Shown piece by piece: positions 1 to 64,000 of a stretch of 64,000 bases of DNA. Within the stretch, counting starts at the first letter, position 1. The number at the start of each line of letters is the position of its first letter. The DNA comes from Streptomyces lincolnensis (GTDB lineage: Bacteria; Actinomycetota; Actinomycetes; Streptomycetales; Streptomycetaceae). The stretch covers positions 1 through 64,000 of the forward strand of contig NZ_JAIHON010000009.1 of assembly GCF_021173675.1 (NCBI RefSeq). The letters are read 5' to 3'. The translations under genes and the position numbers were made by a program. The notes under the pieces were generated by a model that saw only the letters and a program-made list of their open reading frames with translations, was not told the DNA's origin and did no database searches.

Positions 1-106
1 TTGAGGGGTTAAGGCTCCCAGTAGACGACTGGGTTGATAGGCCGGATCTGGAAGGCGGGTAACCGCTGGAGGTGACCGGTACTAATAGGCCGAGGGCTTG
101 TCCTCA
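1..106 (+). rRNA. 23S ribosomal RNA, 3' end (partial)
   Basis: The first ~106 bases carry the conserved actinobacterial 23S 3' end, including GACCGGTACTAATAGGCCGA near positions 74-93 and a terminal GGGCTTGTCCTCA. The rest of the gene, and presumably 16S, lies left of the window. The exact 3' end is estimated and could differ by a few bases. Positions 107-207 are the 23S-5S spacer, in which I see no tRNA. Confidence 0.93.
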
Positions 107-207
107 GTTGCTCGCGTCCACTGTGTTAGTTCTGAGGCAACGACTGTTGCCGGCTTTGAGTAGAACGCCCAATTAAAAAGTGTGCTTGTTCGCTCGAAAC
201 CATTAGG

Positions 208-326
208 GTTTCGGTGGTTATAGCGTGAGGGAAACGCCCGGTTACATTCCGAACCCGGAAGCTAAGCCTTACAGCGCCGATGGTACTGCAGGGGGGACCC
301 TGTGGGAGAGTAGGACGCCGCCGAAC
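208..326 (+). rRNA. 5S ribosomal RNA
   Basis: A complete 5S rRNA of about 119 nt starts at GTTTCGGTGGTTATAGCG and ends near CGCCGCCGAAC. The 5' GTTTCGG and 3' CCGAAC ends pair as helix I. The conserved CCGAACCCGGAAGCTAAG block is present at about 250-267. It is the last gene of the rRNA operon and is followed at once by a terminator. Confidence 0.96.
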
Positions 327-336
327 AATCTTTGGG

Positions 337-388
337 AAGGACCCCTGGTCCCCAGCGTTCAGCTGGGACCAGGGGTCCTTTCGTTTTT
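337..388 (+). terminator. rRNA operon rho-independent terminator
   Basis: Long GC-rich hairpin with arms at about 337-356 and 362-380. The sequence AAGGACCCCTGGTCC pairs with GGACCAGGGGTCCTT, with one bulged C and loop GTTCA. It is followed by TTCGTTTTT. It lies 10 nt after 5S. Confidence 0.93.
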
Positions 389-393
389 ATAAT
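388..393 (+). promoter_or_regulatory. Candidate -10 element (TATAAT) inside the rRNA terminator T-tail
   Basis: The T-tail of the rRNA terminator runs straight into TATAAT (388-393), 29 nt before the ATG of the downstream RDD/TPR gene. No good -35 hexamer sits 16-18 nt upstream, because that space is the terminator stem. This would be the only obvious start point for the next gene unless terminator read-through supplies it. Confidence 0.4.
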
Positions 394-422
394 GCTTGCG
401 GTACCGAAGACAGGAGTCACCG

Positions 423-2357
423 ATGTCCACCAACTCTCCCGACGATCGACCGGAGCGCGACCAGCGGCGACGGGACAGTGGTGACCGCGGCGACCGTGGT
501 GGCTTCCGTCGCGACGACAACCGGGGTGGCTCTGGCCGACGCGACGACCGTCGTGACGACCGACGCGAAGGGGACCGTGGGCCTCGTCCTCCGTTCCGTC
601 GTGACGATCGTCCCAGCGGGCCGCGTCGGGACGACCGGGATCGCGGGCCGCGTAGGGATGGCGACCGTCCTGCCTTCCGCCGTGACGACAGGCGCGACGA
701 CCGGCCTCCCTTCCGACGCGATGACCGCCGTGACGACCGTCGGGGCGATGACCGCGGTGATCGTGGTGGCTTCCGTCGGGACGACAACCGGGGCGGCTTC
801 AGCCGGGACAACGACCGCGCTGGTCAGGGCCGGCGCGATGACCGTGGCGGCTTCCGCCGTGACGACCGTCGCGATGATCGGCCCGCCTTCCGGCGTGACG
901 ATCGCCGTGATGACAGGCGCGACGACCGGCGTGACGATCGCCGTGGCGATGACCGCGGTGGGTTCCGTCGTGATGACCGGGATCGTGACCGGGGCTTCCG
1001 GGGCGACGATCGTCCCAGTGGGCCGCGTCGGGACGACCGGGATCGTGGGCCGCGTAGGGATGGCGACCGGCCTGCCTTCCGACGTGACGACCGTCGTGAT
1101 GACAGGCGCGATGACCGTCCTGCCTTCCGGCGCGACGACCGTCGTGATGACCGGCCTGCCTTCCGCCGTGACGACAGGCGCGATGACCGCCGTGACGACC
1201 GTCCCGCCTTCCGGCGCGACGACCGTCGTGATGACCGGCGCGATGATCGGCCTCCCTTCCGTCGTGACGACCGCCGTGACGATCGCCGCGACGACCGTCG
1301 GAGCGATGACCGCGGTGATCGTGGTGGCTTCCGGCGTGACGACAACCGGGGTGACCGGGGCGGCTTCCGGGGTCGGGACGACCGTGGTGGGCAGGGCGGC
1401 CCTCGGCGGGACGATCGTGGTGGACGGCCGGGAGGTTTCCGGGGTCGGGACGGCGGGCGCGACGGAGGTCGGGACGGCGGTCGCCGGGACGACCGGCGTG
1501 GTGGGGGCCGTTTCCGCGATGAGCGGGAGCGGGACCGTGAGCCGATCAAGCGGCTGCCGATCCCCGAGGACGTCACGGGCGAGGAGATCGACCAGGACGT
1601 ACGGCAGGAGCTGCAGAGCCTGCCCAAGACGCTCGCGGAAGACGTCGCCAAGAACCTGGTGATGGTCGCCCGGCTCATCGACGAGGACCCGGAGAGGGCT
1701 TACGCCTACTCCAAGGTGGCGCTGCGGCTCGCGTCGCGTGTGGCCGCCGTACGGGAGGCGGGCGGGTTCGCCGCGTACGCGAACCAGAAGTACGCGGAGG
1801 CCCTCGCCGAGTTCCGGGCCGCGCGGCGGATGACGGGCAGCGTGGAGCTGTGGCCGGTCATGGCGGACTGCGAGCGTGGGCTCGGGCGGCCGGAGAAGGC
1901 GCTCGACATGGCCGGGGCTCCCGAGGTGCACAAGCTCGACAAGGCCGGGCAGGTGGAGATGCGGCTCGTGGCGGCCGGTGCCCGGCGGGACATGGGGCAG
2001 CTGGACGCGGCGATCGTGACGCTTCAGAGCCCCGAGCTCGCGTCCAGCTCGGCGCAGCCGTGGACCGCGCGGCTGCGGTACGCGTACGCCGACGCGCTGC
2101 TGGCCGCCGGGCGGCAGGGCGAGGCGCGGGAGTGGTTCGCGAAGGCCGTCGAGGCCGACAAGGACGGCAGCACGGACGCGTCGGACCGGCTCGCCGAGCT
2201 GGACGGGGTCGAGTTCGTCGACGCCTTCGACGAGAGTGTGGTCGAGGACGACGACGCGAGCGTGGTCGAGTCCGCGAAGGACGCCGGGGACACCGGGCAC
2301 ACCGAGGTTGCCGAGGACGCCGGGGACGACAACGGAAATGACGTCGACGACGACTGA
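423..2357 (+). CDS. RDD-repeat (polyampholyte) protein with TPR-like C-terminal domain
   Basis: 644 aa from ATG 423, which has AGGAG at 412-416; a further in-frame ATG at 396 lies too close to the -10-like site. Residues ~1-370 are almost only R, D, G, P and F, arranged as [10 protein letters not shown] and [10 protein letters not shown]-like repeats: a disordered, charge-alternating, Arg-rich tract resembling RGG/RD RNA-binding regions. Residues ~371-600 are a compact helical region with TPR-like helix pairs ([33 protein letters not shown]). The last ~45 residues are strongly acidic. No enzyme motif or signal peptide is visible. The gene stands alone between the rRNA operon and a convergent DUF1015 gene. 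Streptomyces genomes encode similar TPR proteins with variable RDD tracts; function is unknown. Binding to RNA or ribosomes is inference from composition and location. Confidence 0.9.
480..1530 (+). repeat. Degenerate tandem repeats encoding the RDD tract
   Basis: About 1 kb of imperfect short repeats built from units such as CGTGACGACCG, CGCGACGACCG and GGTGGCTTCCG. Longer units encoding ...[12 protein letters not shown]... recur many times between about 1050 and 1310. The repeats hold long stop-free stretches in several frames on both strands. They are a likely site of copy-number variation between strains. Confidence 0.85.
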
Positions 2358-2384
2358 CGTGCGTGCATGAGTCAGTGAGTGAGT

Positions 2385-2418
2385 GAAAGGGCGGGCCCAG
2401 ACCGGGGTCTGCCCTTTC
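2385..2418. terminator. Hairpin between convergent genes
   Basis: GAAAGGGC at 2385-2392 and GCCCTTTC at 2411-2418 can pair, with an inner CAGAC/GTCTG stem-loop. It lies between the stop of the RDD/TPR gene (2357) and the end of the convergent DUF1015 gene (2437). The outer arms give A/T ends in both directions, consistent with bidirectional termination. Confidence 0.65.
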
Positions 2419-2436
2419 GCATGTCAGATTCGCAGG

Positions 2437-3729
2437 TCAGAGGTCCAGCGCGCGCAGCACCAGTCCCGAGGCCGGCTTGGGGCCGAACGACGTGGACTTG
2501 CGGGGCATCGTCACGCCCTGGCGGGCGAGGTCGCGGACGACCTCCTCGCGGACCGGGTGCATGAGGACCGCCGTACCGCCGTCGCGTTCGGCCTTCTCCA
2601 CCGTGGCGGACGTGTCGTGGATGTAGGCGATGCGGGTGGGGTCGTCCTCGGGGATGTGCCAGACGTGGTCGAGGAGAGCGGCGTGCAGGACCGTCGCGTC
2701 CAGGGTGCGCCAGGCGGCGGGACGGTCGGCGGGGATGGTGCGGGCCAGGAGGTCCGGGTCCGGGCGGTCGAGCAGGTGGAAGGCGCCGTCGCCGGCGAGG
2801 AGGAAGGCGTTGCCCGCGCAGGCCGCGTCGGCCAGGGTGTCCAGGGCCGCTGCGAGCGGGACGTCCAGGCGGCGTACGCGGAAGAGGCCGTCCACTGCGG
2901 TCAGGGCCTCCGGCACCGGTATGCCGTGCAGGAGGCGGTGGATGGCGCGGACGCGCAGGGGGTAGCGGGCCGTGTCGACGAGGAGGACCAGGCCGTAGTC
3001 CCAGGGGCTGGGGGAGGGGTGCTCCGCGCGTAGACGCCGGTAGGTGGCCCAGCGGTGGTGGCCGTCGGCGATCAGGGCCTGGTGGCGGGCCAGGTCGGAG
3101 CGGATGCGGGCCAGGTCGGCGGGCTCGGTGAGGGACCAGAGGCGGTGGTGGAAGCCGTCCTCGGTGGTCGTGGCGAGCAGCGGCGGCTGTCCGGCGGTGT
3201 GCTCGACCAGCTCGGAGGTGGCGGACGAGGAGCCGTCGCCGCGGTAGGTCAGGAGCAGCGGCTCAAGGTTCGCGGAGGTGGCGCGCATCAGGGCGGCGCG
3301 GTCGGCCACGACGTGCGGCATCACGTCCTCGTGGGGCAGGACCACGCCCTCCGCGGGATCCGACAGGCGCAGGGTGCCGATGACACCGCGCTGGAGCAGG
3401 CCGTTGCCGTCGCTCTGTTCGTAGACGTACAGGCCGGGTTCCGGGTCGGCGGCGAGGACTCCCTCGGACAGCCAGCGGCGCAGGGTGCGGGCCGCCTGGT
3501 CGTTGCGTTCGGCGGGAGTGGTGGCCTGCGGGAGGATCAGTCGGACGATGTTGTACGGGTCGTTGGACTGGAGTTGGTGCAGGCCGTCCGGTCGGACCAC
3601 GACGTCGTACGGCGGGGATGTCACGGCGGCGAGGCTGCCGACCCGGTCGGGGTCGTAGCGAAGGCCTCGGAACGGGGTGAGTTCCAGGCCTCGGCGCACC
3701 GCTGATTCCGAGTGACCTGCTGTGTTCAT
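2437..3729 (-). CDS. DUF1015 family protein
   Basis: 430 aa, starting MNTAGHSES. It matches the DUF1015 family: an N-terminal FRGLRYDPDRVGSLAAVTSPPYDVV block, a central H(E/D)xVMPHV-like segment (LPHEDVMPHVV), the hallmark ADGHHRWATYRRLR around residues 215-230, and the C-terminal MHPVREEVVRDLARQGVTMPRKSTSFGPKPASGL. The family is widespread and biochemically uncharacterised; HHR-type histidines suggest metal or phosphate chemistry, which is inference. It is divergent from the HAD phosphatase gene across 72 bp. The start lacks a clear Shine-Dalgarno sequence. Confidence 0.9.
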   Translation of the reverse strand: MNTAGHSESAVRRGLELTPFRGLRYDPDRVGSLAAVTSPPYDVVVRPDGLHQLQSNDPYNIVRLILPQATTPAERNDQAARTLRRWLSEGVLAADPEPGLYVYEQSDGNGLLQRGVIGTLRLSDPAEGVVLPHEDVMPHVVADRAALMRATSANLEPLLLTYRGDGSSSATSELVEHTAGQPPLLATTTEDGFHHRLWSLTEPADLARIRSDLARHQALIADGHHRWATYRRLRAEHPSPSPWDYGLVLLVDTARYPLRVRAIHRLLHGIPVPEALTAVDGLFRVRRLDVPLAAALDTLADAACAGNAFLLAGDGAFHLLDRPDPDLLARTIPADRPAAWRTLDATVLHAALLDHVWHIPEDDPTRIAYIHDTSATVEKAERDGGTAVLMHPVREEVVRDLARQGVTMPRKSTSFGPKPASGLVLRALDL

Positions 3730-3801
3730 CCCGGCATCGTACGGGTGTCGGTGGCATGGGGGATGATCGGGGGAAAGCCGTCGAACGAGGAGCGATGCGG
3801 A

Positions 3802-4830
3802 ATGAGCCAGGGCGTCAGGACCAGGCCCGAGGCCAGTGGACAGGCTCTGAGCGAGGCGTACGACACGGCGCTGCTCGACCTGGACGGAGTGGTCTACGCG
3901 GGCGGCAACGCCATCGTGCACGCCGTCGAGTCGCTGGCCACCGCGCGCTCGGGCGGGATGCGTCTCGCGTACGTCACCAACAACGCGCTCCGGACTCCGG
4001 ACACCGTGGCCGGGCACCTCACCGAGCTGGGCATACCGACGGGCGCCTCGGACGTCATCACCTCGGCGCAGGCGGTCGCCCGGCTGATCTCCGAGCAGGT
4101 GCCGCAGGGCTCCCGGGTGCTGGTGATCGGCGGGGAGGGGCTGCGGGTGGCGCTGCGGGAGCGGGGCCTGGAGCCCGTGGAGTCGGCGGACGACGATCCG
4201 GCGGCGGTGGTGCAGGGGTTCGGCGGGCCCGACCTGCCGTGGGGGCGGTTCGCCGAGGCGTCCTACGCCGTGGCACGGGGGGTGCCCTGGTTCGCGTCCA
4301 ACACCGACCTGACCATTCCCAGCGGGCGGGGGATCGCGCCGGGCAACGGGGCGGCGGTGGAGGTCGTGCGGATCGCCACCGGTGCCGAGCCGCAGGTGGC
4401 GGGCAAGCCGTTGCCTCCGATGCACCGGGAGACGATCCTGCGGACCGGCGCCGAGCGGCCGTTGGTGGTCGGGGACCGGCTGGACACGGACATCGAGGGG
4501 GCGTTCAACGGCGAGGTGGACTCGCTGCTCGTGCTGACCGGGGTGACCGACGGCGCCCAGCTGCTGGCCGCGCCGCCGCAGCACCGGCCGACGTACGTCG
4601 ACGCCGATCTGCGCGGACTGCTCACGGGACAGCCGGAGGTCGTCGAGGCGGGGGACGGGTTCCGGTGCGGCGGCTGGACGGCGGTCGCGGGTGCCGAGCG
4701 GCTGGAACTCGACGGTGAGGGCGAGGCCCTGGACGGACTGCGTGCGCTGTGCGCCGCCGCCTGGACGGCGGCCGGGGAAGGGGTCTGCCGCCTGGATGGG
4801 GAGAAGGCGCTGGCGCGGCTGGGGGTGTGA
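3802..4830 (+). CDS. HAD-superfamily (IIA, NagD-type) phosphatase
   Basis: 342 aa; ATG 3802 has GAGGAG at 3787-3792. HAD motifs in order: motif I DLDGVVY (nucleophile Asp near residue 22), motif II TNN, the conserved Lys in AGKPLPPM, and motif IV VVGDRLDTDIEGA. The cap is of the IIA type, as in NagD and phosphoglycolate/p-nitrophenyl phosphatases. The likely substrates are small phosphorylated metabolites such as sugar phosphates or phosphoglycolate; the true substrate cannot be read. The C-terminal ~60 residues form an extra tail common in actinobacterial members. It is convergent with the siderophore-binding protein gene 39 bp downstream. Confidence 0.9.
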   Translation: MSQGVRTRPEASGQALSEAYDTALLDLDGVVYAGGNAIVHAVESLATARSGGMRLAYVTNNALRTPDTVAGHLTELGIPTGASDVITSAQAVARLISEQVPQGSRVLVIGGEGLRVALRERGLEPVESADDDPAAVVQGFGGPDLPWGRFAEASYAVARGVPWFASNTDLTIPSGRGIAPGNGAAVEVVRIATGAEPQVAGKPLPPMHRETILRTGAERPLVVGDRLDTDIEGAFNGEVDSLLVLTGVTDGAQLLAAPPQHRPTYVDADLRGLLTGQPEVVEAGDGFRCGGWTAVAGAERLELDGEGEALDGLRALCAAAWTAAGEGVCRLDGEKALARLGV

Positions 4831-4869
4831 GCGGCGACGCCGGGCACGCGCCCAAAGTCGGGGCAGCGG

Positions 4870-5955
4870 TCAGGCGGCCGTCTTCTTCGACTTCTCCAGG
4901 GCCGCCGCGAGGCTGTCGATCCGCGGTCCGTACCCGGCGTGGCTGAAGCGCTCCTCGTTGACCCAGGGGAAGATCTGCTTCGCCCGTACGGCGGGCAGGC
5001 GCGCCCAGGTCGGCTCGGCCTTCGCCAGGTCGGCGGGCTGGAGGGTGCCGGGGCGGTTGTCGACGAGGATCACATCGGCGTCGTAGGTGTCGACGTTCTC
5101 CCAGCTGAGCTGATGCCAGAAGCCGCCCTCGCTCAGCTTGGCGGGGGTGACGAAGTCGACGCCGAGGGACTTGTAGTAGCGCAGGTCCGTGAAGTCGTCC
5201 GGGTTGGCCACGTACATGAGGTCGGGCGCCGCGGAGATCGCCATGACCTTCAGGCGGCCGCTCGATCGCGTCGCCGCCCGCCGAAGGTGGGCCGAGGCCG
5301 TCTCGAAGATGGTCCTGTCGGCGGCCAGCTCGGCGGACTTCACGTCGGCGCCCAGGGACGCGGCGAGCTCGGTGAAGCGGTCGATCACCTCGGTCAGCGA
5401 GCTCTTCGTGGTGAGGATGCCGACGCTGGGGGCGAGTGACTCGATCTTCTTCGCCGACTCCTCGGGCACGTACCAGAGCGCCGGCGGGTCGGTCATCTGG
5501 GCGACCAGGAGGTCGGGGCGCAGCGCGGCATACCGCTCGACGTTGAACTGGGGATAGGTGTTGCCGAGGATGGTCACCTTGTTCACGTCGATGCCGCCGG
5601 CCCGGGGGTCGGGCTCGCCGTTCTCCAGCTTGGTGGGGCCGAAGACGCCGACGCACTCGATGCCGAAGTCGTGCAGGACGGCGGCGGCGCCGACGAAGGC
5701 GACGATGCGCTTGGGCGTGGAGTCTGTTCTGACCGTCGTACCGCGATCGTCCTTGAAGGTCCACGGTCCGCCGGACGTGGACGCTCCGGCTCGGCCGTCG
5801 GCGGGCTCGTCGTCCGAACCGCCGCACGCCGTCAGGAGGCCGCCGAGGCCGAGGGCGCCGACGGAGGTGAGGAGAGTGCGACGGCTGAGGGCGCGGTCGG
5901 TGAAAGTGCTGTGACCGGTGGAAAGGGAACGGGAAGCGGACAGGGGCGAGTTCAC
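4870..5955 (-). CDS. Ferric-siderophore ABC transporter substrate-binding lipoprotein
   Basis: 361 aa from GTG 5955, preceded by GGAGG at 5965-5969 (9-nt spacing); an upstream ATG at 5985 would sit closer to the iron box. The N-terminus carries a Tat-like SRRTLLT followed by a hydrophobic stretch and the lipobox LTAC, so the mature protein is probably a lipid-anchored Tat substrate. The rest matches FepB/FecB-type binding proteins (RIVAFVGAAAVLHDFGIECVGVFGP; RYAALRPDLLVA). It captures Fe3+-siderophore outside the cell. It is divergent from the FecCD permease genes, with an iron box between, which indicates shared iron repression. The siderophore is unknown. Confidence 0.92.
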   Translation of the reverse strand: MNSPLSASRSLSTGHSTFTDRALSRRTLLTSVGALGLGGLLTACGGSDDEPADGRAGASTSGGPWTFKDDRGTTVRTDSTPKRIVAFVGAAAVLHDFGIECVGVFGPTKLENGEPDPRAGGIDVNKVTILGNTYPQFNVERYAALRPDLLVAQMTDPPALWYVPEESAKKIESLAPSVGILTTKSSLTEVIDRFTELAASLGADVKSAELAADRTIFETASAHLRRAATRSSGRLKVMAISAAPDLMYVANPDDFTDLRYYKSLGVDFVTPAKLSEGGFWHQLSWENVDTYDADVILVDNRPGTLQPADLAKAEPTWARLPAVRAKQIFPWVNEERFSHAGYGPRIDSLAAALEKSKKTAA

Positions 5956-6003
5956 GGGGGCGTTCCTCCCGGCGGGGCCGTGCACACGGATCGAGCCAGA
6001 TCG

Positions 6004-6022
6004 AGAGGGTAGGCTAACCTAA
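6004..6022. promoter_or_regulatory. Iron box (DmdR/IdeR operator)
   Basis: AGAGGGTAGGCTAACCTAA matches 16 of 19 positions of the palindromic actinobacterial iron box TTAGGTTAGGCTAACCTAA. It lies between divergent iron-uptake genes, 49 bp from the binding-protein start and 5 bp from the permease GTG, so one site can repress both. Confidence 0.85.
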
Positions 6023-6026
6023 CTAC

Positions 6027-7070
6027 GTGTTGGTCGACAGTCCTCCCGAGCAGCGCGCGGAGACCGCTCCCGCGCCCCCGAACCGCCGGGCGATACGAGC
6101 CATCGGGCTCCTCGCCTCCCTCGCGCTCCTTGCGCTCGCCGTGGTGGCGAGTATCGCGATCGGCGCCAAGGCGCTGTCCGTGGGGGAGGTCTGGCACGGT
6201 CTGTTCGAGGACTCGGGGACCTACGCCGACGTCGTCGTCGCCGACCGGCTGTCGCGGACCGTGCTGGGAGTCCTGGCCGGTGCCGCGCTCGGACTGTCCG
6301 GAGCGGTGCTCCAGGCGCTGACCCGCAATCCGCTGGCCGATCCGGGACTGCTCGGGATCAACGCGGGCGCGTCCGCCGCGGTCGTCACGGCCATCTCGTT
6401 CCTCGGCGTCACCTCGCTGAACGGCTATGTCTGGTTCGCGTTCGTCGGTGCGGCCGCCGTCGGGGCGATGGTCTGGTTCCTGGGCGGCAGCCGGGGCGCC
6501 ACGCCGGTGCGGCTGGCGCTCGCCGGTACGGCGATCACCGCCGCGCTCTACGGCTACCTCCAGGCCGTGATGATCCTGGACAACGCCGCGCTGAACAGGA
6601 TGCGCTTCTGGACGGTCGGTTCGCTGTCCTCCGCGACCGATTCGACCGTCGTGCAGGTGCTGCCCTTCCTGCTGGCCGGCTCGGTGCTCGCCCTCGCGCT
6701 CGCCCGGCCGCTCAACGCCGTGGCGATGGGCGACGACACCGCCAAGGCGCTGGGCGCCAACCTGAACCGGACCCGGGCGCTGTCCATGCTCGCCGCGACC
6801 GTGCTGTGCGGGGCCGCGACCGCCGCCTGCGGGCCGATCGTCTTCGTAGGACTGATGGTCCCGCACGTCGTCCGCTCGTTCACCGGTCCCGACCTGCGCT
6901 GGATCCTGCCGTACGCGGCCGTCCTGTCGCCCGTGCTGCTGCTGGCCTCCGACATCTTGGGCCGGGTCGTGGCGCGCCCCGCGGAACTCCAGGTCGGGAT
7001 CGTCACCGCGCTCCTCGGCGGCCCGGTCTTCATCCTTCTCGTACGACGTCGGAGGACGGCCCAGCTGTGA
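6027..7070 (+). CDS. FecCD-family iron-siderophore ABC permease 1
   Basis: 347 aa from GTG 6027. It has about nine or ten hydrophobic segments and the BtuC/FecCD signature ALGLSGAVLQALTRNPLADPGLLGINAGAS near residues 88-117. Arg/Pro-rich cytoplasmic loops and GPIVFVGLMVPHVVRSFTGPD near the C-terminus are typical of the ATPase-coupling loop. The start is 5 nt after the iron box and has no Shine-Dalgarno sequence, so translation may be leaderless. It overlaps the next permease by 4 nt (GTGA). It would form a heterodimeric channel with that partner. Confidence 0.94.
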   Translation: MLVDSPPEQRAETAPAPPNRRAIRAIGLLASLALLALAVVASIAIGAKALSVGEVWHGLFEDSGTYADVVVADRLSRTVLGVLAGAALGLSGAVLQALTRNPLADPGLLGINAGASAAVVTAISFLGVTSLNGYVWFAFVGAAAVGAMVWFLGGSRGATPVRLALAGTAITAALYGYLQAVMILDNAALNRMRFWTVGSLSSATDSTVVQVLPFLLAGSVLALALARPLNAVAMGDDTAKALGANLNRTRALSMLAATVLCGAATAACGPIVFVGLMVPHVVRSFTGPDLRWILPYAAVLSPVLLLASDILGRVVARPAELQVGIVTALLGGPVFILLVRRRRTAQL

Positions 7071-8104
7071 AGACCAACCGTGCCGTCAGGACCCCCGGCG
7101 GAATGTCCGTCCGGCTGGACGTCCGTTCCCTCACCGTCGTTCTCCTGCTGCTGCTCGCCGCGCTCGCCGCGAGTGTCGTGCTGATCGGCACCGGCGACTT
7201 CCCGATCCCGGCCGCCGACGTCCTCAGGGCGCTGGCCGGCAACGGGAACGCCGGACAGGAGTTCATCATCAACGAGCTGCGGTTGCCGCGGGTCCTGGTC
7301 GCGCTGCTGGTCGGCGCCTCGCTCGGGCTCGGGGGAGCGCTGTTCCAGGCCATCTCCCGCAACCCGCTGGGCAGTCCGGACATCCTCGGGCTCGGGCAGG
7401 GCTCGGCGGCCGGTGCCCTGATCGTGATCGTCCTGATGTCCGGAAGCGCGACCCAGGTCACCGTGGGCGCGCTGCTCGGCGGACTCGCGACCGGGATCGC
7501 CATCTATCTGCTCGCCTGGAAACAGGGGGTGCACGGGTATCGACTGGTCCTGGTCGGTATCGGTGTGTCCGCGATCCTCACCGCGCTCAACGGCTATCTG
7601 CTGACCCGGTCCGACCTCACCGACGCGGCCCGTGCCGTGGTCTGGATGACCGGATCGCTCAGCGGACGGGACTGGGACCAGGTCTGGCCGCTGCTCGCGC
7701 TGTGCGTCGTGCTGGTGCCGCTCGTCCTCACCCGCGCGCGGGACCTGCGGATGATGGAGATGGGCGACGACGTGTCGTACGCCCTCGGGGTGCGGGTCGA
7801 GCGGGTGCGGATGCTGCTGCTCGTGGCCGCCGTCCTGCTCACCGCGACCGCCACCGCCGCCGCCGGACCGATCAGCTTCGTGGCGCTCATCGCGCCCCAG
7901 GTGGCCCGCCGGCTGACCCGCTCGCCCGGCCCGAACCTGCTGCCCTCCCTGTGCATGGGCGCCACCCTCCTGGTCACCGCCGACTGGGTCTCGCAGCGCG
8001 TGTTCGGCGCCGACCAGCTGCCCGTGGGCGTGGTCACCGGCGTCCTCGGTGGCGTCTACCTGCTGTGGCTGCTGGTCGCCGAGCGCAGGGCGGGCCGGAT
8101 ATGA
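7067..8104 (+). CDS. FecCD-family iron-siderophore ABC permease 2
   Basis: 345 aa from GTG 7067, with GGAGGA at 7051-7056 and a GTGA overlap with the upstream permease. It has the family signature SLGLGGALFQAISRNPLGSPDILGLGQGSA and the coupling loop GPISFVALIAPQVARRLTRSPG. It is the second half of the permease pair. The downstream ATPase gene follows closely, either overlapping by ATGA or after 80 nt depending on its start. Confidence 0.94.
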   Translation: MKTNRAVRTPGGMSVRLDVRSLTVVLLLLLAALAASVVLIGTGDFPIPAADVLRALAGNGNAGQEFIINELRLPRVLVALLVGASLGLGGALFQAISRNPLGSPDILGLGQGSAAGALIVIVLMSGSATQVTVGALLGGLATGIAIYLLAWKQGVHGYRLVLVGIGVSAILTALNGYLLTRSDLTDAARAVVWMTGSLSGRDWDQVWPLLALCVVLVPLVLTRARDLRMMEMGDDVSYALGVRVERVRMLLLVAAVLLTATATAAAGPISFVALIAPQVARRLTRSPGPNLLPSLCMGATLLVTADWVSQRVFGADQLPVGVVTGVLGGVYLLWLLVAERRAGRI

Positions 8105-8184
8105 GCGCCCACCCCAGCGCCGACCGGCCGGACACGAGCGCCGACCACAGCACCGACAGCGGGCTGAACAACCGAAGGAGCACT

Positions 8185-9000
8185 GTGAACCGCCTGTCCG
8201 CCGAGAACGTGACCCTGGCCTACGACCAGCGAGTCATCGCCGAGCAGCTGTCGGTGGAGATACCCGACAACTCGTTCACCGTGATCGTCGGCCCCAACGC
8301 GTGCGGCAAGTCCACGCTCCTGAGGGCGCTGTCGCGGATGCTCAAGCCCACCGAGGGCCGGGTGCTGCTCGACGGCAAGACCATCCAGTCGATGGCTCCC
8401 AAGAAGGTCGCGCGGACCCTGGGGCTGCTGCCGCAGTCCTCGATCGCGCCCGACGGAATCACCGTCGCCGACCTGGTCGGCCGGGGCCGCTACCCGCACC
8501 AGGGCATCCTGCGCCAGTGGTCCACCGAGGACGAGCAGGTCGTCCAGGAGTCCATGCGGCAGACCGGGGTCGCCGAGCTGGCCGACCGGTACGTGGACGA
8601 GCTCTCCGGCGGCCAGCGGCAGCGCGTGTGGATCGCGATGGCGCTCGCCCAGCAGACCCCGCTGCTGCTGCTCGACGAGCCGACGACCTATCTCGACATC
8701 CAGCACCAGATCGACGTCCTGGACCTGTGCGCCGAACTGCACGAGGAGCAGGGCCGCACCCTGGTCGCCGTGCTGCACGACCTCAACCACGCCGCCCGGT
8801 ACGCCACGCATCTGATCGCCCTCAAGAGCGGCAAGGTGATCGCCGAGGGCGCCCCCAGGGACATCGTCACCGCGGAGCTGGTGGAGGAGGTCTTCGGGCT
8901 GCGCTGCCAGGTCATCGACGACCCGGAGACGGACACGCCGCTGGTGGTGCCGGCGGCCCGCAAGGCACGCGCGCGCGTGGAGGTCAAAGAAGCTTCCTGA
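8185..9000 (+). CDS. Iron-siderophore ABC transporter ATP-binding protein
   Basis: About 271 aa. Walker A is GPNACGKST, the Q-loop lies in LGLLPQSS, the signature is LSGGQRQR, Walker B is LLLLDEPTTYLD, and the H-loop is VLHDLNHAARYA. This is the FepC/FecE-type pattern. Two starts are possible: GTG 8185 with GAAGGAG at 8174-8180, chosen because family N-termini begin NRLSAENVTLAY; or ATG 8101, which overlaps the upstream stop as ATGA and adds 28 low-complexity residues. It energises the FecCD pair. Its last 17 nt overlap the convergent SCP2-like gene. Confidence 0.92.
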   Translation: MNRLSAENVTLAYDQRVIAEQLSVEIPDNSFTVIVGPNACGKSTLLRALSRMLKPTEGRVLLDGKTIQSMAPKKVARTLGLLPQSSIAPDGITVADLVGRGRYPHQGILRQWSTEDEQVVQESMRQTGVAELADRYVDELSGGQRQRVWIAMALAQQTPLLLLDEPTTYLDIQHQIDVLDLCAELHEEQGRTLVAVLHDLNHAARYATHLIALKSGKVIAEGAPRDIVTAELVEEVFGLRCQVIDDPETDTPLVVPAARKARARVEVKEAS

Positions 9001-9331
9001 GCTGGAGCAGGTCTCTGAGACCGGCCTCCAGCTTCACCCGGCCCGAGCCCCAGGCCTTGGCGAAGTGCAGCTCGCCGTTCACCAGGGCCACCAGGTCGTC
9101 GCCGGTCATGGTGAGCCTGATCTGGGCCTTCTCCCGCGGTGGGCCCTGGAGGGTGTCGTGCACCACGATCCGGCCGCCCGTCATCCGGCCGACGAACGTG
9201 ATGTCGAGGTCGGTGATACGGCAGCTCACCGAGCGGTCCATGGCGGCTGCCGCGCGGACGTCCCCCTCGGCGCTGCGCATGTTGTCGGAGAGCTTCTCGA
9301 GTGCGGCGCGGCACTCCTCGATCGTGGCCAT
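8984..9331 (-). CDS. SCP2 sterol-carrier-like domain protein
   Basis: 115 aa, starting MATIEECRAALEKLSDNM. It is a single SCP2-like fold: DLDITFVGRMTGGRIVV, then an RLTMTGDDLVALVNGELHFAKAWGSGRVKLEAGLRDLLQLRKLL ending typical of stand-alone SCP2 proteins. Such proteins bind lipids or hydrophobic ligands; the actinobacterial role is unknown. It is divergent from the next small gene (42 bp) and overlaps the ABC ATPase gene tail to tail by 17 nt. No clear Shine-Dalgarno sequence supports the chosen ATG. Confidence 0.85.
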   Translation of the reverse strand: MATIEECRAALEKLSDNMRSAEGDVRAAAAMDRSVSCRITDLDITFVGRMTGGRIVVHDTLQGPPREKAQIRLTMTGDDLVALVNGELHFAKAWGSGRVKLEAGLRDLLQLRKLL

Positions 9332-9373
9332 CGCGATCGACGGTACCCCAGCGGTTCGGGGTAGCGTCTGGGC

Positions 9374-9676
9374 ATGAGCGACGCAGTTCCCGAGCCTTCC
9401 CCGGAGGCCGCGGTCGAACCCGAGCACGACCCGGCCGCCCCGGCCCCTCTGCACGTCCCCCGCACCCCCACGGGCAACGCCGAGGTCGACGCCGGTCTGG
9501 AGCGGCTCGGTGATGCCGACCACCTCGCCACCGACGGCCACCTGGAGGTGTACGAGGATGTACACCGAGGGCTGCGCGACGCGCTCACCGCGCTCGACGC
9601 CCGGCCGGAAACTCCGGCGCCCTCCCCGTCGTATGACAAGAGGGCACCTTCATCCTCGTATGGCACTAGGAGCTGA
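9374..9676 (+). CDS. Conserved hypothetical protein, 100 aa
   Basis: Small acidic, proline-rich protein (MSDAVPEPSPEAAVEPEHDP...). The only ordered-looking part is the central HVPRTPTGNAEVDAGLERLGDADHLATDGHLEVYEDVHRGLRDALTALD, a probable helical pair; the ends look disordered. No known motif. It ends 7 nt before the tlyA GTG, so it probably heads the tlyA-ppnK-recN transcription unit. Its position just before tlyA is, as I remember, conserved in Streptomyces. Confidence 0.75.
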   Translation: MSDAVPEPSPEAAVEPEHDPAAPAPLHVPRTPTGNAEVDAGLERLGDADHLATDGHLEVYEDVHRGLRDALTALDARPETPAPSPSYDKRAPSSSYGTRS

Positions 9677-9683
9677 ACCGAAC

Positions 9684-10499
9684 GTGGCAGGAGTCGCACG
9701 TCGCCGTCTGGACGCGGAGCTGGTCCGCCGGAAGCTCGCGCGCTCGCGCGAGCACGCTGGGCAGCTGATCGCCGCGGGGCGGGTCACCGTCGGCAAGACC
9801 GTCGCGACCAAGTCCGCCACCCAGGTGGAGACGGCGGCCGCCATCGTGGTCCAGAACGACGAGAGCGACCCCGACTACGTCTCGCGCGGCGGGCACAAGC
9901 TTGCGGGCGCGCTCCAGGTGTTCGTGCCGCAGGGGCTCGTCGTCGAGGGGCGGCGGGCTCTGGACGCCGGCGCGTCCACCGGCGGATTCACCGATGTGCT
10001 GCTGCGCGCCGGGGCCGCGCACGTCGTCGCCGTGGACGTCGGGTACGGACAACTCGCATGGTCTCTTCGGAGCGATGAACGGGTCACCATCAAGGACCGT
10101 ACGAACGTACGCGAGTTGACGCTCGAAGCGATCGATGGGGAGCCTGTGGATCTTGTCGTGGGGGATCTGTCCTTCATCCCGCTCGGCCTGGTACTGCCCG
10201 CCCTGGTGCGGTGCGTGAAGCCGGACGCCGATCTGGTGATGATGGTCAAGCCGCAGTTCGAGGTGGGGAAGGAGCGGCTGGGCAGCGGGGGAGTGGTCCG
10301 CAGTCCGCAGCTGCGCGCCGAGGCGGTGCGCGGAGTGGCGGGCAAGGCGGGGGAGCTCGGGCTCGGGGTGCAAGGGGTCACGGCCAGTCCCTTGCCCGGA
10401 CCCTCGGGCAATGTCGAGTACTTTCTGTGGCTGCGTGCCGGGGCGCCCGCTCTGGACCCGGCCGATGTTGACCGTGCAGTGGCGGAGGGGCCGCGTTGA
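9684..10499 (+). CDS. tlyA: TlyA family rRNA (cytidine-2'-O)-methyltransferase
   Basis: 271 aa from GTG 9684 (AGGAG at 9668-9672); an in-frame ATG at 9660 is an alternative. The N-terminal S4 RNA-binding domain (RRRLDAELVRRKLARSREHAGQLIAAGRVTVGKTVATK) is followed by a Rossmann methyltransferase core: SRGGHKLAGAL, ALDAGASTGGFTDVLLRAGA (SAM motif I), DLVVGDLSFIPL and MMVKPQFEVGKE. Homologues methylate 16S/23S rRNA and affect capreomycin/viomycin susceptibility in mycobacteria. The stop overlaps the TTG of NAD kinase (TTGA). Confidence 0.94.
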   Translation: MAGVARRRLDAELVRRKLARSREHAGQLIAAGRVTVGKTVATKSATQVETAAAIVVQNDESDPDYVSRGGHKLAGALQVFVPQGLVVEGRRALDAGASTGGFTDVLLRAGAAHVVAVDVGYGQLAWSLRSDERVTIKDRTNVRELTLEAIDGEPVDLVVGDLSFIPLGLVLPALVRCVKPDADLVMMVKPQFEVGKERLGSGGVVRSPQLRAEAVRGVAGKAGELGLGVQGVTASPLPGPSGNVEYFLWLRAGAPALDPADVDRAVAEGPR

Positions 10500-11401
10500 C
10501 ACCGAACCGAGCTCGTACTGTTTTCCTGCTCGCCCACACGGGGCGGCCCGCCGCCATCCGCAGTGCCGAGCTCGTGGTCAAGGGGCTGCTGCGCTCGGAG
10601 ATCGGCGTGCGCGTCCTGGCGTACGAGGCCGCCGACCTGCCGCTGCCGCCCGAGGTGGAGCTCGTCAAGGAGGCGACTCCGCAGTGCCTCGAAGGGTGCG
10701 AACTGCTCATCGTCCTCGGCGGTGACGGGACGCTGCTGCGCGGCGCCGAGTTCGCCCGCGCGTCCGGGGTGCCGATGCTCGGCGTCAACCTCGGCAGCGT
10801 CGGGTTCCTCGCGGAGGCCGAGCGGGACGACCTCGACAAGGTCGTCGACCGGGTGGTGACCAAGTCGTACGAGGTCGAGGAGCGGATGACCGTCGATGTC
10901 GTCGTTCACCGCAACGGGGACATCGTCCACACCGACTGGGCGCTGAACGAGGCGGCCGTGCAGAAGGCCGGTGCGGAGAAGCTCCTCGAGGTCGTGCTGG
11001 AGATCGACGGGCGGCCGGTGACGGGGTTCGGGTGTGACGGGATCGTGCTGTCCACGCCGACCGGGTCCACGGCGTACGCGTTCTCCGCGGGGGGGCCTGT
11101 GGTGTGGCCCGAGGTGGAGGCGCTGTTGATGGTGCCGATCTCCGCGCACGCGTTGTTCGCGAAGCCGTTGGTGACGTCGCCGAACTCTGTGCTGGCTGTT
11201 GAGTTGTTGCCGCACATTCCTCCGGGGGTGTTGTGGTGTGACGGGCGGCGGACTTTCGAGTTGCCGCCGGGGGCGAGGGTCGAGGTGCGGCGGGGGGCTG
11301 TGCCGGTGCGGTTGGCTCGGCTGCATCATGCTTCGTTCACGGATCGGTTGGTTGCGAAGTTTGCGTTGCCGGTGTCTGGATGGCGGGGGGCGCCTCACTA
11401 G
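10496..11401 (+). CDS. ppnK: NAD kinase
   Basis: 301 aa from TTG 10496, with GGAGGGG at 10484-10490 and a TTGA overlap with tlyA. It phosphorylates NAD to NADP. Motifs: GGDGTLLRGAEFA (ATP/NAD binding), GVNLGSVGFLAE, the NE in DWALNEAAV, and DGIVLSTPTGSTAYAFSAGGPVVWPEV. The last ~70 codons switch from C-ending to G/T-ending codons (TTG, GTG, GCT, CAT, TTT), unlike the rest of the gene. A dispersed intergenic repeat follows about 40 bp after the stop. Confidence 0.96.
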   Translation: MTPNRARTVFLLAHTGRPAAIRSAELVVKGLLRSEIGVRVLAYEAADLPLPPEVELVKEATPQCLEGCELLIVLGGDGTLLRGAEFARASGVPMLGVNLGSVGFLAEAERDDLDKVVDRVVTKSYEVEERMTVDVVVHRNGDIVHTDWALNEAAVQKAGAEKLLEVVLEIDGRPVTGFGCDGIVLSTPTGSTAYAFSAGGPVVWPEVEALLMVPISAHALFAKPLVTSPNSVLAVELLPHIPPGVLWCDGRRTFELPPGARVEVRRGAVPVRLARLHHASFTDRLVAKFALPVSGWRGAPH

Positions 11402-11438
11402 CCATCTGTGGGGGCTGGTTGCGGAGCGTCGGCGAGTG

Positions 11439-11485
11439 CGGGTGGTTTGTGGTTGCTCGCGCAGTTCCCCGCGCCCCTAAAAGCC
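11439..11485 (+). repeat. Dispersed Streptomyces intergenic repeat, copy A
   Basis: GGTTTGTGGTTGCTCGCGCA followed by GTTCCCCGCGCCCCTAAAAG. It has the same core (CGCGC-GTTCCCCGC-CCCC-AA) as copy C (reverse strand, 42631-42667), and shares the CCCCGCGCCCCTAA end with copy B (22301-22367). It lies between ppnK and recN. I recognise this as a common Streptomyces intergenic element. Confidence 0.75.
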
Positions 11486-11550
11486 TGACACTCCCCCGGG
11501 TGACAAGGGCACCTCGCACTTGCCCGCCCCGACCTCGTAAGGTCTTCATC

Positions 11551-13281
11551 GTGCTGGAAGAGATGCGGATACGGTCGCTCGGAGTCATCGATGACGCCGT
11601 CGTCGAGCTGTCGCCCGGGTTCACCGCTGTCACCGGTGAGACGGGTGCGGGCAAGACCATGGTGGTCACCAGCCTGGGGCTGTTGCTCGGTGGGCGGGCG
11701 GATGCGGCGCTCGTGCGGATCGGGGCCGAGAAGGCGGTCGTGGAGGGGCGGATCAGTGTGTCCGCCGGGGACTCGGTCGTCGTACGGGCCGAGGAGGCCG
11801 GGGCGGAGATCGACGACGGGGCGCTGCTGATCAGCCGTACCGTTTCCGCCGAAGGGCGGTCCCGGGCGCATCTGGGCGGGCGCAGCGTGCCCGTGGGGGT
11901 GCTCGCCGAGCTGGCCGACGAGCTCGTGGCCGTGCACGGGCAGACCGACCAGCAGGGGCTGCTGAAGCTGTCCCGGCAGCGGCAGGCGCTCGACCGGTAC
12001 GCGGGGGACGCGGTCGCCGTACCGCTGGCCAAGTACACCGAGGCGTACCGGCGGCTGCGGGCCGTCTCCGTCGAGCTGGACGAGATCACCACGCGCGCGC
12101 GTGAGCGGGCCCAGGAGGCCGACATGCTGCGCTACGGCCTCGACGAGATCGCCGGGGTGGAGCCGCGCGCCGGTGAGGACGTGGAGCTGGCGGAGGAGGC
12201 CGAGCGGCTCGGGCACGCGGAGGCGCTGTCGTCCGCCGCCACGGCCGGCCATGCCGCGCTGGCGGGCAATCCCGAGGACCCCGAGGGGATCGACGCCACC
12301 ACGCTCGTCGCGGGCGCACAGCGGGCCCTGGACGCCGTACGGTCCTACGACCCGGCGCTGGCCGCGCTGGCGGACCGGATCGGGGAGATCGGGATCCTGC
12401 TCGGCGATGTGGCCGGTGAGCTGGCGGGGTACGCCGACGACCTCGACGCCGATCCGCTGCGGCTGGCGGCCGTGGAGGAGCGGCGGGCCGCGCTGACCGC
12501 GCTGACCCGCAAGTACGGCGAGAACGTCGCCGCCGTGCTCACCTGGGCCGAGCGGAGCGCCGCCCGGCTCACCGAACTGGACGGTGACGACGAGCGGATC
12601 GACGAGCTGACCGCCGAGCGGGACGCGCTCCGTACCGAACTGGGCGGGCTGGCGCAGGCGTTGACCGACGCGCGGGCGGACGCCGCCGAGCGGTTCGCGG
12701 CCGCCGTGACCGCGGAGCTGGCCTCGCTGGCCATGCCGCACGCGCGCGTGTCCTTCGACATCCGGCAGACCGAGGACCCGGCCGGCGTGGAGGTCGGCGG
12801 GCGGACGGTCGCGTACGGGCCGGCCGGTGTCGACGAGGTCGAGCTGCTGCTCGCCCCGCACCCGGGTGCCCCGCCCCGGCCGATCGCCAAGGGCGCGTCC
12901 GGTGGTGAGCTGTCGCGCGTGATGCTGGCCGTCGAGGTCGTGTTCGCGGGGACCGATCCCGTGCCGACCTACCTCTTCGACGAGGTCGACGCCGGTGTCG
13001 GCGGCAAGGCCGCGGTGGAGATCGGGCGGCGCCTGGCGCGGCTCGCGAAGACCGCCCAGGTCGTCGTCGTGACCCATCTGCCCCAGGTCGCCGCCTTCGC
13101 CGACCGGCAACTGCTGGTCGAGAAGACCAACGACGGGTCCGTGACCCGGTCCGGGGTGAAGGTCCTGGAAGGCGAGGACCGGGTCCGCGAACTGTCCCGG
13201 ATGCTGGCCGGCCAGGAGAACTCGGAGACGGCACGGGCGCACGCGGAGGAGCTGCTGGCCACGGCCAGGGCGGACGGGTAG
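11551..13281 (+). CDS. recN: DNA repair protein RecN
   Basis: 576 aa from GTG 11551; ATG 11563 (MRIRSLG) is a close alternative. It is an SMC-like ATPase for double-strand break repair. Walker A is TGETGAGKT near residues 33-41, followed by LLLGGRAD and VHGQTDQQGLL. A central coiled coil has the typical Ala/Glu/Arg-rich composition. The C-terminal half carries the signature KGASGGELSRVMLAVEVV, Walker B YLFDEVDAGVGGKAA and the H-motif QVVVVTHLPQVAAFAD. It is third in the tlyA-ppnK-recN order conserved across actinobacteria, but separated from ppnK by about 150 bp containing a dispersed repeat, so it may have its own promoter. Confidence 0.96.
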   Translation: MLEEMRIRSLGVIDDAVVELSPGFTAVTGETGAGKTMVVTSLGLLLGGRADAALVRIGAEKAVVEGRISVSAGDSVVVRAEEAGAEIDDGALLISRTVSAEGRSRAHLGGRSVPVGVLAELADELVAVHGQTDQQGLLKLSRQRQALDRYAGDAVAVPLAKYTEAYRRLRAVSVELDEITTRARERAQEADMLRYGLDEIAGVEPRAGEDVELAEEAERLGHAEALSSAATAGHAALAGNPEDPEGIDATTLVAGAQRALDAVRSYDPALAALADRIGEIGILLGDVAGELAGYADDLDADPLRLAAVEERRAALTALTRKYGENVAAVLTWAERSAARLTELDGDDERIDELTAERDALRTELGGLAQALTDARADAAERFAAAVTAELASLAMPHARVSFDIRQTEDPAGVEVGGRTVAYGPAGVDEVELLLAPHPGAPPRPIAKGASGGELSRVMLAVEVVFAGTDPVPTYLFDEVDAGVGGKAAVEIGRRLARLAKTAQVVVVTHLPQVAAFADRQLLVEKTNDGSVTRSGVKVLEGEDRVRELSRMLAGQENSETARAHAEELLATARADG

Positions 13282-13602
13282 GCGGCGGCCGGCGGGACGA
13301 GGGGCGCATGCGCCGGCCTGTCGGTCGGTTCGGCTGCCGGAGTGTCCGTCAGCGTGTCGTCGGCGGGTCCGCCGGTGTGGGTACAGCTGTGCGGAATGGC
13401 GCCTTCCCTCACTCGTGTGGGTGGCCCGTCGTGGCGTTTCGACCGGTCGCCGGACCCCCGGCGTTCCCGGAACACCCGTACGTGCTGGCATCCTTGGCAC
13501 AGAACGCAGTACGCGTAGGAAGCGCGCGGTACACCCCTCCGCTCGACACCTTCTGTACGTTTCCTCGTGACCGCCCGACGCCGAACCAGGAGCCCCGGCC
13601 AC
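13282..13602. other. Intergenic region recN-glycosyltransferase
   Basis: 321 bp without a supported gene. It is slightly less GC-rich than its neighbours and contains ACACCTTCTGTACG-type sequence just before the glycosyltransferase start. Reading frames here look like non-coding shadow. No convincing promoter hexamer pair or hairpin was recognised. Confidence 0.5.
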
Positions 13603-14739
13603 GTGACCCCCGTGAGCAGCCACTCACCGCACGGCCAGTCGTCGCTGCGCACCGTGCAGGTGCTGGGCGGCGGCAACGCCGGCAGCAGCGCGCACGTGCG
13701 CTCCCTGACCTCGGGTCTGGTCGCACGGGGCGTGCGGGTCACGGTGTGCGCCCCCGCCGAGGCGGATCGCGCCTACGACTTCACCGGGGCCGGCGCCGAG
13801 CACGTGCACGTGCCACGCAGCAGCGACCCCGCCTCGGTGGCAGCGCTGCGGATGGCGTGCACCAACGCCGACCTGGTGCACGCGCACGGACTGCACGCCT
13901 CCTTCCGCGCCGTGCTCGCGCTCAGCGGACGCCGTACCCCGCTGATCGTCACCTGGCACGACCGGGCGTACGCCGAGGGGGCGCGCGCCCATTTCCTGCG
14001 CCTGCTGGAGCGGAGGGTGGTCAGGACCGCGGCCGTGGTCCTCGGCACCACCTCGGCCCTCGTGGACCGGGCCCGCCGCACGGGAGCGCGGGACGCGCGG
14101 CTCGCCGCCGTCGCCCTGCCCGGCCCCCGCGCGACCGTCGAGGCGGAGGACCCCGACCGGCTGCGGGCCAAGGTGCGGGCCGAACTCGGGGCCACCGGAC
14201 GCCCGTTGCTGATGGCCGTCGGCTCCCTCGACCGGCATCGGGGCTACGACATGCTGCTGGACGCCGCGCGCTCGTGGCGCCGCCTGGATCCGGTGCCGCT
14301 GGTGGCCGTCGCGGGGGAGGGGCCGTTGCGCGCCGAACTCCAGCGCCGGATCGAGGAGGAGGGGCTGCCGGTCCGGCTCCTGGGGCGGCGGGAGGACGCC
14401 TCCGAGCTGCTGACCGCCGCCGACCTCGCCCTGCTGCCGAGCGGCGGCGAGTCGCGGTCCGTGCTCGCCCAGGAGGCCCTTCACGCGCGCGTGCCGCTCG
14501 TCGCCACCGGGGGCGGCGGCATCCCCGAACTCGTCGGGGACGCCGCCGAACTCGTGCCCTCCGGGGACTCCGAGGCGTTCGCCGCCGCCGTGGTCCGGCT
14601 GCTCGGCGACCCCGGACGCCAGGAGGAGCTTCGGGACAAGGGCGTCCGACAGGCGGCCGGCTGGCCGACCGAGGACGAGACCGTCGCCCAAGTGCTCAGC
14701 GTCTACGACGAGTTGACCCAGCTACGGCCCCTGGTCTGA
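13603..14739 (+). CDS. GT4-family glycosyltransferase
   Basis: 378 aa from GTG 13603 (AGGAG at 13588-13592); in-frame GTG 13567 is possible. GT-B fold: N-terminal LGGGNAGSSAHVRSLTSGLVARGVRVTVCAP is the acceptor-side Rossmann start; VHAHGLHASFRAVLAL and AVGSLDRHRGYDMLLDAARSWRRLDP begin the C-terminal half. The donor-binding E-x7-E region reads PSGGESRSVLAQEALHARVPLVATGGGGIPEL. It probably transfers a sugar to a lipid or glycan acceptor at the cytoplasmic face. Donor and acceptor cannot be read. Its stop is 12 nt from the end of the convergent pucR-like gene. Confidence 0.9.
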   Translation: MTPVSSHSPHGQSSLRTVQVLGGGNAGSSAHVRSLTSGLVARGVRVTVCAPAEADRAYDFTGAGAEHVHVPRSSDPASVAALRMACTNADLVHAHGLHASFRAVLALSGRRTPLIVTWHDRAYAEGARAHFLRLLERRVVRTAAVVLGTTSALVDRARRTGARDARLAAVALPGPRATVEAEDPDRLRAKVRAELGATGRPLLMAVGSLDRHRGYDMLLDAARSWRRLDPVPLVAVAGEGPLRAELQRRIEEEGLPVRLLGRREDASELLTAADLALLPSGGESRSVLAQEALHARVPLVATGGGGIPELVGDAAELVPSGDSEAFAAAVVRLLGDPGRQEELRDKGVRQAAGWPTEDETVAQVLSVYDELTQLRPLV

Positions 14740-14751
14740 GACCTCCCTTGA

Positions 14752-16392
14752 TCAGGGCACCAGCCTGCGGGCCCGCAGCGCCAGGCTCAAGGCCAGCACC
14801 GTCTGCGGGTCGTCGAGGTCCGTGCCCAGCAACTCCCCGATGCGGGCGAGCCGGTTGTAGAGCGTCTGCCGGTTGAGGTGGAGTTCGCGGGCCGTCTCCG
14901 CCTTGCGGCCCGCGTGCGCCAGATACGTCTCCAGCGTGGGCAGCAGAGGCGGCTTGGAGCGGTCGTCGTGGTCCTGGACCGGCCCGATGGCGCGGTCCAC
15001 GAAGGCCGCCAGATCCGGGTGGTCGCGCAGCCGCCACAGCAGCAGGTCGATGTCCAGGCGGCGGGCGTCGTACCACGGCCGGTCGGACAGCCCCTGGGCC
15101 GCCGCGGCCGTCTCCGCCGCGTGCCGCAGGCCCGCCGAGGCCGCCGCCCAGCCGCCCGCGACCCCGACGACCACCACCGGCGGCCGGCCGCCCGGCCGTT
15201 GCATCCCGGCCCGCTCCACCCCCGCCCTCAGCGCCGCCGCGACCCGGTCCGCGACCGCCGACCGCTCCGACTCCGACCGCAGGCCCAGCAGAACGGGAAC
15301 ACGGCCCTCGACCGGCCGTACCCCCAGCAGGACCGGTACGCCCACGGACGCCAGCTCCTCCGCGACCGCGCGCGCCAGGACCGCCCAGCCCCCGCCGGGG
15401 GCGAACGTGTCGCCGAGCCGCATGACCACCGGCAGCAGCGGATCGGCGCCCGGTTTGAAACCGAGCACGCGCGCCTGCGCGGGCGCGTCCTCGGCGGCGA
15501 TACGGCCCTCCGCGAGGTCGGTCAGGAAGTCGCCGCGTCCGCGCGCGGCCAACTCCTCCTCCTGGCGGGCCTGCATCAGGACCACGGCCAGGATGCCCGC
15601 GGCCCGCTCGGCGGCCATCCGGTGCACGGGGGCGAGCGGCGCGCGCACGGGGAGCAGGACGAGCCGGGCGCGCACCGAGCCCGTCCCCGGCCCGCCGCCG
15701 GGCACGTCCACCAGGACCGAGCCGGCCGTGGGGGCGTCCTTGTGCCGGCCGCGCAGCCCCTCCCACACCTGGAGCGGATCCGCGCCCTCGGGCCCGGCCC
15801 CGGCGGCGTACAGCAGCCGTCCGTCCGTCGTCTCCAGGAAGACCGGATTGCCGCTGAAGTCGGCCAGGATCCCGAGGACCTGGGGCACTCCGCCGCCGTC
15901 CAGCAGCGCCCGGGTGCACTGGCCGTGCACCTCCTCCGCCTGCTGGAGCAGTGCGTAGTGGCCGTTGACGATCTCGGTGTGGATCTCCTCGGTGACCGTG
16001 ACGAAGGGCACCTCGCGGTGCAGCTGGACCAGCGGCAGACCGGCCGAGCGGGCCGTGTCGACCAGGGCGGCCGGCAGCCGCGTGAAGCGCGGGCCCAGCT
16101 CCACGACCAGGGCCGCGATGCCCCGCTCGGCCAGGGTGCGCACGAAGGCCCGCTGCTCGGCGGGCCGGGTGCCGAGGCCGTAGCCCGTGGTCAGCAGCAG
16201 TTCGCCGCCCTTGAGCAGCGAGGCGATGTGCGGCACCTCGCCCGCGTGCACCCAGCGCACGGTCCGGTGCAGCCGGTCGGCGCCCGCGAGGACCTCCGGG
16301 AGCCCGCTGCGCAGCCCGGGCAGCTCCAGCGCCCGCTGCACGGTGATCCCGGCGCCCCGGCTGTCGAAACGGTGATCCGTGCGGCTGTCCAT
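14752..16392 (-). CDS. PucR family transcriptional regulator
   Basis: 546 aa. The N-terminal PucR domain (ITVQRALELPGLRSGLPEVLAGADRLHRTVRWVHAGEVPHIASLLKGGELLLTTG) comes first, then a central GGDEF-like/GAF-like region. The C-terminal HTH_30 domain ends it (AGRKAETARELHLNRQTLYNRLARIGELLG, then DLDDPQTVLALSLALRARRL). Family members control purine, amino-acid or amine catabolism and respond to small ligands. It is divergent from the luciferase-like oxidoreductase gene (107 bp), a plausible target; this is inference from position. Confidence 0.93.
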   Translation of the reverse strand: MDSRTDHRFDSRGAGITVQRALELPGLRSGLPEVLAGADRLHRTVRWVHAGEVPHIASLLKGGELLLTTGYGLGTRPAEQRAFVRTLAERGIAALVVELGPRFTRLPAALVDTARSAGLPLVQLHREVPFVTVTEEIHTEIVNGHYALLQQAEEVHGQCTRALLDGGGVPQVLGILADFSGNPVFLETTDGRLLYAAGAGPEGADPLQVWEGLRGRHKDAPTAGSVLVDVPGGGPGTGSVRARLVLLPVRAPLAPVHRMAAERAAGILAVVLMQARQEEELAARGRGDFLTDLAEGRIAAEDAPAQARVLGFKPGADPLLPVVMRLGDTFAPGGGWAVLARAVAEELASVGVPVLLGVRPVEGRVPVLLGLRSESERSAVADRVAAALRAGVERAGMQRPGGRPPVVVVGVAGGWAAASAGLRHAAETAAAAQGLSDRPWYDARRLDIDLLLWRLRDHPDLAAFVDRAIGPVQDHDDRSKPPLLPTLETYLAHAGRKAETARELHLNRQTLYNRLARIGELLGTDLDDPQTVLALSLALRARRLVP

Positions 16393-16499
16393 GCAGCGGA
16401 CGCTACCCGCGCGGCCCGCCCAGCGACATCCGCGGTTCCGGAGCCGCTGCCGCGCAGGTGTGGGGGTTGAGGGGCGCGCGGCCGGGTAGCGGCCCCGCC

Positions 16500-17456
16500 A
16501 TGGACATCAGCGTGGTCGCCGTGGGGCGGGAGGACGACAGTCCGATCGACGAGCCGTTGCGGGTGGGGGTGCTCGCCGACCGGCTCGGGTACCGGGAGGT
16601 GTGGGTGGGCGAGGGGCCGACCTGGGACTCCTTCGTCCTGGCCACCGCCATCGGACAGGCCACCGGGCAGGCGGCGTTGACCGCGGGTCCGGTGCCGGTG
16701 AACGTGCGTGACCCGTACACGATCGCCCGGGGGGCCGCGGGCGCCGCTGCCGTCGTGGGACGGCCGGTCGGGGTGGCGCTGGGCACCTCCAGCAAGCGGG
16801 TCGTCGAGGGCGTGCACGAGCGGCCCCGGGAGCGGCCCGCGGCCACGCTGGAGCAGAGCGCGGCGGCCCTGCGCGGGCTCCTGCGGGCGACCCCGGGCGA
16901 ACCGGTCGTCCCCGGCAGCCCGTTCCGCCGCCGCCTCCCGCCGCCCGGCGGTCTTCTCACCGTGGCGGCCTTCGGTGACCGGGCGATCGCCACGGCCGCG
17001 GCACACGCCGACCGGATGCTGCTCGACGTGGTCTCCCCCCAGCAGGTGCGCGACCTGCGCGCCAGGCTGCTCGCGGCGGCCGACAAGGCGGGCCGTACCC
17101 CGCCCACGCTGGCCGCCTGGCTGCCCGCGGCCGTCGACCCGGCACCGGAGACCCTCGACCAGGTCCTGGGCAGCATCGCCGGATACCTGACCGTGGCGGG
17201 CTACCGCGAGGTGTTCGTCGAGGCCGGTCTCGGCGAGGCGGTCGAGCTGGCCGCGTCCGGCGCCGACCGGGAGACCCTGGTCCGGACGCTGCCCGAGGAG
17301 GCCGCCTCCGCGGTCGGCCTGGTCGGCGACCTCGACACGGTACGGGCCCGGATCGCGGTCTACGCCGAGGCCGGGCTCGACGAGATCGCGCTCGTCCCGG
17401 CCACGGCCGGCGACCCGGGCGGAGAGCGGACGCTGACGGCCCTCGCACCGGGCTGA
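16500..17456 (+). CDS. LLM-class flavin/F420-dependent oxidoreductase
   Basis: 318 aa from ATG 16500. Luciferase-like monooxygenase fold: DISVVAVGREDDSPIDEPLRVGVLADRLGYREVWVGEGPTWDSFVLATAIGQAT at the N-terminus, and a C-terminal VGDLDTVRARIAVYAEAGLDEIALVP barrel end. Actinobacterial members commonly use F420. The substrate is unknown. It is short for the family and lacks the usual insertion, but begins and ends normally. It is convergent with GH15 across two hairpins. Confidence 0.85.
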   Translation: MDISVVAVGREDDSPIDEPLRVGVLADRLGYREVWVGEGPTWDSFVLATAIGQATGQAALTAGPVPVNVRDPYTIARGAAGAAAVVGRPVGVALGTSSKRVVEGVHERPRERPAATLEQSAAALRGLLRATPGEPVVPGSPFRRRLPPPGGLLTVAAFGDRAIATAAAHADRMLLDVVSPQQVRDLRARLLAAADKAGRTPPTLAAWLPAAVDPAPETLDQVLGSIAGYLTVAGYREVFVEAGLGEAVELAASGADRETLVRTLPEEAASAVGLVGDLDTVRARIAVYAEAGLDEIALVPATAGDPGGERTLTALAPG

Positions 17457-17490
17457 GGACCGCCTCCGCGTGACCCCCCACGGCTCGCGC

Positions 17491-17562
17491 GCGTCCGGGG
17501 GAGCAATCGCTTGCTTCCCGGACGCACGGGCACGGTCCGTCCCCTCCGTCCGGAGGGGACGG
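17491..17562. terminator. Two consecutive terminator hairpins between convergent genes
   Basis: Hairpin 1 pairs GCGTCCGGG(GG)AGCAA (17491-17506) with TTGCTTCCCGGACGC (17511-17525), with a small mismatch and TCGC loop. Hairpin 2 pairs CCGTCCCCTCCG (17537-17548) with CGGAGGGGACGG (17551-17562). They lie in the 108 bp between the LLM and GH15 stops and probably end both transcripts. Confidence 0.8.
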
Positions 17563-17564
17563 CG

Positions 17565-19367
17565 TCAGCCGCCGTAGGCTCCCGAAGCCGTCAGCCTCAG
17601 CGCGGTGTCGATGAGCGGAACATGGCTGAAAGCCTGCGGGAAGTTGCCGACCTGGCGCTGCAGGTGCGGGTCCCACTCCTCGGCCAGCAGACCGAGGTCG
17701 TTGCGCAGGGACAGCAGCTTCTCGAACAGCTTGCGGGCCTCGTCCACGCGGCCGATCATCGCCAGGTCGTCCGCCATCCAGAACGAGCAGGCCAGGAAGG
17801 CGCCCTCGTCGCCGGGGAGCCCGTCGACGCCCTCGTCCGCGCCGGAGGTCGGGTAGCGCAGGATGAAGCCGTCCGCCGTGGACAGCTCGCGCTGGATCGC
17901 CTCGATCGTGCCGATCACGCGCTTGTCGTCCGGGGGCAGGAAGCCCATCTGCGGGATCAGCAGCAGGGAGGCGTCCAGCTCCTTCGAGCCGTACGACTGC
18001 GTGAAGGTGTTGCGCTCCTTGTCGTAACCCTTCTCACAGACGTCCCGGTGGATGTCGTCGCGCAGTTCGCGCCACTTCTCCAGCGGGCCGTCCGCGTCAC
18101 CGGACTCGATGAGCTTGATCGTACGGTCCACGGCCACCCAGGCCATCACCTTGGAGTGCACGAAGTGGCGGCGCGGGCCGCGCACCTCCCAGATGCCCTC
18201 GTCCGGCTCGTCCCAGTGCTGCTCCAGGTAGCGGATCAGCTTGAGCTGGAGCAGGGAGGCGTAGTCGTTGCGGGCCAGGCCCGTCATGTGGGCCAGGTGC
18301 AGAGCCTCGGTGACCTCGCCGTAGACGTCCAGCTGGAGCTGGTGCGCGGCGCCGTTGCCGACGCGGACCGGGGCGGAGTCCTCGAAGCCGGGCAGCCAGT
18401 CCAGCTCGGCCTCGCCCAGCTCGCGTTCGCCCGCGATGCCGTACATGATCTGGAGGTTCTCCGGGTCGCCGGCGACCGCCCTGAGCAGCCACTCGCGCCA
18501 GGCGCGGGCCTCCTCGCGGTAGCCGGTGCGCAGCAGCGAGGAGAGGGTGATCGCCGCGTCGCGCAGCCAGGTGTAGCGGTAGTCCCAGTTGCGGACGCCG
18601 CCGATGTCCTCCGGCAGGGAGGTCGTCGGCGCGGCGACGATGCCGCCCGTCGGGGCGTAGGTCAGGGCCTTGAGGGTGATCAGCGAGCGGATGACGGCCT
18701 CGCGGTAGGGGCCGTGGTACGTGCAGTGCTCGACCCACTCCCGCCAGAAGTCCTCCGTGGCCTCCAGCGACTGCTCCGGCTCCGGCAGCGGCGGCGGCTG
18801 CTTGTGCGAGGGCTCCCAGGAGATGGTGAACGCGATCCGCTCACCCGGGGCGACGGTGAAGTCGGAGTACGTCGTCAGCGACTTGCCGTAGGTCTCCGCC
18901 TCTGTGTCGAACCACACGCTGTCCGGGCCCGCGACGGCGACCGTACGGCCCTCGTGCCGGTGGACCCACGGCACGACCCGGCCGTAGGAGAAGCGCATCC
19001 GCAGGGCCGAGCGCATCGGGACGCGGCCGGAGACGCCCTCCACGATGCGGATGAGCTGCGGCGCGCCGTCACGCGGGGGCATGAAGTCGATCACCCGGAC
19101 CGTGCCGCGCGGGGTGTCCCACTCGGACTCCAGGATCAGGGAGTCGCCGCGGTAGCTGCGCCGGGCGGCGGTGGGCGGCTCGGCGTCGGCCGCGTGGGCC
19201 GGGCCGAGCCGCCAGAAGCCGTGTTCCTCCGTGCCCAGCAGACCGGCGAAGATGGCGTGCGAGTCGAAGCGGGGCAGGCACAGCCAGTCCACCGTGCCGT
19301 CCCGGCAGACCAGGGCAGCGGTCTGCATGTCTCCGATGAGTGCGTAGTCTTCGATGCGCCCGGCCAC
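17565..19367 (-). CDS. Glycoside hydrolase family 15 protein (glucoamylase/trehalase type)
   Basis: 600 aa from GTG 19367 (CTGGAG at 19374-19379, 6-nt spacing). GTG 19391 and TTG 19433 are in-frame alternatives within a palindromic region. The N-terminus (GRIEDYALIGDMQTAALVCRDGTVDWLCLPRFDSHAIFAGLLG) is the typical GH15 beta-sandwich start. The catalytic (alpha/alpha)6 barrel has GGVRNWDYRYTWLRDAAITL, and near the end LLAEEWDPHLQRQVGNFPQAFSHVPLI, which holds a catalytic-type Glu. Mycobacterial relatives hydrolyse trehalose; other members act on alpha-1,4 glucans. No signal peptide, so it is cytoplasmic. It stands alone, divergent from pyrG across a motif-rich region. Confidence 0.93.
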   Translation of the reverse strand: MAGRIEDYALIGDMQTAALVCRDGTVDWLCLPRFDSHAIFAGLLGTEEHGFWRLGPAHAADAEPPTAARRSYRGDSLILESEWDTPRGTVRVIDFMPPRDGAPQLIRIVEGVSGRVPMRSALRMRFSYGRVVPWVHRHEGRTVAVAGPDSVWFDTEAETYGKSLTTYSDFTVAPGERIAFTISWEPSHKQPPPLPEPEQSLEATEDFWREWVEHCTYHGPYREAVIRSLITLKALTYAPTGGIVAAPTTSLPEDIGGVRNWDYRYTWLRDAAITLSSLLRTGYREEARAWREWLLRAVAGDPENLQIMYGIAGERELGEAELDWLPGFEDSAPVRVGNGAAHQLQLDVYGEVTEALHLAHMTGLARNDYASLLQLKLIRYLEQHWDEPDEGIWEVRGPRRHFVHSKVMAWVAVDRTIKLIESGDADGPLEKWRELRDDIHRDVCEKGYDKERNTFTQSYGSKELDASLLLIPQMGFLPPDDKRVIGTIEAIQRELSTADGFILRYPTSGADEGVDGLPGDEGAFLACSFWMADDLAMIGRVDEARKLFEKLLSLRNDLGLLAEEWDPHLQRQVGNFPQAFSHVPLIDTALRLTASGAYGG

Positions 19368-19395
19368 GTGCAACTCCAGTCGAACGGCCACGTCA

Positions 19396-19413
19396 CCCCC
19401 TGCAAGCAGGGGG
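19396..19413. promoter_or_regulatory. 18-bp palindrome at the GH15 start region
   Basis: CCCCCTGCAAGCAGGGGG: perfect 8-bp arms around AA. It lies 29 bp upstream of the preferred GH15 GTG. A 2-nt loop is too tight for a good RNA hairpin, so a protein-binding operator is more likely. No regulator can be assigned. Confidence 0.5.
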
Positions 19414-19451
19414 CTGTCGCTTGGTGCGGTCAAGGGGGTCGTTGTAATGCG

Positions 19452-19516
19452 TCGTTGAGCGGTGAAGCAAAACAGTCATGCCGCTGTGAGGCAAAACGGC
19501 AACTGTTGCTCAACGA
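19452..19516. promoter_or_regulatory. Twin GTTTTGC-TCAC-GC motifs within a TCGTTGAGC inverted repeat
   Basis: On the minus strand two 15-bp direct repeats, GTTTTGCCTCACAGC and GTTTTGCTTCACCGC, lie 24 bp apart (plus-strand GCAAAAC at 19467-19473 and 19491-19497). They are flanked by a perfect 9-bp inverted repeat, TCGTTGAGC (19452-19460) and GCTCAACGA (19508-19516). The region is ~85-150 bp upstream of GH15 and ~360 bp upstream of pyrG. This looks like an operator/activator cluster for GH15; no known motif is recognised. Confidence 0.5.
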
Positions 19517-19877
19517 ACTGACGAGCTCTCGTTGTTCCGGTGATTACGGGCGGGGGTGATGCCGTGTTCCCGGCCGGGCTCGGCAGCGAGTGTCCGAGCA
19601 GGATACGACGCACGTAGATGATCTGCGTGCCGCTCCGGACAACGCGAATGAGCCGAACGGGTGAGCACCGGGTGAGAAAGACGTGTGTTCGTGCGGCTTC
19701 GTGTCGAGTCGTGTGCGGAGCGTGGCCGGAAGCCATCTCGTCCGGTCGCTGATACCCTGGTAGCCCGTGGACCGGTGGGCACGAAACCCCCGAACCGCAG
19801 CGACGGCACCCCCGGAAAACTCCGGTCGGCAGCCGCCCCGCACTCCAGATCGCGACCACGGGAGCCCCCTCTTGGCC

Positions 19878-21545
<1,668 letters not shown>

Positions 21546-21627
21546 CACGACAGTTGTACGGTGGCCGGGGCGCGCGCATTCAAAAGGCGGGCGTCCCGGC
21601 TTCTTTGTGCACGTGGGAGGAGAGGGC

Positions 21628-22254
21628 ATGACGATCAAGGACACCCCCGAGGCGTGGGAGATCCGGGCGACGGAGACCCCCTTCGTGGGCAACAAGACCT
21701 CCGTCCGCACGGACGAGGTGGTCATGCCCGACGGCTCGGTGGTCAAGCGCGACTACCAGGTCCACCCCGGCTCCGTGGCCGTCCTCGCCCTCGACGAGGA
21801 GGACCGGGTGCTGCTCATCCGGCAGTACCGCCACCCCGTACGGCAGAAGCTGTGGGAGATCCCGGCCGGGCTGCTCGACGTGCCCGGGGAGAACCCGCTG
21901 CACGCCGCGCAGCGGGAGCTGTACGAGGAGGCGCACGTCAAGGCGGAGGACTGGCGGGTGCTGACGGATGTCTACACGACGCCGGGTGGGTGTGACGAGG
22001 CCGTGCGGATCTTCCTCGCTCGGAATCTGTCCGAGGCCGAGGGGGAGCGGTTCGAGGTCGAGGACGAGGAGACGGATCTGGAGTACGCGCGGGTGCCGGT
22101 GGATGAGCTGACCCGGGGTGTGCTCGCCGGTGAGCTGCACAACAACTGCCTGGTGGTGGGGGTGCTTTCGCTGGTGGCGGCGAGGGCCTCCGGCGGGTTG
22201 GACGGGTTGCGTGTGGCGGATGCGGAGTGGCCGGCGCGGCCGTTCGAGGTGTGA
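21628..22254 (+). CDS. Nudix hydrolase, ADP-ribose pyrophosphatase type
   Basis: 208 aa from ATG 21628 (GGGAGGAG at 21615-21622). The Nudix box is GLLDVPGENPLHAAQRELYEEAHV, with REL-x-EE intact, preceded by the ADP-ribose-pyrophosphatase style VLLIRQYRHPVRQKLWEIPAG. It probably hydrolyses ADP-ribose or a related nucleoside diphosphate sugar to AMP plus a phosphosugar. It sits directly after pyrG, as I remember from other Streptomyces. The last ~60 codons shift to G/T-ending codons, as in ppnK, and a dispersed repeat follows. Confidence 0.93.
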   Translation: MTIKDTPEAWEIRATETPFVGNKTSVRTDEVVMPDGSVVKRDYQVHPGSVAVLALDEEDRVLLIRQYRHPVRQKLWEIPAGLLDVPGENPLHAAQRELYEEAHVKAEDWRVLTDVYTTPGGCDEAVRIFLARNLSEAEGERFEVEDEETDLEYARVPVDELTRGVLAGELHNNCLVVGVLSLVAARASGGLDGLRVADAEWPARPFEV

Positions 22255-22300
22255 CGGGGCGCGTCGTTGGGGTGCCGGTTCGTTGCGGGGTGCTGGTCCG

Positions 22301-22367
22301 TTGTGGCTTGTCGCGCCCACGCGGCGGAGCCGCATATTGATACAGCCCCGCGCCCCTAACGGGGCGC
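22301..22367 (+). repeat. Dispersed Streptomyces intergenic repeat, copy B
   Basis: TTGTGGCTTGTCGCGCCCAC, then GCGGCGGAGCCGCATATTGA, then TACAGCCCCGCGCCCCTAAC and GGGGCGC. It has a terminal hairpin GCGCCCC-TAAC-GGGGCGC (22350-22367) and an inner GCGGC/GCCGC stem. It is a longer variant of copies A and C, sharing their CCCCGCGCCCCTAA block. The hairpin may double as the terminator of the Nudix gene. Confidence 0.75.
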
Positions 22368-22532
22368 AACCGGAACCGGCGATCCTATGATCCGTTGATC
22401 CGATCGAGGGAGTCTCGTCCCGTTATCGCCGTGCTCCACCAGGAACGTTGCAGAGCGTGAACTAGGCTCTGAAAGTGCCCGAGCCGGAGTCCCGGTGGGG
22501 CTTTGCGCGTGTGGTGGGACGGGAGTGTGCCC

Positions 22533-24620
22533 GTGACGGATCAGGCGGTGGACACAGGCGGCGTTCGGCTGTCGGGAGACGCTGCTGCGGAGAGTCGATT
22601 CCTGGGCCGTACAAGGGAGTTGAAAGAACTCCGGGCCGACATCGAACGGGCCGGTCTGGACACCCTCGCCGGCCGCAAAGCCCCCCGCGCACGCGTGCTG
22701 CTCATCGCGGGGAAGCCCGGTTCGGGGCGCACGGCGCTCGCCGAGGAACTCGTACGGCAGGTCGCGGACCGTTACCGGGACGGGGTGCTCCGGGCCCGTC
22801 TCGGTGAGCCGGACGGCACACCCGTGCCGGTGGAGCGCGCGGCCCGTGAACTGCTCACCGCTCTCGACGTGTCGGCGCCGGCGGGGGCGGACGAGGACGA
22901 CCTCACCGAGACGCTCCGCGAGGCCCTCGCCGATCGCCGGATGCTGATCCTGCTCGACGACGCGGCCACCGCCGAGCAGGTCGACGCCCTGCTGCCGGAC
23001 ACCCCCGAGTGCCTGGTCGTCGCCGTCTCCGGGGGCCCGCTCACCGGGATCTCCGACGTCCGGCCCTGCACCCTGGGCGGCCTGGACACCAAGTCCGCGG
23101 TGGACCTGCTGTCCCGGCACACCGGGTCGGTCCGCATCACCGTCGACCCCCGTGCCGCCGAGGGCCTGGCCGAGGAGTGCCAGGGCCAGCCCGCCGCGCT
23201 GATGCTGGCCGGGGGCTGGCTCGCCGCCCGCCCCAAGGCGGCCGTCTCCGACCTGGCCAAGCAGCTGCGCGCCGAGGGCGACGAGGGCACCCCGCTCAGC
23301 CGGGTCTTCCGGTTCGTCTACGCCGCCCTGCCGACCCCGGCCGCCCGGATACTGCGCCTGCTCTCCCTCGCCCCGGCCGGCCTGGTCGACCCGCAGACCG
23401 CCTCCGCGCTCGCCGGCTGCTCGGTCAGCGGCGCCCGCACCACGCTGGACGACTTCGTCGCCCTCGGCCTGCTGCACGCGGTGGACTCGCCGCTGCCGCA
23501 GTACGAGGTCCCCGGCTGCCTGCACCCCCTGCTGAAGGCCCTCGCCGAGAGCCAGGACCGCCCCGCCGAACTCCAGCTGGCCCGCGCCCGCATGCTGGAG
23601 CGGACCCTGCGGCTGCTCCAGTCCTGCCGGGCGATCACCGAGACCGACAGCCCCGAGGCCCGCCAGAAGCTCCTGGCCATGCCCCAGGCCCTGCGCTTCC
23701 CGAACCCCCGGGCGGCCGCCGAATGGCTGAGCGTCCGCAGGCCCGCCCTGCTCGCCGCGGCCCGCCTCGCGGTCGCCGACGGCGAGCTGGACACCCTCGC
23801 CCGGCGCCTGATGTCCCAGCTCGTGCGGGCGATGGTGGCCCACTTCGGCACCCAGGCGGCCGCCCCCGACCTGTACGGCATCCACCGGCTCGTCCTCGAC
23901 GTCGCCGAGCGGCGCGGCCTGCCCCGCGAGAAGGCCGCCGCCCTGCTGAACCTCGCCGACCTGGACGCCCGCACCGGCCGGACCCAGGACGCGCTGGCGC
24001 GGTACCGGGCGGCGCTGGACGCCGGGCGCGAGGCGAACGACCCGTATGCGACCGGCCGCGCGATGGAATCCGTAGGCGGTGCCCATCTGGAGACCGGGGA
24101 CTACGACCGGGCCGCCGACTGGTTCGGGCGCGCCCTGGCCCAGCGGCTGGCCCGGGACGAGCGCGCCGACGCCGCCCGGCTCTACGGCCGGATCGCGGCC
24201 GCGCACACCTACGCGGGCCGTTACGGCGAGGCCCTCAGGAACTGGCGGGCCGCGGCCGCCGGGCACCGCAAGAACGGCGATGTCGCCTCCCACGCGCGGG
24301 CGTTGAGCGAGCTCGCGCGCGTCCAGGAGTACGCCGGCCGGCCCGAGGAGTCGCTGCGCACCTGCCAGGAGGCCGTGGAGTGGGCCCGCCGCGCCGAGGA
24401 CGTACGCCTCCAGGCGGCGCTCCAGCTGCGGCTCGCCGACACGCTGGACCACCTCGGCGATCCCACGGCGGCGGCACTGCACCGGGGGACGGCCGAACGG
24501 CTGCTGGGCGAGGAGCTTTCCGGGGCGGAACCGGAGCCGGAGACTCAGCCGGAGACCCCCGATCTGCCGGAACACGACGCTAACGCCTGCGAAATCCGTA
24601 GTACATCCGCTGAAGATTGA
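22533..24620 (+). CDS. NB-ARC-like P-loop ATPase with TPR repeats
   Basis: 695 aa from GTG 22533 (GGGAG at 22521-22525, 7-nt spacing). After FLGRTRELKELRADIERAG comes Walker A AGKPGSGRTALAEEL and a Walker-B-like RRMLILLDDAATAEQVDALLP with a downstream GG-rich segment, i.e. an AAA/STAND-type module (residues ~25-300). From ~430 onward there are at least five TPRs (NLADLDARTGRTQDALARYRAALD; YDRAADWFGRALAQR; YGEALRNWRAAAAGHRKNG). The architecture is that of AfsR/SARP-type regulators without their N-terminal DNA-binding domain. It probably senses or scaffolds proteins; function unknown. It lies between the Nudix and ald genes. Confidence 0.88.
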   Translation: MTDQAVDTGGVRLSGDAAAESRFLGRTRELKELRADIERAGLDTLAGRKAPRARVLLIAGKPGSGRTALAEELVRQVADRYRDGVLRARLGEPDGTPVPVERAARELLTALDVSAPAGADEDDLTETLREALADRRMLILLDDAATAEQVDALLPDTPECLVVAVSGGPLTGISDVRPCTLGGLDTKSAVDLLSRHTGSVRITVDPRAAEGLAEECQGQPAALMLAGGWLAARPKAAVSDLAKQLRAEGDEGTPLSRVFRFVYAALPTPAARILRLLSLAPAGLVDPQTASALAGCSVSGARTTLDDFVALGLLHAVDSPLPQYEVPGCLHPLLKALAESQDRPAELQLARARMLERTLRLLQSCRAITETDSPEARQKLLAMPQALRFPNPRAAAEWLSVRRPALLAAARLAVADGELDTLARRLMSQLVRAMVAHFGTQAAAPDLYGIHRLVLDVAERRGLPREKAAALLNLADLDARTGRTQDALARYRAALDAGREANDPYATGRAMESVGGAHLETGDYDRAADWFGRALAQRLARDERADAARLYGRIAAAHTYAGRYGEALRNWRAAAAGHRKNGDVASHARALSELARVQEYAGRPEESLRTCQEAVEWARRAEDVRLQAALQLRLADTLDHLGDPTAAALHRGTAERLLGEELSGAEPEPETQPETPDLPEHDANACEIRSTSAED

Positions 24621-24767
24621 GGCAATGAAAGGCTAGACAGCGGGAACACCTTCATTAGACTGGCTCTGCCGCACCTTCTCCTGCGGTGTCTCCTGGTGTG
24701 CCCTCGCATGCCTGGGTATGTGTTGTATTGCCCCACCACACTCTCTGAGCCAAGGACCGTGATCGAC

Positions 24768-25883
24768 GTGAAGGTCGGCATCCCCCGCGAGGTCAAGAAC
24801 AACGAGTTCCGGGTGGCCATCACCCCCGCCGGTGTGCACGAGCTGGTGCGCCACGGCCATCAGGTCGTCATCGAGCGCGGCGCCGGCGTCGGCTCCTCGA
24901 TCCCCGACGAGGAGTACGTCCGTGAGGGCGCCCGGATCCTGGACACCGCCGACGAGGTGTGGGCCACCGCCGACCTGCTGCTGAAGGTCAAGGAGCCCAT
25001 CGCCGAGGAGTACCACCGCCTCCGCAAGGACCAGACGCTCTTCACCTACCTGCACCTGGCCGCCTCCAAGGAGTGCACCGACGCGCTCGTCGAGTCCGGC
25101 ACCACCGCGATCGCCTACGAGACGGTCGAGCTGCCCAGCCGCGCGCTCCCGCTGCTCGCCCCCATGTCCGAGGTCGCGGGCCGGCTCGCCCCGCAGGTCG
25201 GCGCCTACCACCTGATGCGCTCGGCCGGCGGCCGCGGTGTGCTCCCCGGCGGTGTCCCCGGCACCCAGCCCGCGAAGGCCGTCGTCATCGGCGGCGGTGT
25301 CTCCGGCTGGAACGCCACACAGATCGCCGTCGGTATGGGCTTCCACGTCACGCTGCTCGACCGCGACATCAACAAGCTGCGCGAGGCGGACAAGGTGTTC
25401 GGCACCAAGGTCCGGGCGATCATGTCCAACGCCTTCGAGCTGGAGAAGGCGGTCCTGGACGCCGACCTCGTCATCGGTGCGGTGCTCATCCCGGGCGCCA
25501 AGGCCCCGAAGCTGGTCACCAACGAGCTGGTGTCCCGGATGAAGCCGGGAAGTGTCCTTGTCGACATCGCGATCGACCAGGGTGGCTGCTTCGAGGACTC
25601 ACGGCCCACGACCCACGCGGAGCCGACCTTCGCGGTCCACGACTCGGTCTTCTACTGCGTCGCCAACATGCCCGGCGCGGTGCCCAACACCTCCACCTAC
25701 GCCCTCACCAACGCCACGCTGCCGTACATCGTGGAACTCGCGGACCGCGGCTGGGTGGAGGCGCTGCGCCGGGATCCCGCGCTGGCCAGGGGTCTCAACA
25801 CCCATGACGGCAAGGTGGTTTACCGGGAGGTCGCCCAGGCGCACGGCCTGGAGCACGTCGAGCTGGAGTCGCTGCTCGGCTGA
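24768..25883 (+). CDS. ald: Alanine dehydrogenase
   Basis: 371 aa from GTG 24768 (MKVGIPREVKNNEFRVAITPAGVHEL), which matches the usual 371-residue family length; GTG 24759 is an in-frame alternative. It catalyses NAD-dependent L-alanine/pyruvate interconversion. Motifs: substrate Lys in LLLKVKEP, catalytic His in YLHLAASKE, the dinucleotide fold VVIGGGVSGWNATQIAVGMGFHVTLLD, and the family block DIAIDQGGCFEDSRPTTH. It is monocistronic, followed by a hairpin at 25954-25978. Confidence 0.97.
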   Translation: MKVGIPREVKNNEFRVAITPAGVHELVRHGHQVVIERGAGVGSSIPDEEYVREGARILDTADEVWATADLLLKVKEPIAEEYHRLRKDQTLFTYLHLAASKECTDALVESGTTAIAYETVELPSRALPLLAPMSEVAGRLAPQVGAYHLMRSAGGRGVLPGGVPGTQPAKAVVIGGGVSGWNATQIAVGMGFHVTLLDRDINKLREADKVFGTKVRAIMSNAFELEKAVLDADLVIGAVLIPGAKAPKLVTNELVSRMKPGSVLVDIAIDQGGCFEDSRPTTHAEPTFAVHDSVFYCVANMPGAVPNTSTYALTNATLPYIVELADRGWVEALRRDPALARGLNTHDGKVVYREVAQAHGLEHVELESLLG

Positions 25884-25953
25884 CCGTCGACGTTAAGTCT
25901 CCTTTTGGTAAAGGTCGATACGTCAACACAGGTCGTCAACCCCGCGCACCCGG

Positions 25954-25978
25954 CCGGACCTTGCCCGACAAGGTCCGG
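25954..25978 (+). terminator. Hairpin after ald
   Basis: CCGGACCTT (25954-25962) and AAGGTCCGG (25970-25978) form a perfect 9-bp stem with a 7-nt loop, 70 nt after the ald stop. There is no U-run, as is common for Streptomyces terminators. Confidence 0.7.
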
Positions 25979-26140
25979 TCAGGTGTGTGTATGGTCACTT
26001 TGCGGCTCTAGGTCAACTCGCCTCGAACGTAACTCTTCAACCGATTCGTACACCGGCGAAACCCACCGTGCGACGGCCGTACGCCCTTGACAGAGGGATG
26101 TTTCATTGCCGACACATCCTGCCGGGTCCGGCGGATTGTG

Positions 26141-26170
26141 TTGCTGCGGACGCCCGACACGCCATAGAGT
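26141..26170 (+). promoter_or_regulatory. Candidate promoter for the parA-scpAB operon
   Basis: TTGCTG (26141-26146), an 18-bp spacer, and TAGAGT (26165-26170), which fits the streptomycete vegetative -10 TAGRRT. The predicted start is about 65 nt before the parA GTG. Confidence 0.5.
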
Positions 26171-26242
26171 CGCCAACCGTCGGCATGGTGCCACGCTGAC
26201 CTGTCTAGAAGTTTCCTGGTCACCAAGGAGGTAAGACGACTT

Positions 26243-27409
26243 GTGAATGAGTCGACATTTTCTCCCGGGGGTGGTCAACCAGGAACGCCTGCAGGGGCCC
26301 AGGGTCCCGCGGGGTTCGAGGCTGTCGGCTCCGTCGCGGTGCGCACCTTCGCAGCCCACCAGAGTCCGCAGGCGACTCGGACACACCACAGCATGGATGG
26401 CCATCACGTGAACGCCATGGCCGGCGACGGAAGTGGCGCGCCCCACAACCACTTCGCCGACTACGACGAACTGCCCGAGGGGCACTTCTACGACCCCGAC
26501 GCCGAGTACGAGCCCGACCCCGAGTACGCGGCCACGCTCGCGCCCGACGCTGCCCGTCAGCGCCGGGAGCGCATCGGCCCGACGGGCCGGCCGCTGCCGT
26601 ACTTCCCGATCCCGGGTCCGCTGACCGATCACGGACCCGCGAAGATCATCGCGATGTGCAACCAGAAGGGCGGCGTGGGCAAGACGACGTCGACCATCAA
26701 CCTGGGTGCCGCGCTCGCGGAGTACGGCCGTCGGGTGCTGCTCGTGGACTTCGACCCGCAGGGCGCGCTGTCGGTGGGTCTCGGTGTCAACCCGATGGAG
26801 CTCGACCTCACCGTCTACAACCTGCTCATGGAGCGGGGCATGGCGGCCGACGAGGTCCTGCTGAAGACCGCGGTCCCCAACATGGACCTGCTGCCGAGCA
26901 ACATCGACCTGTCCGCGGCGGAGGTCCAGCTGGTCTCCGAGGTCGCGCGCGAGTCGACGCTCCAGCGCGCCCTGAAGCCGCTCATGGCCGACTACGACTA
27001 CATCGTGATCGACTGTCAGCCCTCGCTCGGCCTGCTCACGGTGAACGCCCTGACGGCCGCGCACAAGGTGATAGTGCCACTGGAGTGCGAGTTCTTCGCG
27101 CTGCGTGGTGTCGCGCTGCTGACGGAGACCATCGAGAAGGTCCAGGAGCGGCTCAACCCCGAGCTGGAGCTCGACGGGATCCTCGCCACGATGTACGACT
27201 CGCGCACCGTGCACAGCCGTGAGGTGCTCGCGCGGGTCGTCGAGGCGTTCGACGACCACGTCTACCACACGGTCATCGGGCGCACGGTCCGCTTCCCGGA
27301 GACCACGGTCGCCGGAGAGCCGATCACCACGTACGCCTCCAACTCCGTCGGCGCCGCCGCCTACCGCCAGCTCGCCAGGGAGGTGCTCGCCCGGTGTCAC
27401 GCCGAGTGA
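26243..27409 (+). CDS. ParA/Soj-family ATPase of the scp locus
   Basis: 388 aa from GTG 26243 (AAGGAGG at 26225-26231). A ~130-residue poorly ordered acidic/His-rich N-terminal extension ends near RQRRERIGPTGRPLPYFPIPGPLTDHGP. Then come the deviant Walker A CNQKGGVGKTTSTINLGAALAEYGRRVLLVDFDPQGALS, Walker A' DYIVIDCQPSLGLLTVNAL and the C-terminal VHSREVLARVVEAFDDHVY. It is not the chromosomal parA of the origin region (no parB neighbour) but the ParA-like gene at the head of scpA-scpB-rluB, an order shared with mycobacteria. It probably helps position chromosome or condensin complexes. It overlaps the next gene by 16 nt. Confidence 0.93.
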   Translation: MNESTFSPGGGQPGTPAGAQGPAGFEAVGSVAVRTFAAHQSPQATRTHHSMDGHHVNAMAGDGSGAPHNHFADYDELPEGHFYDPDAEYEPDPEYAATLAPDAARQRRERIGPTGRPLPYFPIPGPLTDHGPAKIIAMCNQKGGVGKTTSTINLGAALAEYGRRVLLVDFDPQGALSVGLGVNPMELDLTVYNLLMERGMAADEVLLKTAVPNMDLLPSNIDLSAAEVQLVSEVARESTLQRALKPLMADYDYIVIDCQPSLGLLTVNALTAAHKVIVPLECEFFALRGVALLTETIEKVQERLNPELELDGILATMYDSRTVHSREVLARVVEAFDDHVYHTVIGRTVRFPETTVAGEPITTYASNSVGAAAYRQLAREVLARCHAE

Positions 27410-27972
27410 GTCTGCCGGGGGCCGACGAACTGTTCCGTACGACAGGGGGAATGGCGCTCCAGCCGTCCACTCCCCGGCGCCCGGCCAACGGCGAGGCCCG
27501 GGTGCCGGCGCCCGCGGGGGAGTCCGACGGGGCCGCGGCCCCGTCGCCGGAGGACGCGCCGCAGTCGGTGCCCGCCCAGGGCGGTGACGGCGAGGGCGCG
27601 GAGCACGTGGCCGCGGAGCCCGAGCCGGCCGACACCGGTGAGTCCCGCAGCCGCGGGGCCGGAGGAGACCGCTCGGGGCGGCGGCAGGGGGCGCAGGAAG
27701 GTTCTGCCTCCGCCAACGCCCAGCCCCGCAAACGCGGGCGGAGCCCCTCGCGCCGGCCCAGTGGGCGCGAACGCCACGACGAGAAGATCACGGTCTACGT
27801 CTCCGCCGAGGAGCTCATGGACCTGGAGCACGCGCGTCTGGTCCTGCGCGGCGAGCACGGACTCGCCGTGGACCGGGGGCGGATCGTCCGCGAGGCGGTC
27901 GCCGTCGTGCTGGCCGATCTGGAGTCCCGTGGGGACGCGAGCATTCTCGTACGACGACTGCGCGGGCGGTAG
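27394..27972 (+). CDS. Putative DNA-binding (ribbon-helix-helix-like) protein, ParA partner
   Basis: 192 aa from GTG 27394 (AGGGAGG at 27377-27383); GTG 27406 is an alternative overlapping the parA stop. Residues 1-125 are disordered, rich in P, A, E, G and R, and end in a basic patch RKRGRSPSRRPSGRERHDEK. The C-terminal ~65 residues are folded: KITVYVSAEELMDLEHARLVLRGEHGLAVDRGRIVREAVAVVLADLESRGDASILVRRLRGR, a beta strand followed by two helices as in ribbon-helix-helix proteins such as ParG/omega. Overlap with the ParA gene suggests a centromere-binding or ATPase-stimulating partner; this is inference. Confidence 0.8.
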   Translation: MSRRVSLPGADELFRTTGGMALQPSTPRRPANGEARVPAPAGESDGAAAPSPEDAPQSVPAQGGDGEGAEHVAAEPEPADTGESRSRGAGGDRSGRRQGAQEGSASANAQPRKRGRSPSRRPSGRERHDEKITVYVSAEELMDLEHARLVLRGEHGLAVDRGRIVREAVAVVLADLESRGDASILVRRLRGR

Positions 27973-27990
27973 CGGTAGCCTGCGAGGGCC

Positions 27991-29043
27991 ATGACCTCGA
28001 ACGACGCCACCGCCTCCGGCTCAGCAGCCGGTCGTCGGCGTGCGCTGGGGCGGGGGCCGGGCGCTCCGCGGGTTGAGCCGGAGAGCGAACCCGTGCCCGA
28101 GGTCGCGCCGGTGCCCGAGCCGGTACCTGAGGTCGAGTCCAGGGCTGAGGTCGAGTCCCGGCCTGACGTCGGTGAGACCGTCGACGGTCCCGTGGAACCG
28201 TCCGCCGCGCCCGACGAAACGCCCGACGGTGTCTTCAAGGTGCGGCTGGCCAACTTCGAGGGCCCCTTCGATCTGCTGCTCCAGTTGATCTCCAAGCACA
28301 AGCTGGACGTCACCGAGGTCGCGCTGTCGAAGGTGACCGACGAGTTCATGGCGCACATCAGGGCGATGGGGCCGGACTGGGATCTGGACCAGACGACCGA
28401 GTTCCTGGTCGTCGCCGCCACGCTGCTCGACCTCAAGGCCGCCCGGCTGCTGCCCGCCGCGGAGGTCGAGGACGAGGCCGACCTGGCGCTGCTCGAAGCG
28501 CGGGACCTGCTGTTCGCGCGGCTGCTCCAGTACCGGGCGTACAAGCAGATCGCCGAGATCTTCAGCGGGCGGCTGGACGAGGAGGCCCGGCGCTACCCCC
28601 GTACCGTCGGACTGGAACCGCACCACGCCGAGCTGCTGCCCGAGGTGGTCATCAGCATCGGGGCGGAGGGGTTCGCGAAGCTCGCCGTCAAGGCGATGCA
28701 GCCGAAGCCGCGACCGCAGGTGTACGTCGACCACATCCACGCGCCGCTGGTCAGCGTGCAGGAGCAGGCGGGCATCGTGGTCGCGCGGCTGAAGGAGCTC
28801 GGCGAGGCCAGCTTCCGGACGCTGGTCGAGGACACCGACGACACCCTCACCGTCGTAGCGCGCTTCCTGGCGCTGCTGGAGCTGTACCGCGAGAAGGCCG
28901 TGGCCCTGGACCAGGAGACCGCCCTCGGGGACCTGCTCGTGCGGTGGACGGGCGGGGACGGGGAGGAGACGCCGACGGTCACGGACGAGTTCGACCGGCC
29001 GCCCGAGGTGCCCCAGGACGAAGCCAAGGAGAAGAAGGCGTGA
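27991..29043 (+). CDS. scpA: Segregation and condensation protein A (kleisin)
   Basis: 350 aa from ATG 27991. An ~80-residue acidic V/P/E-rich N-terminal extension precedes the kleisin core FKVRLANFEGPFDLLLQLISKHKLDVTEVALSKVTDEFM. The core continues with TEFLVVAATLLDLKAARLLP and the C-terminal winged helix TVVARFLALLELYREKAVALDQ. It bridges SMC heads with ScpB during chromosome condensation. The stop overlaps the scpB GTG by 4 nt, indicating translational coupling. Confidence 0.96.
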   Translation: MTSNDATASGSAAGRRRALGRGPGAPRVEPESEPVPEVAPVPEPVPEVESRAEVESRPDVGETVDGPVEPSAAPDETPDGVFKVRLANFEGPFDLLLQLISKHKLDVTEVALSKVTDEFMAHIRAMGPDWDLDQTTEFLVVAATLLDLKAARLLPAAEVEDEADLALLEARDLLFARLLQYRAYKQIAEIFSGRLDEEARRYPRTVGLEPHHAELLPEVVISIGAEGFAKLAVKAMQPKPRPQVYVDHIHAPLVSVQEQAGIVVARLKELGEASFRTLVEDTDDTLTVVARFLALLELYREKAVALDQETALGDLLVRWTGGDGEETPTVTDEFDRPPEVPQDEAKEKKA

Positions 29044-29690
29044 GCGAGGAGAGCACCGAGGTCCCGGCCGGGCTGCGTACCGTCGCCGACCTCGATCTCA
29101 AGCCGGCCCTGGAGGCCGTGCTCATGGTCGTGGACGAGCCCGCGACCGAGGAGCACCTCTCGAAGATCCTGCAACGGCCCAAGCGGCGGATCGCGGACGC
29201 GCTGCGCGAGCTGGCCGACGAGTACACCGTGCAGGGACGCGGCTTCGAGCTGCGGCTGATCGCGGGGGGCTGGCGTTTCTACAGCCGTCCCGAGTACGCG
29301 GCGGCCGTCGAGGGCTTCGTCCTGGACGGCCAGCAGGCCCGGCTCACCCAGGCCGCGCTGGAGACGCTCGCGGTCGTCGCCTACCGCCAGCCGGTCAGCC
29401 GCAGCCGGGTCTCCGCGGTGCGCGGAGTGAACTGCGACGGCGTGATGCGCACCCTCCTCCAGCGCGGTCTGGTCCAGGAGGCGGGCACGGAACCCGAAAC
29501 AGGTGCGATCCTGTACACGACGACGAACTACTTTCTGGAGCGGATGGGCCTGCGCGGTCTGGACGAGCTCCCGGAGCTCGCGCCCTTCCTCCCGGAGGCG
29601 GAGGCGATCGAGGCCGAGACCCAGGAAGGCGTCCCGTCGTTCGATCCGGACGCGCCTGACGCGCCGGACGCACACCGGACAGACGACTAG
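29040..29690 (+). CDS. scpB: Segregation and condensation protein B
   Basis: 216 aa from GTG 29040, overlapping scpA as GTGA. Tandem winged-helix protein: LKPALEAVLMVVDEPATEEHLSKILQ, GFELRLIAGGWRFYSRPEYAAAVEGFV, LTQAALETLAVVAYRQPVSRSRVSAVRGVNCDGVMRTLLQRGLV and the final YTTTNYFLERMGLRGLDELPELAPFLPE. It forms the SMC-ScpAB complex with ScpA. The acidic tail (~25 aa) is extra. rluB follows after 11 nt. Confidence 0.96.
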   Translation: MSEESTEVPAGLRTVADLDLKPALEAVLMVVDEPATEEHLSKILQRPKRRIADALRELADEYTVQGRGFELRLIAGGWRFYSRPEYAAAVEGFVLDGQQARLTQAALETLAVVAYRQPVSRSRVSAVRGVNCDGVMRTLLQRGLVQEAGTEPETGAILYTTTNYFLERMGLRGLDELPELAPFLPEAEAIEAETQEGVPSFDPDAPDAPDAHRTDD

Positions 29691-29701
29691 ACGGAACTTT
29701 G

Positions 29702-30823
29702 ATGCGAAGCAGTAGCGGCAGGAACAGCAGCGGAAACAACGGCGGGAGCCGTGGTGGCAACAGCGGCGGCCGCGGCGGGAGCAGCGGTGGCCGCGGTAAC
29801 CACCGCGGCGCCGGGAACGACCGGGACGACAAGCAGGGCGGCCGGCCGAAGAAGCCGCGCCCGGAGGAGCGGCGCTACGACGTAGGGCCCGGCGCCTCCC
29901 CGGACGGGCCGAAGGCGGGGCGTGGCGGTGCCGCGCGGGGCGGGGCCAAGGGCGGGCCCAAGCAGTCCCAGCAGCAGCGCCGTGGCCGTACGGCTCCCGG
30001 CACCTCCCGTGAGTACGAGGCCCGGGCCGAGGAGCGCAACCGCGACCGGTACGCGGGCAAGAAGGACGTCAAGCCGCCCAAGACCTTCCCCGGCGCCGAG
30101 CAGGAGGGCGAGCGGCTGCAGAAGATCCTCGCGCGCGCCGGCTACGGCTCCCGGCGGGCCTGCGAGGAGCTGATCGAGCAGGCGCGGGTCGAGGTCAACG
30201 GCGAGATCGTCCTGGAGCAGGGCAAGCGCGTCGACCCGGAGAAGGACGAGGTCAAGGTCGACGGCCTGACCGTGGCGACGCAGTCGTACCAGTTCTTCTC
30301 GCTGAACAAGCCCGCCGGTGTCGTCTCGACGATGGAGGACACCGAGGGCCGGCAGTGCCTCGGGGACTACGTCACCAACCGTGAGACGCGGCTCTTCCAC
30401 GTGGGGCGGCTCGACACCGAGACCGAGGGCGTCATCCTCCTCACCAACCACGGCGAGCTGGCGCACCGGCTGACCCACCCCAAGTACGGTGTGAAGAAGG
30501 TCTACCTCGCGCACATCGTGGGCCCGATCCCGCGGGACCTGGGCAAGCAGCTCAAGGACGGCATCCAGCTGGAGGACGGCTACGCGCGCGCGGACCACTT
30601 CCGGGTCGTGGAGCAGACCGGCAAGAACTACCTGGTCGAGGTCACCCTCCACGAGGGCCGCAAGCACATTGTCCGGCGCATGCTGGCGGAGGCCGGCTTC
30701 CCGGTCGACAAGCTGGTGCGCGTCGCCTTCGGTCCGATCACCCTGGGCGACCAGAAGTCGGGCTGGCTGCGGCGGCTGTCCAACACCGAGGTCGGCATGC
30801 TGATGAAGGAAGTCGACCTCTAG
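29702..30823 (+). CDS. rluB: Ribosomal large-subunit pseudouridine synthase (RluB/RsuA family)
   Basis: 373 aa from ATG 29702 (in-frame TTG 29699 adjacent). Residues 1-~130 are a basic, Ser/Gly/Arg-rich disordered extension. The S4 domain follows (RLQKILARAGYGSRRACEELIEQARVEVNGEIV), then the catalytic domain: LNKPAGVVST, the active-site Asp in HVGRLDTETEGVILLTNHGELAHRLTHPKYGVKKVYLAHI, and HEGRKHIVRRMLAEAGFPVDKLVRVAFGPI. It isomerises a uridine in 23S rRNA. It is the last gene of the parA-scpAB operon, followed by a strong terminator. Confidence 0.95.
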   Translation: MRSSSGRNSSGNNGGSRGGNSGGRGGSSGGRGNHRGAGNDRDDKQGGRPKKPRPEERRYDVGPGASPDGPKAGRGGAARGGAKGGPKQSQQQRRGRTAPGTSREYEARAEERNRDRYAGKKDVKPPKTFPGAEQEGERLQKILARAGYGSRRACEELIEQARVEVNGEIVLEQGKRVDPEKDEVKVDGLTVATQSYQFFSLNKPAGVVSTMEDTEGRQCLGDYVTNRETRLFHVGRLDTETEGVILLTNHGELAHRLTHPKYGVKKVYLAHIVGPIPRDLGKQLKDGIQLEDGYARADHFRVVEQTGKNYLVEVTLHEGRKHIVRRMLAEAGFPVDKLVRVAFGPITLGDQKSGWLRRLSNTEVGMLMKEVDL

Positions 30824-30850
30824 GAAGCCCTCGCGAACGACGGATCACGT

Positions 30851-30891
30851 CGGCCGGTCCCGGATCCCTCCGGGACCGGCCGATGCCTTTT
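30851..30891 (+). terminator. Strong terminator after rluB
   Basis: CGGCCGGTCCCGG (30851-30863) pairs perfectly with CCGGGACCGGCCG (30870-30882) around a 6-nt loop, followed by ATGCCTTTT. It ends the parA-scp-rluB operon. Confidence 0.92.
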
Positions 30892-30931
30892 CGCCTCCCC
30901 GCCGGTCTGTATCGGTGACGGAGGGAGCACC

Positions 30932-31912
30932 ATGACCGCGACGACGTCGGAGCACGAGGACCACGAGGACCACGATGAGTTCGTACGGCTGACGGACCCG
31001 TACCGGCGGGAGCTGTTGGCGCACTGCTACCGGATGCTGGGCTCGCTGGACGAGGCCGAGGACCTCGTGCAGGAGACCTATCTGCGGGCCTGGCGGTCCT
31101 ACGACGGCTACGAGGGCCGGGCGTCCTTGCGGACCTGGCTGCACCGGATCGCCACCAACACGTGTCTGACGGCGCTGGAGAGCCGCGCGCGGCGTCCGCT
31201 GCCCTCGGGGCTCGGCGGGCCGTCCGAGGCCCCTGAGGAGCCGCTGAGGGCCTCCGCGACGGACGTTCCGTGGCTCCAGCCGCTTCCGGACGCGCTCGTG
31301 GACCCCGCGGCCGTCGTGGCGGCCCGCGGGAGTCTGCGGCTCGCGCTGGTCGCCGCGCTCCAGCACCTGCCGGCCCGGCAGCGGGCCGTGCTCATCCTGC
31401 GGGACGTGCTGGCCTGGCGGGCGCCGGAGGTCGCCTCGATGCTCGGCACCTCCACGGCCGCGGTGAAGAGCACCCTCCAGCGCGCGCGTGCCCGGCTCGA
31501 CGAGGTGGCCCCGGACGAGGAACTCGTCGTCGAGCCCGGGGGCGCCGCCGACCGCGAGGTGCTCGACCGCTACATGGCCGCCTTCGAGAACGCCGACCTG
31601 GACGCCCTGCTCGCGCTCCTCCAGGACGGCGTCGAGCTGGAGATGCCGCCCCACCTGGAGTGGTTCAGCGGGAAGAAGGACGCGCTGCGGTTCTTCGCGG
31701 CGCGGGTGCGCGAGCCGGGGCAGTTGCGGATGGTGTCGATCCGGGCCAACGGACAGCCGGCCGTCGCGATGTACGAGCGGGGCGCGGACGGTGTGCTGCG
31801 CGCGCACTCCGTGCAGGTGCTCACCGTCGAGGGTGACGAGGTCGCGCGGATCACGGCCTTCCTGGAACCGGCGCTGTTCGCCCGCTTCGGCCTGTCCCCG
31901 GTGCTGTCGTGA
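30932..31912 (+). CDS. ECF sigma factor with C-terminal SnoaL-like domain
   Basis: 326 aa from ATG 30932 (GGAGGGAG at 30920-30927). Region 2 is DPYRRELLAHCYRMLGSLDEAEDLVQETYLRAWRSYDGYEGRASLRTWLHRIATNTCL. Region 4 is LQHLPARQRAVLILRDVLAWRAPEVASMLGTSTAAVKSTLQRARARLDE. Residues ~205-326 form an NTF2/SnoaL-like domain, as in SigG/SigJ- and ECF41-type factors, where the tail modulates activity in place of an anti-sigma factor. No anti-sigma gene is adjacent. It is coupled by a GTGA overlap to the mycothiol-type protein downstream, which may belong to the same stress response. Confidence 0.93.
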   Translation: MTATTSEHEDHEDHDEFVRLTDPYRRELLAHCYRMLGSLDEAEDLVQETYLRAWRSYDGYEGRASLRTWLHRIATNTCLTALESRARRPLPSGLGGPSEAPEEPLRASATDVPWLQPLPDALVDPAAVVAARGSLRLALVAALQHLPARQRAVLILRDVLAWRAPEVASMLGTSTAAVKSTLQRARARLDEVAPDEELVVEPGGAADREVLDRYMAAFENADLDALLALLQDGVELEMPPHLEWFSGKKDALRFFAARVREPGQLRMVSIRANGQPAVAMYERGADGVLRAHSVQVLTVEGDEVARITAFLEPALFARFGLSPVLS

Positions 31913-32454
31913 ACCCCGGGGAGCTGCTGGAGCGTTCGCTCGCCTACGCGTGGGGGAGCGTCGCCGAGGTGGGCGACGCCGGTCTGCAGCGGCGCACACC
32001 GTGTGCCGCGTGGGACCTGGAGCAACTGCTCGGGCACCTCGACGACTCGCTGGACGCGCTGTACGAGGGGCTCACGGGCGGACGGATCGGGCTGTTGCCG
32101 CACACCGACCGCGCCTGCGGCTTCCGCACGCGCGCGCGTGCGGTGCTCGGCGCCTGGTCCGCCGGCCCGCCGGACCGGGTCCTCGTCGGTGAACGGCCGC
32201 TGGACGTGCGGGTGATGGCCGCCGTGGGCGCCGTCGAGATCGCCGTGCACGGCTGGGACGTGGCCCAGGCCTGCGGGCGGTCCCGGCCCGTCCCGGTCGC
32301 CCTCGCGGCCGAACTGCTGCCGGTCGTCCGCTGTCTGGTCGCGGAGGAGGACCGGGGGGTGCGGTTCGCCGCGCCGGTCGCCGTGCCGGAACGCGCCGGC
32401 CCGGACGCCCGTCTGCTGGCCTTCCTGGGGCGCCGCGATTCCTTTCCGGGGTGA
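31909..32454 (+). CDS. Mycothiol-dependent isomerase-like (TIGR03086-type, DinB fold) protein
   Basis: 181 aa from GTG 31909, overlapping the sigma gene by 4 nt. NPGELLERSLAYAWGSVAEVGDAGLQRRTPCAAWDLEQLLGHLDDSLDALYEGL carries the TPC-W-x-LxxLLxHL pattern of the maleylpyruvate isomerase/mycothiol-binding DinB superfamily. AVGAVEIAVHGWDVAQACGR holds the second metal-site histidines. It probably uses mycothiol in detoxification or isomerisation; substrate unknown. A perfect hairpin follows the stop. Confidence 0.85.
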   Translation: MNPGELLERSLAYAWGSVAEVGDAGLQRRTPCAAWDLEQLLGHLDDSLDALYEGLTGGRIGLLPHTDRACGFRTRARAVLGAWSAGPPDRVLVGERPLDVRVMAAVGAVEIAVHGWDVAQACGRSRPVPVALAAELLPVVRCLVAEEDRGVRFAAPVAVPERAGPDARLLAFLGRRDSFPG

Positions 32455-32462
32455 GGCGGGTC

Positions 32463-32500
32463 TGCCTTCCGTGAGTGACCTCAAGAACTCACGGAAGGCA
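32463..32500 (+). promoter_or_regulatory. Perfect 14-bp hairpin sequestering the MFS ribosome-binding site
   Basis: TGCCTTCCGTGAGT (32463-32476) and ACTCACGGAAGGCA (32487-32500) are exact inverse complements around a 10-nt loop. The right arm contains GGAAGG (32493-32498), the only Shine-Dalgarno-like sequence for the MFS ATG at 32506 (7-nt spacing). In RNA the site would be fully paired. Alternatively the dyad is a DNA operator, or a terminator for the sigma operon. Confidence 0.75.
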
Positions 32501-32505
32501 CGGTC

Positions 32506-33927
32506 ATGACCGAGCTCCTCAAGGCCCCCCTCGGCACCCCGCCCCCCGAGAAGTCACCACCACCGCGCGTGTGGACGGTGGTTCTCGCCGGGCTCGGGGC
32601 GCTGCTGTGCTCTCTCGACGTCGTGGTCGTCGCCACCGCGCTGCCCGCCCTGCGGACCGACTTCGGGGCGAGCCTGTCCGAGCTGGAATGGACGATCAAC
32701 GCCTACAACCTGGCCTTCGCCTGCCTCACCCTGACCGGCGCCGCGCTCGGCGACCGGTTCGGGCGGCGGCGCATGTACGTCGTCGGACTGGCCGTGTTCA
32801 CCCTGGCGTCCGCCGCCGCGGCGCTGTCCGGCGGCACGGACCAGCTCATCGGCGCGCGTGTCCTCCAGGGCGTCGGAGCCGCCGTCCTGCTGCCGCTCAC
32901 CCTGACCCTCATCAGCGAGGCCTTCCCGGCCGAGAAGCGGGGCGTGGCGATCGGCCTGTGGGGCGGGGTGACCGGGCTGGGTGTGGCGGCCGGGCCGGTG
33001 CTGGGCGGGGCCGTCACCGAGGGCCTGTCCTGGCAGTGGATCTTCTGGCTGAACGTGCCGATCGGGCTCGCGATGCTCCCCTTCGCCGCCACGAGGCTCC
33101 AGGAGAGCTACGGCACGCGGCCCCGGCTCGACATCGTGGGGTTGGTGCTGGCGGCCGTCGGTCTGACGGGTCTGGCCTGGGCGCCGGTGCGGGCGCCGGA
33201 GGCGGGGTGGGGGAGCGCGGAGGTGCTGACCGCGCTGGTCACCGGGGTGGTGTTCACCGCGGCCTTCCTCGGGTGGGAGCGCAAGGGCGCCCGGTATCCG
33301 ATGCTGCCCCTGGAACACTTCCGCCGACGCGGCTTCTCCACCGCCAACGCGGCCGCCTTCCTCCTCTTCGCCTCCCTGCTCGGCGCCCTCTTCACGGTCA
33401 CCCAGCTCCTCCAGTTCGGGCTCGGCTACTCACCCCTGGAGGCGGGCGTCCGCGTGCTCGTCTGGAACGGCATGCCCCTGCTGGTCGCCCCGATCGCGGG
33501 CGCCCTCGCGGACCGGTACGGCACCCGGCCCTTCATGCTGGCCGGTCTGGCCCTCCAGGGTCTGGGCCTCGCCCTGCTGGCCTGGCAGGTCGAACCCGGC
33601 GTCGGCTACGGCCGTCTCGTCGTCCCGCTGGTCATCGCGGGCGTCGGCATCTCCCTGGTGTTCCCGAGCGTGGCCAACGCCGTGACCGCCTCGGTGCCGC
33701 TGAGCGAGGCGGGCATCGCGGCCGGCGTCAACAACGCGCTCCGCGAACTGGGCGGGGTCTTCGGCGTCGCCGCCGTCGCCGCGGTCTTCACCACCTACGG
33801 CGGCTACGCCTCACCGGCCGACTTCGTGGACGGGGCCGCGCCCGCGCTGTGGGTGTCGGCGGGGGTGGCGGCCACCGGGGCGCTGGTCGCGGTGTTCGCG
33901 CCGCCGCGAGCCGCCTCCGGTACGTAG
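32506..33927 (+). CDS. MFS drug-resistance transporter (DHA2, 14-TM)
   Basis: 473 aa from ATG 32506. It has about 14 hydrophobic segments. Motif A is GAALGDRFGRRRMYVVG (residues ~78-94), motif C-like GPVLGGAVTEGLSWQWIFWLNVPIGL follows, and LDVVVVATALPAL in TM1 is the DHA2 motif D1. It is probably a proton-coupled exporter of amphipathic drugs or an endogenous metabolite. No cognate regulator gene is adjacent. The RBS lies in a perfect hairpin, so translation may be gated. It may be co-transcribed with the ECF sigma pair 51 bp upstream. Confidence 0.92.
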   Translation: MTELLKAPLGTPPPEKSPPPRVWTVVLAGLGALLCSLDVVVVATALPALRTDFGASLSELEWTINAYNLAFACLTLTGAALGDRFGRRRMYVVGLAVFTLASAAAALSGGTDQLIGARVLQGVGAAVLLPLTLTLISEAFPAEKRGVAIGLWGGVTGLGVAAGPVLGGAVTEGLSWQWIFWLNVPIGLAMLPFAATRLQESYGTRPRLDIVGLVLAAVGLTGLAWAPVRAPEAGWGSAEVLTALVTGVVFTAAFLGWERKGARYPMLPLEHFRRRGFSTANAAAFLLFASLLGALFTVTQLLQFGLGYSPLEAGVRVLVWNGMPLLVAPIAGALADRYGTRPFMLAGLALQGLGLALLAWQVEPGVGYGRLVVPLVIAGVGISLVFPSVANAVTASVPLSEAGIAAGVNNALRELGGVFGVAAVAAVFTTYGGYASPADFVDGAAPALWVSAGVAATGALVAVFAPPRAASGT

Positions 33928-33944
33928 ACCCCACGCCTCAGGGG

Positions 33945-33974
33945 TTGTGCGGACACCCCCGCCCTCTTTATAGT
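33945..33974 (+). promoter_or_regulatory. Promoter of the nrtR-like operon
   Basis: TTGTGC (33945-33950), 18-bp spacer, TATAGT (33969-33974). The predicted start near 33981 lies inside the first operator palindrome. This is one of the clearest vegetative-type promoters in the window. Confidence 0.7.
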
Positions 33975-34001
33975 CGTAGTGACTATTAGTCGAAGTGACT
34001 A
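33971..34001. promoter_or_regulatory. Tandem palindromic operators TAGTC-N5-GACTA
   Basis: Two 15-bp palindromes, TAGTCGTAGTGACTA (33971-33985) and TAGTCGAAGTGACTA (33987-34001), are spaced 16 bp centre to centre, or about one and a half helical turns. They overlap the -10 and the transcription start, so a bound regulator would block transcription. The downstream gene encodes a Nudix-winged-helix protein of the NrtR type, the obvious candidate for autoregulation. Confidence 0.85.
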
Positions 34002-34015
34002 TTAAGGGGGTGGGG

Positions 34016-34738
34016 GTGTTGCAGGGCTACGACAAGTACGCCCACGAGCCCTTCGCGGTGACCGTCGACCTCGCCGTCCTCACCCTGCGGGAGGGCGCGC
34101 TGCACGTCCTGCTCGTCGAGCGCGGACAGGAGCCCTACCGCGGCCACTGGGCGCTCCCGGGCGGGTTCCTGCACCCGGACGAGTCGGCGGAGACGGCGGC
34201 CCGGCGCGAACTCGCCGAGGAGACCGGCCTGGCCGACGTCTCCGGGCTGCACCTGGAGCAGCTGCGGACCTACAGCGAGCCGGGCCGGGACCCCCGGATG
34301 CGGGTGGTGTCGGTCGCCTTCGCCGCACTGCTGCCGGACGCGCCGGAGCCGCACGGCGGCGGCGACGCGGCCGAGGCCCGCTGGGTGCCGTACGACAAGG
34401 CCGGGCCGCTCGCCTTCGACCACGACCGGATCCTGGCCGACGCCCACGAACGCGTCGGCGCCAAGTTCGAGTACACCTGCCTGGCCACCGCCTTCTGCCC
34501 GCCCGAGTTCACCCTCGGCGAGCTCCAGCAGGTCTACGAGACGGTCTGGGGCACCGCCCTGGACCGGCCCAACTTCCGCCGCAAGGTGCTCGCCACGCCC
34601 GGGTTCGTGGAGGCGGTGCCGGGTGCCGCGCGGCTGACCGGCGGACGCGGCAAACCGGCCGCGGTGTACCGCGCGGGTACGGCCACCGCCCTCCACCCGC
34701 CGCTCCTCCGACCGTCCCGGGAAGGACGCCCCGCATGA
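34016..34738 (+). CDS. NrtR-like Nudix-domain transcriptional regulator
   Basis: 240 aa from GTG 34016 (AAGGGG at 34004-34009). In-frame GTGs at 33995, inside the operator, and 34010 are less likely. The N-terminal Nudix domain has a complete Nudix box, GGFLHPDESAETAARRELAEETGL, so it may keep hydrolase activity. Residues ~150-225 form the winged-helix segment of NrtR proteins (YTCLATAFCPPEFTLGELQQVYETVWGTALDRPNFRRKVLATPGFVE). NrtR factors sense ADP-ribose and control NAD metabolism. It overlaps the ADP-ribosylglycohydrolase gene by ATGA, which suits ADP-ribose as effector. It probably autoregulates via the tandem palindromes. Confidence 0.9.
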   Translation: MLQGYDKYAHEPFAVTVDLAVLTLREGALHVLLVERGQEPYRGHWALPGGFLHPDESAETAARRELAEETGLADVSGLHLEQLRTYSEPGRDPRMRVVSVAFAALLPDAPEPHGGGDAAEARWVPYDKAGPLAFDHDRILADAHERVGAKFEYTCLATAFCPPEFTLGELQQVYETVWGTALDRPNFRRKVLATPGFVEAVPGAARLTGGRGKPAAVYRAGTATALHPPLLRPSREGRPA

Positions 34739-35754
34739 CCATGACCGTCACCAAGCGTGCCGCCACCGGAGCGCTCATCGGACTCGCCCTCGGGGACGCG
34801 CTCGGATTCCCGACCGAGTTCAACGACGTGCCGTCGATCCTCGCCAAGTGCGGCCCCTGGCGCGAGATGCCGCTGCCGACGCCCGCCATCGTCACCGACG
34901 ACACGCAGATGACCCTGGCCCTGGGGCGCGGCCTGCGGACGGCGACGGACCGGGGCGTGCTCCGGCCCGAGGAGATGGTCGAGCCGGTACGGCAGGAGTT
35001 CATCGCCTGGAACCGCTCGCCCGAGAACAACCGGGCCCCGGGCAACACCTGTCTGCGGGCCTGCGAACTGCTGGAGCGTGCGCACCTGCCCTGGCAGGAG
35101 GCCAGCCAGATCGGCTCCAAGGGCTGCGGGGCCAACATGCGGGTCGCACCCCTCGGGCTCGTCCCCGGGCTGAGCGACGAACAGCGCGCCGGCGCCGCCC
35201 AGTTGCAGGCCGCCCTCACCCACGGGCATCCCACGGCCCTGGCCGCCTCCGACCTCACCGCGCACGCCGTACGGCTGCTCGCGCAGGGGGCCGAGCCGAC
35301 CGGACTGGTCGGGCTGCTGCGGTCGTACGCCCTGGAGAACCGCAGCCACTACCACGAGCGCTGGCTCGGCGATCTGTGGACGCGGAGCCAGGACCCGACG
35401 CCCGAGCACTTCATCACCCGGGGGTGGGACGAGTGCCTGGAGGTCCTGGAGCGTCTCCGGCGCGCCCTGCGCGTGCCCTCGCCCGAGACCGACCCGTGCC
35501 TGGCCACCGGGGCGGGCTGGATCGCCGAAGAGGCGCTGGCGACCGGCCTGTTGTGCTTCCTGCTCTTCGTGGACGAGCCGCTGACCGCCCTGCGCCGGGC
35601 GGCCTGCACCTCCGGTGACTCGGACTCGATCGCCTGTCTGACGGGCGCCTTCGCGGGCGCGCACCTGGGGTCCGAGGTCTGGCCCCGGGACTGGGCGGAC
35701 CGGATCGAGTACCAGGGCGAGCTGGTGACGCTCGGGGCGCTGTGGGACGCGTGA
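34735..35754 (+). CDS. ADP-ribosylglycohydrolase family protein
   Basis: 339 aa from ATG 34735, overlapping the regulator by 4 nt. DraG/ARH fold metal-site motifs: GLALGDALGFPTEF near residues 15-28, TDDTQMTLALGRGL near 55-68, and the C-terminal TSGDSDSIACLTGAFAGAHLG. It removes ADP-ribose from proteins or small molecules using two Mg2+. Co-expression with an NrtR-like sensor suggests a circuit that releases ADP-ribose and measures it. The substrate is unknown. It is convergent with the Rieske gene; 6 bp separate the stops. Confidence 0.93.
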   Translation: MTMTVTKRAATGALIGLALGDALGFPTEFNDVPSILAKCGPWREMPLPTPAIVTDDTQMTLALGRGLRTATDRGVLRPEEMVEPVRQEFIAWNRSPENNRAPGNTCLRACELLERAHLPWQEASQIGSKGCGANMRVAPLGLVPGLSDEQRAGAAQLQAALTHGHPTALAASDLTAHAVRLLAQGAEPTGLVGLLRSYALENRSHYHERWLGDLWTRSQDPTPEHFITRGWDECLEVLERLRRALRVPSPETDPCLATGAGWIAEEALATGLLCFLLFVDEPLTALRRAACTSGDSDSIACLTGAFAGAHLGSEVWPRDWADRIEYQGELVTLGALWDA

Positions 35755-35760
35755 GCCCCC

Positions 35761-36171
35761 TCAGGCCAGGGTGATGGAGTCGCCCGTCACCTTGATCTGC
35801 TTCTCGGCCAGCGGCTTCGTCGCGGGCGGGTTGGCCACCGAACCGTCCGTGATCTTGAACTTGCTGCCGTGGCAGGTGCAGTTGATGGTGCCGTCGGAGA
35901 CGTTCGCCACCGGACACTGCTGGTGGGTGCAGATGTTCGAGAAGGCCTTGAACTCGCCCTGGGTCGGCTGGGTCACCACGATCTTCTCGTCCTTGAAGAT
36001 CGTGCCCCCGCCGACCGGGATGTGGCCGGTCTTCGCCAGTTCCTGACCGGCGGAGGCCGCGACCGAGGACGACCCGGAGTCGTCGTCGCCGCCGTACTCG
36101 CTGCACCCGACGGCGAGCGCCGCCGCGCCCGTCGCGAGGAGGATCGAGCGCCGCGTCGGGTCTTGCGTCAT
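35761..36171 (-). CDS. Tat-exported Rieske [2Fe-2S] protein
   Basis: 136 aa from ATG 36171, overlapping the upstream membrane-protein stop as ATGA. The N-terminus TRRSILLATGAAALAVGC is a Tat signal with a lipobox Cys, so it is probably a membrane-anchored extracytoplasmic protein. The Rieske cluster site is CTHQQCPVANVSDGTINCTCHGSKF, i.e. C-x-H ... C-x2-H with both disulphide-type Cys also present. It is much shorter than the bc1-complex Rieske (no TM hairpin domain), so it is a stand-alone electron carrier. Partner and pathway are unknown; the co-encoded membrane protein is the best candidate. Confidence 0.93.
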   Translation of the reverse strand: MTQDPTRRSILLATGAAALAVGCSEYGGDDDSGSSSVAASAGQELAKTGHIPVGGGTIFKDEKIVVTQPTQGEFKAFSNICTHQQCPVANVSDGTINCTCHGSKFKITDGSVANPPATKPLAEKQIKVTGDSITLA

Positions 36172-36752
36172 GTCGTCACTCCGAAGGTGCGGAAGAACCA
36201 GAGGGCAGAGGTCAGCCAGATGATCGTGAGGGCGGTGAAGACCAGACCGCCGACGATCGGCAGCAGCCAGCCGGGCAGTCGCTCCGAGCGGAGCAGCAGC
36301 ATCTTCGCACTGAAGACACCGAAGAAGAAGCAACCCAGGAGGGAGTGCCACAGAACGCGCGATTCGTACGTCTGGTAGCCCAGCGCGTACAAGCAGTGCA
36401 CCGCCACCGGAACCGACACCAGGAAGGCCACCCGGCCCGACCAGCGGTGCAGCACCGACGACCAGCGGGGCCCCGGCAGCTTGCCGTACACCATGGCCGC
36501 CGAGACCACCTGGACGAGCGCGAAGAGGATCGCGGCCGTGGCCAGCCAGGACTTCACCGCCTGGGTGCTGCTGAAGCCGGCGAGGTTGAACGCGGTGCCG
36601 GCCGGGTCGTGGACCTTGCCGTACGCGCCCAGACCGACCGCCACCGCGCCCGCCACCAGCGCCGGGACCAGATAGCGGGCGGGGTGCGGGGCCCGGTGGG
36701 AGGGCTGGGGGGAGGGGAAGTCCTGGGTGGCGGCGTTCGGGTCGACGGTCAT
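36168..36752 (-). CDS. DUF6529-type integral membrane protein
   Basis: 194 aa from ATG 36752 (TGGAG Shine-Dalgarno). It has five or six hydrophobic segments with histidines in helices (VLHRWSGRVAFLVSVPVAVHCLYALGYQ; RVLWHSLLGCFFFGVFSAKMLLL), the pattern of small cytochrome-b-like or DoxX-like proteins. The LHRWSGR and WHSLLG histidines could ligate heme; this is inference. It is coupled to the Rieske gene by a 4-nt overlap, so the two probably form a membrane electron-transfer unit. Confidence 0.82.
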   Translation of the reverse strand: MTVDPNAATQDFPSPQPSHRAPHPARYLVPALVAGAVAVGLGAYGKVHDPAGTAFNLAGFSSTQAVKSWLATAAILFALVQVVSAAMVYGKLPGPRWSSVLHRWSGRVAFLVSVPVAVHCLYALGYQTYESRVLWHSLLGCFFFGVFSAKMLLLRSERLPGWLLPIVGGLVFTALTIIWLTSALWFFRTFGVTT

Positions 36753-36790
36753 GAACGACTCCAGGAGGGTCGACGGGAGGGAACAAGAGG

Positions 36791-37471
36791 TCAGGGGGTG
36801 ACGGGTCGGGCCGTGAGCTGCCGGTCGTCGATCGTCACGGCACCGGTGCCGGGGTCGATCCGGGGTGCCGGTGAGGGCGTGCCCGCGCGGTTGAGGATGC
36901 CGACCTGGGTGCCGTCCCCCTGGACGATCCAGCCGCCGTCCGTCTCGGTGCCGTTCACCGTCGTCGTCGCCCGGTACAGCGCGGGTTCCTTCGTCCGGTC
37001 GGCCGTGAAGGCCTGGCGTGCGCCGGCGACCGCCACGGTGCCGCTGATGCGCTTGCCCTCCTTGAGCGTGCCGTTCAGTTCCGCGCCGTTCTTGCCGATG
37101 AGCCGCATGGACCCGTCGTCCTCGACGTCACCCTTGAGCCACGCCTCCCTGGTGCGACCGTCGCAGTAGTACGCGACCGCCCTGCCGTCCTCCGTGGTCA
37201 CGGCGACGGAGGCGGAGTCGTCGTCGGTGCGGCCCGCGTAGTCGGCGTCGGGCACGGGTGCCGGCGGCGGTTTCGTGGGCGACTTGGTGGGCGAGTTCGT
37301 GGGCGACGGCGACGCGCTGGTCGCGGAGGGCTTCGGAGAGACCTTGGTGTCGGGCGGCCGGTACCCGGAGGACGAGGCGGTCTTCTCGCCCGTGGTCGCG
37401 TTGAGCGAGAGCACGAACAGGCCGAGCAGCAGTCCCGCGAGCAGAGTGGCGAGCGGTCCGAGACGCTTCAT
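36791..37471 (-). CDS. Exported/membrane-anchored hypothetical protein
   Basis: 226 aa from ATG 37471 (GGGAGG, 6-nt spacing). MKRLGPLATLLAGLLLGLFVLSLNA is an uncleaved-looking N-terminal membrane segment. A Ser/Pro/Thr/Lys linker with SPTNSPTKSPTK repeats (residues ~45-68) leads to a C-terminal domain of ~150 residues (ASVAVTTEDGRAVAYYCDGRTREAWLKGDVEDDGSMRLIGKNGAELNGTLKEGKRISGTVAVAG) that looks like a beta-rich extracytoplasmic fold. No enzyme motif. It lies 38 bp upstream of the DUF6529-Rieske pair in the same direction and may be co-transcribed. Confidence 0.8.
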   Translation of the reverse strand: MKRLGPLATLLAGLLLGLFVLSLNATTGEKTASSSGYRPPDTKVSPKPSATSASPSPTNSPTKSPTKPPPAPVPDADYAGRTDDDSASVAVTTEDGRAVAYYCDGRTREAWLKGDVEDDGSMRLIGKNGAELNGTLKEGKRISGTVAVAGARQAFTADRTKEPALYRATTTVNGTETDGGWIVQGDGTQVGILNRAGTPSPAPRIDPGTGAVTIDDRQLTARPVTP

Positions 37472-37704
37472 GAAGGGCCTCCCCCGAGGCGAAGTGTCCT
37501 GCCATCAGAGCGGACCGGCGGCCCCGGCGTAAAGAGGCGCACCGGGCCTTCCAGCCCCAAATAGCGGAATTGGGTGATTCCCGTGACATTGATACGGCGG
37601 ACGCCGGCCCGTCTCAGCGGGCGGGCGGCCCGCACCGGCCCGACGGGGGCTGACTAGGCTGGACGGGCACAGAGCCGATACGCACATCAGCAAGGAGCAT
37701 CGCC

Positions 37705-38067
37705 GTGGCGGTACGAGCGGTCCGGGGCGCCGTCCAACTCGAACGGGACGAGGCCGGGCACATGGACGAGCAGGTCGGGGCCCTGCTCACCGCCATCCTG
37801 GAGCGGAACGACCTGAGCCAGGACGACCTCATCAGCATCTGGTTCACGGCCACCCCCGATCTGCACAGCGACTTCCCGGCCGCCGCGGCCCGCAAGCTGG
37901 GCATCGTGGACGTACCGCTGATCTGCGCCCAGGAACTGGACATCGAGGGCGCCATGCCCCGCGTCGTCCGGGTCCTGGCGCACATCGAGTCCGAGCGGCC
38001 CCGCGCCGACATCGCCCACGTCTACCTCGGTGCCGCGGCCGCCCTGCGCAAGGACATCGCGCAGTGA
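37705..38067 (+). CDS. aroH: Chorismate mutase, AroH type
   Basis: 120 aa from GTG 37705 (AAGGAG at 37692-37697). Monofunctional AroH-class trimeric enzyme: VRAVRGAVQLERDEAGHMDEQVGALLTAILERNDL, FTATPDLHSDFPAAAARKLGI, and VRVLAHIESERPRADIAHVYLGAAAALRKDI, including the active-site Arg pattern (RGA) and Tyr (VYLGAA). It converts chorismate to prephenate for Tyr/Phe synthesis. It overlaps tyrA by 4 nt (GTGA). Confidence 0.96.
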   Translation: MAVRAVRGAVQLERDEAGHMDEQVGALLTAILERNDLSQDDLISIWFTATPDLHSDFPAAAARKLGIVDVPLICAQELDIEGAMPRVVRVLAHIESERPRADIAHVYLGAAAALRKDIAQ

Positions 38068-39149
38068 GGACCGCCCTCGTCATCGGAAGCGGACTCATCG
38101 GTACGTCCGCCGCCCTCGCGCTGTCCCAGCGGGGCGTCGTCGTCCACCTCGCCGACCACGACCCCGAGCAGGCCCGTACGGCGGCCGCGCTCGGCGCCGG
38201 TACCGACGAGGCGCCCGAGGGGCCCGTCGACCTCGCGATCGTCGCCGCCCCGCCCGCCCATGTGGCCGCGGTGCTCGCCGACGCCATGCGCCGGGGCGCC
38301 GCGCGCGGCTACATCGACGTGGCCAGCGTCAAGGGCGGCCCGCGCCGCGAGCTGGAGGCGCTGGGCCTGGACCTGTCCCCGTACATCGGCACCCACCCGA
38401 TGTCCGGCCGCGAGAAGTCCGGCCCGCTCGCCGCGACCGGCGACCTCTTCGAGGGCCGCCCCTGGGTGCTCACCCCGACCCGGGACACCGACACCGAGGT
38501 GCTGAACCTCGCCCTGGAGCTGGTCTCGCACTGCCGTGCCGTCCCGGTCGTCATGGACGCCGACGCCCACGACCGTGCCGTCGCGCTCGTCTCCCACATG
38601 CCCCACCTGGTGTCCAGCATGGTCGCCGCGCGCCTGGAGCACGCCGAGGAGGCCGCCGTACGGCTGTGCGGGCAGGGCATCCGGGACGTCACGCGGATCG
38701 CCGCGTCCGACCCCCGGATGTGGATCGACATCCTCTCCGCGAACCCGGGTCCGGTCGCCGACCTCCTGACGGACGTCTCCGCCGACCTCGACGAGACGGT
38801 CCGCGCGCTGCGGGCCCTGCAGTCCTCCGACGAGGACAAGCGGCGCGAGGGCACCACCGGTATCGAGGGCATGCTGCGGCGCGGGAACGCCGGCCAGGTC
38901 CGGGTGCCCGGCAAGCACGGGTCCGCCCCGCGGGCGTACGAGGTCGTGGCGGTGCTGATCGACGACCAGCCGGGACAGCTGGCCCGGATCTTCGCGGACG
39001 CCGGGATGGCCGGGGTCAACATCGAGGACGTGCGGATCGAGCACGCGACCGGGCAGCAGGCCGGTCTGGTGCAGCTGATGGTGGAGCCCAAGGCGGTGCC
39101 CGTGCTGACGGCGGCGCTGCGGGAACGCGGGTGGGCGCTCAGGCAGTGA
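38064..39149 (+). CDS. tyrA: Prephenate dehydrogenase with ACT domain
   Basis: 361 aa from GTG 38064. The N-terminal Rossmann fold ALVIGSGLIGTSAALALSQRG is followed by DVASVKGGPRRELEAL, the conserved GTHPMSGREKSGP around residues 105-117, and the helical dimerisation domain with SHMPHLVSSMVAARL. The C-terminal ACT domain (YEVVAVLIDDQPGQLARIFADAGMAGVNIEDVRIEHA) suggests feedback control by tyrosine. It acts directly after AroH in tyrosine synthesis. Stop to cmk is 135 bp and carries short tandem repeats. Confidence 0.96.
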   Translation: MRTALVIGSGLIGTSAALALSQRGVVVHLADHDPEQARTAAALGAGTDEAPEGPVDLAIVAAPPAHVAAVLADAMRRGAARGYIDVASVKGGPRRELEALGLDLSPYIGTHPMSGREKSGPLAATGDLFEGRPWVLTPTRDTDTEVLNLALELVSHCRAVPVVMDADAHDRAVALVSHMPHLVSSMVAARLEHAEEAAVRLCGQGIRDVTRIAASDPRMWIDILSANPGPVADLLTDVSADLDETVRALRALQSSDEDKRREGTTGIEGMLRRGNAGQVRVPGKHGSAPRAYEVVAVLIDDQPGQLARIFADAGMAGVNIEDVRIEHATGQQAGLVQLMVEPKAVPVLTAALRERGWALRQ

Positions 39150-39165
39150 GCCTCCGGGGCGTCCG

Positions 39166-39191
39166 CCTGTCGGATCCGTCTGCCGGATCCG
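39166..39191 (+). repeat. 13-bp tandem near-repeat between tyrA and cmk
   Basis: CCTGTCGGATCCG (39166-39178) is followed by TCTGCCGGATCCG (39179-39191), then a partial third copy CCTGTCAGAG. The GGATCC cores are exact. Function unknown. Confidence 0.6.
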
Positions 39192-39284
39192 CCTGTCAGA
39201 GAGATTCCGGGGAGCCAGTAACCTTGTGCGGGGCACTTTCACGCCCCCACACCCCGCCACACCGCACCAGGAAGGTGTCCCCCC

Positions 39285-39971
39285 GTGGAAAACGGCGCCG
39301 CCCAGCCCGTGATTGTCGCCATTGACGGCCCCTCCGGCACGGGCAAGTCGAGCACGTCGAAGGCCGTGGCCGCACAGCTCGGTCTGAGCTACCTCGACAC
39401 CGGCGCCCAGTACCGGGCCATCACCTGGTGGATGGTGAACAACGGGATCGACATCGAGGACCCGCACGCGATCGCCGCCGCGGCCGGCAAGGCCGACATC
39501 GTCTCCGGCACCGACCCGGCGAACCCCACGATCACCGTCGACGGCACGGACGTGGCCGGCCCGATCCGCACCCAGGAGGTCACCTCCAAGGTCAGCGCGG
39601 TCAGTGCGGTGCCCGAGGTGCGGGCCCGGATCACCGAGCTCCAGCGCTCGATCGCCACCGCCGCGGAGCGGGGCATCGTCGTCGAGGGCCGGGACATCGG
39701 TACGACCGTGCTGCCCGACGCCGACCTGAAGATCTTCCTCACCGCCTCCGCGGAGGCGCGGGCCGCCCGCCGCAGCGGTGAGCTCAAGGGCGCCGACGTC
39801 AACGCCACCCGCGAGGCGCTGATCAAGCGGGACGCGGCCGACTCCAGCCGCAAGACCTCGCCGCTGGCCAAGGCCGGCGACGCGGTCGAGGTGGACACCA
39901 CCGAGCTCACGCTCGCGCAGGTCATCGAGTGCGTGGTCACCCTGGTCGAGGAGAAGCGGGCCGGGAAGTGA
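39285..39971 (+). CDS. cmk: Cytidylate kinase
   Basis: 228 aa from GTG 39285. (d)CMP kinase: P-loop IAIDGPSGTGKSSTSKAVAAQLGLSYLDTGAQYRA, CMP-binding EVTSKVSAVSAVPEVR, VVEGRDIGTTVLPDADLKIFLTASAEARAARR, and the lid RDAADSSRKTSPL. Housekeeping pyrimidine metabolism. The stop overlaps the plsC-like GTG by 4 nt. The cmk-plsC-der order is typical of actinobacteria. Confidence 0.97.
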   Translation: MENGAAQPVIVAIDGPSGTGKSSTSKAVAAQLGLSYLDTGAQYRAITWWMVNNGIDIEDPHAIAAAAGKADIVSGTDPANPTITVDGTDVAGPIRTQEVTSKVSAVSAVPEVRARITELQRSIATAAERGIVVEGRDIGTTVLPDADLKIFLTASAEARAARRSGELKGADVNATREALIKRDAADSSRKTSPLAKAGDAVEVDTTELTLAQVIECVVTLVEEKRAGK

Positions 39972-40630
39972 GCGAGCTGCCTTCGAAAGGGGTGCCTTCG
40001 GAGCGGGGTGCCGAGGTCGGGCGGCGCATCGGCGTCGGCCTGATGTACGGACTGTGGAAGCCGCGGGTGCTGGGCGCCTGGAAGGTTCCCGTGACCGGCC
40101 CCGTGATCTTCGCGGTCAACCACTCCCACAACATCGACGGCCCCATGGTCATGGGCGTGGCGCCCCGGCCGACGCACTTCCTGATCAAGAAGGAGGCGTT
40201 CGTCGGACCGCTCGACCCCTTCCTGACGGCCATCGGCCAGGTGAAGGTGGACCGCACGGGCACCGACCGCGGGGCGATCACCCGGGCGATCGACGTCCTG
40301 ACGGCCGGCGGTGCGCTCGGCATCTTCCCGGAGGGCACCCGGGGCGAGGGCGACTTCGCCGCGCTGCGGGCCGGGCTCGCGTACTTCGCGGTGCGCGGCA
40401 ACGCCCCGATCGTCCCGGTCGCCGTGCTGGGAAGTTCCGACCGGCCCGGCCGGTTGATAAAGGGGCTGCCACCCCTGCGCAGCCGCGTCGACGTCGTCTT
40501 CGGCGACCCCTTCGAGGCGGGCGACGGCAGCGGACGACGTACGCGCAAGGCCCTCGACGAGGCGACCGAACGCATCCAGAAGCAGCTCACCGCACACCTG
40601 GAAAACGCCAGGCGGCTCACCGGCCGTTAG
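39968..40630 (+). CDS. plsC: 1-acyl-sn-glycerol-3-phosphate acyltransferase (PlsC-like)
   Basis: 220 aa from GTG 39968, overlapping cmk as GTGA. Acyltransferase motif I is NHSHNIDG (H-x4-D), motif II region FLIKKEAFVGP, motif III FPEGTRGEGDF, and motif IV APIVPVAVLGSS. It acylates lysophosphatidic acid at the membrane surface. It has no long TM helix and is of the short actinobacterial type. der follows after 80 bp. Confidence 0.92.
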   Translation: MSELPSKGVPSERGAEVGRRIGVGLMYGLWKPRVLGAWKVPVTGPVIFAVNHSHNIDGPMVMGVAPRPTHFLIKKEAFVGPLDPFLTAIGQVKVDRTGTDRGAITRAIDVLTAGGALGIFPEGTRGEGDFAALRAGLAYFAVRGNAPIVPVAVLGSSDRPGRLIKGLPPLRSRVDVVFGDPFEAGDGSGRRTRKALDEATERIQKQLTAHLENARRLTGR

Positions 40631-40710
40631 GCGACACTGAGTAGTGGATCAATCCGGCGAAAAGGGCCGGGAGGTCCACCGATCACCACGATGAACGAGG
40701 TACGGACTTC

Positions 40711-42189
40711 ATGAACGACCACATCCACTCCGACGGCTCGGGCGAGGAGCACGACCACGGGGCGCTTGGCGATGCCGAGTTCGCGGAGTTCATGGAGCTC
40801 GCCGCGGAAGAGGGCTTCGACCCGGAGGACGTCGAGGGCGCGATCGAGGCGGCCGGCCACGGCCCGCTGCCCGTGCTCGCCGTCGTCGGCCGCCCGAATG
40901 TCGGCAAGTCGACTCTGGTGAACCGGATCATCGGCCGCCGCGAGGCCGTCGTGGAGGACAAGCCGGGCGTCACCCGCGACCGCGTCACCTACGAGGCCGA
41001 GTGGGCGGGCCGCCGCTTCAAGGTCGTCGACACCGGTGGCTGGGAGCAGGACGTCCTCGGTATCGACGCCTCCGTGGCCGCGCAGGCCGAGTACGCCATC
41101 GAGGCCGCCGACGCCGTCGTCTTCGTCGTGGACGCCAAGGTCGGCGCGACCGACACCGACGAGGCCGTCGTACGGCTGCTGCGCAAGGCCGGCAAGCCGG
41201 TCGTCCTGTGTGCCAACAAGGTCGACGGGCCGAGCGGCGAGGCCGACGCGGCCTACCTGTGGTCCCTGGGCCTCGGCGAGCCGCACCCCGTCTCCGCGCT
41301 GCACGGCCGGGGCACCGGCGACATGCTGGACGCCGTCCTGGAGGTCCTGCCGGACGCGCCCGAGCAGACCTTCGGCGCCGGTGGGATCGGCGGCCCGCGC
41401 CGCATCGCCCTCATCGGCCGCCCGAACGTCGGCAAGTCCTCGCTGCTGAACAAGGTGGCCGGCGAGGAGCGCGTCGTCGTCAACGAACTGGCCGGCACCA
41501 CTCGTGACCCGGTCGACGAGCTCATCGAACTCGGCGGCATCACCTGGAAGTTCGTCGACACGGCGGGCATCCGCAAGCGCGTCCACCTCCAGCAGGGCGC
41601 CGACTACTACGCCTCGCTGCGCACCGCGGCCGCCGTCGAGAAGGCCGAGGTGGCGGTCATCCTGATCGACGCCTCCGAGTCCATCTCGGTCCAGGACCAG
41701 CGGATCGTCACCATGGCGGTCGAGGCGGGCCGGGCCATGGTCATCGCCTACAACAAGTGGGACACCCTCGACGAGGAGCGCCGCTACTACCTGGAGCGGG
41801 AGATCGAGACCGAGTTCGGTCAGGTCGCCTGGGCGCCCCGGGTGAACGTCTCGGCGACCACCGGCCGGCACATGGAGAAGCTGGTCCCGGCGATCGAGAC
41901 CGCCCTCGCCGGCTGGGAGACCCGCGTCCCCACGGGCCGCCTGAACGCCTTCCTCGGCGAGCTGGTCGCCGCCCACCCGCACCCGATCCGGGGCGGCAAG
42001 CAGCCGCGCATCCTCTTCGGCACCCAGGCGGGTACCAGGCCGCCGCGGTTCGTGCTCTTCGCCTCCGGCTTCATCGAGGCCGGCTACCGGCGCTTCATCG
42101 AGCGCCGCCTGCGCGAGGAGTTCGGCTTCGAGGGCACCCCGATCCACATCTCGGTGCGGGTGCGCGAGAAGCGCGGCCGCAAGAAGTGA
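40711..42189 (+). CDS. der: Ribosome-associated double GTPase Der (EngA)
   Basis: 492 aa. Two tandem GTPase domains: first G1 [17 protein letters not shown]3 DTGGW, G4 NKVD; second G1 [17 protein letters not shown]3 DTAGI, G4 NKWD. The C-terminal KH-like domain ends [29 protein letters not shown]...[20 protein letters not shown]. An acidic/His-rich N-terminal extension of ~50 residues is typical of actinobacteria. It is required for 50S assembly. It is followed by a perfect bidirectional terminator. Confidence 0.97.
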
Positions 42190-42193
42190 CGCA

Positions 42194-42245
42194 CGGATGA
42201 CGGAGGGCGGCCTCCCCGGTCGGGGAGGCCGCCCTCCGTCATCCG
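42194..42245. terminator. Perfect 25-bp-arm bidirectional terminator
   Basis: Positions 42194-42218 and 42221-42245 are exact reverse complements (CGGATGACGGAGGGCGG... against ...CCGCCCTCCGTCATCCG) with a 2-nt centre. It lies 4 nt after the der stop and 2 nt before the end of the convergent gene, so it serves both. Confidence 0.93.
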
Positions 42246-42247
42246 TC

Positions 42248-42592
42248 TCAGAACCCCCGGCGTGGACCGGGCGGCAGCGCCGCCGGTACGTGCTGCATCT
42301 GCCCCACGCGCTGCCACTGCGACTGCTGGCGGGCGCTGTACGCACCGGCGCTGTAGGCGCTGTACGAGTCGCGGAACGACCCCGAGCCGTGCGGGATGTT
42401 CCCGAAGGCCGTGAAGCCCAACTCGTCCTCGCCGCTGCGGTCACCCGGCAGGGAACGGAACGACTTGACGTACTCGGCGTAGAGCGCGTCGTAGATCGGC
42501 GTGACCGATGGGCCGCTGAAAGGCTCCTGCGTCGACCGCGAGGACGGGATCGACGGGAACGAGTGGCGGCGCGAAACGTCGTATGCGTGCAC
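42248..42592 (-). CDS. Conserved hypothetical protein, 114 aa
   Basis: Likely GTG start 42592 (N-terminus MHAYDVSRRHSFPSIPSSRS). The central TQEPFSGPSVTPIYDALYAEYVKSFRSLPGDRSGEDELGFTAFG looks like the conserved core: a short amphipathic segment with tyrosines and an acidic stretch. The C-terminal half is low-complexity (GSGSFRDSYSAYSAGAYSARQQSQWQRV), ending PAALPPGPRRGF. No known domain. I recognise similar small proteins near der in Streptomyces. The start is uncertain because the 5' part runs into a dispersed repeat. Confidence 0.65.
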   Translation of the reverse strand: MHAYDVSRRHSFPSIPSSRSTQEPFSGPSVTPIYDALYAEYVKSFRSLPGDRSGEDELGFTAFGNIPHGSGSFRDSYSAYSAGAYSARQQSQWQRVGQMQHVPAALPPGPRRGF

Positions 42593-42630
42593 GTATGTCC
42601 AAACGACCGGCACCTTCAGGGGATGCGGCC

Positions 42631-42667
42631 GGGGCGTCGCCCTTTGGGGGCGGGGAACCGCGCGACC
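42631..42667 (-). repeat. Dispersed Streptomyces intergenic repeat, copy C
   Basis: On the minus strand it reads GGTCGCGCGGTTCCCCGCCC then CCAAAGGGCGACGCCCC, the same core as copy A at 11439-11485. It lies between two hypothetical genes on the minus strand and may shape their mRNA junction. Confidence 0.7.
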
Positions 42668-42675
42668 GCTCGCCC

Positions 42676-43458
42676 TCACGTACCGGCGAGAGGCATGGCC
42701 GCCGCGACCAGCTTCCCGTTGGCCGCGGCCTTGTCCAGCGCGTCCCGCAGCAGGTCCTCGCGGGGCTGCCGGCCGATCGACCCCACCGGCGCGGCGAACA
42801 TCAGTACCTGCTGGTGCTTGTTGGCGGCGGCCCGCCAGCTCTCGGTCACCTGGAGCGGCTGGTGCGCCTGCCACCACGCCACCGGCTGGCCCCCGGTCGC
42901 GCCGGGCTGGAGCACCGCGTGCAGCTGTCCCATGGCGAGCAGCACCGACCACCCGTGCAGCACGGACGGCGCCGCGTCGATCGACGTCAGTGGCATGAAC
43001 CCCTGCTCGATCAGCAGCGGCAGGAAGTCGTCTCCGGCGCCGGTCGCCCCGGGCCGCACGATGGGCGCGGTGGGCTCGACGACCAGGGCCGGGTGCAACT
43101 CCCCGGCGATCAGGACGAGTCCGCTGGTGACGCCGAGCACGGCCTGCTCGGGGGCGATCCGGTCGGGCTCCAGGTCGACGCTGTCGCCGGTGATGGACTT
43201 CACCGCGCCCTGGAGCTGCTCCTCGGTGACCTGGACGACCTGCGAGGGCAGGCAGCTGGCGTGGGCGAAGGCGAGGACGGCGGTCTCGTCGCCGATGAAC
43301 AGGACGGTGCTGGTGCGCTCCTGTTCGGAGTCGCCCGGTGTGCGGCAGGACGTGCAGTCGTAGCTGCCGGGGGCGTTCTCGCCGGCGAGCAGCCGGTCGG
43401 CTTCTTCGTCGCCGATCTCGGCGCGTACCTCGTCGCTGACGTCGAGCATGCGCGGCAC
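42676..43458 (-). CDS. Conserved hypothetical protein, 260 aa
   Basis: GTG 43458 (AGGGAG, 8-nt spacing), N-terminus VPRMLDVSDEVRAEIGDEEADRLLAGENAPGSYDCTSCRTPGDSEQERTSTVLFIGDETAVLAFAHASCLPSQV. A CTSC pair (residues ~36-39) and a later Cys could bind metal. The remainder is two alpha/beta units (VLGVTSGLVLIAGELHPALVVEPTAPIVRPGATGAGDDFLPLLIEQGFMPL; QVLMFAAPVGSIGRQPREDLLRDALDKAAANGKLVAAAMPLAG). No family was recognised. It is cytoplasmic and divergent from the Rpf-like gene. Confidence 0.78.
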   Translation of the reverse strand: MPRMLDVSDEVRAEIGDEEADRLLAGENAPGSYDCTSCRTPGDSEQERTSTVLFIGDETAVLAFAHASCLPSQVVQVTEEQLQGAVKSITGDSVDLEPDRIAPEQAVLGVTSGLVLIAGELHPALVVEPTAPIVRPGATGAGDDFLPLLIEQGFMPLTSIDAAPSVLHGWSVLLAMGQLHAVLQPGATGGQPVAWWQAHQPLQVTESWRAAANKHQQVLMFAAPVGSIGRQPREDLLRDALDKAAANGKLVAAAMPLAGT

Positions 43459-44538
<1,080 letters not shown>

Positions 44539-44560
44539 GCCGCACCCCTCCCCGGGCACG

Positions 44561-44590
44561 GGGCCCCGTCCGGTACGCCGGGCGGGGCCC
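44561..44590. terminator. Terminator hairpin between rpf-like gene and livF-like gene
   Basis: GGGCCCCGTCCGG (44561-44573) pairs with CCGGGCGGGGCCC (44578-44590), one G-U pair, TACG tetraloop. It lies in the 102 bp between convergent genes. Confidence 0.85.
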
Positions 44591-44640
44591 AGCCCTCGTT
44601 CGTTCCCGGTACGCCGATGCCGGCGGCGGCCTCTGCTCCG

Positions 44641-45324
44641 CTACTCCGCCTCCCGGCGCCGCAACTCGCCCGCCTCTCCGCCGAACTCGACCGCTCCGCG
44701 CCGCAATCGGTACACGACCACCGTCGCCGCCCGGCCGTGCAGCGCGGGTGGCAGGCGCTGCTCGGCGACGACCACGCACGCGTCGAGCGAGGACAGCAGG
44801 TCGTACGTGCGGGCCGCGACCGTGGGGGACATGCCCTGCGCCGGTTCGTCCACGAGCACCACGCGCGCGCGTGCCAGCAGGGCGCGGGAGAGGGCGAGCA
44901 TGCGCTGCTCGCCGCCGGAGAGGGTGCCGGCGCGGCGGGGGAGCAGGGGGGCCAGCTGCGGGTAGGCGTCCAGGGCGAGGTCGTAGGGCGATGACCCGGC
45001 GCGGGCCCGGGCGGTGGCCAGTTCGAGGTTCTCGCGCACGGTGAGGGAGCCGAACACCGCCTGGCGTTCGGGGACCAGGCACAGGCCGAGGCGGGCGCGC
45101 TCGTACGGGGGCACGTGGGTGATGTCGGTGCGGTCCCAGACGACCGTGCCGGCGGAGAGCGGGACGGTTCCGGCCAGGGCGCGCAGGACGGTCGTGCGGC
45201 CGGAGCCGTTGCGGCCCAGCAGGACGGTGAGGCCGGCGGCCGGGGCGGCGAGGGTGATGCCGTGCAGGGCCTCCAGCGGGCCGTAGCGCACGCGCGCGTG
45301 GCGCAGTTCCAAGGTGGCGGTCAT
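44641..45324 (-). CDS. livF: Branched-chain amino-acid-type ABC ATPase (LivF)
   Basis: 227 aa from ATG 45324 (GAGGAGG Shine-Dalgarno), overlapping the upstream fusion gene's stop as ATGA. Walker A is GRNGSGRTTV, with Arg in place of the usual Lys at the position after GxxGxG (GSGRTT), which may weaken ATP hydrolysis. Also present are LCLVPERQAVFGSLTVRENL (LivF hallmark), signature LSGGEQRMLALSRALL, and Walker B VVLVDEPAQGMSP. The D/H-loop region is short (VVVAEQRLP, with Gln where LivF proteins also have Q). It pairs with the LivG domain. Confidence 0.92.
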   Translation of the reverse strand: MTATLELRHARVRYGPLEALHGITLAAPAAGLTVLLGRNGSGRTTVLRALAGTVPLSAGTVVWDRTDITHVPPYERARLGLCLVPERQAVFGSLTVRENLELATARARAGSSPYDLALDAYPQLAPLLPRRAGTLSGGEQRMLALSRALLARARVVLVDEPAQGMSPTVAARTYDLLSSLDACVVVAEQRLPPALHGRAATVVVYRLRRGAVEFGGEAGELRRREAE

Positions 45325-48014
45325 ACGGCCTCCTCGGCGCCCAGGGTGTCCAGGACCCGGTCGGGTGGGCCCGAGGCGACGATGCGGCCCGCCGTCATGA
45401 CGTGGACGACGTGGGCCAGATCGGCGACCAGGTCGAGGTCGTGCTCCACGACGAGCAGGGCGGTGCCGTCGGCGGCGAGGGCCTTGAGGACGCGGGTCAG
45501 GGTGGTCACCTCGGCGGTGTCCAGGCCGGCGGCGGGTTCGTCGAGGAGCAGGATCCTCGGGGAGCCTGCCAGGGCTCGGGCCAGTTCGACGCGTCGGAGG
45601 GTGCCGGTAGGGAGGCCGGCGGCGGGGCGGGCTCGTACGGGGCCGTCCAGGCCGAGCAGTCTGAGGGCCTGTTCCGCCGCGGCCGGGTCCGTGACGCGTC
45701 CCTGTTCGGCGCCCACTCTCACGTTCTCGGCCACGGTCAGGGTCGGGAAGACGGCGAGTTGCTGGAACGTGCGGGCGATGCCGAGGCGGGTTCGGGTGTG
45801 GGGGGCGAGGCGGGTGATGTCGTGGTCGCCCAGCCGGATGTGGCCTCGGGTCGGGCGGTGGGTGCCTGCGAGGCAGTGGAACAGCGTGCTCTTGCCCGCG
45901 CCGTTGGGGCCGATGATCGCGGTGATCGTGCCCGGGGGGACGTCCAGGTCGACGCCGTCCAGGGCGGCGAAGCCGTCGTAGTGGGCGTGGAGGCGGCGGG
46001 CCCGGAGCGTGGGCATCCGGCCTCCTGCCGGATCTGTCTTCCCACCCGCACCACCCGTGCGAGTTGCGTTGTCGGGTGCGGGTGGCCCCTGTGGGGGCGG
46101 AGCGCCGTCGGCGGCCGCGGGTTGTTGTCGTGGGGGTGCGGGGGCGGTGGTGTCCCGTGGTGTCGGGTGCAGGCGTCGTCGGGTCTGTGCGCCCGCCGGG
46201 GTCAGGCGGGGAGCGCGCCGTGTCCGCAGGCGGGCGGTCGCCGTGCGCAGCGCCTCGTACGGGCCGCCCGGGAAGCGGCCCACCAGGACGGCCAGGAGAC
46301 CGATGAGGGCGGCCGCCACTCCGCCTCGGGTGCCCGCGTCGAGGCCGACGAGGAGGGCGGCGGCGGTGAGGGCGCCGAGGGTGCTGTCGGCGCCGAGGAC
46401 GACGACCGCGGCGAACCAGAGGAGGCCGCGGACGGGGTCGTAGGCGGCGGGGTCGAAGGCGCGCAGGCCCATGCCGAGCAGGCCGCCGCCCAGGGCGGCC
46501 AGGGCGGCGCCCGCGACGAAGGCGAGGAGCTTGAGGGAGGGGACGCGGACGCCCGCCGCGGACGCGCCCGCCTCGTGGTCCCGCATGGCGGCCAGGGCCC
46601 GGCCGGTGCGGCCCCGGCGCAGGGCGTGGGTGGCCAGCAGGGCGGCGGCCAGCAGGAGCAGTTCCAGGACGTAGTACGCGCGGTCGCTGTCGAAGCCCGC
46701 CGGGCGGCCCAGTGAGAGCCCGGAGACCGCGTACGGCTGGGCGAAGACGAAGCGGCTCACCCCGACGCCCACCGCGAAGGTGGCCAGCGCCAGGGCCAGG
46801 CCGCGGCGGCTGATCGCCGGCCAGCCCGTCAGCAGGCCGAGGGGGGCCACCAGCAGCACCGCCACGGCCAGCGCGGCCAGTTCGGGGAGCCGGGGCAGGC
46901 CCGGGAAGCGCCCGGCCGCGAGCAGGGCGGTGAAGAGGGCGCCGAGACCGGCGTAGGCCGCCTGCCCCAGGGAGATCTGGCCGCCACGGCCGGTGACCAC
47001 CACCAGGGACAGCAGCACCACGCCGAGCGCCGGCACCTGGACCGACGTGTGCAGGTCCGAGCCCGCGAAGCCTAGCGGCAGCAGGAACAGCACGGCCGCC
47101 ACGATCCACGCGCCCGGCGGGGTCGGCACGCGCGCGGTGGCGGTGCGCGGGAGCGCGTCGCGTGTGCCGACGCGGGGCAGGACCAGCGCCGCGACCAGCA
47201 GGGCCACCACGAACAGGTTCGCGCCGACCGCCTGGAGCAGCGGTTCGCCCCAGCCCGACGGGTGCAGCCGGGTCAGCTGGCTCTGCGCCACGCCGATGCC
47301 GAGGGCGACCACGACGGCCACCGACAGGCTGCGCATCCGCGCGGCCACCGCGACCGCCACCACCTCCATGACCAGCAGCGGCAGACCGTAGGGGTCCAGG
47401 CGTACGTACGGCGCCAGCAGGACGCCCGTCAGGCCCGCCGTGAACGAGCCGAAGGCCCAGCCGGCCGCCGCAACCCGGTCCGCGTCGATGCCGCCGAGCA
47501 CCGCCAGCCGCCGGTCGTCCACCACCGCCCGCAGCTCCCGGCCGAACCGCGTCCAGCGGATCACCGCCCCGACCCCGGCGGCCAGCACCAGGGCGACGGT
47601 GAGCTGCCCCCACGGATCCGCGGGCACCAGTTCCGGGGCGTCGTCCCGCGCCCCTTGCCCCCACACCAGCGCGGCCCCGCCCACCAGCAGCACGAACACC
47701 CCGAGGGAGGCCACGAGGGTCTGCGCGGGATCGCTTCCCAGGACCGACAGGGGCCGGAAGACGAAACGCTCCAGCGCCACTCCCAGAGCCGGGGCCAGGA
47801 ACACCAGGGTCACCGTGGCGGCGAGCCACAGCGGCCAGCCCCACTCGACCACGCACTGCCGCAGCACGTACGCGCACACCATGGCGATGGCCCCGTGCGC
47901 GAAGTTGAGCACACCGGTCGCGCGGTACGTCACGATCAGGCCGATCCCGGTGAGCGCGGCCGCGCCGCCGACCGACAGACCGGCCAGGGTGAGGTCGTAG
48001 GTCAGGGAGGACAT
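45321..48014 (-). CDS. LivH-LivM-LivG fused ABC transporter protein (permease-permease-ATPase)
   Basis: 897 aa from ATG 48014 in one uninterrupted frame. Residues ~1-285 are a LivH permease (LTYDLTLAGLSVGGAAALTGIGLIVTYRATGVLNFAHGAIAMVCAYV). Residues ~295-590 are a LivM permease ([65 protein letters not shown]). A ~70-residue Pro/Thr/Arg/Ala linker leads to the LivG ATPase from residue 667 (Walker A GPNGAGKST, ARTFQQLAVFPTLTVAENV, degenerate signature PTGTLRRVELARAL, Walker B ILLLDEPAAGLD, EHDLDLV). ATG 46016 at the ATPase start has its own strong RBS, so a separate LivG may also be made. It imports amino acids or related solutes with LivF and the binding protein at 49149. Confidence 0.9.
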   Translation of the reverse strand: MSSLTYDLTLAGLSVGGAAALTGIGLIVTYRATGVLNFAHGAIAMVCAYVLRQCVVEWGWPLWLAATVTLVFLAPALGVALERFVFRPLSVLGSDPAQTLVASLGVFVLLVGGAALVWGQGARDDAPELVPADPWGQLTVALVLAAGVGAVIRWTRFGRELRAVVDDRRLAVLGGIDADRVAAAGWAFGSFTAGLTGVLLAPYVRLDPYGLPLLVMEVVAVAVAARMRSLSVAVVVALGIGVAQSQLTRLHPSGWGEPLLQAVGANLFVVALLVAALVLPRVGTRDALPRTATARVPTPPGAWIVAAVLFLLPLGFAGSDLHTSVQVPALGVVLLSLVVVTGRGGQISLGQAAYAGLGALFTALLAAGRFPGLPRLPELAALAVAVLLVAPLGLLTGWPAISRRGLALALATFAVGVGVSRFVFAQPYAVSGLSLGRPAGFDSDRAYYVLELLLLAAALLATHALRRGRTGRALAAMRDHEAGASAAGVRVPSLKLLAFVAGAALAALGGGLLGMGLRAFDPAAYDPVRGLLWFAAVVVLGADSTLGALTAAALLVGLDAGTRGGVAAALIGLLAVLVGRFPGGPYEALRTATARLRTRRAPRLTPAGAQTRRRLHPTPRDTTAPAPPRQQPAAADGAPPPQGPPAPDNATRTGGAGGKTDPAGGRMPTLRARRLHAHYDGFAALDGVDLDVPPGTITAIIGPNGAGKSTLFHCLAGTHRPTRGHIRLGDHDITRLAPHTRTRLGIARTFQQLAVFPTLTVAENVRVGAEQGRVTDPAAAEQALRLLGLDGPVRARPAAGLPTGTLRRVELARALAGSPRILLLDEPAAGLDTAEVTTLTRVLKALAADGTALLVVEHDLDLVADLAHVVHVMTAGRIVASGPPDRVLDTLGAEEAV
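46016..46028 (-). promoter_or_regulatory. Internal ribosome-binding site and start for the LivG part
   Basis: Minus-strand GCAGGAGG (46021-46028) precedes an in-frame ATG (46014-46016) at 4-5 nt spacing, inside the fused liv reading frame. The ATPase domain starts here (MPTLRARRLHAHYDGFAALDGV). Confidence 0.75.
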
Positions 48015-48490
48015 CAGTCGGTGTCTTCGGCCGGGTCGCAGATCGGGCAGGGGCCCAGTTCGCCGCCGGCCAGCAGCTTCGCGTCCACCGGTACGGCCTC
48101 CACCTTCCCGGCCACCAGCGGGCAGTCCGCCCGGTGCCAGAGAGTGCCGCCCGGGACCATCAGGAGGTCCCCGCTGACCGCGAGGGGCATCGTCGCCGTC
48201 CCGCCGGGTTCCTCCGCGTCGGCGGGCTCGGCGGCCACCAGCAGCGCGTGGAGCTCCTCCACGCGCGCGGCGGCGAGCGCGCCCCGGCCGTGGGTGAGCA
48301 GGACCGCGCCGGCGACGATCAGGGCGGCGCCGGGGACCGTGCAGGACGCCAGGTAGGGCAGCTGCCGCTCGGCGTAGCGCTCGCCGGAGACGCCGTACCA
48401 GCCGAGGACGCACAGCACGGCGCCGGCGGCGAGGGCGGCCCAGCCGGCCCAGAGGACGGGGTGCGCGCTCCGCAGTCGGCCTGTCCGCAT
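48014..48490 (-). CDS. Two-TM membrane protein with Cys/His-rich C-terminal motif
   Basis: 158 aa from ATG 48490 (GGGAG, 6-nt spacing); GTG 48505 is an alternative. Two hydrophobic segments (PVLWAGWAALAAGAVLCVLGWYGV; LASCTVPGAALIVAGAVLLTHG) are followed by a cytoplasmic helix and a motif HRADCPLVAGK ... GPCPICDPAED, a likely metal or thiol site. The stop overlaps the liv fusion start by 1 nt (TGATG), so it heads the liv operon. Function unknown; similar proteins sit at the head of liv-type loci in Streptomyces, as far as I recall. Confidence 0.82.
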   Translation of the reverse strand: MRTGRLRSAHPVLWAGWAALAAGAVLCVLGWYGVSGERYAERQLPYLASCTVPGAALIVAGAVLLTHGRGALAAARVEELHALLVAAEPADAEEPGGTATMPLAVSGDLLMVPGGTLWHRADCPLVAGKVEAVPVDAKLLAGGELGPCPICDPAEDTD

Positions 48491-48625
48491 CTCCGGCTCC
48501 CACACGTCGGTTGTCTGTGCACGTGCCTGTCCATGTCAGCCAATGGCTTGCACTATGCCCTCTACGAGCTGACCCTGAAAGCACCGGGCGCGCACGGCCC
48601 GGACCGACACCCGGTGGTGAGCCAG

Positions 48626-49180
48626 ATGGTTCTCGGGAGCGACCGCAAGTGGGGGAACGGCAGCCGTGGGCTGGTGGCGGCGGTGTTCGTCCTCGCCGCG
48701 GCCCTGACGGCGTGCAGTGACGACAGCGGGGGCGGGAGCGGCGACACCCCGCCCCCCATTCCCCCGGTGGAACGGACGACGAGCGAACCGGCGTCCCCGT
48801 CGGCGTCCGGGCCCGCCGACGCCGCCGCGGCCGAGCGGGAGATCAAGACGAACTGGAGCAAGTTCTTCGACCCGAAGACCTCCACCCGGGAGAAGCAGGC
48901 CGTCCTGGAGAACGGCGAGCAGATGGCACCCGTCCTGGCGGCCTTCAGCGGTGACGAGCGCGGCGGGCAGGTCCAGGCGACGGTGACCCAGGTGGAGTTC
49001 ACCTCGCCCACCGAGGCGAACGTGACGTACGACCTGGCGCTGAACGGCGCCACAGCCCTTCCCGGTGCCGCCGGGACCGCGGTCGAGCAGGAGGACACCT
49101 GGAAGGTCTCGGCGAAGACCCTGTGCGCGTTGGTGGCGATGAGCGGCAATGCCTCGGCCTCGGCGCTCCCGGGCTGCTGA
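48626..49180 (+). CDS. Lipoprotein of unknown function in the liv locus
   Basis: 184 aa from ATG 48626; GTGs at 48614 and 48617 are alternatives. Signal RGLVAAVFVLAAALTAC gives lipobox LTAC at Cys ~29, then a Gly/Pro/Ser-rich linker with PPPIPPVERTTSEPASPSASG. The C-terminal ~110 residues (AAAEREIKTNWSKFFDPKTSTREKQAVLENGEQMAPVLAAFSGDERGGQVQATVTQVEFTSPTEANVTYDLALNG) resemble NTF2/low-molecular-weight antigen-type extracytoplasmic domains. It overlaps the binding-protein gene by 32 nt. Confidence 0.82.
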   Translation: MVLGSDRKWGNGSRGLVAAVFVLAAALTACSDDSGGGSGDTPPPIPPVERTTSEPASPSASGPADAAAAEREIKTNWSKFFDPKTSTREKQAVLENGEQMAPVLAAFSGDERGGQVQATVTQVEFTSPTEANVTYDLALNGATALPGAAGTAVEQEDTWKVSAKTLCALVAMSGNASASALPGC

Positions 49181-50459
49181 GGCCCTCGCCGCGGTGCTGC
49201 TGCTCGCCCTGGCCACGGCCTGCGGCAGCCGCCTGCCGGAGAGCGACTTCGAGCACCGGGAGCGGGGCACGCCCACCGGGGACGGCACGCGGGACAGCGC
49301 CCCGATCCGTGTCGGCATCATCACCAGCGTGACCAGTCCGGTCGGCGGGAACGCCTTCACCGGCCCGCGCGACGGCGCCAAGGCCTACTTCGAGCGCCTC
49401 AACGCGCGCGGGGGCGTCGACGGCCGGAAGATCGAGGTGCGCGAGTGCGACGACGGCGGCAGCGGCGTCGGCAACAACACCTGCGTGCACCGGCTGATCG
49501 ACGAGGACAAGGTGGTCGCCCTGGTCGCCACCACCGCCCTCGACTACGCGGGCGCCTCCCGCGTCTCCCGCGCGCGCGTGCCCGACATCGGCGGCCAGCC
49601 CATCGGGGCGGCCTACGACACCTGGCCGCACCTGTACGGCATCTACGGCAGCCTCGCGCCCCGGAACGGCACCACCGGCTGGGACGGCAAGCAGTACGGC
49701 GGCACGGAGGTCTACCGGTACTTCAAGCGGGAGCACGGCGCCCGGACCGCCGCCGTCGTCTCCTACAACCAGGCCGCGTCCGCCGCCTACGCCTCGCTCG
49801 TCGCGCGGGGGCTGAAGGCCGAGGGCTACGAGGTCGTCACCGAGCAGGTCGACTTCGCGCTGCCCAACTTCCGCGCGGTGGCGGCCGATCTGAAGGAGCA
49901 GGGCGCCGACCTGGTCTTCGACGCCATCGACAGCCACGGCAACGCCCGGCTGTGCGAGGCGATGGACGACGTCGGCGTCCGGGTCACCGCCAAGGTCACG
50001 AACGTACAGAACTGGACCTCCACCGTCCCCGACGACTACAAGGACGCCCCGCGCTGCCGCAACGCCCTCTGGGCGACCGGGTCCAGCCGCAATTTCGAGG
50101 ACACCGGCCATCCGGCCGTACGGGAGTTCCGGGACGCCACCGAGGGGCTGAGGACGCACGCGCAGTGGCAGCTGGAGGGGTGGGCGGCCGCGCGCTGGTT
50201 CGCGGACGCGGCGAAGGACTGCGCGGCGCGGGAGACGGGCGTCACGCGCGCGTGCGTCGACGCGTTCCTGAACCGCAGTGAGGGATACACCGCGGGCGGA
50301 CTCCTCGTCCCGGTGATGTTCGAACGACTGTCCGAGCCACCCAGGAGCCGCCGGACCTGTCTGTCGGTGGCCCGCTGGGAGGACGGGCGGGGATGGGTCT
50401 CGCAGGGGGACATGAACACCACTTGTTTCGACGTTCCACAACTGCCGTATCAGCCGTGA
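49149..50459 (+). CDS. Branched-chain amino-acid-type ABC substrate-binding lipoprotein
   Basis: 436 aa from ATG 49149, which lies inside the preceding gene, so translation is probably coupled. The signal peptide ends at lipobox ATAC. The LivJ/K-type periplasmic fold is visible: PIRVGIITSVTSPVGGNAFTGPRDGAKAYFERLNARGGVDGRKIEVRECDDGG, NNTCVHRLIDEDKVVALVATTA, and TAAVVSYNQAASAAYASLVARGLKAEGYEVV. Several Cys pairs suggest disulphides. It delivers ligand to the LivH-M-G/LivF transporter encoded divergently. Ligand unknown; the family also takes amides, urea and aromatics. Confidence 0.92.
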   Translation: MPRPRRSRAAEALAAVLLLALATACGSRLPESDFEHRERGTPTGDGTRDSAPIRVGIITSVTSPVGGNAFTGPRDGAKAYFERLNARGGVDGRKIEVRECDDGGSGVGNNTCVHRLIDEDKVVALVATTALDYAGASRVSRARVPDIGGQPIGAAYDTWPHLYGIYGSLAPRNGTTGWDGKQYGGTEVYRYFKREHGARTAAVVSYNQAASAAYASLVARGLKAEGYEVVTEQVDFALPNFRAVAADLKEQGADLVFDAIDSHGNARLCEAMDDVGVRVTAKVTNVQNWTSTVPDDYKDAPRCRNALWATGSSRNFEDTGHPAVREFRDATEGLRTHAQWQLEGWAAARWFADAAKDCAARETGVTRACVDAFLNRSEGYTAGGLLVPVMFERLSEPPRSRRTCLSVARWEDGRGWVSQGDMNTTCFDVPQLPYQP

Positions 50460-50546
50460 CGACGGTGAAGATGCCGTGTGAGGCAACCAAAAGGACCGAA
50501 CGGCGGTCTAAAGGGGCAGCAAAGGCCGAGGGAGGACGCCCACCGT

Positions 50547-51368
50547 ATGACGATGCCCGCTCCGCGGGTCGCACCGCTGCGCGCCGACTGCCTCGCCGAT
50601 TCCGCCGGTGGACTGACGTTCGACGTCACCGCCCGCGGGACGAGCGACGTGGCGCGCTTGGTGCTGCGCAGACGCGACGGGCACGAGGAGCCTGACGGGC
50701 ACGAGGAGGTCGCCCTGCCTCTGGTCCCGGCCGGCGACGGCCGTCTGCGGGCCGCGCTGCCCAGCACGGTCGCCCTGCCCGAGGGCCGCTGGGACGCGTA
50801 CGTGTGCGTGGCGGACGACGAGCCCCGGCGGCTCGTACCGGGCGCCACCGACCTGCGCTCCCTCGCCGCCCGCACCCCGAGCGGCTCCCGCGGCCATGTC
50901 GCCGTGCGCATCCCGTACGCCACCCGGCAGGGCAACCTCACCGTCCGCAGCTGGCTGCGCGCCCCGCACGCCGAGGCGGGCGACCTGCGTCTTGAGGACA
51001 CCGGGCTGACCGTCCGCGGACGCGTCTACGGCACCTGCCTCACCGCCGACGCGTACGCCGAGCTGCGCGACCGGCACTCCGCCGGGACCGCCCACCGCGT
51101 CGAGGTCGCCGTCGACCAGGACGGGTTCGACCTCTCGGTGGCGTACGCGCCGCTGGCACCCGGCATCTGGGACCTGTGGCTCAGGCCCGGCGGAGCGGCC
51201 GGGCCCGGGGTGCGGATCGCGCGGCTGCTGGACGACGTCGCCGACAAGAAGGCCGTGCTCACCTACCCCCGCACGCGCGTAGGGACCCCGCACGGGCCGG
51301 TGGAGGCGGGGCCGTACTTCACCCGGGACAACGACCTGTCGGTGTCCGTGAACCGAGCCGGCGACTGA
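50547..51368 (+). CDS. Conserved hypothetical protein, 273 aa
   Basis: ATG 50547 (GGAGG at ~50531-50535). Beta-rich protein made of two similar halves: LTFDVTARGTSDVARLVLRRRDGHEEPDGHEEVALPLVPAGDGRLRAALPSTVALPEGRWDAYVCV and DLRLEDTGLTVRGRVYGTCLTADAYAELRDR...VEVAVDQDGFDLSVAYAPLAPGIWDLWLRPGG. Each resembles an immunoglobulin-like or jelly-roll module ending in G-x-WD-x-(Y/L)(V/W). No signal peptide. I recall similar proteins annotated as transferases in Streptomyces but see no catalytic motif. It is followed by the WYL regulator after 48 bp. Confidence 0.78.
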   Translation: MTMPAPRVAPLRADCLADSAGGLTFDVTARGTSDVARLVLRRRDGHEEPDGHEEVALPLVPAGDGRLRAALPSTVALPEGRWDAYVCVADDEPRRLVPGATDLRSLAARTPSGSRGHVAVRIPYATRQGNLTVRSWLRAPHAEAGDLRLEDTGLTVRGRVYGTCLTADAYAELRDRHSAGTAHRVEVAVDQDGFDLSVAYAPLAPGIWDLWLRPGGAAGPGVRIARLLDDVADKKAVLTYPRTRVGTPHGPVEAGPYFTRDNDLSVSVNRAGD

Positions 51369-51416
51369 GACGCCTCGCGGACAGTACCTGTCCGCGATCG
51401 CTGGCAGACTCGGACC

Positions 51417-52469
51417 ATGTTGGAGACCTCGGCACGGCTGCTGCGTCTGCTCTCGCTGCTCCAGGCCCACCGCGAATGGTCCGGCGCCGCCCTGGCGGAG
51501 CGCCTCGACGTCACCCCGCGCACGATCCGCCGGGACGTGGACCGGCTGCGGGAGCTCGGATACCCCGTCAACGCCAGTCCGGGCACCGGCGGCGGCTACC
51601 AGCTGGGCGCGGGCGCCGAACTGCCCCCGCTGCTGCTGGACGACGACGAGGCCGTGGCCGTCGCCGTGGGGCTGCGCACGGCCGCCGGACAGGGCGTCGA
51701 CGGCATCGGGGAGACGTCGGTGCGGGCCCTCGCCAAGCTGGAGCAGGTCCTGCCGGGCCGGCTGCGCCGCCGGGTGAGCGCCCTGAACGCCTTCACGGTG
51801 CCGATGCTGCGCGGCCCGCTGCCCTCGGCCGCCGACCCGGCCGTCCTCACCGAACTGGCCAACCTGTGCCGGGACGCCGAGCGCCTGCGCTTCGAGTACC
51901 GCGACCACGAGGGCACCCCCACCCGCCGTACCGTCGAACCGCACCGCCTGGTGTGCAGCGAGCGCCGCTGGTATCTGGTGGCCTGGGACCTCGACCGCGA
52001 CGACTGGCGGACCTTCCGCGTCGACCGCGTCACGCCGAAGCCGCCGCACGGGCCGCGCTTCGCCCCGCGCACCCCGCCCGCCCAGGACCTGGCCGCCTAT
52101 GTCTCCCAGGGCGTCTCCACCCGCGTCTACGCCGCGCACGCCGTCGTCCGGCTCTTCGCGTCCGTCGAGGAGGCCGCCGAGCGGATCTCACCGACCGCCG
52201 GGACCCTGGAAGCCGACGGCCCCGACACCTGCATCCTGCGCACCGGCGCCGGGAGCGTCGACGTGATGGTGATCCACGTGATGCTGCTGGGCTTCGAGTT
52301 CGAGGTGCTGGAGCCGGCCGAGCTGACCGAGGCGATCCGGACGGCTAGTGGCCGCCTCGCTCGCGCGCTTGCTCGCTCTTCGGCTCGGGCTGTGGAGCCT
52401 CGGCCGCGTACTGCGGATGGTGCAGGTCGAACGCCGGGGACTCCGAGCGGACCCGGGGCAGCGTCGTGA
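51417..52469 (+). CDS. WYL-domain transcriptional regulator
   Basis: 350 aa from ATG 51417. The N-terminal HTH_11 ([62 protein letters not shown]) is followed by a WYL domain containing [50 protein letters not shown]. The core ends near [12 protein letters not shown] (~52373). The last ~30 residues ([29 protein letters not shown]) are low-complexity and encoded antisense to the end of ctaD. The reading frame therefore overlaps the convergent ctaD by 125 nt. It probably senses a ligand via WYL; targets unknown. Confidence 0.9.
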
Positions 52470-54039
52470 AGTTGTGCCGCGGCGGCGGGCAGGAGGTCGC
52501 CCACTCCAGGGACCGGCCGAAGCCCCACGGGTCGTCGACGTCGACCTTCTTGCCGTACTTCGCGGTCTTCCAGACGTTGTAGAGGAACGGCAGCGTCGAG
52601 ATGCCGAGCAGGAAGGCGCCGATCGTCGACAGCGTGTTGAGGGCGGTGAAGCCGTCGGCGGCCAGGTAGTCGGCGTACCGGCGGGGCATGCCCTCCGCGC
52701 CCAGCCAGTGCTGCACCAGGAACGTGGTGTGGAAGCCGACGAACAGCGTCCAGAACTGGATCTTGCCCAGCCGCTCGTCGAGCATCTTCCCGGTGAACTT
52801 GGGCCACCAGAAGTAGAACCCGGCGAAGGTCGCGAAGACGACCGTGCCGAAGACGACGTAGTGGAAGTGCGCGACCACGAAGTAGGTGTCGGTGACGTGG
52901 AAGTCCAGCGGCGGCGACGCCAGGATCACCCCGGTCAGACCGCCGAACAGGAACGACACCAGGAAGCCGACCGCCCACAGCATCGGCGTCTCGAAGGACA
53001 GCGAGCCCTTGAGCATGGTGCCGGTCCAGTTGAAGAACTTCACGCCCGTGGGCACCGCGATCAGGAAGCTCATGAAGGAGAAGAACGGCAGCAGCACCGC
53101 GCCGGTGGCGAACATGTGGTGCGCCCACACGACCACCGACAGACCGGTGATCGACATCGTCGCCGCGACCAGCGTCAGATAACCGAAGATCGGCTTCCGG
53201 CTGAACACCGGAATGATCTCCGTGATGATGCCGAAGAACGGCAGCGCGATGATGTACACCTCGGGATGCCCGAAGAACCAGAACAGGTGCTGCCACAGGA
53301 TCGCCCCACCGTTGGCCGCGTCGAAGACCTGCGAGCCGAACCGCCGGTCCGCCTCCAGCACCAGCAGGGCCGCCGCCAGCACCGGGAACGCCAGCAGGAT
53401 CAGGATCGACGTGAACAGCGTGTTCCAGACGAAGATCGGCATCCGGAACATCGTCATGCCGGGGGCGCGCATCCCGATGATCGTGGTGATGAAGTTGACC
53501 GCGCCGAGGATCGTGCCGAAGCCGGACAGCGCCAGACCCATGATCCACAGGTCGGGGCCGACACCGGGGGAATGCGCGGAGTCGTTGAGCGGCGCGTAGG
53601 CGAACCAGCCGAAGGCGGCGGGGCCCGAGGGCACCAGCAGCGAGCCGAGCACGATCAGGCCGCCGAACAGGAACAGCCAGTACGACAACATGTTCAGCCG
53701 GGGGAAGGCCACGTCCGGCGCGCCGATCTGCAGGGGCATCAGCTCGTTGGCGAAGCCGGCGAAGCTCGGGGTCGCGAACAGCAGCAGCATGATCGTGCCG
53801 TGCATGGTGAACAACTGGTTGAACTGCTGGTTGTCCACCAGTTGCAGCCCCGGCCGGGCCAGTTCGGCCCGCATCAGCAGTGCCATGACACCGGCGATCA
53901 GGAAGAACCCGAACGACGTGATCAGGTACAGGTGCCCGATCTTCTTGTGGTCGGTGGTGGTCAGCCAGTCGACGACCACACTGCCGTGCCGCTTGCTCCG
54001 CACGGGTCCTGCCGTCGCCTGCGCGGTCTGCGTCCCCAT
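52345..54039 (-). CDS. ctaD: Cytochrome c oxidase subunit I (aa3-type), stand-alone copy
   Basis: 564 aa. Heme-copper oxidase subunit [40 protein letters not shown] (low-spin heme His and D-pathway Asp), [18 protein letters not shown] (CuB His, proton-gating Glu and cross-linked Tyr), [11 protein letters not shown] (the two other CuB His) and [16 protein letters not shown] (heme ligands). It is full length with a typical C-terminal cytoplasmic tail. No ctaC, ctaE or qcr genes are adjacent, so it is probably a second, separately regulated copy that assembles with subunits encoded elsewhere. Confidence 0.95.
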
Positions 54040-54467
54040 CGCTCGCTCGCCCCTTCGCTCGTCGCGCCCCGGGCCCCGAAGCCCGCGCCACGCGTACCCG
54101 CGAGCTCACGCCATGATGCTCGCGCCGTCGCACACTCCGACAGGGGGCGTACCGGGGATCTGTGCCGCGCCCGTGTATTCCCTATGTGGCGTCAGTTCCC
54201 GCCGACACCCGCGGAATCGGCCGGAGAAAGGGACCCGGGACGGTTCTCCCGGGAACTTTCCGCCGGGCTATTCGCTGGGCCGGTGCGACACGCGGGAATT
54301 ACGTTCGATTCCCTGCGGAAGGACCAGTGAACCGCTCGTACGTGTGACTGGGATTGCCCGAAACGCGTGTCGTGATTCTGTGACAGAAGCGTGACCGGAG
54401 AGGGACGCGTGACGCGGGGTGCGGGGCCGGACTTCCCCGGCCGACGGACAGGGCCTAGCGTGGGCCC
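54040..54467. other. Divergent intergenic region ctaD-I78 inhibitor
   Basis: 428 bp without a supported gene, AT-richer than its neighbours in 54110-54410 (for example GAATTACGTTCGATTCCCTG and CGTGATTCTGTGACAGAAGC). It must carry the ctaD promoter on the minus strand and that of the I78 gene on the plus strand. No operator could be defined by eye. Confidence 0.5.
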
Positions 54468-54683
54468 ATGGCACCCATTCCGACACCTCCCGCCGAACCC
54501 GACGACAATCCCGACAGCTACGTCGGTCTGGATTCCGATGGCGCCGAACGGCTGGCGCGCGAGCGGGGGTGGTCGGCGGTGCGCTCGCTGCCGCCGGGGG
54601 CCATCATCACCATGGAGTACCGCGTGGGACGGCTGAACTTCGAGGTGAAGGACGGCCGGGTGACCCGCGCCTGGAAGGGCTGA
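54468..54683 (+). CDS. I78-family peptidase inhibitor-like protein
   Basis: 71 aa from ATG 54468. The core YVGLDSDGAERLARERGWSAVRSLPPGAIITMEYRVGRLNFEVKDGRVTRAWKG fits the small inhibitor I78/elastase-inhibitor fold, where the reactive loop is followed by Y-R-x-x-R-L-N. There is no signal peptide, so it may act inside the cell or be only structurally related. It is monocistronic, bounded by a strong terminator. Confidence 0.85.
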   Translation: MAPIPTPPAEPDDNPDSYVGLDSDGAERLARERGWSAVRSLPPGAIITMEYRVGRLNFEVKDGRVTRAWKG

Positions 54684-54698
54684 CCGCCCGCCCGGCAC

Positions 54699-54744
54699 AT
54701 GACGACGGCCCCGGTTCCTCGGAAGGAACCGGGGCCGTCGTCAT
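54699..54744. terminator. Bidirectional terminator with 20-bp arms
   Basis: Positions 54699-54718 (ATGACGACGGCCCCGGTTCC) and 54725-54744 (GGAACCGGGGCCGTCGTCAT) are perfect complements with a 6-nt loop. It lies between the I78 gene and the convergent PAP2 gene. Confidence 0.92.
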
Positions 54745-54796
54745 CGCGGGGCGGTTGTGCGTACCGAACCCCGCTCCAGTGTCCGTCGGGAGCGCG

Positions 54797-55798
54797 TCAG
54801 CCGCCCGTCAGCGGGCGAGGCGTCGAGGCCGCACCCCGTACGACGCGGTCCGGGTGCGGTGGCCGGCGGCTGCCCGCCGGGGTGACCGGGGTGCGCTCCG
54901 CGCGGGTGCTGTGCGGGCCCGGGGCCAGGTAGACCGGTGCCCGGGACGAGCGGGCCGCGGTCTCGTTCTGGGGGGCGGTGCGCGGCTTGAGCCGTACGGG
55001 AGTCTCCACGGGCGACAGCGGGGCCCTGGCCGGGGCGCCGCGGCGGGCGCGCCAGCGGTCGCGCAGATCGAAGATCTCGGCCTCGGCCCGGTCGATCAAC
55101 GGCTCGAACCAGGGCAGCGCCAGCAGGATCAGCAGACCGGCGGCCCAGCCGAGGAGCACGTCGCTGAGCCAGTGCGTACCGAGGTAGACGGTGGCCATGC
55201 CGACCCCGAGGGAGACCACCGCCGACAGGGCGGACAGCCAGCGGCGGGCCCGCGGGGTGGAGGCCAGGTAGGCCAGGATCCCCCAGGTCACCACGGCGTT
55301 GGCGGTGTGGCCGCTGGGAAATATATCGCCGCCCAGGCCCATCTCGTTCGAGCCGATGGTGGTCGCGTAGTGCGGACCGAGTCTGCCCATGCCGTACTTG
55401 GCGGCGCCGACCGTGATGTTCAGCAGCAGCAGGGAGGCGCCCAGGGTCAGCAGCGGGCGCAGGGTGTGCTGTCTCCAGGAACGCCAGCCCAGCCAGGCCG
55501 CGACCATCACCGCGGTCGGGCCGCGCTGGCCGAGCACCACGTAGTAGTCGACGAACCAGTGGATCTCCGACCACTGCTGGTACGGGCGGAAGAACATGAC
55601 CTGCCAGTCCAGACGGACCAGCCAGGACGTGATCACGACGGCCCACACGATCGCCAGATAGAAGGCCAGGGTCGCCAGGAGCAGCACGACCCGGTGCCGG
55701 CTCATCCTCGGCACATCGATGTGGGCCGGCCGTTCCGGCTCACGGTCCAGCCTCGCGAACACCCGGTCCAGACGGGTGAGCTTTCGTTCGGTACGCAC
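54797..55798 (-). CDS. PAP2-superfamily membrane phosphatase
   Basis: 333 aa from GTG 55798. Six hydrophobic segments. The phosphatase motifs are AAKYGMGRLGP (degenerate motif 1), FPSGHTANAV (motif 2, catalytic His) and YLGTHWLSDVLLG (motif 3, H-x3-D). It probably dephosphorylates a lipid pyrophosphate or phosphatidate on the outer face of the membrane. The C-terminal ~95 residues are a basic, Pro/Arg/Thr-rich cytoplasmic tail, unusual in length. A long intergenic region with nested inverted repeats lies upstream. Confidence 0.9.
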   Translation of the reverse strand: MRTERKLTRLDRVFARLDREPERPAHIDVPRMSRHRVVLLLATLAFYLAIVWAVVITSWLVRLDWQVMFFRPYQQWSEIHWFVDYYVVLGQRGPTAVMVAAWLGWRSWRQHTLRPLLTLGASLLLLNITVGAAKYGMGRLGPHYATTIGSNEMGLGGDIFPSGHTANAVVTWGILAYLASTPRARRWLSALSAVVSLGVGMATVYLGTHWLSDVLLGWAAGLLILLALPWFEPLIDRAEAEIFDLRDRWRARRGAPARAPLSPVETPVRLKPRTAPQNETAARSSRAPVYLAPGPHSTRAERTPVTPAGSRRPPHPDRVVRGAASTPRPLTGG

Positions 55799-55869
55799 CC
55801 AATCGACGTTACAGCGAGTGAGCGCAGTTCCCGGTCGAATCCACGGCTTTGTGATGACGATGTGATGTG

Positions 55870-55907
55870 GGATTCCTCTCAGCGAGAGGTTTATTTCCGA
55901 GGAATCC
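55870..55907. promoter_or_regulatory. Mutually exclusive inverted repeats upstream of the PAP2 gene
   Basis: Outer arms GGATTCCTC (55870-55878) and GAGGAATCC (55899-55907) are a perfect 9-bp inverted repeat. Inner arms CCTCTC (55875-55880) and GAGAGG (55884-55889) form a perfect 6-bp stem with a 3-nt loop that shares bases with the outer left arm. The two stems cannot form together. The element is 72-109 nt upstream of the PAP2 GTG, in an AT-richer region (55800-56036) with no other gene. Confidence 0.55.
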
Positions 55908-56036
55908 GTAATGGTGAGGGGCTGCGCCCTTCAATTCCTTTGATCGTTTCGGGTGACGGTTTTAGGTGGCTTATGAATTCGTTCACCGAATCATGGGCTG
56001 GAATTATCCGGACGCTCATCGAGGCCCCGGAGTGGA

Positions 56037-57191
56037 TCATGGCGGACCGGAGCCGTTCAGCCAGAACGCCCCGTAGAGCGCCGAGGCGACGGCGATCACG
56101 CTCAGCACCGCCGTCGACCTGGGCCGACGCAGCCGGGCGAGGGCCAGGGCGAGGGGCAGCAGCAGGGGGAAGGCCGGCAGCAGCAGGCGCGGTTTCGAGC
56201 CGAAGTAGCTCGACGCGCACAGGGCTAGGGCGGTGACGACCCCCGCGTACACCAGGAGCGGCAGCGGCTGGCCCTGCCGTACGCAGACGACATACAGCCA
56301 GACGACCAGCCCGACCCCGACGATCAGGCCCACGCCCGCCAACGCGGAGGGAAACGACGTGAACTTGTCGGCGACGAACCGGGCGAAGGCGTAGCCGCCG
56401 TCGAAGCCGTTGCGCCAGCCCGCCTGGACGTCGAGATAGCCGAACGGACCCTTGCCGGTGTGATGGCCGACCCACAGGACGTAGGCGGCGGCGCCGAGAG
56501 GGGCGAGCAGCATGCCGAGTGCGCGGCGGGCGGTGGTGGCGCCCGGGGACTGCCGGTCGCGCAGGTGCGCGGCGATCGCCGCCGCCCACAGCGCCGCGAC
56601 CACCGCGAGTCCCACCGGGCGGGTCAGTCCGGCCAGGGCGGCCAGGGCGCCCGCGGTCACCCAGCGGCCGGTGAGGACCGCGTACAGCGACCAGGCGGCC
56701 AGGGCGGTGAACAGGGACTCGCTGTACGCCATCGACTGCACGATCCCGACGGGCAGCACGGCCCACAGCAGGACCGCGCAGACGCCGACGCGACGGCCGT
56801 AGACGTGGTCGGCGACCGCGAAGATCCCCCAGGCCGCCGCCAGGGACGCGACCAGGGAGAGCGCGAAGCCCGCGTCGGCGTACGACAGCGGGGTCGTCCT
56901 GGCCAACAGCCGCTCCAGCCAGGGCAGGAGCGGGAAGAAGGCGAGATTGGAGTGCACGTCGCCGTTCGGCAGACGCACCTCGTAGCCGTAGCCCAGTTCG
57001 GCGACCCTGGTGTACCAGAGGGCGTCCCAGCGGGCGGTCAGCAGGGTGTACGCGCTCTTGTCGCGCGCCGCGCTCCACAGGGCCAGCGTCAGCAGCCCCA
57101 GGGCACGGACGGCCGCGTACCCCAGGAGGGCGGGGGCCGCCCGGCGCAGGGCCGTGGCGCGGGGCGTCGCGCGCGTCTCAAGATCGGTCAC
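56037..57191 (-). CDS. PIG-V-like integral membrane mannosyltransferase
   Basis: 384 aa from GTG 57191 (MTDLETRATPRATALRRAAP). About nine to ten TM segments. RWDALWYTRVAELGYGYEVRLPNGDVHSNLAFFPLLPWLERLL matches the WD-x2-WY-x2-I/VA-x2-GY pattern of GT76/PIG-V-type polyprenol-phosphomannose-dependent enzymes. QSMAYSESLFTALAAWSLYAVLTGRW and AALAGLTRPVGLAVVAALWA are also family signatures. It probably adds mannose to an exported protein or lipoglycan. It is divergent from the MFS gene (260 bp). Confidence 0.87.
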   Translation of the reverse strand: MTDLETRATPRATALRRAAPALLGYAAVRALGLLTLALWSAARDKSAYTLLTARWDALWYTRVAELGYGYEVRLPNGDVHSNLAFFPLLPWLERLLARTTPLSYADAGFALSLVASLAAAWGIFAVADHVYGRRVGVCAVLLWAVLPVGIVQSMAYSESLFTALAAWSLYAVLTGRWVTAGALAALAGLTRPVGLAVVAALWAAAIAAHLRDRQSPGATTARRALGMLLAPLGAAAYVLWVGHHTGKGPFGYLDVQAGWRNGFDGGYAFARFVADKFTSFPSALAGVGLIVGVGLVVWLYVVCVRQGQPLPLLVYAGVVTALALCASSYFGSKPRLLLPAFPLLLPLALALARLRRPRSTAVLSVIAVASALYGAFWLNGSGPP

Positions 57192-57451
57192 GGGCCCGAT
57201 TATCGACCGCGGGGTGCACCGCCGGACCCGGCGGGGCGGGTCGGCGGGGGAGCGGAGTGGCGTACGCCACACGTGTTCCGTCGGAAGTCTGAGAGGTCCG
57301 CCACTCGGCTTTGGCGCGAACTCGCGTACGCTGACGTGTCACTCGCGTTTGCTGCGCGGGCCGGAGACCACCGCTCCTCTCCGGCCGAGTCGCGGGGAGT
57401 CCCCACCCCGTGAGCCCGCCGAACGCGAGGGAACATCTGGGAGGTACGTAC

Positions 57452-59065
57452 ATGTCCGGGACGACCACGGCCGCCGTCGGGCTGCGCCGTCGGGCGGCCG
57501 GGGCCGGTGCCAACCGCTGGGTCGTCCTCGTCGTCCTCTGTGTCAGCCTGCTCCTGGTCGCCGTGGACGCGACCGTGCTGCACGTCGCGGTGCCCGCCGT
57601 CACCGAGGACCTCAGGCCCGGCGCGATAGAGCTGCTCTGGATCGTCGACGTCTACCCCCTCGTCTGCGCCTCGCTGCTGATCCTGTTCGGCACGCTCGGC
57701 GACCGCGTCGGCCGCAGGCGCGTCCTGCTGCTGGGCTACGGCCTGTTCGGCGTCGCCTCCGCCCTGGCGGCGCTCGCCGAGACCGCCCAGGTGCTGATCG
57801 TGGCGCGGGCGCTGCTCGGTGTCGGCGGCGCGATGATCATGCCCGCGACGCTGTCCATCCTCCGCCAGGTCTTTCCCGACCGGCGTGAGCGGGCGCTCGC
57901 GATAGGCATCTGGAGCGCGGTGGCCGCGGTCGGCGCGGCCGTCGGACCACTGCTCGGCGGCTTCCTGCTGGAGCACTTCTGGTGGGGTGCGGTCTTCCTC
58001 GTCAACATCCCGCTCATGATCGTCAGCCTCCCCGTCGGGCGACTTCTGCTGCCCGAGTCGAAGGGTGACCGCAACGGCCCGTGGGACGTGGTCGGGGCGC
58101 TGCTGGCGGCGGCCGGCCTGTTCGCCCTGGTGCTGGGCGTGAAGCGGCTCGGCAGCGGCGACCTGGACGTGTACTCCGTGGTGCCGCTGCTGGCGGGCGC
58201 GCTGCTGGTCGTCCTCTTCGTACGGCGTCAGCGGCGGCTGAAGCATCCCCTGGTGGACCTGCGGATGTTCGCCCGGCCGGCCTTCAGTACCTCGGTGGGC
58301 TGCATCGTGCTGGCGATGCTCGCGCTGGTGGGCCTGGAGCTGATCGCGGCGCAGTACCTCCAGCTGGTGCTGGGACTGTCCCCGCTGGAGACCGGGCTGC
58401 GGCTGCTGCCGCTGACCGTCGCGGCGATGGCCGCCGGACTGGCGGGCGCGCGGATGCTGCGGCGGTTCGGGCCGCGCCGGATGGTGAGCCTCGGCTTCTG
58501 CCTGACCGCGGTGGCGGTGGTGCTGCTGACCGCGATGGGCGGCGAGGACAACACGGGCCTGCTGCTGTTCGGCTTCGTCCTGCTGGGCTTCGGCCTGGAG
58601 ACGACCCTGTTCGGGGCCTACGAGTCGATGCTCAGCGAGGCCCCGCCGGAGCAGGCGGGCGGCGCGGCCGCGATCGGCGAGACCTCCTACCAGCTCGGTG
58701 CGGGCATCGGCATCGCCCTGCTCGGCAGCGTGATGAACGCGGCCTACGCGCCCGGACTCAGCTCCGTGCCCGGGGTGCCCGCGTCCGCGTCCGCGGCGGC
58801 GGGGCACTCACTGGGGGAGGCCTACGAGATCGCCGACCGGCTCGGCGGACCCGCCGGTGTCGCCCTGCGCCGCACCGCCCAGGAGTGCTTCGTGCACGGG
58901 CTGCACGTGACCCTGCTGGTGAGCGCGGGCCTGCTGCTCCTGGGCGCGGCGATGGCGCTGCGCCTGCCGCGCACCATGCAGTGCGGCGACGAGGAGCCCG
59001 GGACCGTGGAGCTGCCCTCGCCCAGGGAAGTCAGCGAATCCCGCGAATCGCGCGTCACCGCCTGA
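57452..59065 (+). CDS. MFS drug-resistance transporter (DHA2, QacA/SmvA type)
   Basis: 537 aa from ATG 57452 (GGGAGG at 57439-57444). Fourteen TM segments. TM1 has LLLVAVDATVLHVAVPAVTEDL (motif D1), motif A is FGTLGDRVGRRRVLLLG, motif B VARALLGVGGAMIMPATLSILRQVF, motif C GPLLGGFLLEHFWWGAVFLVNIPLM. It is a proton-coupled exporter of quaternary ammonium or amphipathic compounds. It sits upstream of the acyl-CoA dehydrogenase gene, separated by 146 bp with short repeats and an operator-like palindrome. Confidence 0.93.
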   Translation: MSGTTTAAVGLRRRAAGAGANRWVVLVVLCVSLLLVAVDATVLHVAVPAVTEDLRPGAIELLWIVDVYPLVCASLLILFGTLGDRVGRRRVLLLGYGLFGVASALAALAETAQVLIVARALLGVGGAMIMPATLSILRQVFPDRRERALAIGIWSAVAAVGAAVGPLLGGFLLEHFWWGAVFLVNIPLMIVSLPVGRLLLPESKGDRNGPWDVVGALLAAAGLFALVLGVKRLGSGDLDVYSVVPLLAGALLVVLFVRRQRRLKHPLVDLRMFARPAFSTSVGCIVLAMLALVGLELIAAQYLQLVLGLSPLETGLRLLPLTVAAMAAGLAGARMLRRFGPRRMVSLGFCLTAVAVVLLTAMGGEDNTGLLLFGFVLLGFGLETTLFGAYESMLSEAPPEQAGGAAAIGETSYQLGAGIGIALLGSVMNAAYAPGLSSVPGVPASASAAAGHSLGEAYEIADRLGGPAGVALRRTAQECFVHGLHVTLLVSAGLLLLGAAMALRLPRTMQCGDEEPGTVELPSPREVSESRESRVTA

Positions 59066-59074
59066 CGCCCGGGA

Positions 59075-59127
59075 CGGCCGGGTTCTTCGGGCGGCCGGGT
59101 CCTCTGGTGGACGGCCGGGTCCTCTGG
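59075..59127 (+). repeat. Three copies of a 16-bp repeat before the acyl-CoA dehydrogenase gene
   Basis: CGGCCGGGTCCTCTGG occurs at 59092-59107 and 59112-59127, with a degenerate copy CGGCCGGGTTCTTCGG at 59075-59090. The two exact copies are 20 bp apart. It lies just after the MFS stop. Confidence 0.75.
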
Positions 59128-59168
59128 ACGTGCGGAGGACCGCGCCGTAACGTCGGCCCCAGAGTCGT

Positions 59169-59185
59169 AACTAGCGCTGCTAGTT
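59169..59185. promoter_or_regulatory. 17-bp palindromic operator AACTAGC-N3-GCTAGTT
   Basis: AACTAGC GCT GCTAGTT, perfect 7-bp arms, 26 bp upstream of the acyl-CoA dehydrogenase ATG and 14 bp from its Shine-Dalgarno sequence (GGAGGG, 59200-59205). AT-rich arms of this size in a GC-rich context are typical of TetR/FadR-family operators. No regulator gene is adjacent. Confidence 0.75.
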
Positions 59186-59211
59186 TTGAGTTTCCTGCCG
59201 GAGGGTGCCCC

Positions 59212-60402
59212 ATGTCCGCGTCCACCAAGCTGCCCCCCTTCGACCCCGCCGACCCCCTCGGGATCGACGACCTGCTGGAGCCGGAGGACCTGGCGATCCG
59301 GCAGACCGTGCGGGACTGGGCCGCGGACCGGGTCCTGCCGTATGTCGCCGAGTGGTACGAGCAGGGGGAGTTGCCCGGCATCGGGGAACTCGCCCGCGAA
59401 CTCGGCGGGATCGGCGCGCTCGGCATGTCGCTCACCGGCTACGGCTGTGCCGGCGCCAGCGCGGTGCAGTACGGGCTGGCCTGTCTGGAGTTGGAGGCCG
59501 CCGACTCCGGGATCCGCTCGCTGGTCTCCGTGCAGGGCTCGCTCGCGATGTACGCCATCCACCGGTTCGGGAGCGAGGAGCAGAAGCAGACCTGGCTGCC
59601 CCGCATGGCCGCCGGTGAGGTCATCGGCTGCTTCGGGCTGACCGAGCCGGACCACGGCTCCGACCCCGCCGCCATGCGGACGTACGCCAAGAAGGACGGC
59701 ACGGACTGGGTCCTGAACGGGCGCAAGATGTGGATCACCAACGGCTCCGTCGCCGGGGTGGCCGTCGTGTGGGCGCAGACCGACGAGGGCATCCGCGGCT
59801 TCGTCGTCCCCACCGACAGCCCCGGCTTCTCCGCACCGGAGATCAAGCACAAGTGGTCGCTGCGCGCGAGCGTCACCAGCGAGCTCGTGCTCGACGACGT
59901 ACGGCTGCCCGCCGACGCGGTGCTGCCGGAGGTCGTCGGACTGAAGGGGCCGCTCAGCTGTCTCTCCCACGCCCGCTACGGAATCGTCTGGGGTGCGATG
60001 GGGGCGGCGCGGGCCTGTTTCGAGGCGGCGGTCGACTACGCGAAGTCGCGGGAGCAGTTCGGCCGGCCGATCGGCGGCTTCCAGCTCACCCAGGCCAAGC
60101 TCGCCGACATGGCGGTCGAGCTGCACAAGGGGATTCTGCTCGCCCACCATCTGGGGCGGCGCATGGACGCCGGCCGCCTGCGTCCCGAGCAGGTCAGCTT
60201 CGGCAAGCTCAACAACGTCCGCGAGGCCATCGACATCTGCCGCACGGCCCGGACGATCCTCGGTGCCAACGGGATCTCGCTCGAATACCCCGTGATGCGG
60301 CACGCGACCAACCTCGAATCGGTGCTCACCTACGAAGGCACCGTCGAGATGCACCAGCTGGTGCTGGGCAAGGCGCTCACCGGACTCGACGCGTTCCGGT
60401 AA
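59212..60402 (+). CDS. Acyl-CoA dehydrogenase (glutaryl-CoA dehydrogenase-like)
   Basis: 396 aa from ATG 59212 (GGAGGG). DPLGIDDLLEPEDLAIRQTVRDWAADRVLPYVAEWYEQGELPGIGELARELGGIGALGMSL is the helical N-domain. CFGLTEPDHGSDPAAMRTYAKKDGTDWVLNGRKMWITNGSVA is the signature with the FAD/substrate loop. AKSREQFGRPIGGFQLTQAKLADM and the C-terminal GANGISLEYPVMRHATNLESVLTYEGTVEMHQLVLGKALTG follow. TYEGT carries the catalytic Glu of the glutaryl/isovaleryl type. It oxidises an acyl-CoA with ETF as acceptor. It is probably controlled by the upstream palindrome. Confidence 0.94.
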   Translation: MSASTKLPPFDPADPLGIDDLLEPEDLAIRQTVRDWAADRVLPYVAEWYEQGELPGIGELARELGGIGALGMSLTGYGCAGASAVQYGLACLELEAADSGIRSLVSVQGSLAMYAIHRFGSEEQKQTWLPRMAAGEVIGCFGLTEPDHGSDPAAMRTYAKKDGTDWVLNGRKMWITNGSVAGVAVVWAQTDEGIRGFVVPTDSPGFSAPEIKHKWSLRASVTSELVLDDVRLPADAVLPEVVGLKGPLSCLSHARYGIVWGAMGAARACFEAAVDYAKSREQFGRPIGGFQLTQAKLADMAVELHKGILLAHHLGRRMDAGRLRPEQVSFGKLNNVREAIDICRTARTILGANGISLEYPVMRHATNLESVLTYEGTVEMHQLVLGKALTGLDAFR

Positions 60403-60429
60403 AGCCTCTCGGTGGACCCTGCGTGCGGG

Positions 60430-60454
60430 GGCAGGGCCGGTGAGCGGCCCTGCC
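60430..60454. terminator. Terminator between acyl-CoA dehydrogenase and sflA
   Basis: GGCAGGGCCG (60430-60439) and CGGCCCTGCC (60445-60454) form a perfect 10-bp stem with loop GTGAG, abutting the sflA stop (60455-60457). It serves convergent genes. Confidence 0.85.
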
Positions 60455-60892
60455 TCAGCTCTGGTTGAAGAAGCCGTCCGAGCGGTGCGCGGCCGGGTCG
60501 CCGTTCACGATCTCCGTGTTGGCGGGGGTCAGCAGGAACACCCGGGTGGAGACCCGCTCGATCGAACCGCGCAGGCCGAAGATCAGCCCGGCCGCGAAGT
60601 CGACGACCCGCTTGGCGTCGCCGGCCTCCATGGCCGTGAGGTTCATGATGACCGGGACACCGTCCCGGAACAGCTCGCCGATGGCACGGGCGTCCCGGAA
60701 GCTGTCCGGCGTGACCGTGCCGATCCGACGGCCCTTCTCCTCCGCCACGTCCGACGCCACCTTGACCCGCGGGTCGGTGACCCAGGCCTCCCCGGGCTCG
60801 GCCCCTTCGGAGTAGTCGTCGTCGTAGTAACGCTCGTCATCGTTGTCGTCAACGAGGCCCAGCCAGGCACTCGCCTTGCGCACCGATCCCAT
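60455..60892 (-). CDS. sflA: SepF-like cell-division protein (SflA-type)
   Basis: 145 aa from ATG 60892 (GAGGAGG, 6-nt spacing). [27 protein letters not shown] begins with the short amphipathic membrane-binding helix of SepF, followed by an acidic linker. The SepF core is [67 protein letters not shown]. It lacks the ftsZ-ylm-sepF neighbourhood, so it is a paralogue. In S. coelicolor the paralogues SflA and SflB limit misplaced FtsZ/DivIVA during sporulation; I assign SflA from the stand-alone position and sequence. A DUF5685 gene is divergent. Confidence 0.9.
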
Positions 60893-61191
60893 GGACGCCT
60901 CCTCTCACAGCGGTCTTTCTTGCTTTCCGCATCCCTATGGTCATCCATGATGCGGACGTCGCGCCAAGTGGATAGACGCCGCGCGGGGGGTTTGTGACGG
61001 TACTGGTGCACAGCGGATTCGTACAGAGTCCATGTGTCCCAAGGGTCGTGTCGTAAACGGCTGCTGACTGTGAGTGAAATATGATTCTTCACGGCGTATG
61101 GGTGAGGGACGGTGCGTATGGGTGAACCGAGCACCGGTACGATGCCGCAGCTCAGCGCGGTTCAACGTCGCACGCACCACGGGGGGATGTC
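60893..61191. other. Divergent intergenic region sflA-DUF5685, with direct repeats
   Basis: 299 bp without a gene. GCGTATGGGTGA occurs exactly twice, at 61094-61105 and 61114-61125 (20 bp apart). GTGAA-N9-TTCAC lies at 61074-61092. Both precede the DUF5685 GTG by less than 120 bp and probably form its promoter/operator region. Confidence 0.6.
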
Positions 61192-62415
61192 GTGTTCGGA
61201 ATGGTCAGACCCTGCTCGCACCGGCTGGGCCGGAGCCTGAAGGACCAGTGGATGGCGCATTTGTGCGGGCTGTGCCTCGCGCTGCGCACGGACCACGGGC
61301 AGTTCGCTCGGCTCGTGACGAACTATGACGGGCTGCTGATATCGGTTTTGACGGAGGCTCAGGCGGAGAAATCCGCCGGCGGACGTCGTACGGCGGGACC
61401 CTGCCCGTTGCGGGGAATGCGCACCGCCTCCGTCGCGCACGGCGAGGGGGCGCGGCTCGCGGCGGCCGTCTCGCTGGTGCTCGCCTCGGCCAAGGTGCGC
61501 GACCATGTCGCCGACGGGGACGGGCTGCTGGCCCGCAGGCCGGTGGCGGTCGCCGCCCGCCGGATCGCCACCAGCTGGGGGCGGGCAGGGGAGGCTTCCG
61601 GTCTCGGCGTCGGGTTCGACACCGCCGTCCTGGTCGACGCCGTGGACCGGCAGCTCGGCATCGAGACGCTCGCCGGGCCCGGAACGCCTCTGCTGACGGT
61701 CACCGAGCCGACCGAGACCGCGACCGCCGCGGCCTTCGCGCACACCGCGCTGCTGGCCGGGCGGCCGGGCAACGTCCAGCCGCTCGCTGAGGCCGGACGC
61801 CTCTTCGGGCGACTCGCGCACCTCCTGGACGCCGTGGAGGACCGGGAGGCCGACGCCGTGTCGGGTGCCTGGAACCCCCTCGCGGCGACCGGGACGTCCT
61901 TGGCGCAGGCCCGACGGCTCGCCGACGACGCCCTGCACGGGATCCGGCTCGCGCTGCGCGAGGTCGCGTTCACGGACGCGGGGCTCGCGCACCTGCTGCT
62001 CGTGCACGAGCTGCGGCGCTCGGTGGACCGGGCGTTCGGCACCGTGCCCGTGTGCGCCTCCCATCAGCACGGGCCGTCCGGGTCGTCCGGTCAGTCCGGC
62101 CCGCACGATCCGTACGGGCAGCGGTCGTCCGAGGGCGGGAATCCGTATGCCGGTGGGAACCCCTTCGCGGGCGGTGGGGGAGCGCCGGGCGATGGCGGGG
62201 GTGGAGGCTTCGGCGGGTTCGGGGGCGGGCCCGCGCCTCAGCCCCCGAGGGGGCGGCGCGGGTTCTGGGCCGGCTGCGGGATGTTCTGGCTGCTGTGCTG
62301 CACCTGCAAACTGTGCTGCGCCAAGGAGTACGAGGGCCCGTGGTCCCGCAAGAAGCGCGAGGGCGTCTGCCGTGACTGCGACGACGGGTGCGACTGCTGC
62401 TGCGACTGCTGTTAG
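61192..62415 (+). CDS. DUF5685 family protein with Gly-rich linker, TM helix and Cys-rich tail
   Basis: 407 aa from GTG 61192 (GGGGGA). The N-terminal ~280 residues are an all-helical DUF5685 domain starting FGMVRPCSHRLGRSLKDQWMAHLCGLCLALRTDHGQFARLVTNYDGLLISVL. CGLC plus the later TAGPCPLRG suggest a metal site, and AHLLDAVEDREADAVSGAWNPL is typical of the family. Residues ~285-350 are a Gly/Pro/Ser linker. RRGFWAGCGMFWLLCCTCKLCCAKEY may be a Cys-rich membrane segment, and the C-terminus CRDCDDGCDCCCDCC holds eight Cys in 15 residues. Function unknown. It is convergent with the ABC binding-protein gene. Confidence 0.88.
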   Translation: MFGMVRPCSHRLGRSLKDQWMAHLCGLCLALRTDHGQFARLVTNYDGLLISVLTEAQAEKSAGGRRTAGPCPLRGMRTASVAHGEGARLAAAVSLVLASAKVRDHVADGDGLLARRPVAVAARRIATSWGRAGEASGLGVGFDTAVLVDAVDRQLGIETLAGPGTPLLTVTEPTETATAAAFAHTALLAGRPGNVQPLAEAGRLFGRLAHLLDAVEDREADAVSGAWNPLAATGTSLAQARRLADDALHGIRLALREVAFTDAGLAHLLLVHELRRSVDRAFGTVPVCASHQHGPSGSSGQSGPHDPYGQRSSEGGNPYAGGNPFAGGGGAPGDGGGGGFGGFGGGPAPQPPRGRRGFWAGCGMFWLLCCTCKLCCAKEYEGPWSRKKREGVCRDCDDGCDCCCDCC

Positions 62416-62427
62416 GGCGGCCGGACG

Positions 62428-63381
62428 TCACTGGTCCTTCCGTTCCGGCAGTTCCGGCGGGGAGATCTCGGACTTGGTGAGGGCCGAGCCTGTCGTGTTC
62501 CACTTCTTCAGGATGTCGGCGTACGTGCCGTCCGCGATGAGTCTGTTCACGGCGGCCTGGAAGGCGGGGGCCAGCTTCGTGCCCTTCTTGAAGGCGAAGC
62601 CGACGTCGAGGCGGTGGAATTCGTTGAGGAACTTCAGGCCCTGCTGGTGGGCGACGGCGTAGCGCAGGCCGTTGATCGTGGACATCACGATGTCGCTGCG
62701 GCCCTGTTGGAGCGAGGACCAGATGGCGCTCTGCTCGCTGTAGGTCTGCACCTCGTAGGCCTTCTCGCCGGCGTCGGCGCACAGGTGCCTGTTCTTCTCC
62801 AGGGTGGCCTCGAAGGTGGTGCCCGCGCCGGTCGCCACCTTCAGGCCGCACAGCTGCTGGAGGTCGGTCACCGGGGAGAGCCTGCTGTCCCGGCGGGTGG
62901 CGAAGCCCTGGCCGTCGTTGATGTACGTGACGAAGTCGATCGCCCTGCGGCGCTCGTCGGTGACGCCGAAGTTGCCGACGCCGACGTCGTACTTGCCGCT
63001 GTCCAGGGCGGGCAGGATCGCCTCGAAGCTCGCCTGTTCCGTCCTGAGGCGGAGGCCGAGGACCTTGGCGACGGCGCGCGCGAAGTCGACGTCCTGGCCG
63101 GCCAGGGTCGTGCCGTCGTCCAGGATCGAGGTACCGGGCGGCTGGCCGGAGACGCTGACCGCGAGGGTGAGGGTTCTGGTGCCGGAGGGCAGCAGTCTCG
63201 CCGCCGCCCGGTCCTCCTTGACGGCGGAGACGACGTCCGTGGTGGGGATCGCCTCGGACCGCGCCGAGGCGTTGACGGCGTCGTCCGTGCCGGCACCGCA
63301 CCCGGTCAGCAGCAGAGTGCCCGCGGTGATGAGAGCGAAGGGGATGAAGAGGGCGTTTCGGGCACGCGTGGGCGTACGCAT
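62428..63381 (-). CDS. Polar amino-acid/cystine-type ABC substrate-binding lipoprotein
   Basis: 317 aa from ATG 63381. Signal ALFIPFALITAGTLLLTGC has lipobox LTGC. SBP_bac_3 fold: GTRTLTLAVSVSGQPPGTSILDDGTTLAGQDVDFARAVAKVLGLRLRTEQASFEAILPALDSGKYDVGVGNFGVTDERRRAIDFVTYINDGQGFAT, then AIWSSLQQGRSDIVMSTINGLRYAV. It binds a small amino acid outside the membrane. Upstream on the same strand are a leader peptide ending in Cys and a terminator-like hairpin, which point to a sulphur amino acid such as cystine. The divergent permease gene at 63805 is the probable partner. Confidence 0.92.
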   Translation of the reverse strand: MRTPTRARNALFIPFALITAGTLLLTGCGAGTDDAVNASARSEAIPTTDVVSAVKEDRAAARLLPSGTRTLTLAVSVSGQPPGTSILDDGTTLAGQDVDFARAVAKVLGLRLRTEQASFEAILPALDSGKYDVGVGNFGVTDERRRAIDFVTYINDGQGFATRRDSRLSPVTDLQQLCGLKVATGAGTTFEATLEKNRHLCADAGEKAYEVQTYSEQSAIWSSLQQGRSDIVMSTINGLRYAVAHQQGLKFLNEFHRLDVGFAFKKGTKLAPAFQAAVNRLIADGTYADILKKWNTTGSALTKSEISPPELPERKDQ

Positions 63382-63409
63382 GGCGTGGCGGTCTCCTGGG
63401 AGCGAGAAA

Positions 63410-63445
63410 GCGCTGAGTGAGGGGAGGGCGCTGAGTGAGGGGAGG
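63410..63445 (-). repeat. Exact 18-bp tandem duplication in the binding-protein leader
   Basis: GCGCTGAGTGAGGGGAGG is repeated head to tail at 63410-63427 and 63428-63445, with a partial third start (GCGAGGGC). It lies between the attenuator hairpin and the binding-protein start and may vary in copy number. Confidence 0.85.
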
Positions 63446-63503
63446 GCGAGGGCGCGTGTGAAGGCGAAGCAGAAAGAGGTGCTGGAGAAAGCGAATGCGA
63501 AAG

Positions 63504-63525
63504 GCGCCCTACGGAATCAGGGCGC
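63504..63525 (-). terminator. Attenuator hairpin upstream of the binding-protein gene
   Basis: GCGCCCT (63504-63510) and AGGGCGC (63519-63525) form a perfect 7-bp stem. On the minus strand the stem is followed by CTTTCG. It begins 14 nt after the leader-peptide stop (63540), the usual arrangement of a transcription attenuator. Confidence 0.6.
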
Positions 63526-63539
63526 GCAGCGGGGTCGGC

Positions 63540-63611
63540 TCAACAGGAGGAGGACCACACGCGACCGAAGTCGATGTGGGAGCGCTTGACCAGCCACTGC
63601 TGTGGATGCAT
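63540..63611 (-). CDS. Leader peptide, 23 aa, ending in Cys
   Basis: ATG 63611 to TGA 63540. The peptide begins MHPQQWLVK, continues RSHIDFGRVW and ends SSSC. The (R)xHIDxGRVxSxxC pattern resembles the short leader peptides of actinobacteria found before sulphur and cysteine genes, where ribosome progress over the terminal Cys codon senses cysteine. There is no Shine-Dalgarno sequence; a TTGACG-N17-TCCACT promoter ends 6 nt before the ATG, so translation is probably leaderless. It is far too short for ordinary gene finding; the call rests on motif and context. Confidence 0.7.
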   Translation of the reverse strand: MHPQQWLVKRSHIDFGRVWSSSC

Positions 63612-63617
63612 GGGCCA

Positions 63618-63646
63618 AGTGGAACAGGCATCCGGTGGTGCGTCAA
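63618..63646 (-). promoter_or_regulatory. Promoter of the leader peptide/binding-protein unit
   Basis: Minus strand TTGACG (63646-63641), 17-bp spacer, TCCACT (63623-63618). It predicts a transcription start at or next to the leader ATG (63611). The -10 is weak. Confidence 0.5.
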
Positions 63647-63682
63647 CCGAGTTGAGACGTACGGCTCACAGTTCGGACAGCC

Positions 63683-63713
63683 TTGACAGGCCCGGCGAAC
63701 ACACCCGTAGTCT
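63683..63713 (+). promoter_or_regulatory. Promoter of the divergent permease gene
   Basis: TTGACA (63683-63688), 19-bp spacer, TAGTCT (63708-63713), or GTAGTC with 18 bp. The predicted start is about 85 nt before the permease ATG. Confidence 0.55.
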
Positions 63714-63804
63714 CGAAGGGCGGCCCTGCTGAGGGGCTCGGCCGCATCCGTGTGAAGGCACCCGTCCGAGTTCTTCTTCTGACTCGATGTCACGGAGCCC
63801 CCGC

Positions 63805-64000
63805 ATGTCCTCCGACACCCTCGCCAAAGCCTCCGCCGTACCGGATACACCGGAACACGCGGAGTCCCTGCGGATCGTCCCGCACCGCCGCCCCGGTCAG
63901 TGGGCGGCGGCCGTCGCCGTCCTGGCGCTCCTCGCTCTCGCCCTCACCTCCGTGCTGCGCAACGAGGCGTTCCAGTGGGACGTCGTCGCCGACTACTTCA
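63805..64000 (+). CDS. Amino-acid ABC transporter permease, N-terminal part (cut by window end)
   Basis: At least 65 residues from ATG 63805 (GGAG at 63794-63797; ATG 63787 in frame is an alternative). N-terminus SSDTLAKASAVPDTPEHAESLRIVPHRRPGQW is followed by the first TM helix AAAVAVLALLALALTSVLRNEAFQWDVVADYF, the usual start of HisM/GlnP-type permeases with a cytoplasmic extension. It is open at the right edge. It is divergent from the binding-protein gene and presumably encodes part of the same importer. Confidence 0.8.
   Translation, partial: MSSDTLAKASAVPDTPEHAESLRIVPHRRPGQWAAAVAVLALLALALTSVLRNEAFQWDVVADYF

Follow-up and report, generated by a model that had tools for sequence, protein, structure and literature searches.

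A short open reading frame upstream of an importer gene

What controls the gene for an importer substrate-binding protein that starts at position 63381 of the window (the whole 64,000-nucleotide stretch of Streptomyces lincolnensis DNA analysed here)? Upstream of it lies a short open reading frame (ORF) whose last sense codon encodes cysteine. The reading that we favour, with a rough probability of 0.65, is that a leaderless leader-peptide switch of the actinobacterial Cys type governs the importer, through a ribosome stall at UGU and exposure of the importer Shine-Dalgarno sequence. The genes and signals concerned are as follows.

61192-62415, plus strand: DUF5685 gene, convergent to the importer gene
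62428-63381, minus strand: gene for the importer substrate-binding lipoprotein, SBP_bac_3, 317 aa (Pfam PF00497, 92.6 bits)
63393-63398, minus strand: Shine-Dalgarno sequence CAGGAG of the importer gene (from sequence and folding)
63540-63611, minus strand: leader ORF, 23 sense codons MHPQQWLVKRSHIDFGRVWSSSC and a TGA stop (63542-63540), probably leaderless
63618-63623, minus strand: -10 element TCCACT of the leader promoter, ending 6 nt before the ATG at 63611
63641-63646, minus strand: -35 element TTGACG of the leader promoter (from sequence; TTGACN in 109/109 leaders)
63787-64000, plus strand: divergent amino-acid ABC permease gene, continuing beyond the window and read on in locus L124

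The earlier note on this DNA had described a 23-codon ORF, a hairpin 14 nt after its stop, the importer gene at 63381 and a TTGACG-N17-TCCACT promoter 6 nt from the ATG, and all of these are confirmed in the sequence. The promoter spacer in the window is 17 nt, and TGT stands in front of the -10 element, as in extended -10 promoters. The pattern TTGACN-17 nt-TCCACT-6 or 7 nt-ATG is kept in all 109 leaders collected below, with a spacer of 18 in one of them; the gap from TCCACT to the ATG is 6 nt in 93 leaders and 7 nt in 16. As this leaves no space for a Shine-Dalgarno sequence between promoter and ATG, leaderless initiation is the natural reading, and we conclude from the promoter spacing that translation of the leader ORF probably starts in this way. 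The -10 element is a poor one: according to the accessible text of PMC8079986, the usual -10 of S. lividans is TAnnnT, and 94.5% of leaderless cases have the A at position 2; TCCACT does not match this. A consensus scan of the window did not call the leader promoter as a sigma-70 promoter, TCCACT being without the usual A at position 2. A riboswitch and a stable small protein were weighed as alternatives; an Rfam search gave a single match at E<=1, which was under the gathering score and outside the leader.

The importer gene meets the convergent DUF5685 gene and is thus probably the sole gene of its transcript here. The DUF5685 protein has a C-terminal tail rich in Cys. The substrate-binding protein (SBP) passes PF00497 comfortably (92.6 bits against a gathering score of 26.4 bits), and it scores 89.1 bits with the cystine-binding model NF008426 (PRK11260), below the 312-bit cut-off. 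The Lys/Arg/Orn-binding model scores higher than the cystine model (101 versus 89 bits), all below cut-off, and the SBP sequence by itself does not single out cystine. The divergent run encodes, in order, the ABC permease, an FAD-NAD(P)-binding protein, a TcyN-like ABC ATPase and a luciferase-like monooxygenase. In NCBIfam, the permease is matched best by the cystine permease model (146 bits, cut-off 300) and the ATPase by that of the cystine ATPase TcyN (324 bits, cut-off 406); neither reaches its cut-off, and other amino-acid models score close behind.

The leader accompanies the importer

A search of genome contigs for the importer yielded 80 loci (79 Streptomyces, 1 Kitasatospora), and an intact leader lies upstream of the importer orthologue in 79 of them. 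It is also found in 29/29 further relatives, the best-ranked of 150 genomes of the genus that were searched, which probably include some strains already among the 80 loci. Together with the window these make 109 leaders, with 57 distinct coding sequences and 101 distinct 152-nt windows. A stop codon directly follows Cys23 in 106 leaders, and the remaining three read through further. We considered whether the leader might be a chance ORF, and this is ruled out by its conservation. At L104 (S. clavifer), about 200-300 bases upstream of position 5001, a 5-nt duplication puts the leader Cys out of frame; it may be a natural loss or a sequencing error.

Twenty extra regions were also drawn: seven precede 62-68% orthologues, 12 precede genes of a sister clade at 55-60% and the last precedes a second SBP gene; four of the 20 have a leader within 700 nt upstream. 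Wider stretches at 10 places (orthologues L181-L184 and sister clade L185-L190, with six sister-clade places and the second-SBP place omitted) contain the leader in 10/10, that of L187 having Tyr in place of the motif His as read by eye. By sequence likeness, an acetyltransferase-like gene stands between leader and SBP gene in L181, L182, L183 and L030, and for L182 this is confirmed by Pfam. The order in L185 is leader, alkanesulfonate-monooxygenase-like gene, GNAT acetyltransferase, SBP and permease; within the sister clade, monooxygenase and importer genes thus stand behind this same leader. Two sister-clade loci (L186 at 497, minus strand, and L187 at 8756, plus strand) have a second, ordinary family leader beside a presumed FAD-NAD(P)-binding gene.

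Relationship to actinobacterial Cys leader peptides

The window peptide has an R-x-H-[IV]-D-[LF]-x-R motif and a Cys 11 residues after the His. Neither it nor an SCSC variant of the importer leader matches the NCBIfam model NF042934 ('putative leader peptide', type cis_reg_atten, cut-off 27 bits), for the window peptide at E<=10. Its best match is NF042936 (Ms4527A Cys-rich leader), at 20.7 bits against a cut-off of 45, and the SCSC variant reaches 27.0 bits, also under the cut-off. A search of the window's genome with NF042936 gave 12 matches, all below cut-off; besides the window's own, seven of them are short ORFs with the motif, and each of these passes NF042934. A search of this genome with a strict DNA pattern yielded no leader, the pattern having excluded the window's own GGT codon. 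We built a home-made alignment (A1) from the eight leaders of the genome, with the window peptide as one row. Of 98 genomes of the class, 82 have an A1 match at E<=0.01; the window peptide, itself part of A1, scores 46.3 bits.

The seven other leaders precede genes for a nitrite/sulphite reductase; SfnG (dimethylsulfone monooxygenase); an SsuC/SsuA-type sulphonate importer; a MoaD-like protein with cysteine synthase; an NtaA/DmoA-type monooxygenase; a flavin reductase; and a protein with a GST C-terminal domain. Across the class, we compiled 31 ORFs downstream of leaders, hand-chosen from a longer list, at 25 loci (30 minus L148 and L156, where no leader was parsed, and minus L131-L133, which belong to the importer subfamily). 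Among them are 15 nitrite/sulphite reductases, four PAPS reductases, one APS kinase and four matches to Trans_reg_C, as well as single matches to SDF symporter, SBP_bac_5 and cupin models. The Trans_reg_C ORFs include those at L143 1827-2288, L144 619-1164 and L158 1655-2356, and their position suggests that regulator genes may be among the targets of Cys leaders. The SDF-family symporter follows a Cys leader at L154 (1631-3004); some symporters of this family carry cystine.

By sequence, the window leader is related to the actinobacterial Cys leader peptides described by NF042934 and NF042936 but diverges from them, and neither curated model accepts it. The resemblance to Cys and sulphur leader peptides proposed in the earlier note is thus well supported, by the shared motif and by the sulphur genes that other members head. 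Those genes also make it reasonable to suppose, as the note had, that cysteine supply controls the importer and that the substrate is a sulphur compound; the SBP sequence is not diagnostic of cystine. From context, we regard a sulphur compound (cystine, S-substituted cysteine or a similar organosulphur compound) as the likely, putative substrate. The indecisive SBP sequence would also suit a leader that senses another signal, such as redox state or translation stress, at the head of a general amino-acid importer. The family-wide link to sulphur assimilation and the monooxygenase neighbours speak against such a leader, and we judge it quite unlikely.

A near-fixed TGT codon at the cysteine position

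The candidate sensor of the favoured cysteine switch is the last codon of the leader.

63543-63545, minus strand: putative sensor codon Cys23, TGT, the final sense codon (TGT in 109/109 importer leaders)

A Cys stands 11 residues after the motif His in 7/8 leaders of the window's genome and in 111/112 sampled family leaders, 80 of the latter having been picked because their match extended to that place. Family-wide, the codon at this position is TGT in 110 of 111. The 32 leaders outside the importer subfamily all have the first Arg, the His, the Asp and the second Arg, each written with several codons, and residue 11 after the His is Cys in 31 (all TGT) and Gly in one. This Gly leader, at C5:305467 (L112) of the window's genome, has a Cys four residues earlier, and a second leader lies 1.2 kb downstream.

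Sixty further A1 matches, taken in rank order from those that extend to the end of the model (one close to a contig end was skipped), have TGT at the fixed place in 60/60; related genomes among them are not independent, and two (L199 and L202) belong to the sister importer subfamily. Another 20 from other genera or families have TGT in 19 and TGC in one, which comes from a 77% GC stretch. The other Cys codons of the same leaders are mostly TGC (26 versus 5 TGT in the set of 60, 15 versus 7 in the set of 20), and TGT makes up 12.8% of Cys codons in seven stretches of the host genome, so that TGC is the commoner codon. Selection of matches favours the motif and a Cys at the fixed place; it cannot favour the identity of the Cys codon. 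Both UGU and UGC are presumably read by a single tRNA-Cys with anticodon GCA. Near-fixed UGU at the Cys place holds across the family leaders sampled, a rule that we did not find in print within the literature searched.

The base directly 3' of the sensor TGT is never G (0/79 distinct family windows; C 52, T 17, A 10), and little else is fixed on that side. One guess is that this avoids an overlapping GTG start. In the importer subfamily, a second Cys occurs at codon 21 in 31/109 leaders. The window leader has one Cys codon, and a poly-Cys run near the stop, as in mycobacterial attenuators, is absent from it.

The peptide itself might also stall the ribosome. R-x-H-x-D-x-x-R would then pause it from within the exit tunnel, and cysteine would only tune the pause. 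Consistent with this, the Arg, His, Asp and Arg are invariant or almost so and keep a constant distance from the Cys, with codons that differ between leaders, a fixation of residues that codon-based attenuation alone would not need. The presence of the motif is, however, partly selected, as members were found with a motif model. The near-invariant Cys codon points instead to decoding, and one leader of the window's genome has Gly at the Cys place. On balance, we find arrest by the peptide somewhat unlikely.

A hairpin within the coding sequence

The codons of the motif are constrained at the RNA level in the importer subfamily.

63555-63579, minus strand: hairpin within the HIDFGRVW codons, 10 pairs, UUCG loop, one bulge at the wobble position of Arg17

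Codons 12-19 (CAC ATC GAC TTC GGT CGN GTG TGG) are invariant in the 109 leaders apart from the Arg17 codon (CGA 51, CGC 46, CGT 12) and three TTC/CTC (Phe/Leu) changes, with which the loop becomes CUCG. The Gly codon is GGT in 109/109, and GGT accounts for 10.9% of host Gly codons. Each of the six forms of the hairpin is more stable than 96.7-99.8% of synonymous recodings. Five sister-clade leaders keep the hairpin codons, adding CGG at the bulge. Among 87 other family leaders (7 from the window's genome and 80 others), six fall in the best 5% of recodings, with a median of 0.47, and single ones, such as L118, fold well at the same codons. The hairpin is therefore not beyond chance in the wider family, which indicates that the motif is general and the hairpin an addition of the importer subfamily.

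The nucleotide invariance of codons 12-19 outside the bulge, and a stability above that of recodings which other family leaders lack, would also suit a binding site for an RNA protein or a ligand, or a DNA operator, to which the ORF would be secondary. The peptide motif is nevertheless common to leaders without the hairpin, and the one-base bulge spoils a perfect DNA dyad. We consider a binding site of this kind improbable.

Possible readouts downstream of the putative sensor codon

How a stall at Cys23 would reach the importer gene was examined with three further features.

63504-63525, minus strand: terminator-like hairpin, 14 nt past the leader stop, 8-pair stem GCGCCCTG/TAGGGCGC with a 6-nt loop
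63531-63539, minus strand: post-stop element GCCGACCCC (GCYGA.. in relatives), with predicted pairing to leader codons 5-11
63544-63549, minus strand: CTCCTG at the leader end (codons 21-23), complementary to the importer Shine-Dalgarno sequence CAGGAG

In classical transcription attenuation, a stall at Cys23 would stop the hairpin at 63525-63504 from ending transcription ahead of the importer. Its stem includes one G-U pair and is followed by a weak CTTTC tail, and the consensus scan of the window found no U-rich terminator. The 50 nt after the stop hold an unusually good stem (p<=0.05) in 44/101 distinct windows, against 12/101 for a control stretch that covers 31-80 nt past the stop (20 nt overlap). 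In near relatives these stems lie at 13-17 nt after the stop and differ in sequence, and the sister clade has another GC-rich hairpin at a similar place, as judged by eye. Minimum-energy z-scores do not separate the two stretches (-1.03 versus -0.83); the stem-specific test does. A terminator-like stem kept at a fixed place in varied sequences speaks for attenuation; against it, 57/101 windows miss p<=0.05. Moreover, folding with the ribosome placed revealed no antiterminator, and terminator pairing in the window stayed at 0.97-0.98 at every position tried. Averaged over 41 loci, terminator pairing was 0.82 free, 0.78 with the ribosome at Cys23 and 0.69 with the ribosome at the stop. Attenuation of this type is, in our judgement, unlikely, and the hairpin as the switch, as put forward in the earlier note, does not hold up as stated: an antiterminator is lacking, the hairpin is not in all relatives, and masking of the Shine-Dalgarno sequence fits the window better. 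Some termination of transcription at the post-stop hairpin may come on top, in a way for which the stall model does not account.

In the favoured reading, the signal is instead read at the importer ribosome-binding site. CAGGAG pairs with the leader end and the post-stop stretch at a predicted 0.76 and does so also in the minimum-energy fold. The modelled accessibility of the Shine-Dalgarno sequence is 0.07 in the free RNA, 0.00-0.01 with the ribosome at codons 6-14 and 0.42 with the ribosome at Cys23. Values with the ribosome at codons 18, 21 and 24 are similar (0.36, 0.38 and 0.39), so release in the model does not depend on a stall at the Cys codon in particular, and we hold the favoured explanation less firmly for this reason. 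Across 88 folded loci, mean accessibility changes from free RNA to a ribosome at Cys23 as follows: 0.17 to 0.26, a small release, in group A, the window's (56 loci), 0.07 to 0.21 in group B (10) and 0.24 to 0.26 in the rest (22). No pairing of the Shine-Dalgarno sequence with the leader end was predicted for L004, L005, L007, L009, L012 and L013.

Comparisons among loci give a mixed picture of this pairing. The importer start was set by rule in 92/101 windows (78 unique), the rule preferring Shine-Dalgarno-like sites. Over these 78, duplexes between each tail and its own site are stronger than in 2000 permutations (p=0.0005), an excess that comes mainly from the group with an AAGGGC site (8 unique loci); in the window's group (47 loci), matched and mismatched duplexes are equal (-11.11 versus -11.16 kcal/mol). 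Codon 22 is TCC in 56/57 loci with a CAGGA site versus 26/35 without (Fisher p=0.0006, uncorrected for kinship). One clade (L017, L018, L080, L091, L093, L095, L098 and L101-L103) has no post-stop element of the window's type; there, TGATGCCCTTC, running from the leader stop, complements the clade's own Shine-Dalgarno sequence GAAGGGCA over 8-10 nt, with a variant in L093.

The GCYGA motif of the post-stop element occurs in 79/103 folded windows. An alignment fold of 39 windows, hand-picked from 70 for simple hairpins, gave 25 pairs, none with both sides changed, that is, no covariation. The predicted long stem that joins codons 5-11 to the post-stop element therefore draws on sequence invariance only, and it may represent a third state of the RNA. 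From the folding models we favour Shine-Dalgarno masking as the readout, with greater confidence in group B than in the window.

A model for control of the importer

Given these analyses, we propose the following course for the favoured switch. Transcription would begin at or beside the leader ATG, as the promoter spacing suggests, and a ribosome would start on the 5' end of the transcript. With ample Cys-tRNA, it would pass UGU and complete the leader at UGA; the leader end would then pair with the importer Shine-Dalgarno sequence, as folding predicts, and importer output would be low. When Cys-tRNA is scarce, the ribosome would wait on UGU and cover the leader end, the Shine-Dalgarno sequence would be freer, and the presumed sulphur-compound importer would be made. 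The sequences themselves show the ORF, the spacing of its promoter, its conservation, its kinship with the family, the sulphur genes nearby and constraint on both RNA and codons; translation of the leader, the stall, cysteine as the signal, the direction of control and the substrate are all predictions of the model.

More tentatively, and with rather more doubt than confidence, we suggest that several of these features belong together in a cysteine-sensing arrest leader of fixed geometry, shared regulon-wide among Actinobacteria. Its R-x-H-x-D-x-x-R nascent chain would hold the ribosome, and the UGU 11 residues after the His, decoded by G-U wobble, would make it hypersensitive to the supply of Cys-tRNA. 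The window's subfamily would have fused this peptide signal with an RNA hairpin in the same codons, and different clades would read one stall through either Shine-Dalgarno masking or a terminator-like hairpin.

If the cysteine switch is real, a regulon under cysteine control can be recognised throughout Actinobacteria by a single short motif, which also points to sulphur roles for importers and monooxygenases that lack annotation. The near-fixation of UGU against codon preference offers a test of whether codon identity, and not the amino acid alone, sets sensitivity. The differences between clades behind a near-unchanged leader, with a terminator-like hairpin in some and a Shine-Dalgarno complement in others, amount to a natural experiment in attenuator evolution.

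Comparison with known systems

The window peptide resembles the NF042934 leaders in having the same motif and the same Cys spacing. It differs from them in its Phe and Gly motif variants, in Trp19, at whose position a small residue is usual elsewhere, and in the hairpin in its coding sequence. With the mycobacterial leaders NF042936 (Ms4527A) and NF042933 (Ms5788A) it shares a short Cys-ending ORF upstream of a gene, the mycobacterial ones being leaderless and placed before sulphur genes. Unlike these, the window leader has a single Cys, precedes an importer gene and scores under the 45-bit cut-off. Gene regulation linked to sulphur metabolism is reportedly also the subject of Lyubetsky 2014.

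According to the accessible text of PMC4633059, a small ORF that ends in Cys and precedes cysA2 carries ribosomes in M. smegmatis. In their available parts, PMC9094748 and PMC13236596 both cite Canestrari 2020 for cysteine-responsive attenuation, and the latter also refers to attenuation at the level of translation for cysteine genes of M. smegmatis. Cys leaders before mycobacterial cys operons without clear terminators are reported in the accessible portion of PMC1262725 (Seliverstov 2005). As far as that portion goes, the importer leader is likewise an actinobacterial Cys leader of unclear mode with no antiterminator; it differs in lying at a Streptomyces importer locus and in a post-stop hairpin that is found in under half of its relatives. 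The reannotation of S. lividans contains eight leader peptides in the text available from PMC8079986, and the importer leader is absent from these. A literature search with peptide strings found nothing relevant to the importer leader among the 20 best-ranked of 1,356 papers.

Outside the Actinobacteria, uORFC-8-2, the attenuator of cysS in Rhodobacterales, has mostly UGC codons and a terminator with a U run, according to the accessible part of PMC8632094. It resembles the importer leader in placing Cys codons of an upstream ORF within structured RNA. UGC is dominant there, whereas the importer leaders have near-fixed UGU; as this cysS attenuator uses mainly UGC, UGU is no general need of Cys attenuators. 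The kind of leader studied here is thus known; the importer subfamily with its coding hairpin, the near-fixed UGU and the difference in readout between clades were not found in the literature searched.

At the level of gene content, a close parallel lies in the TcyJKLMN cystine importer loci of Bacillus and Listeria, which include acetyltransferase and monooxygenase genes. To our knowledge, no leader peptide of the importer-leader kind occurs at those loci. The relatives of the window's locus resemble them in bringing together an SBP, a permease, a TcyN-like ATPase, an acetyltransferase and a monooxygenase.
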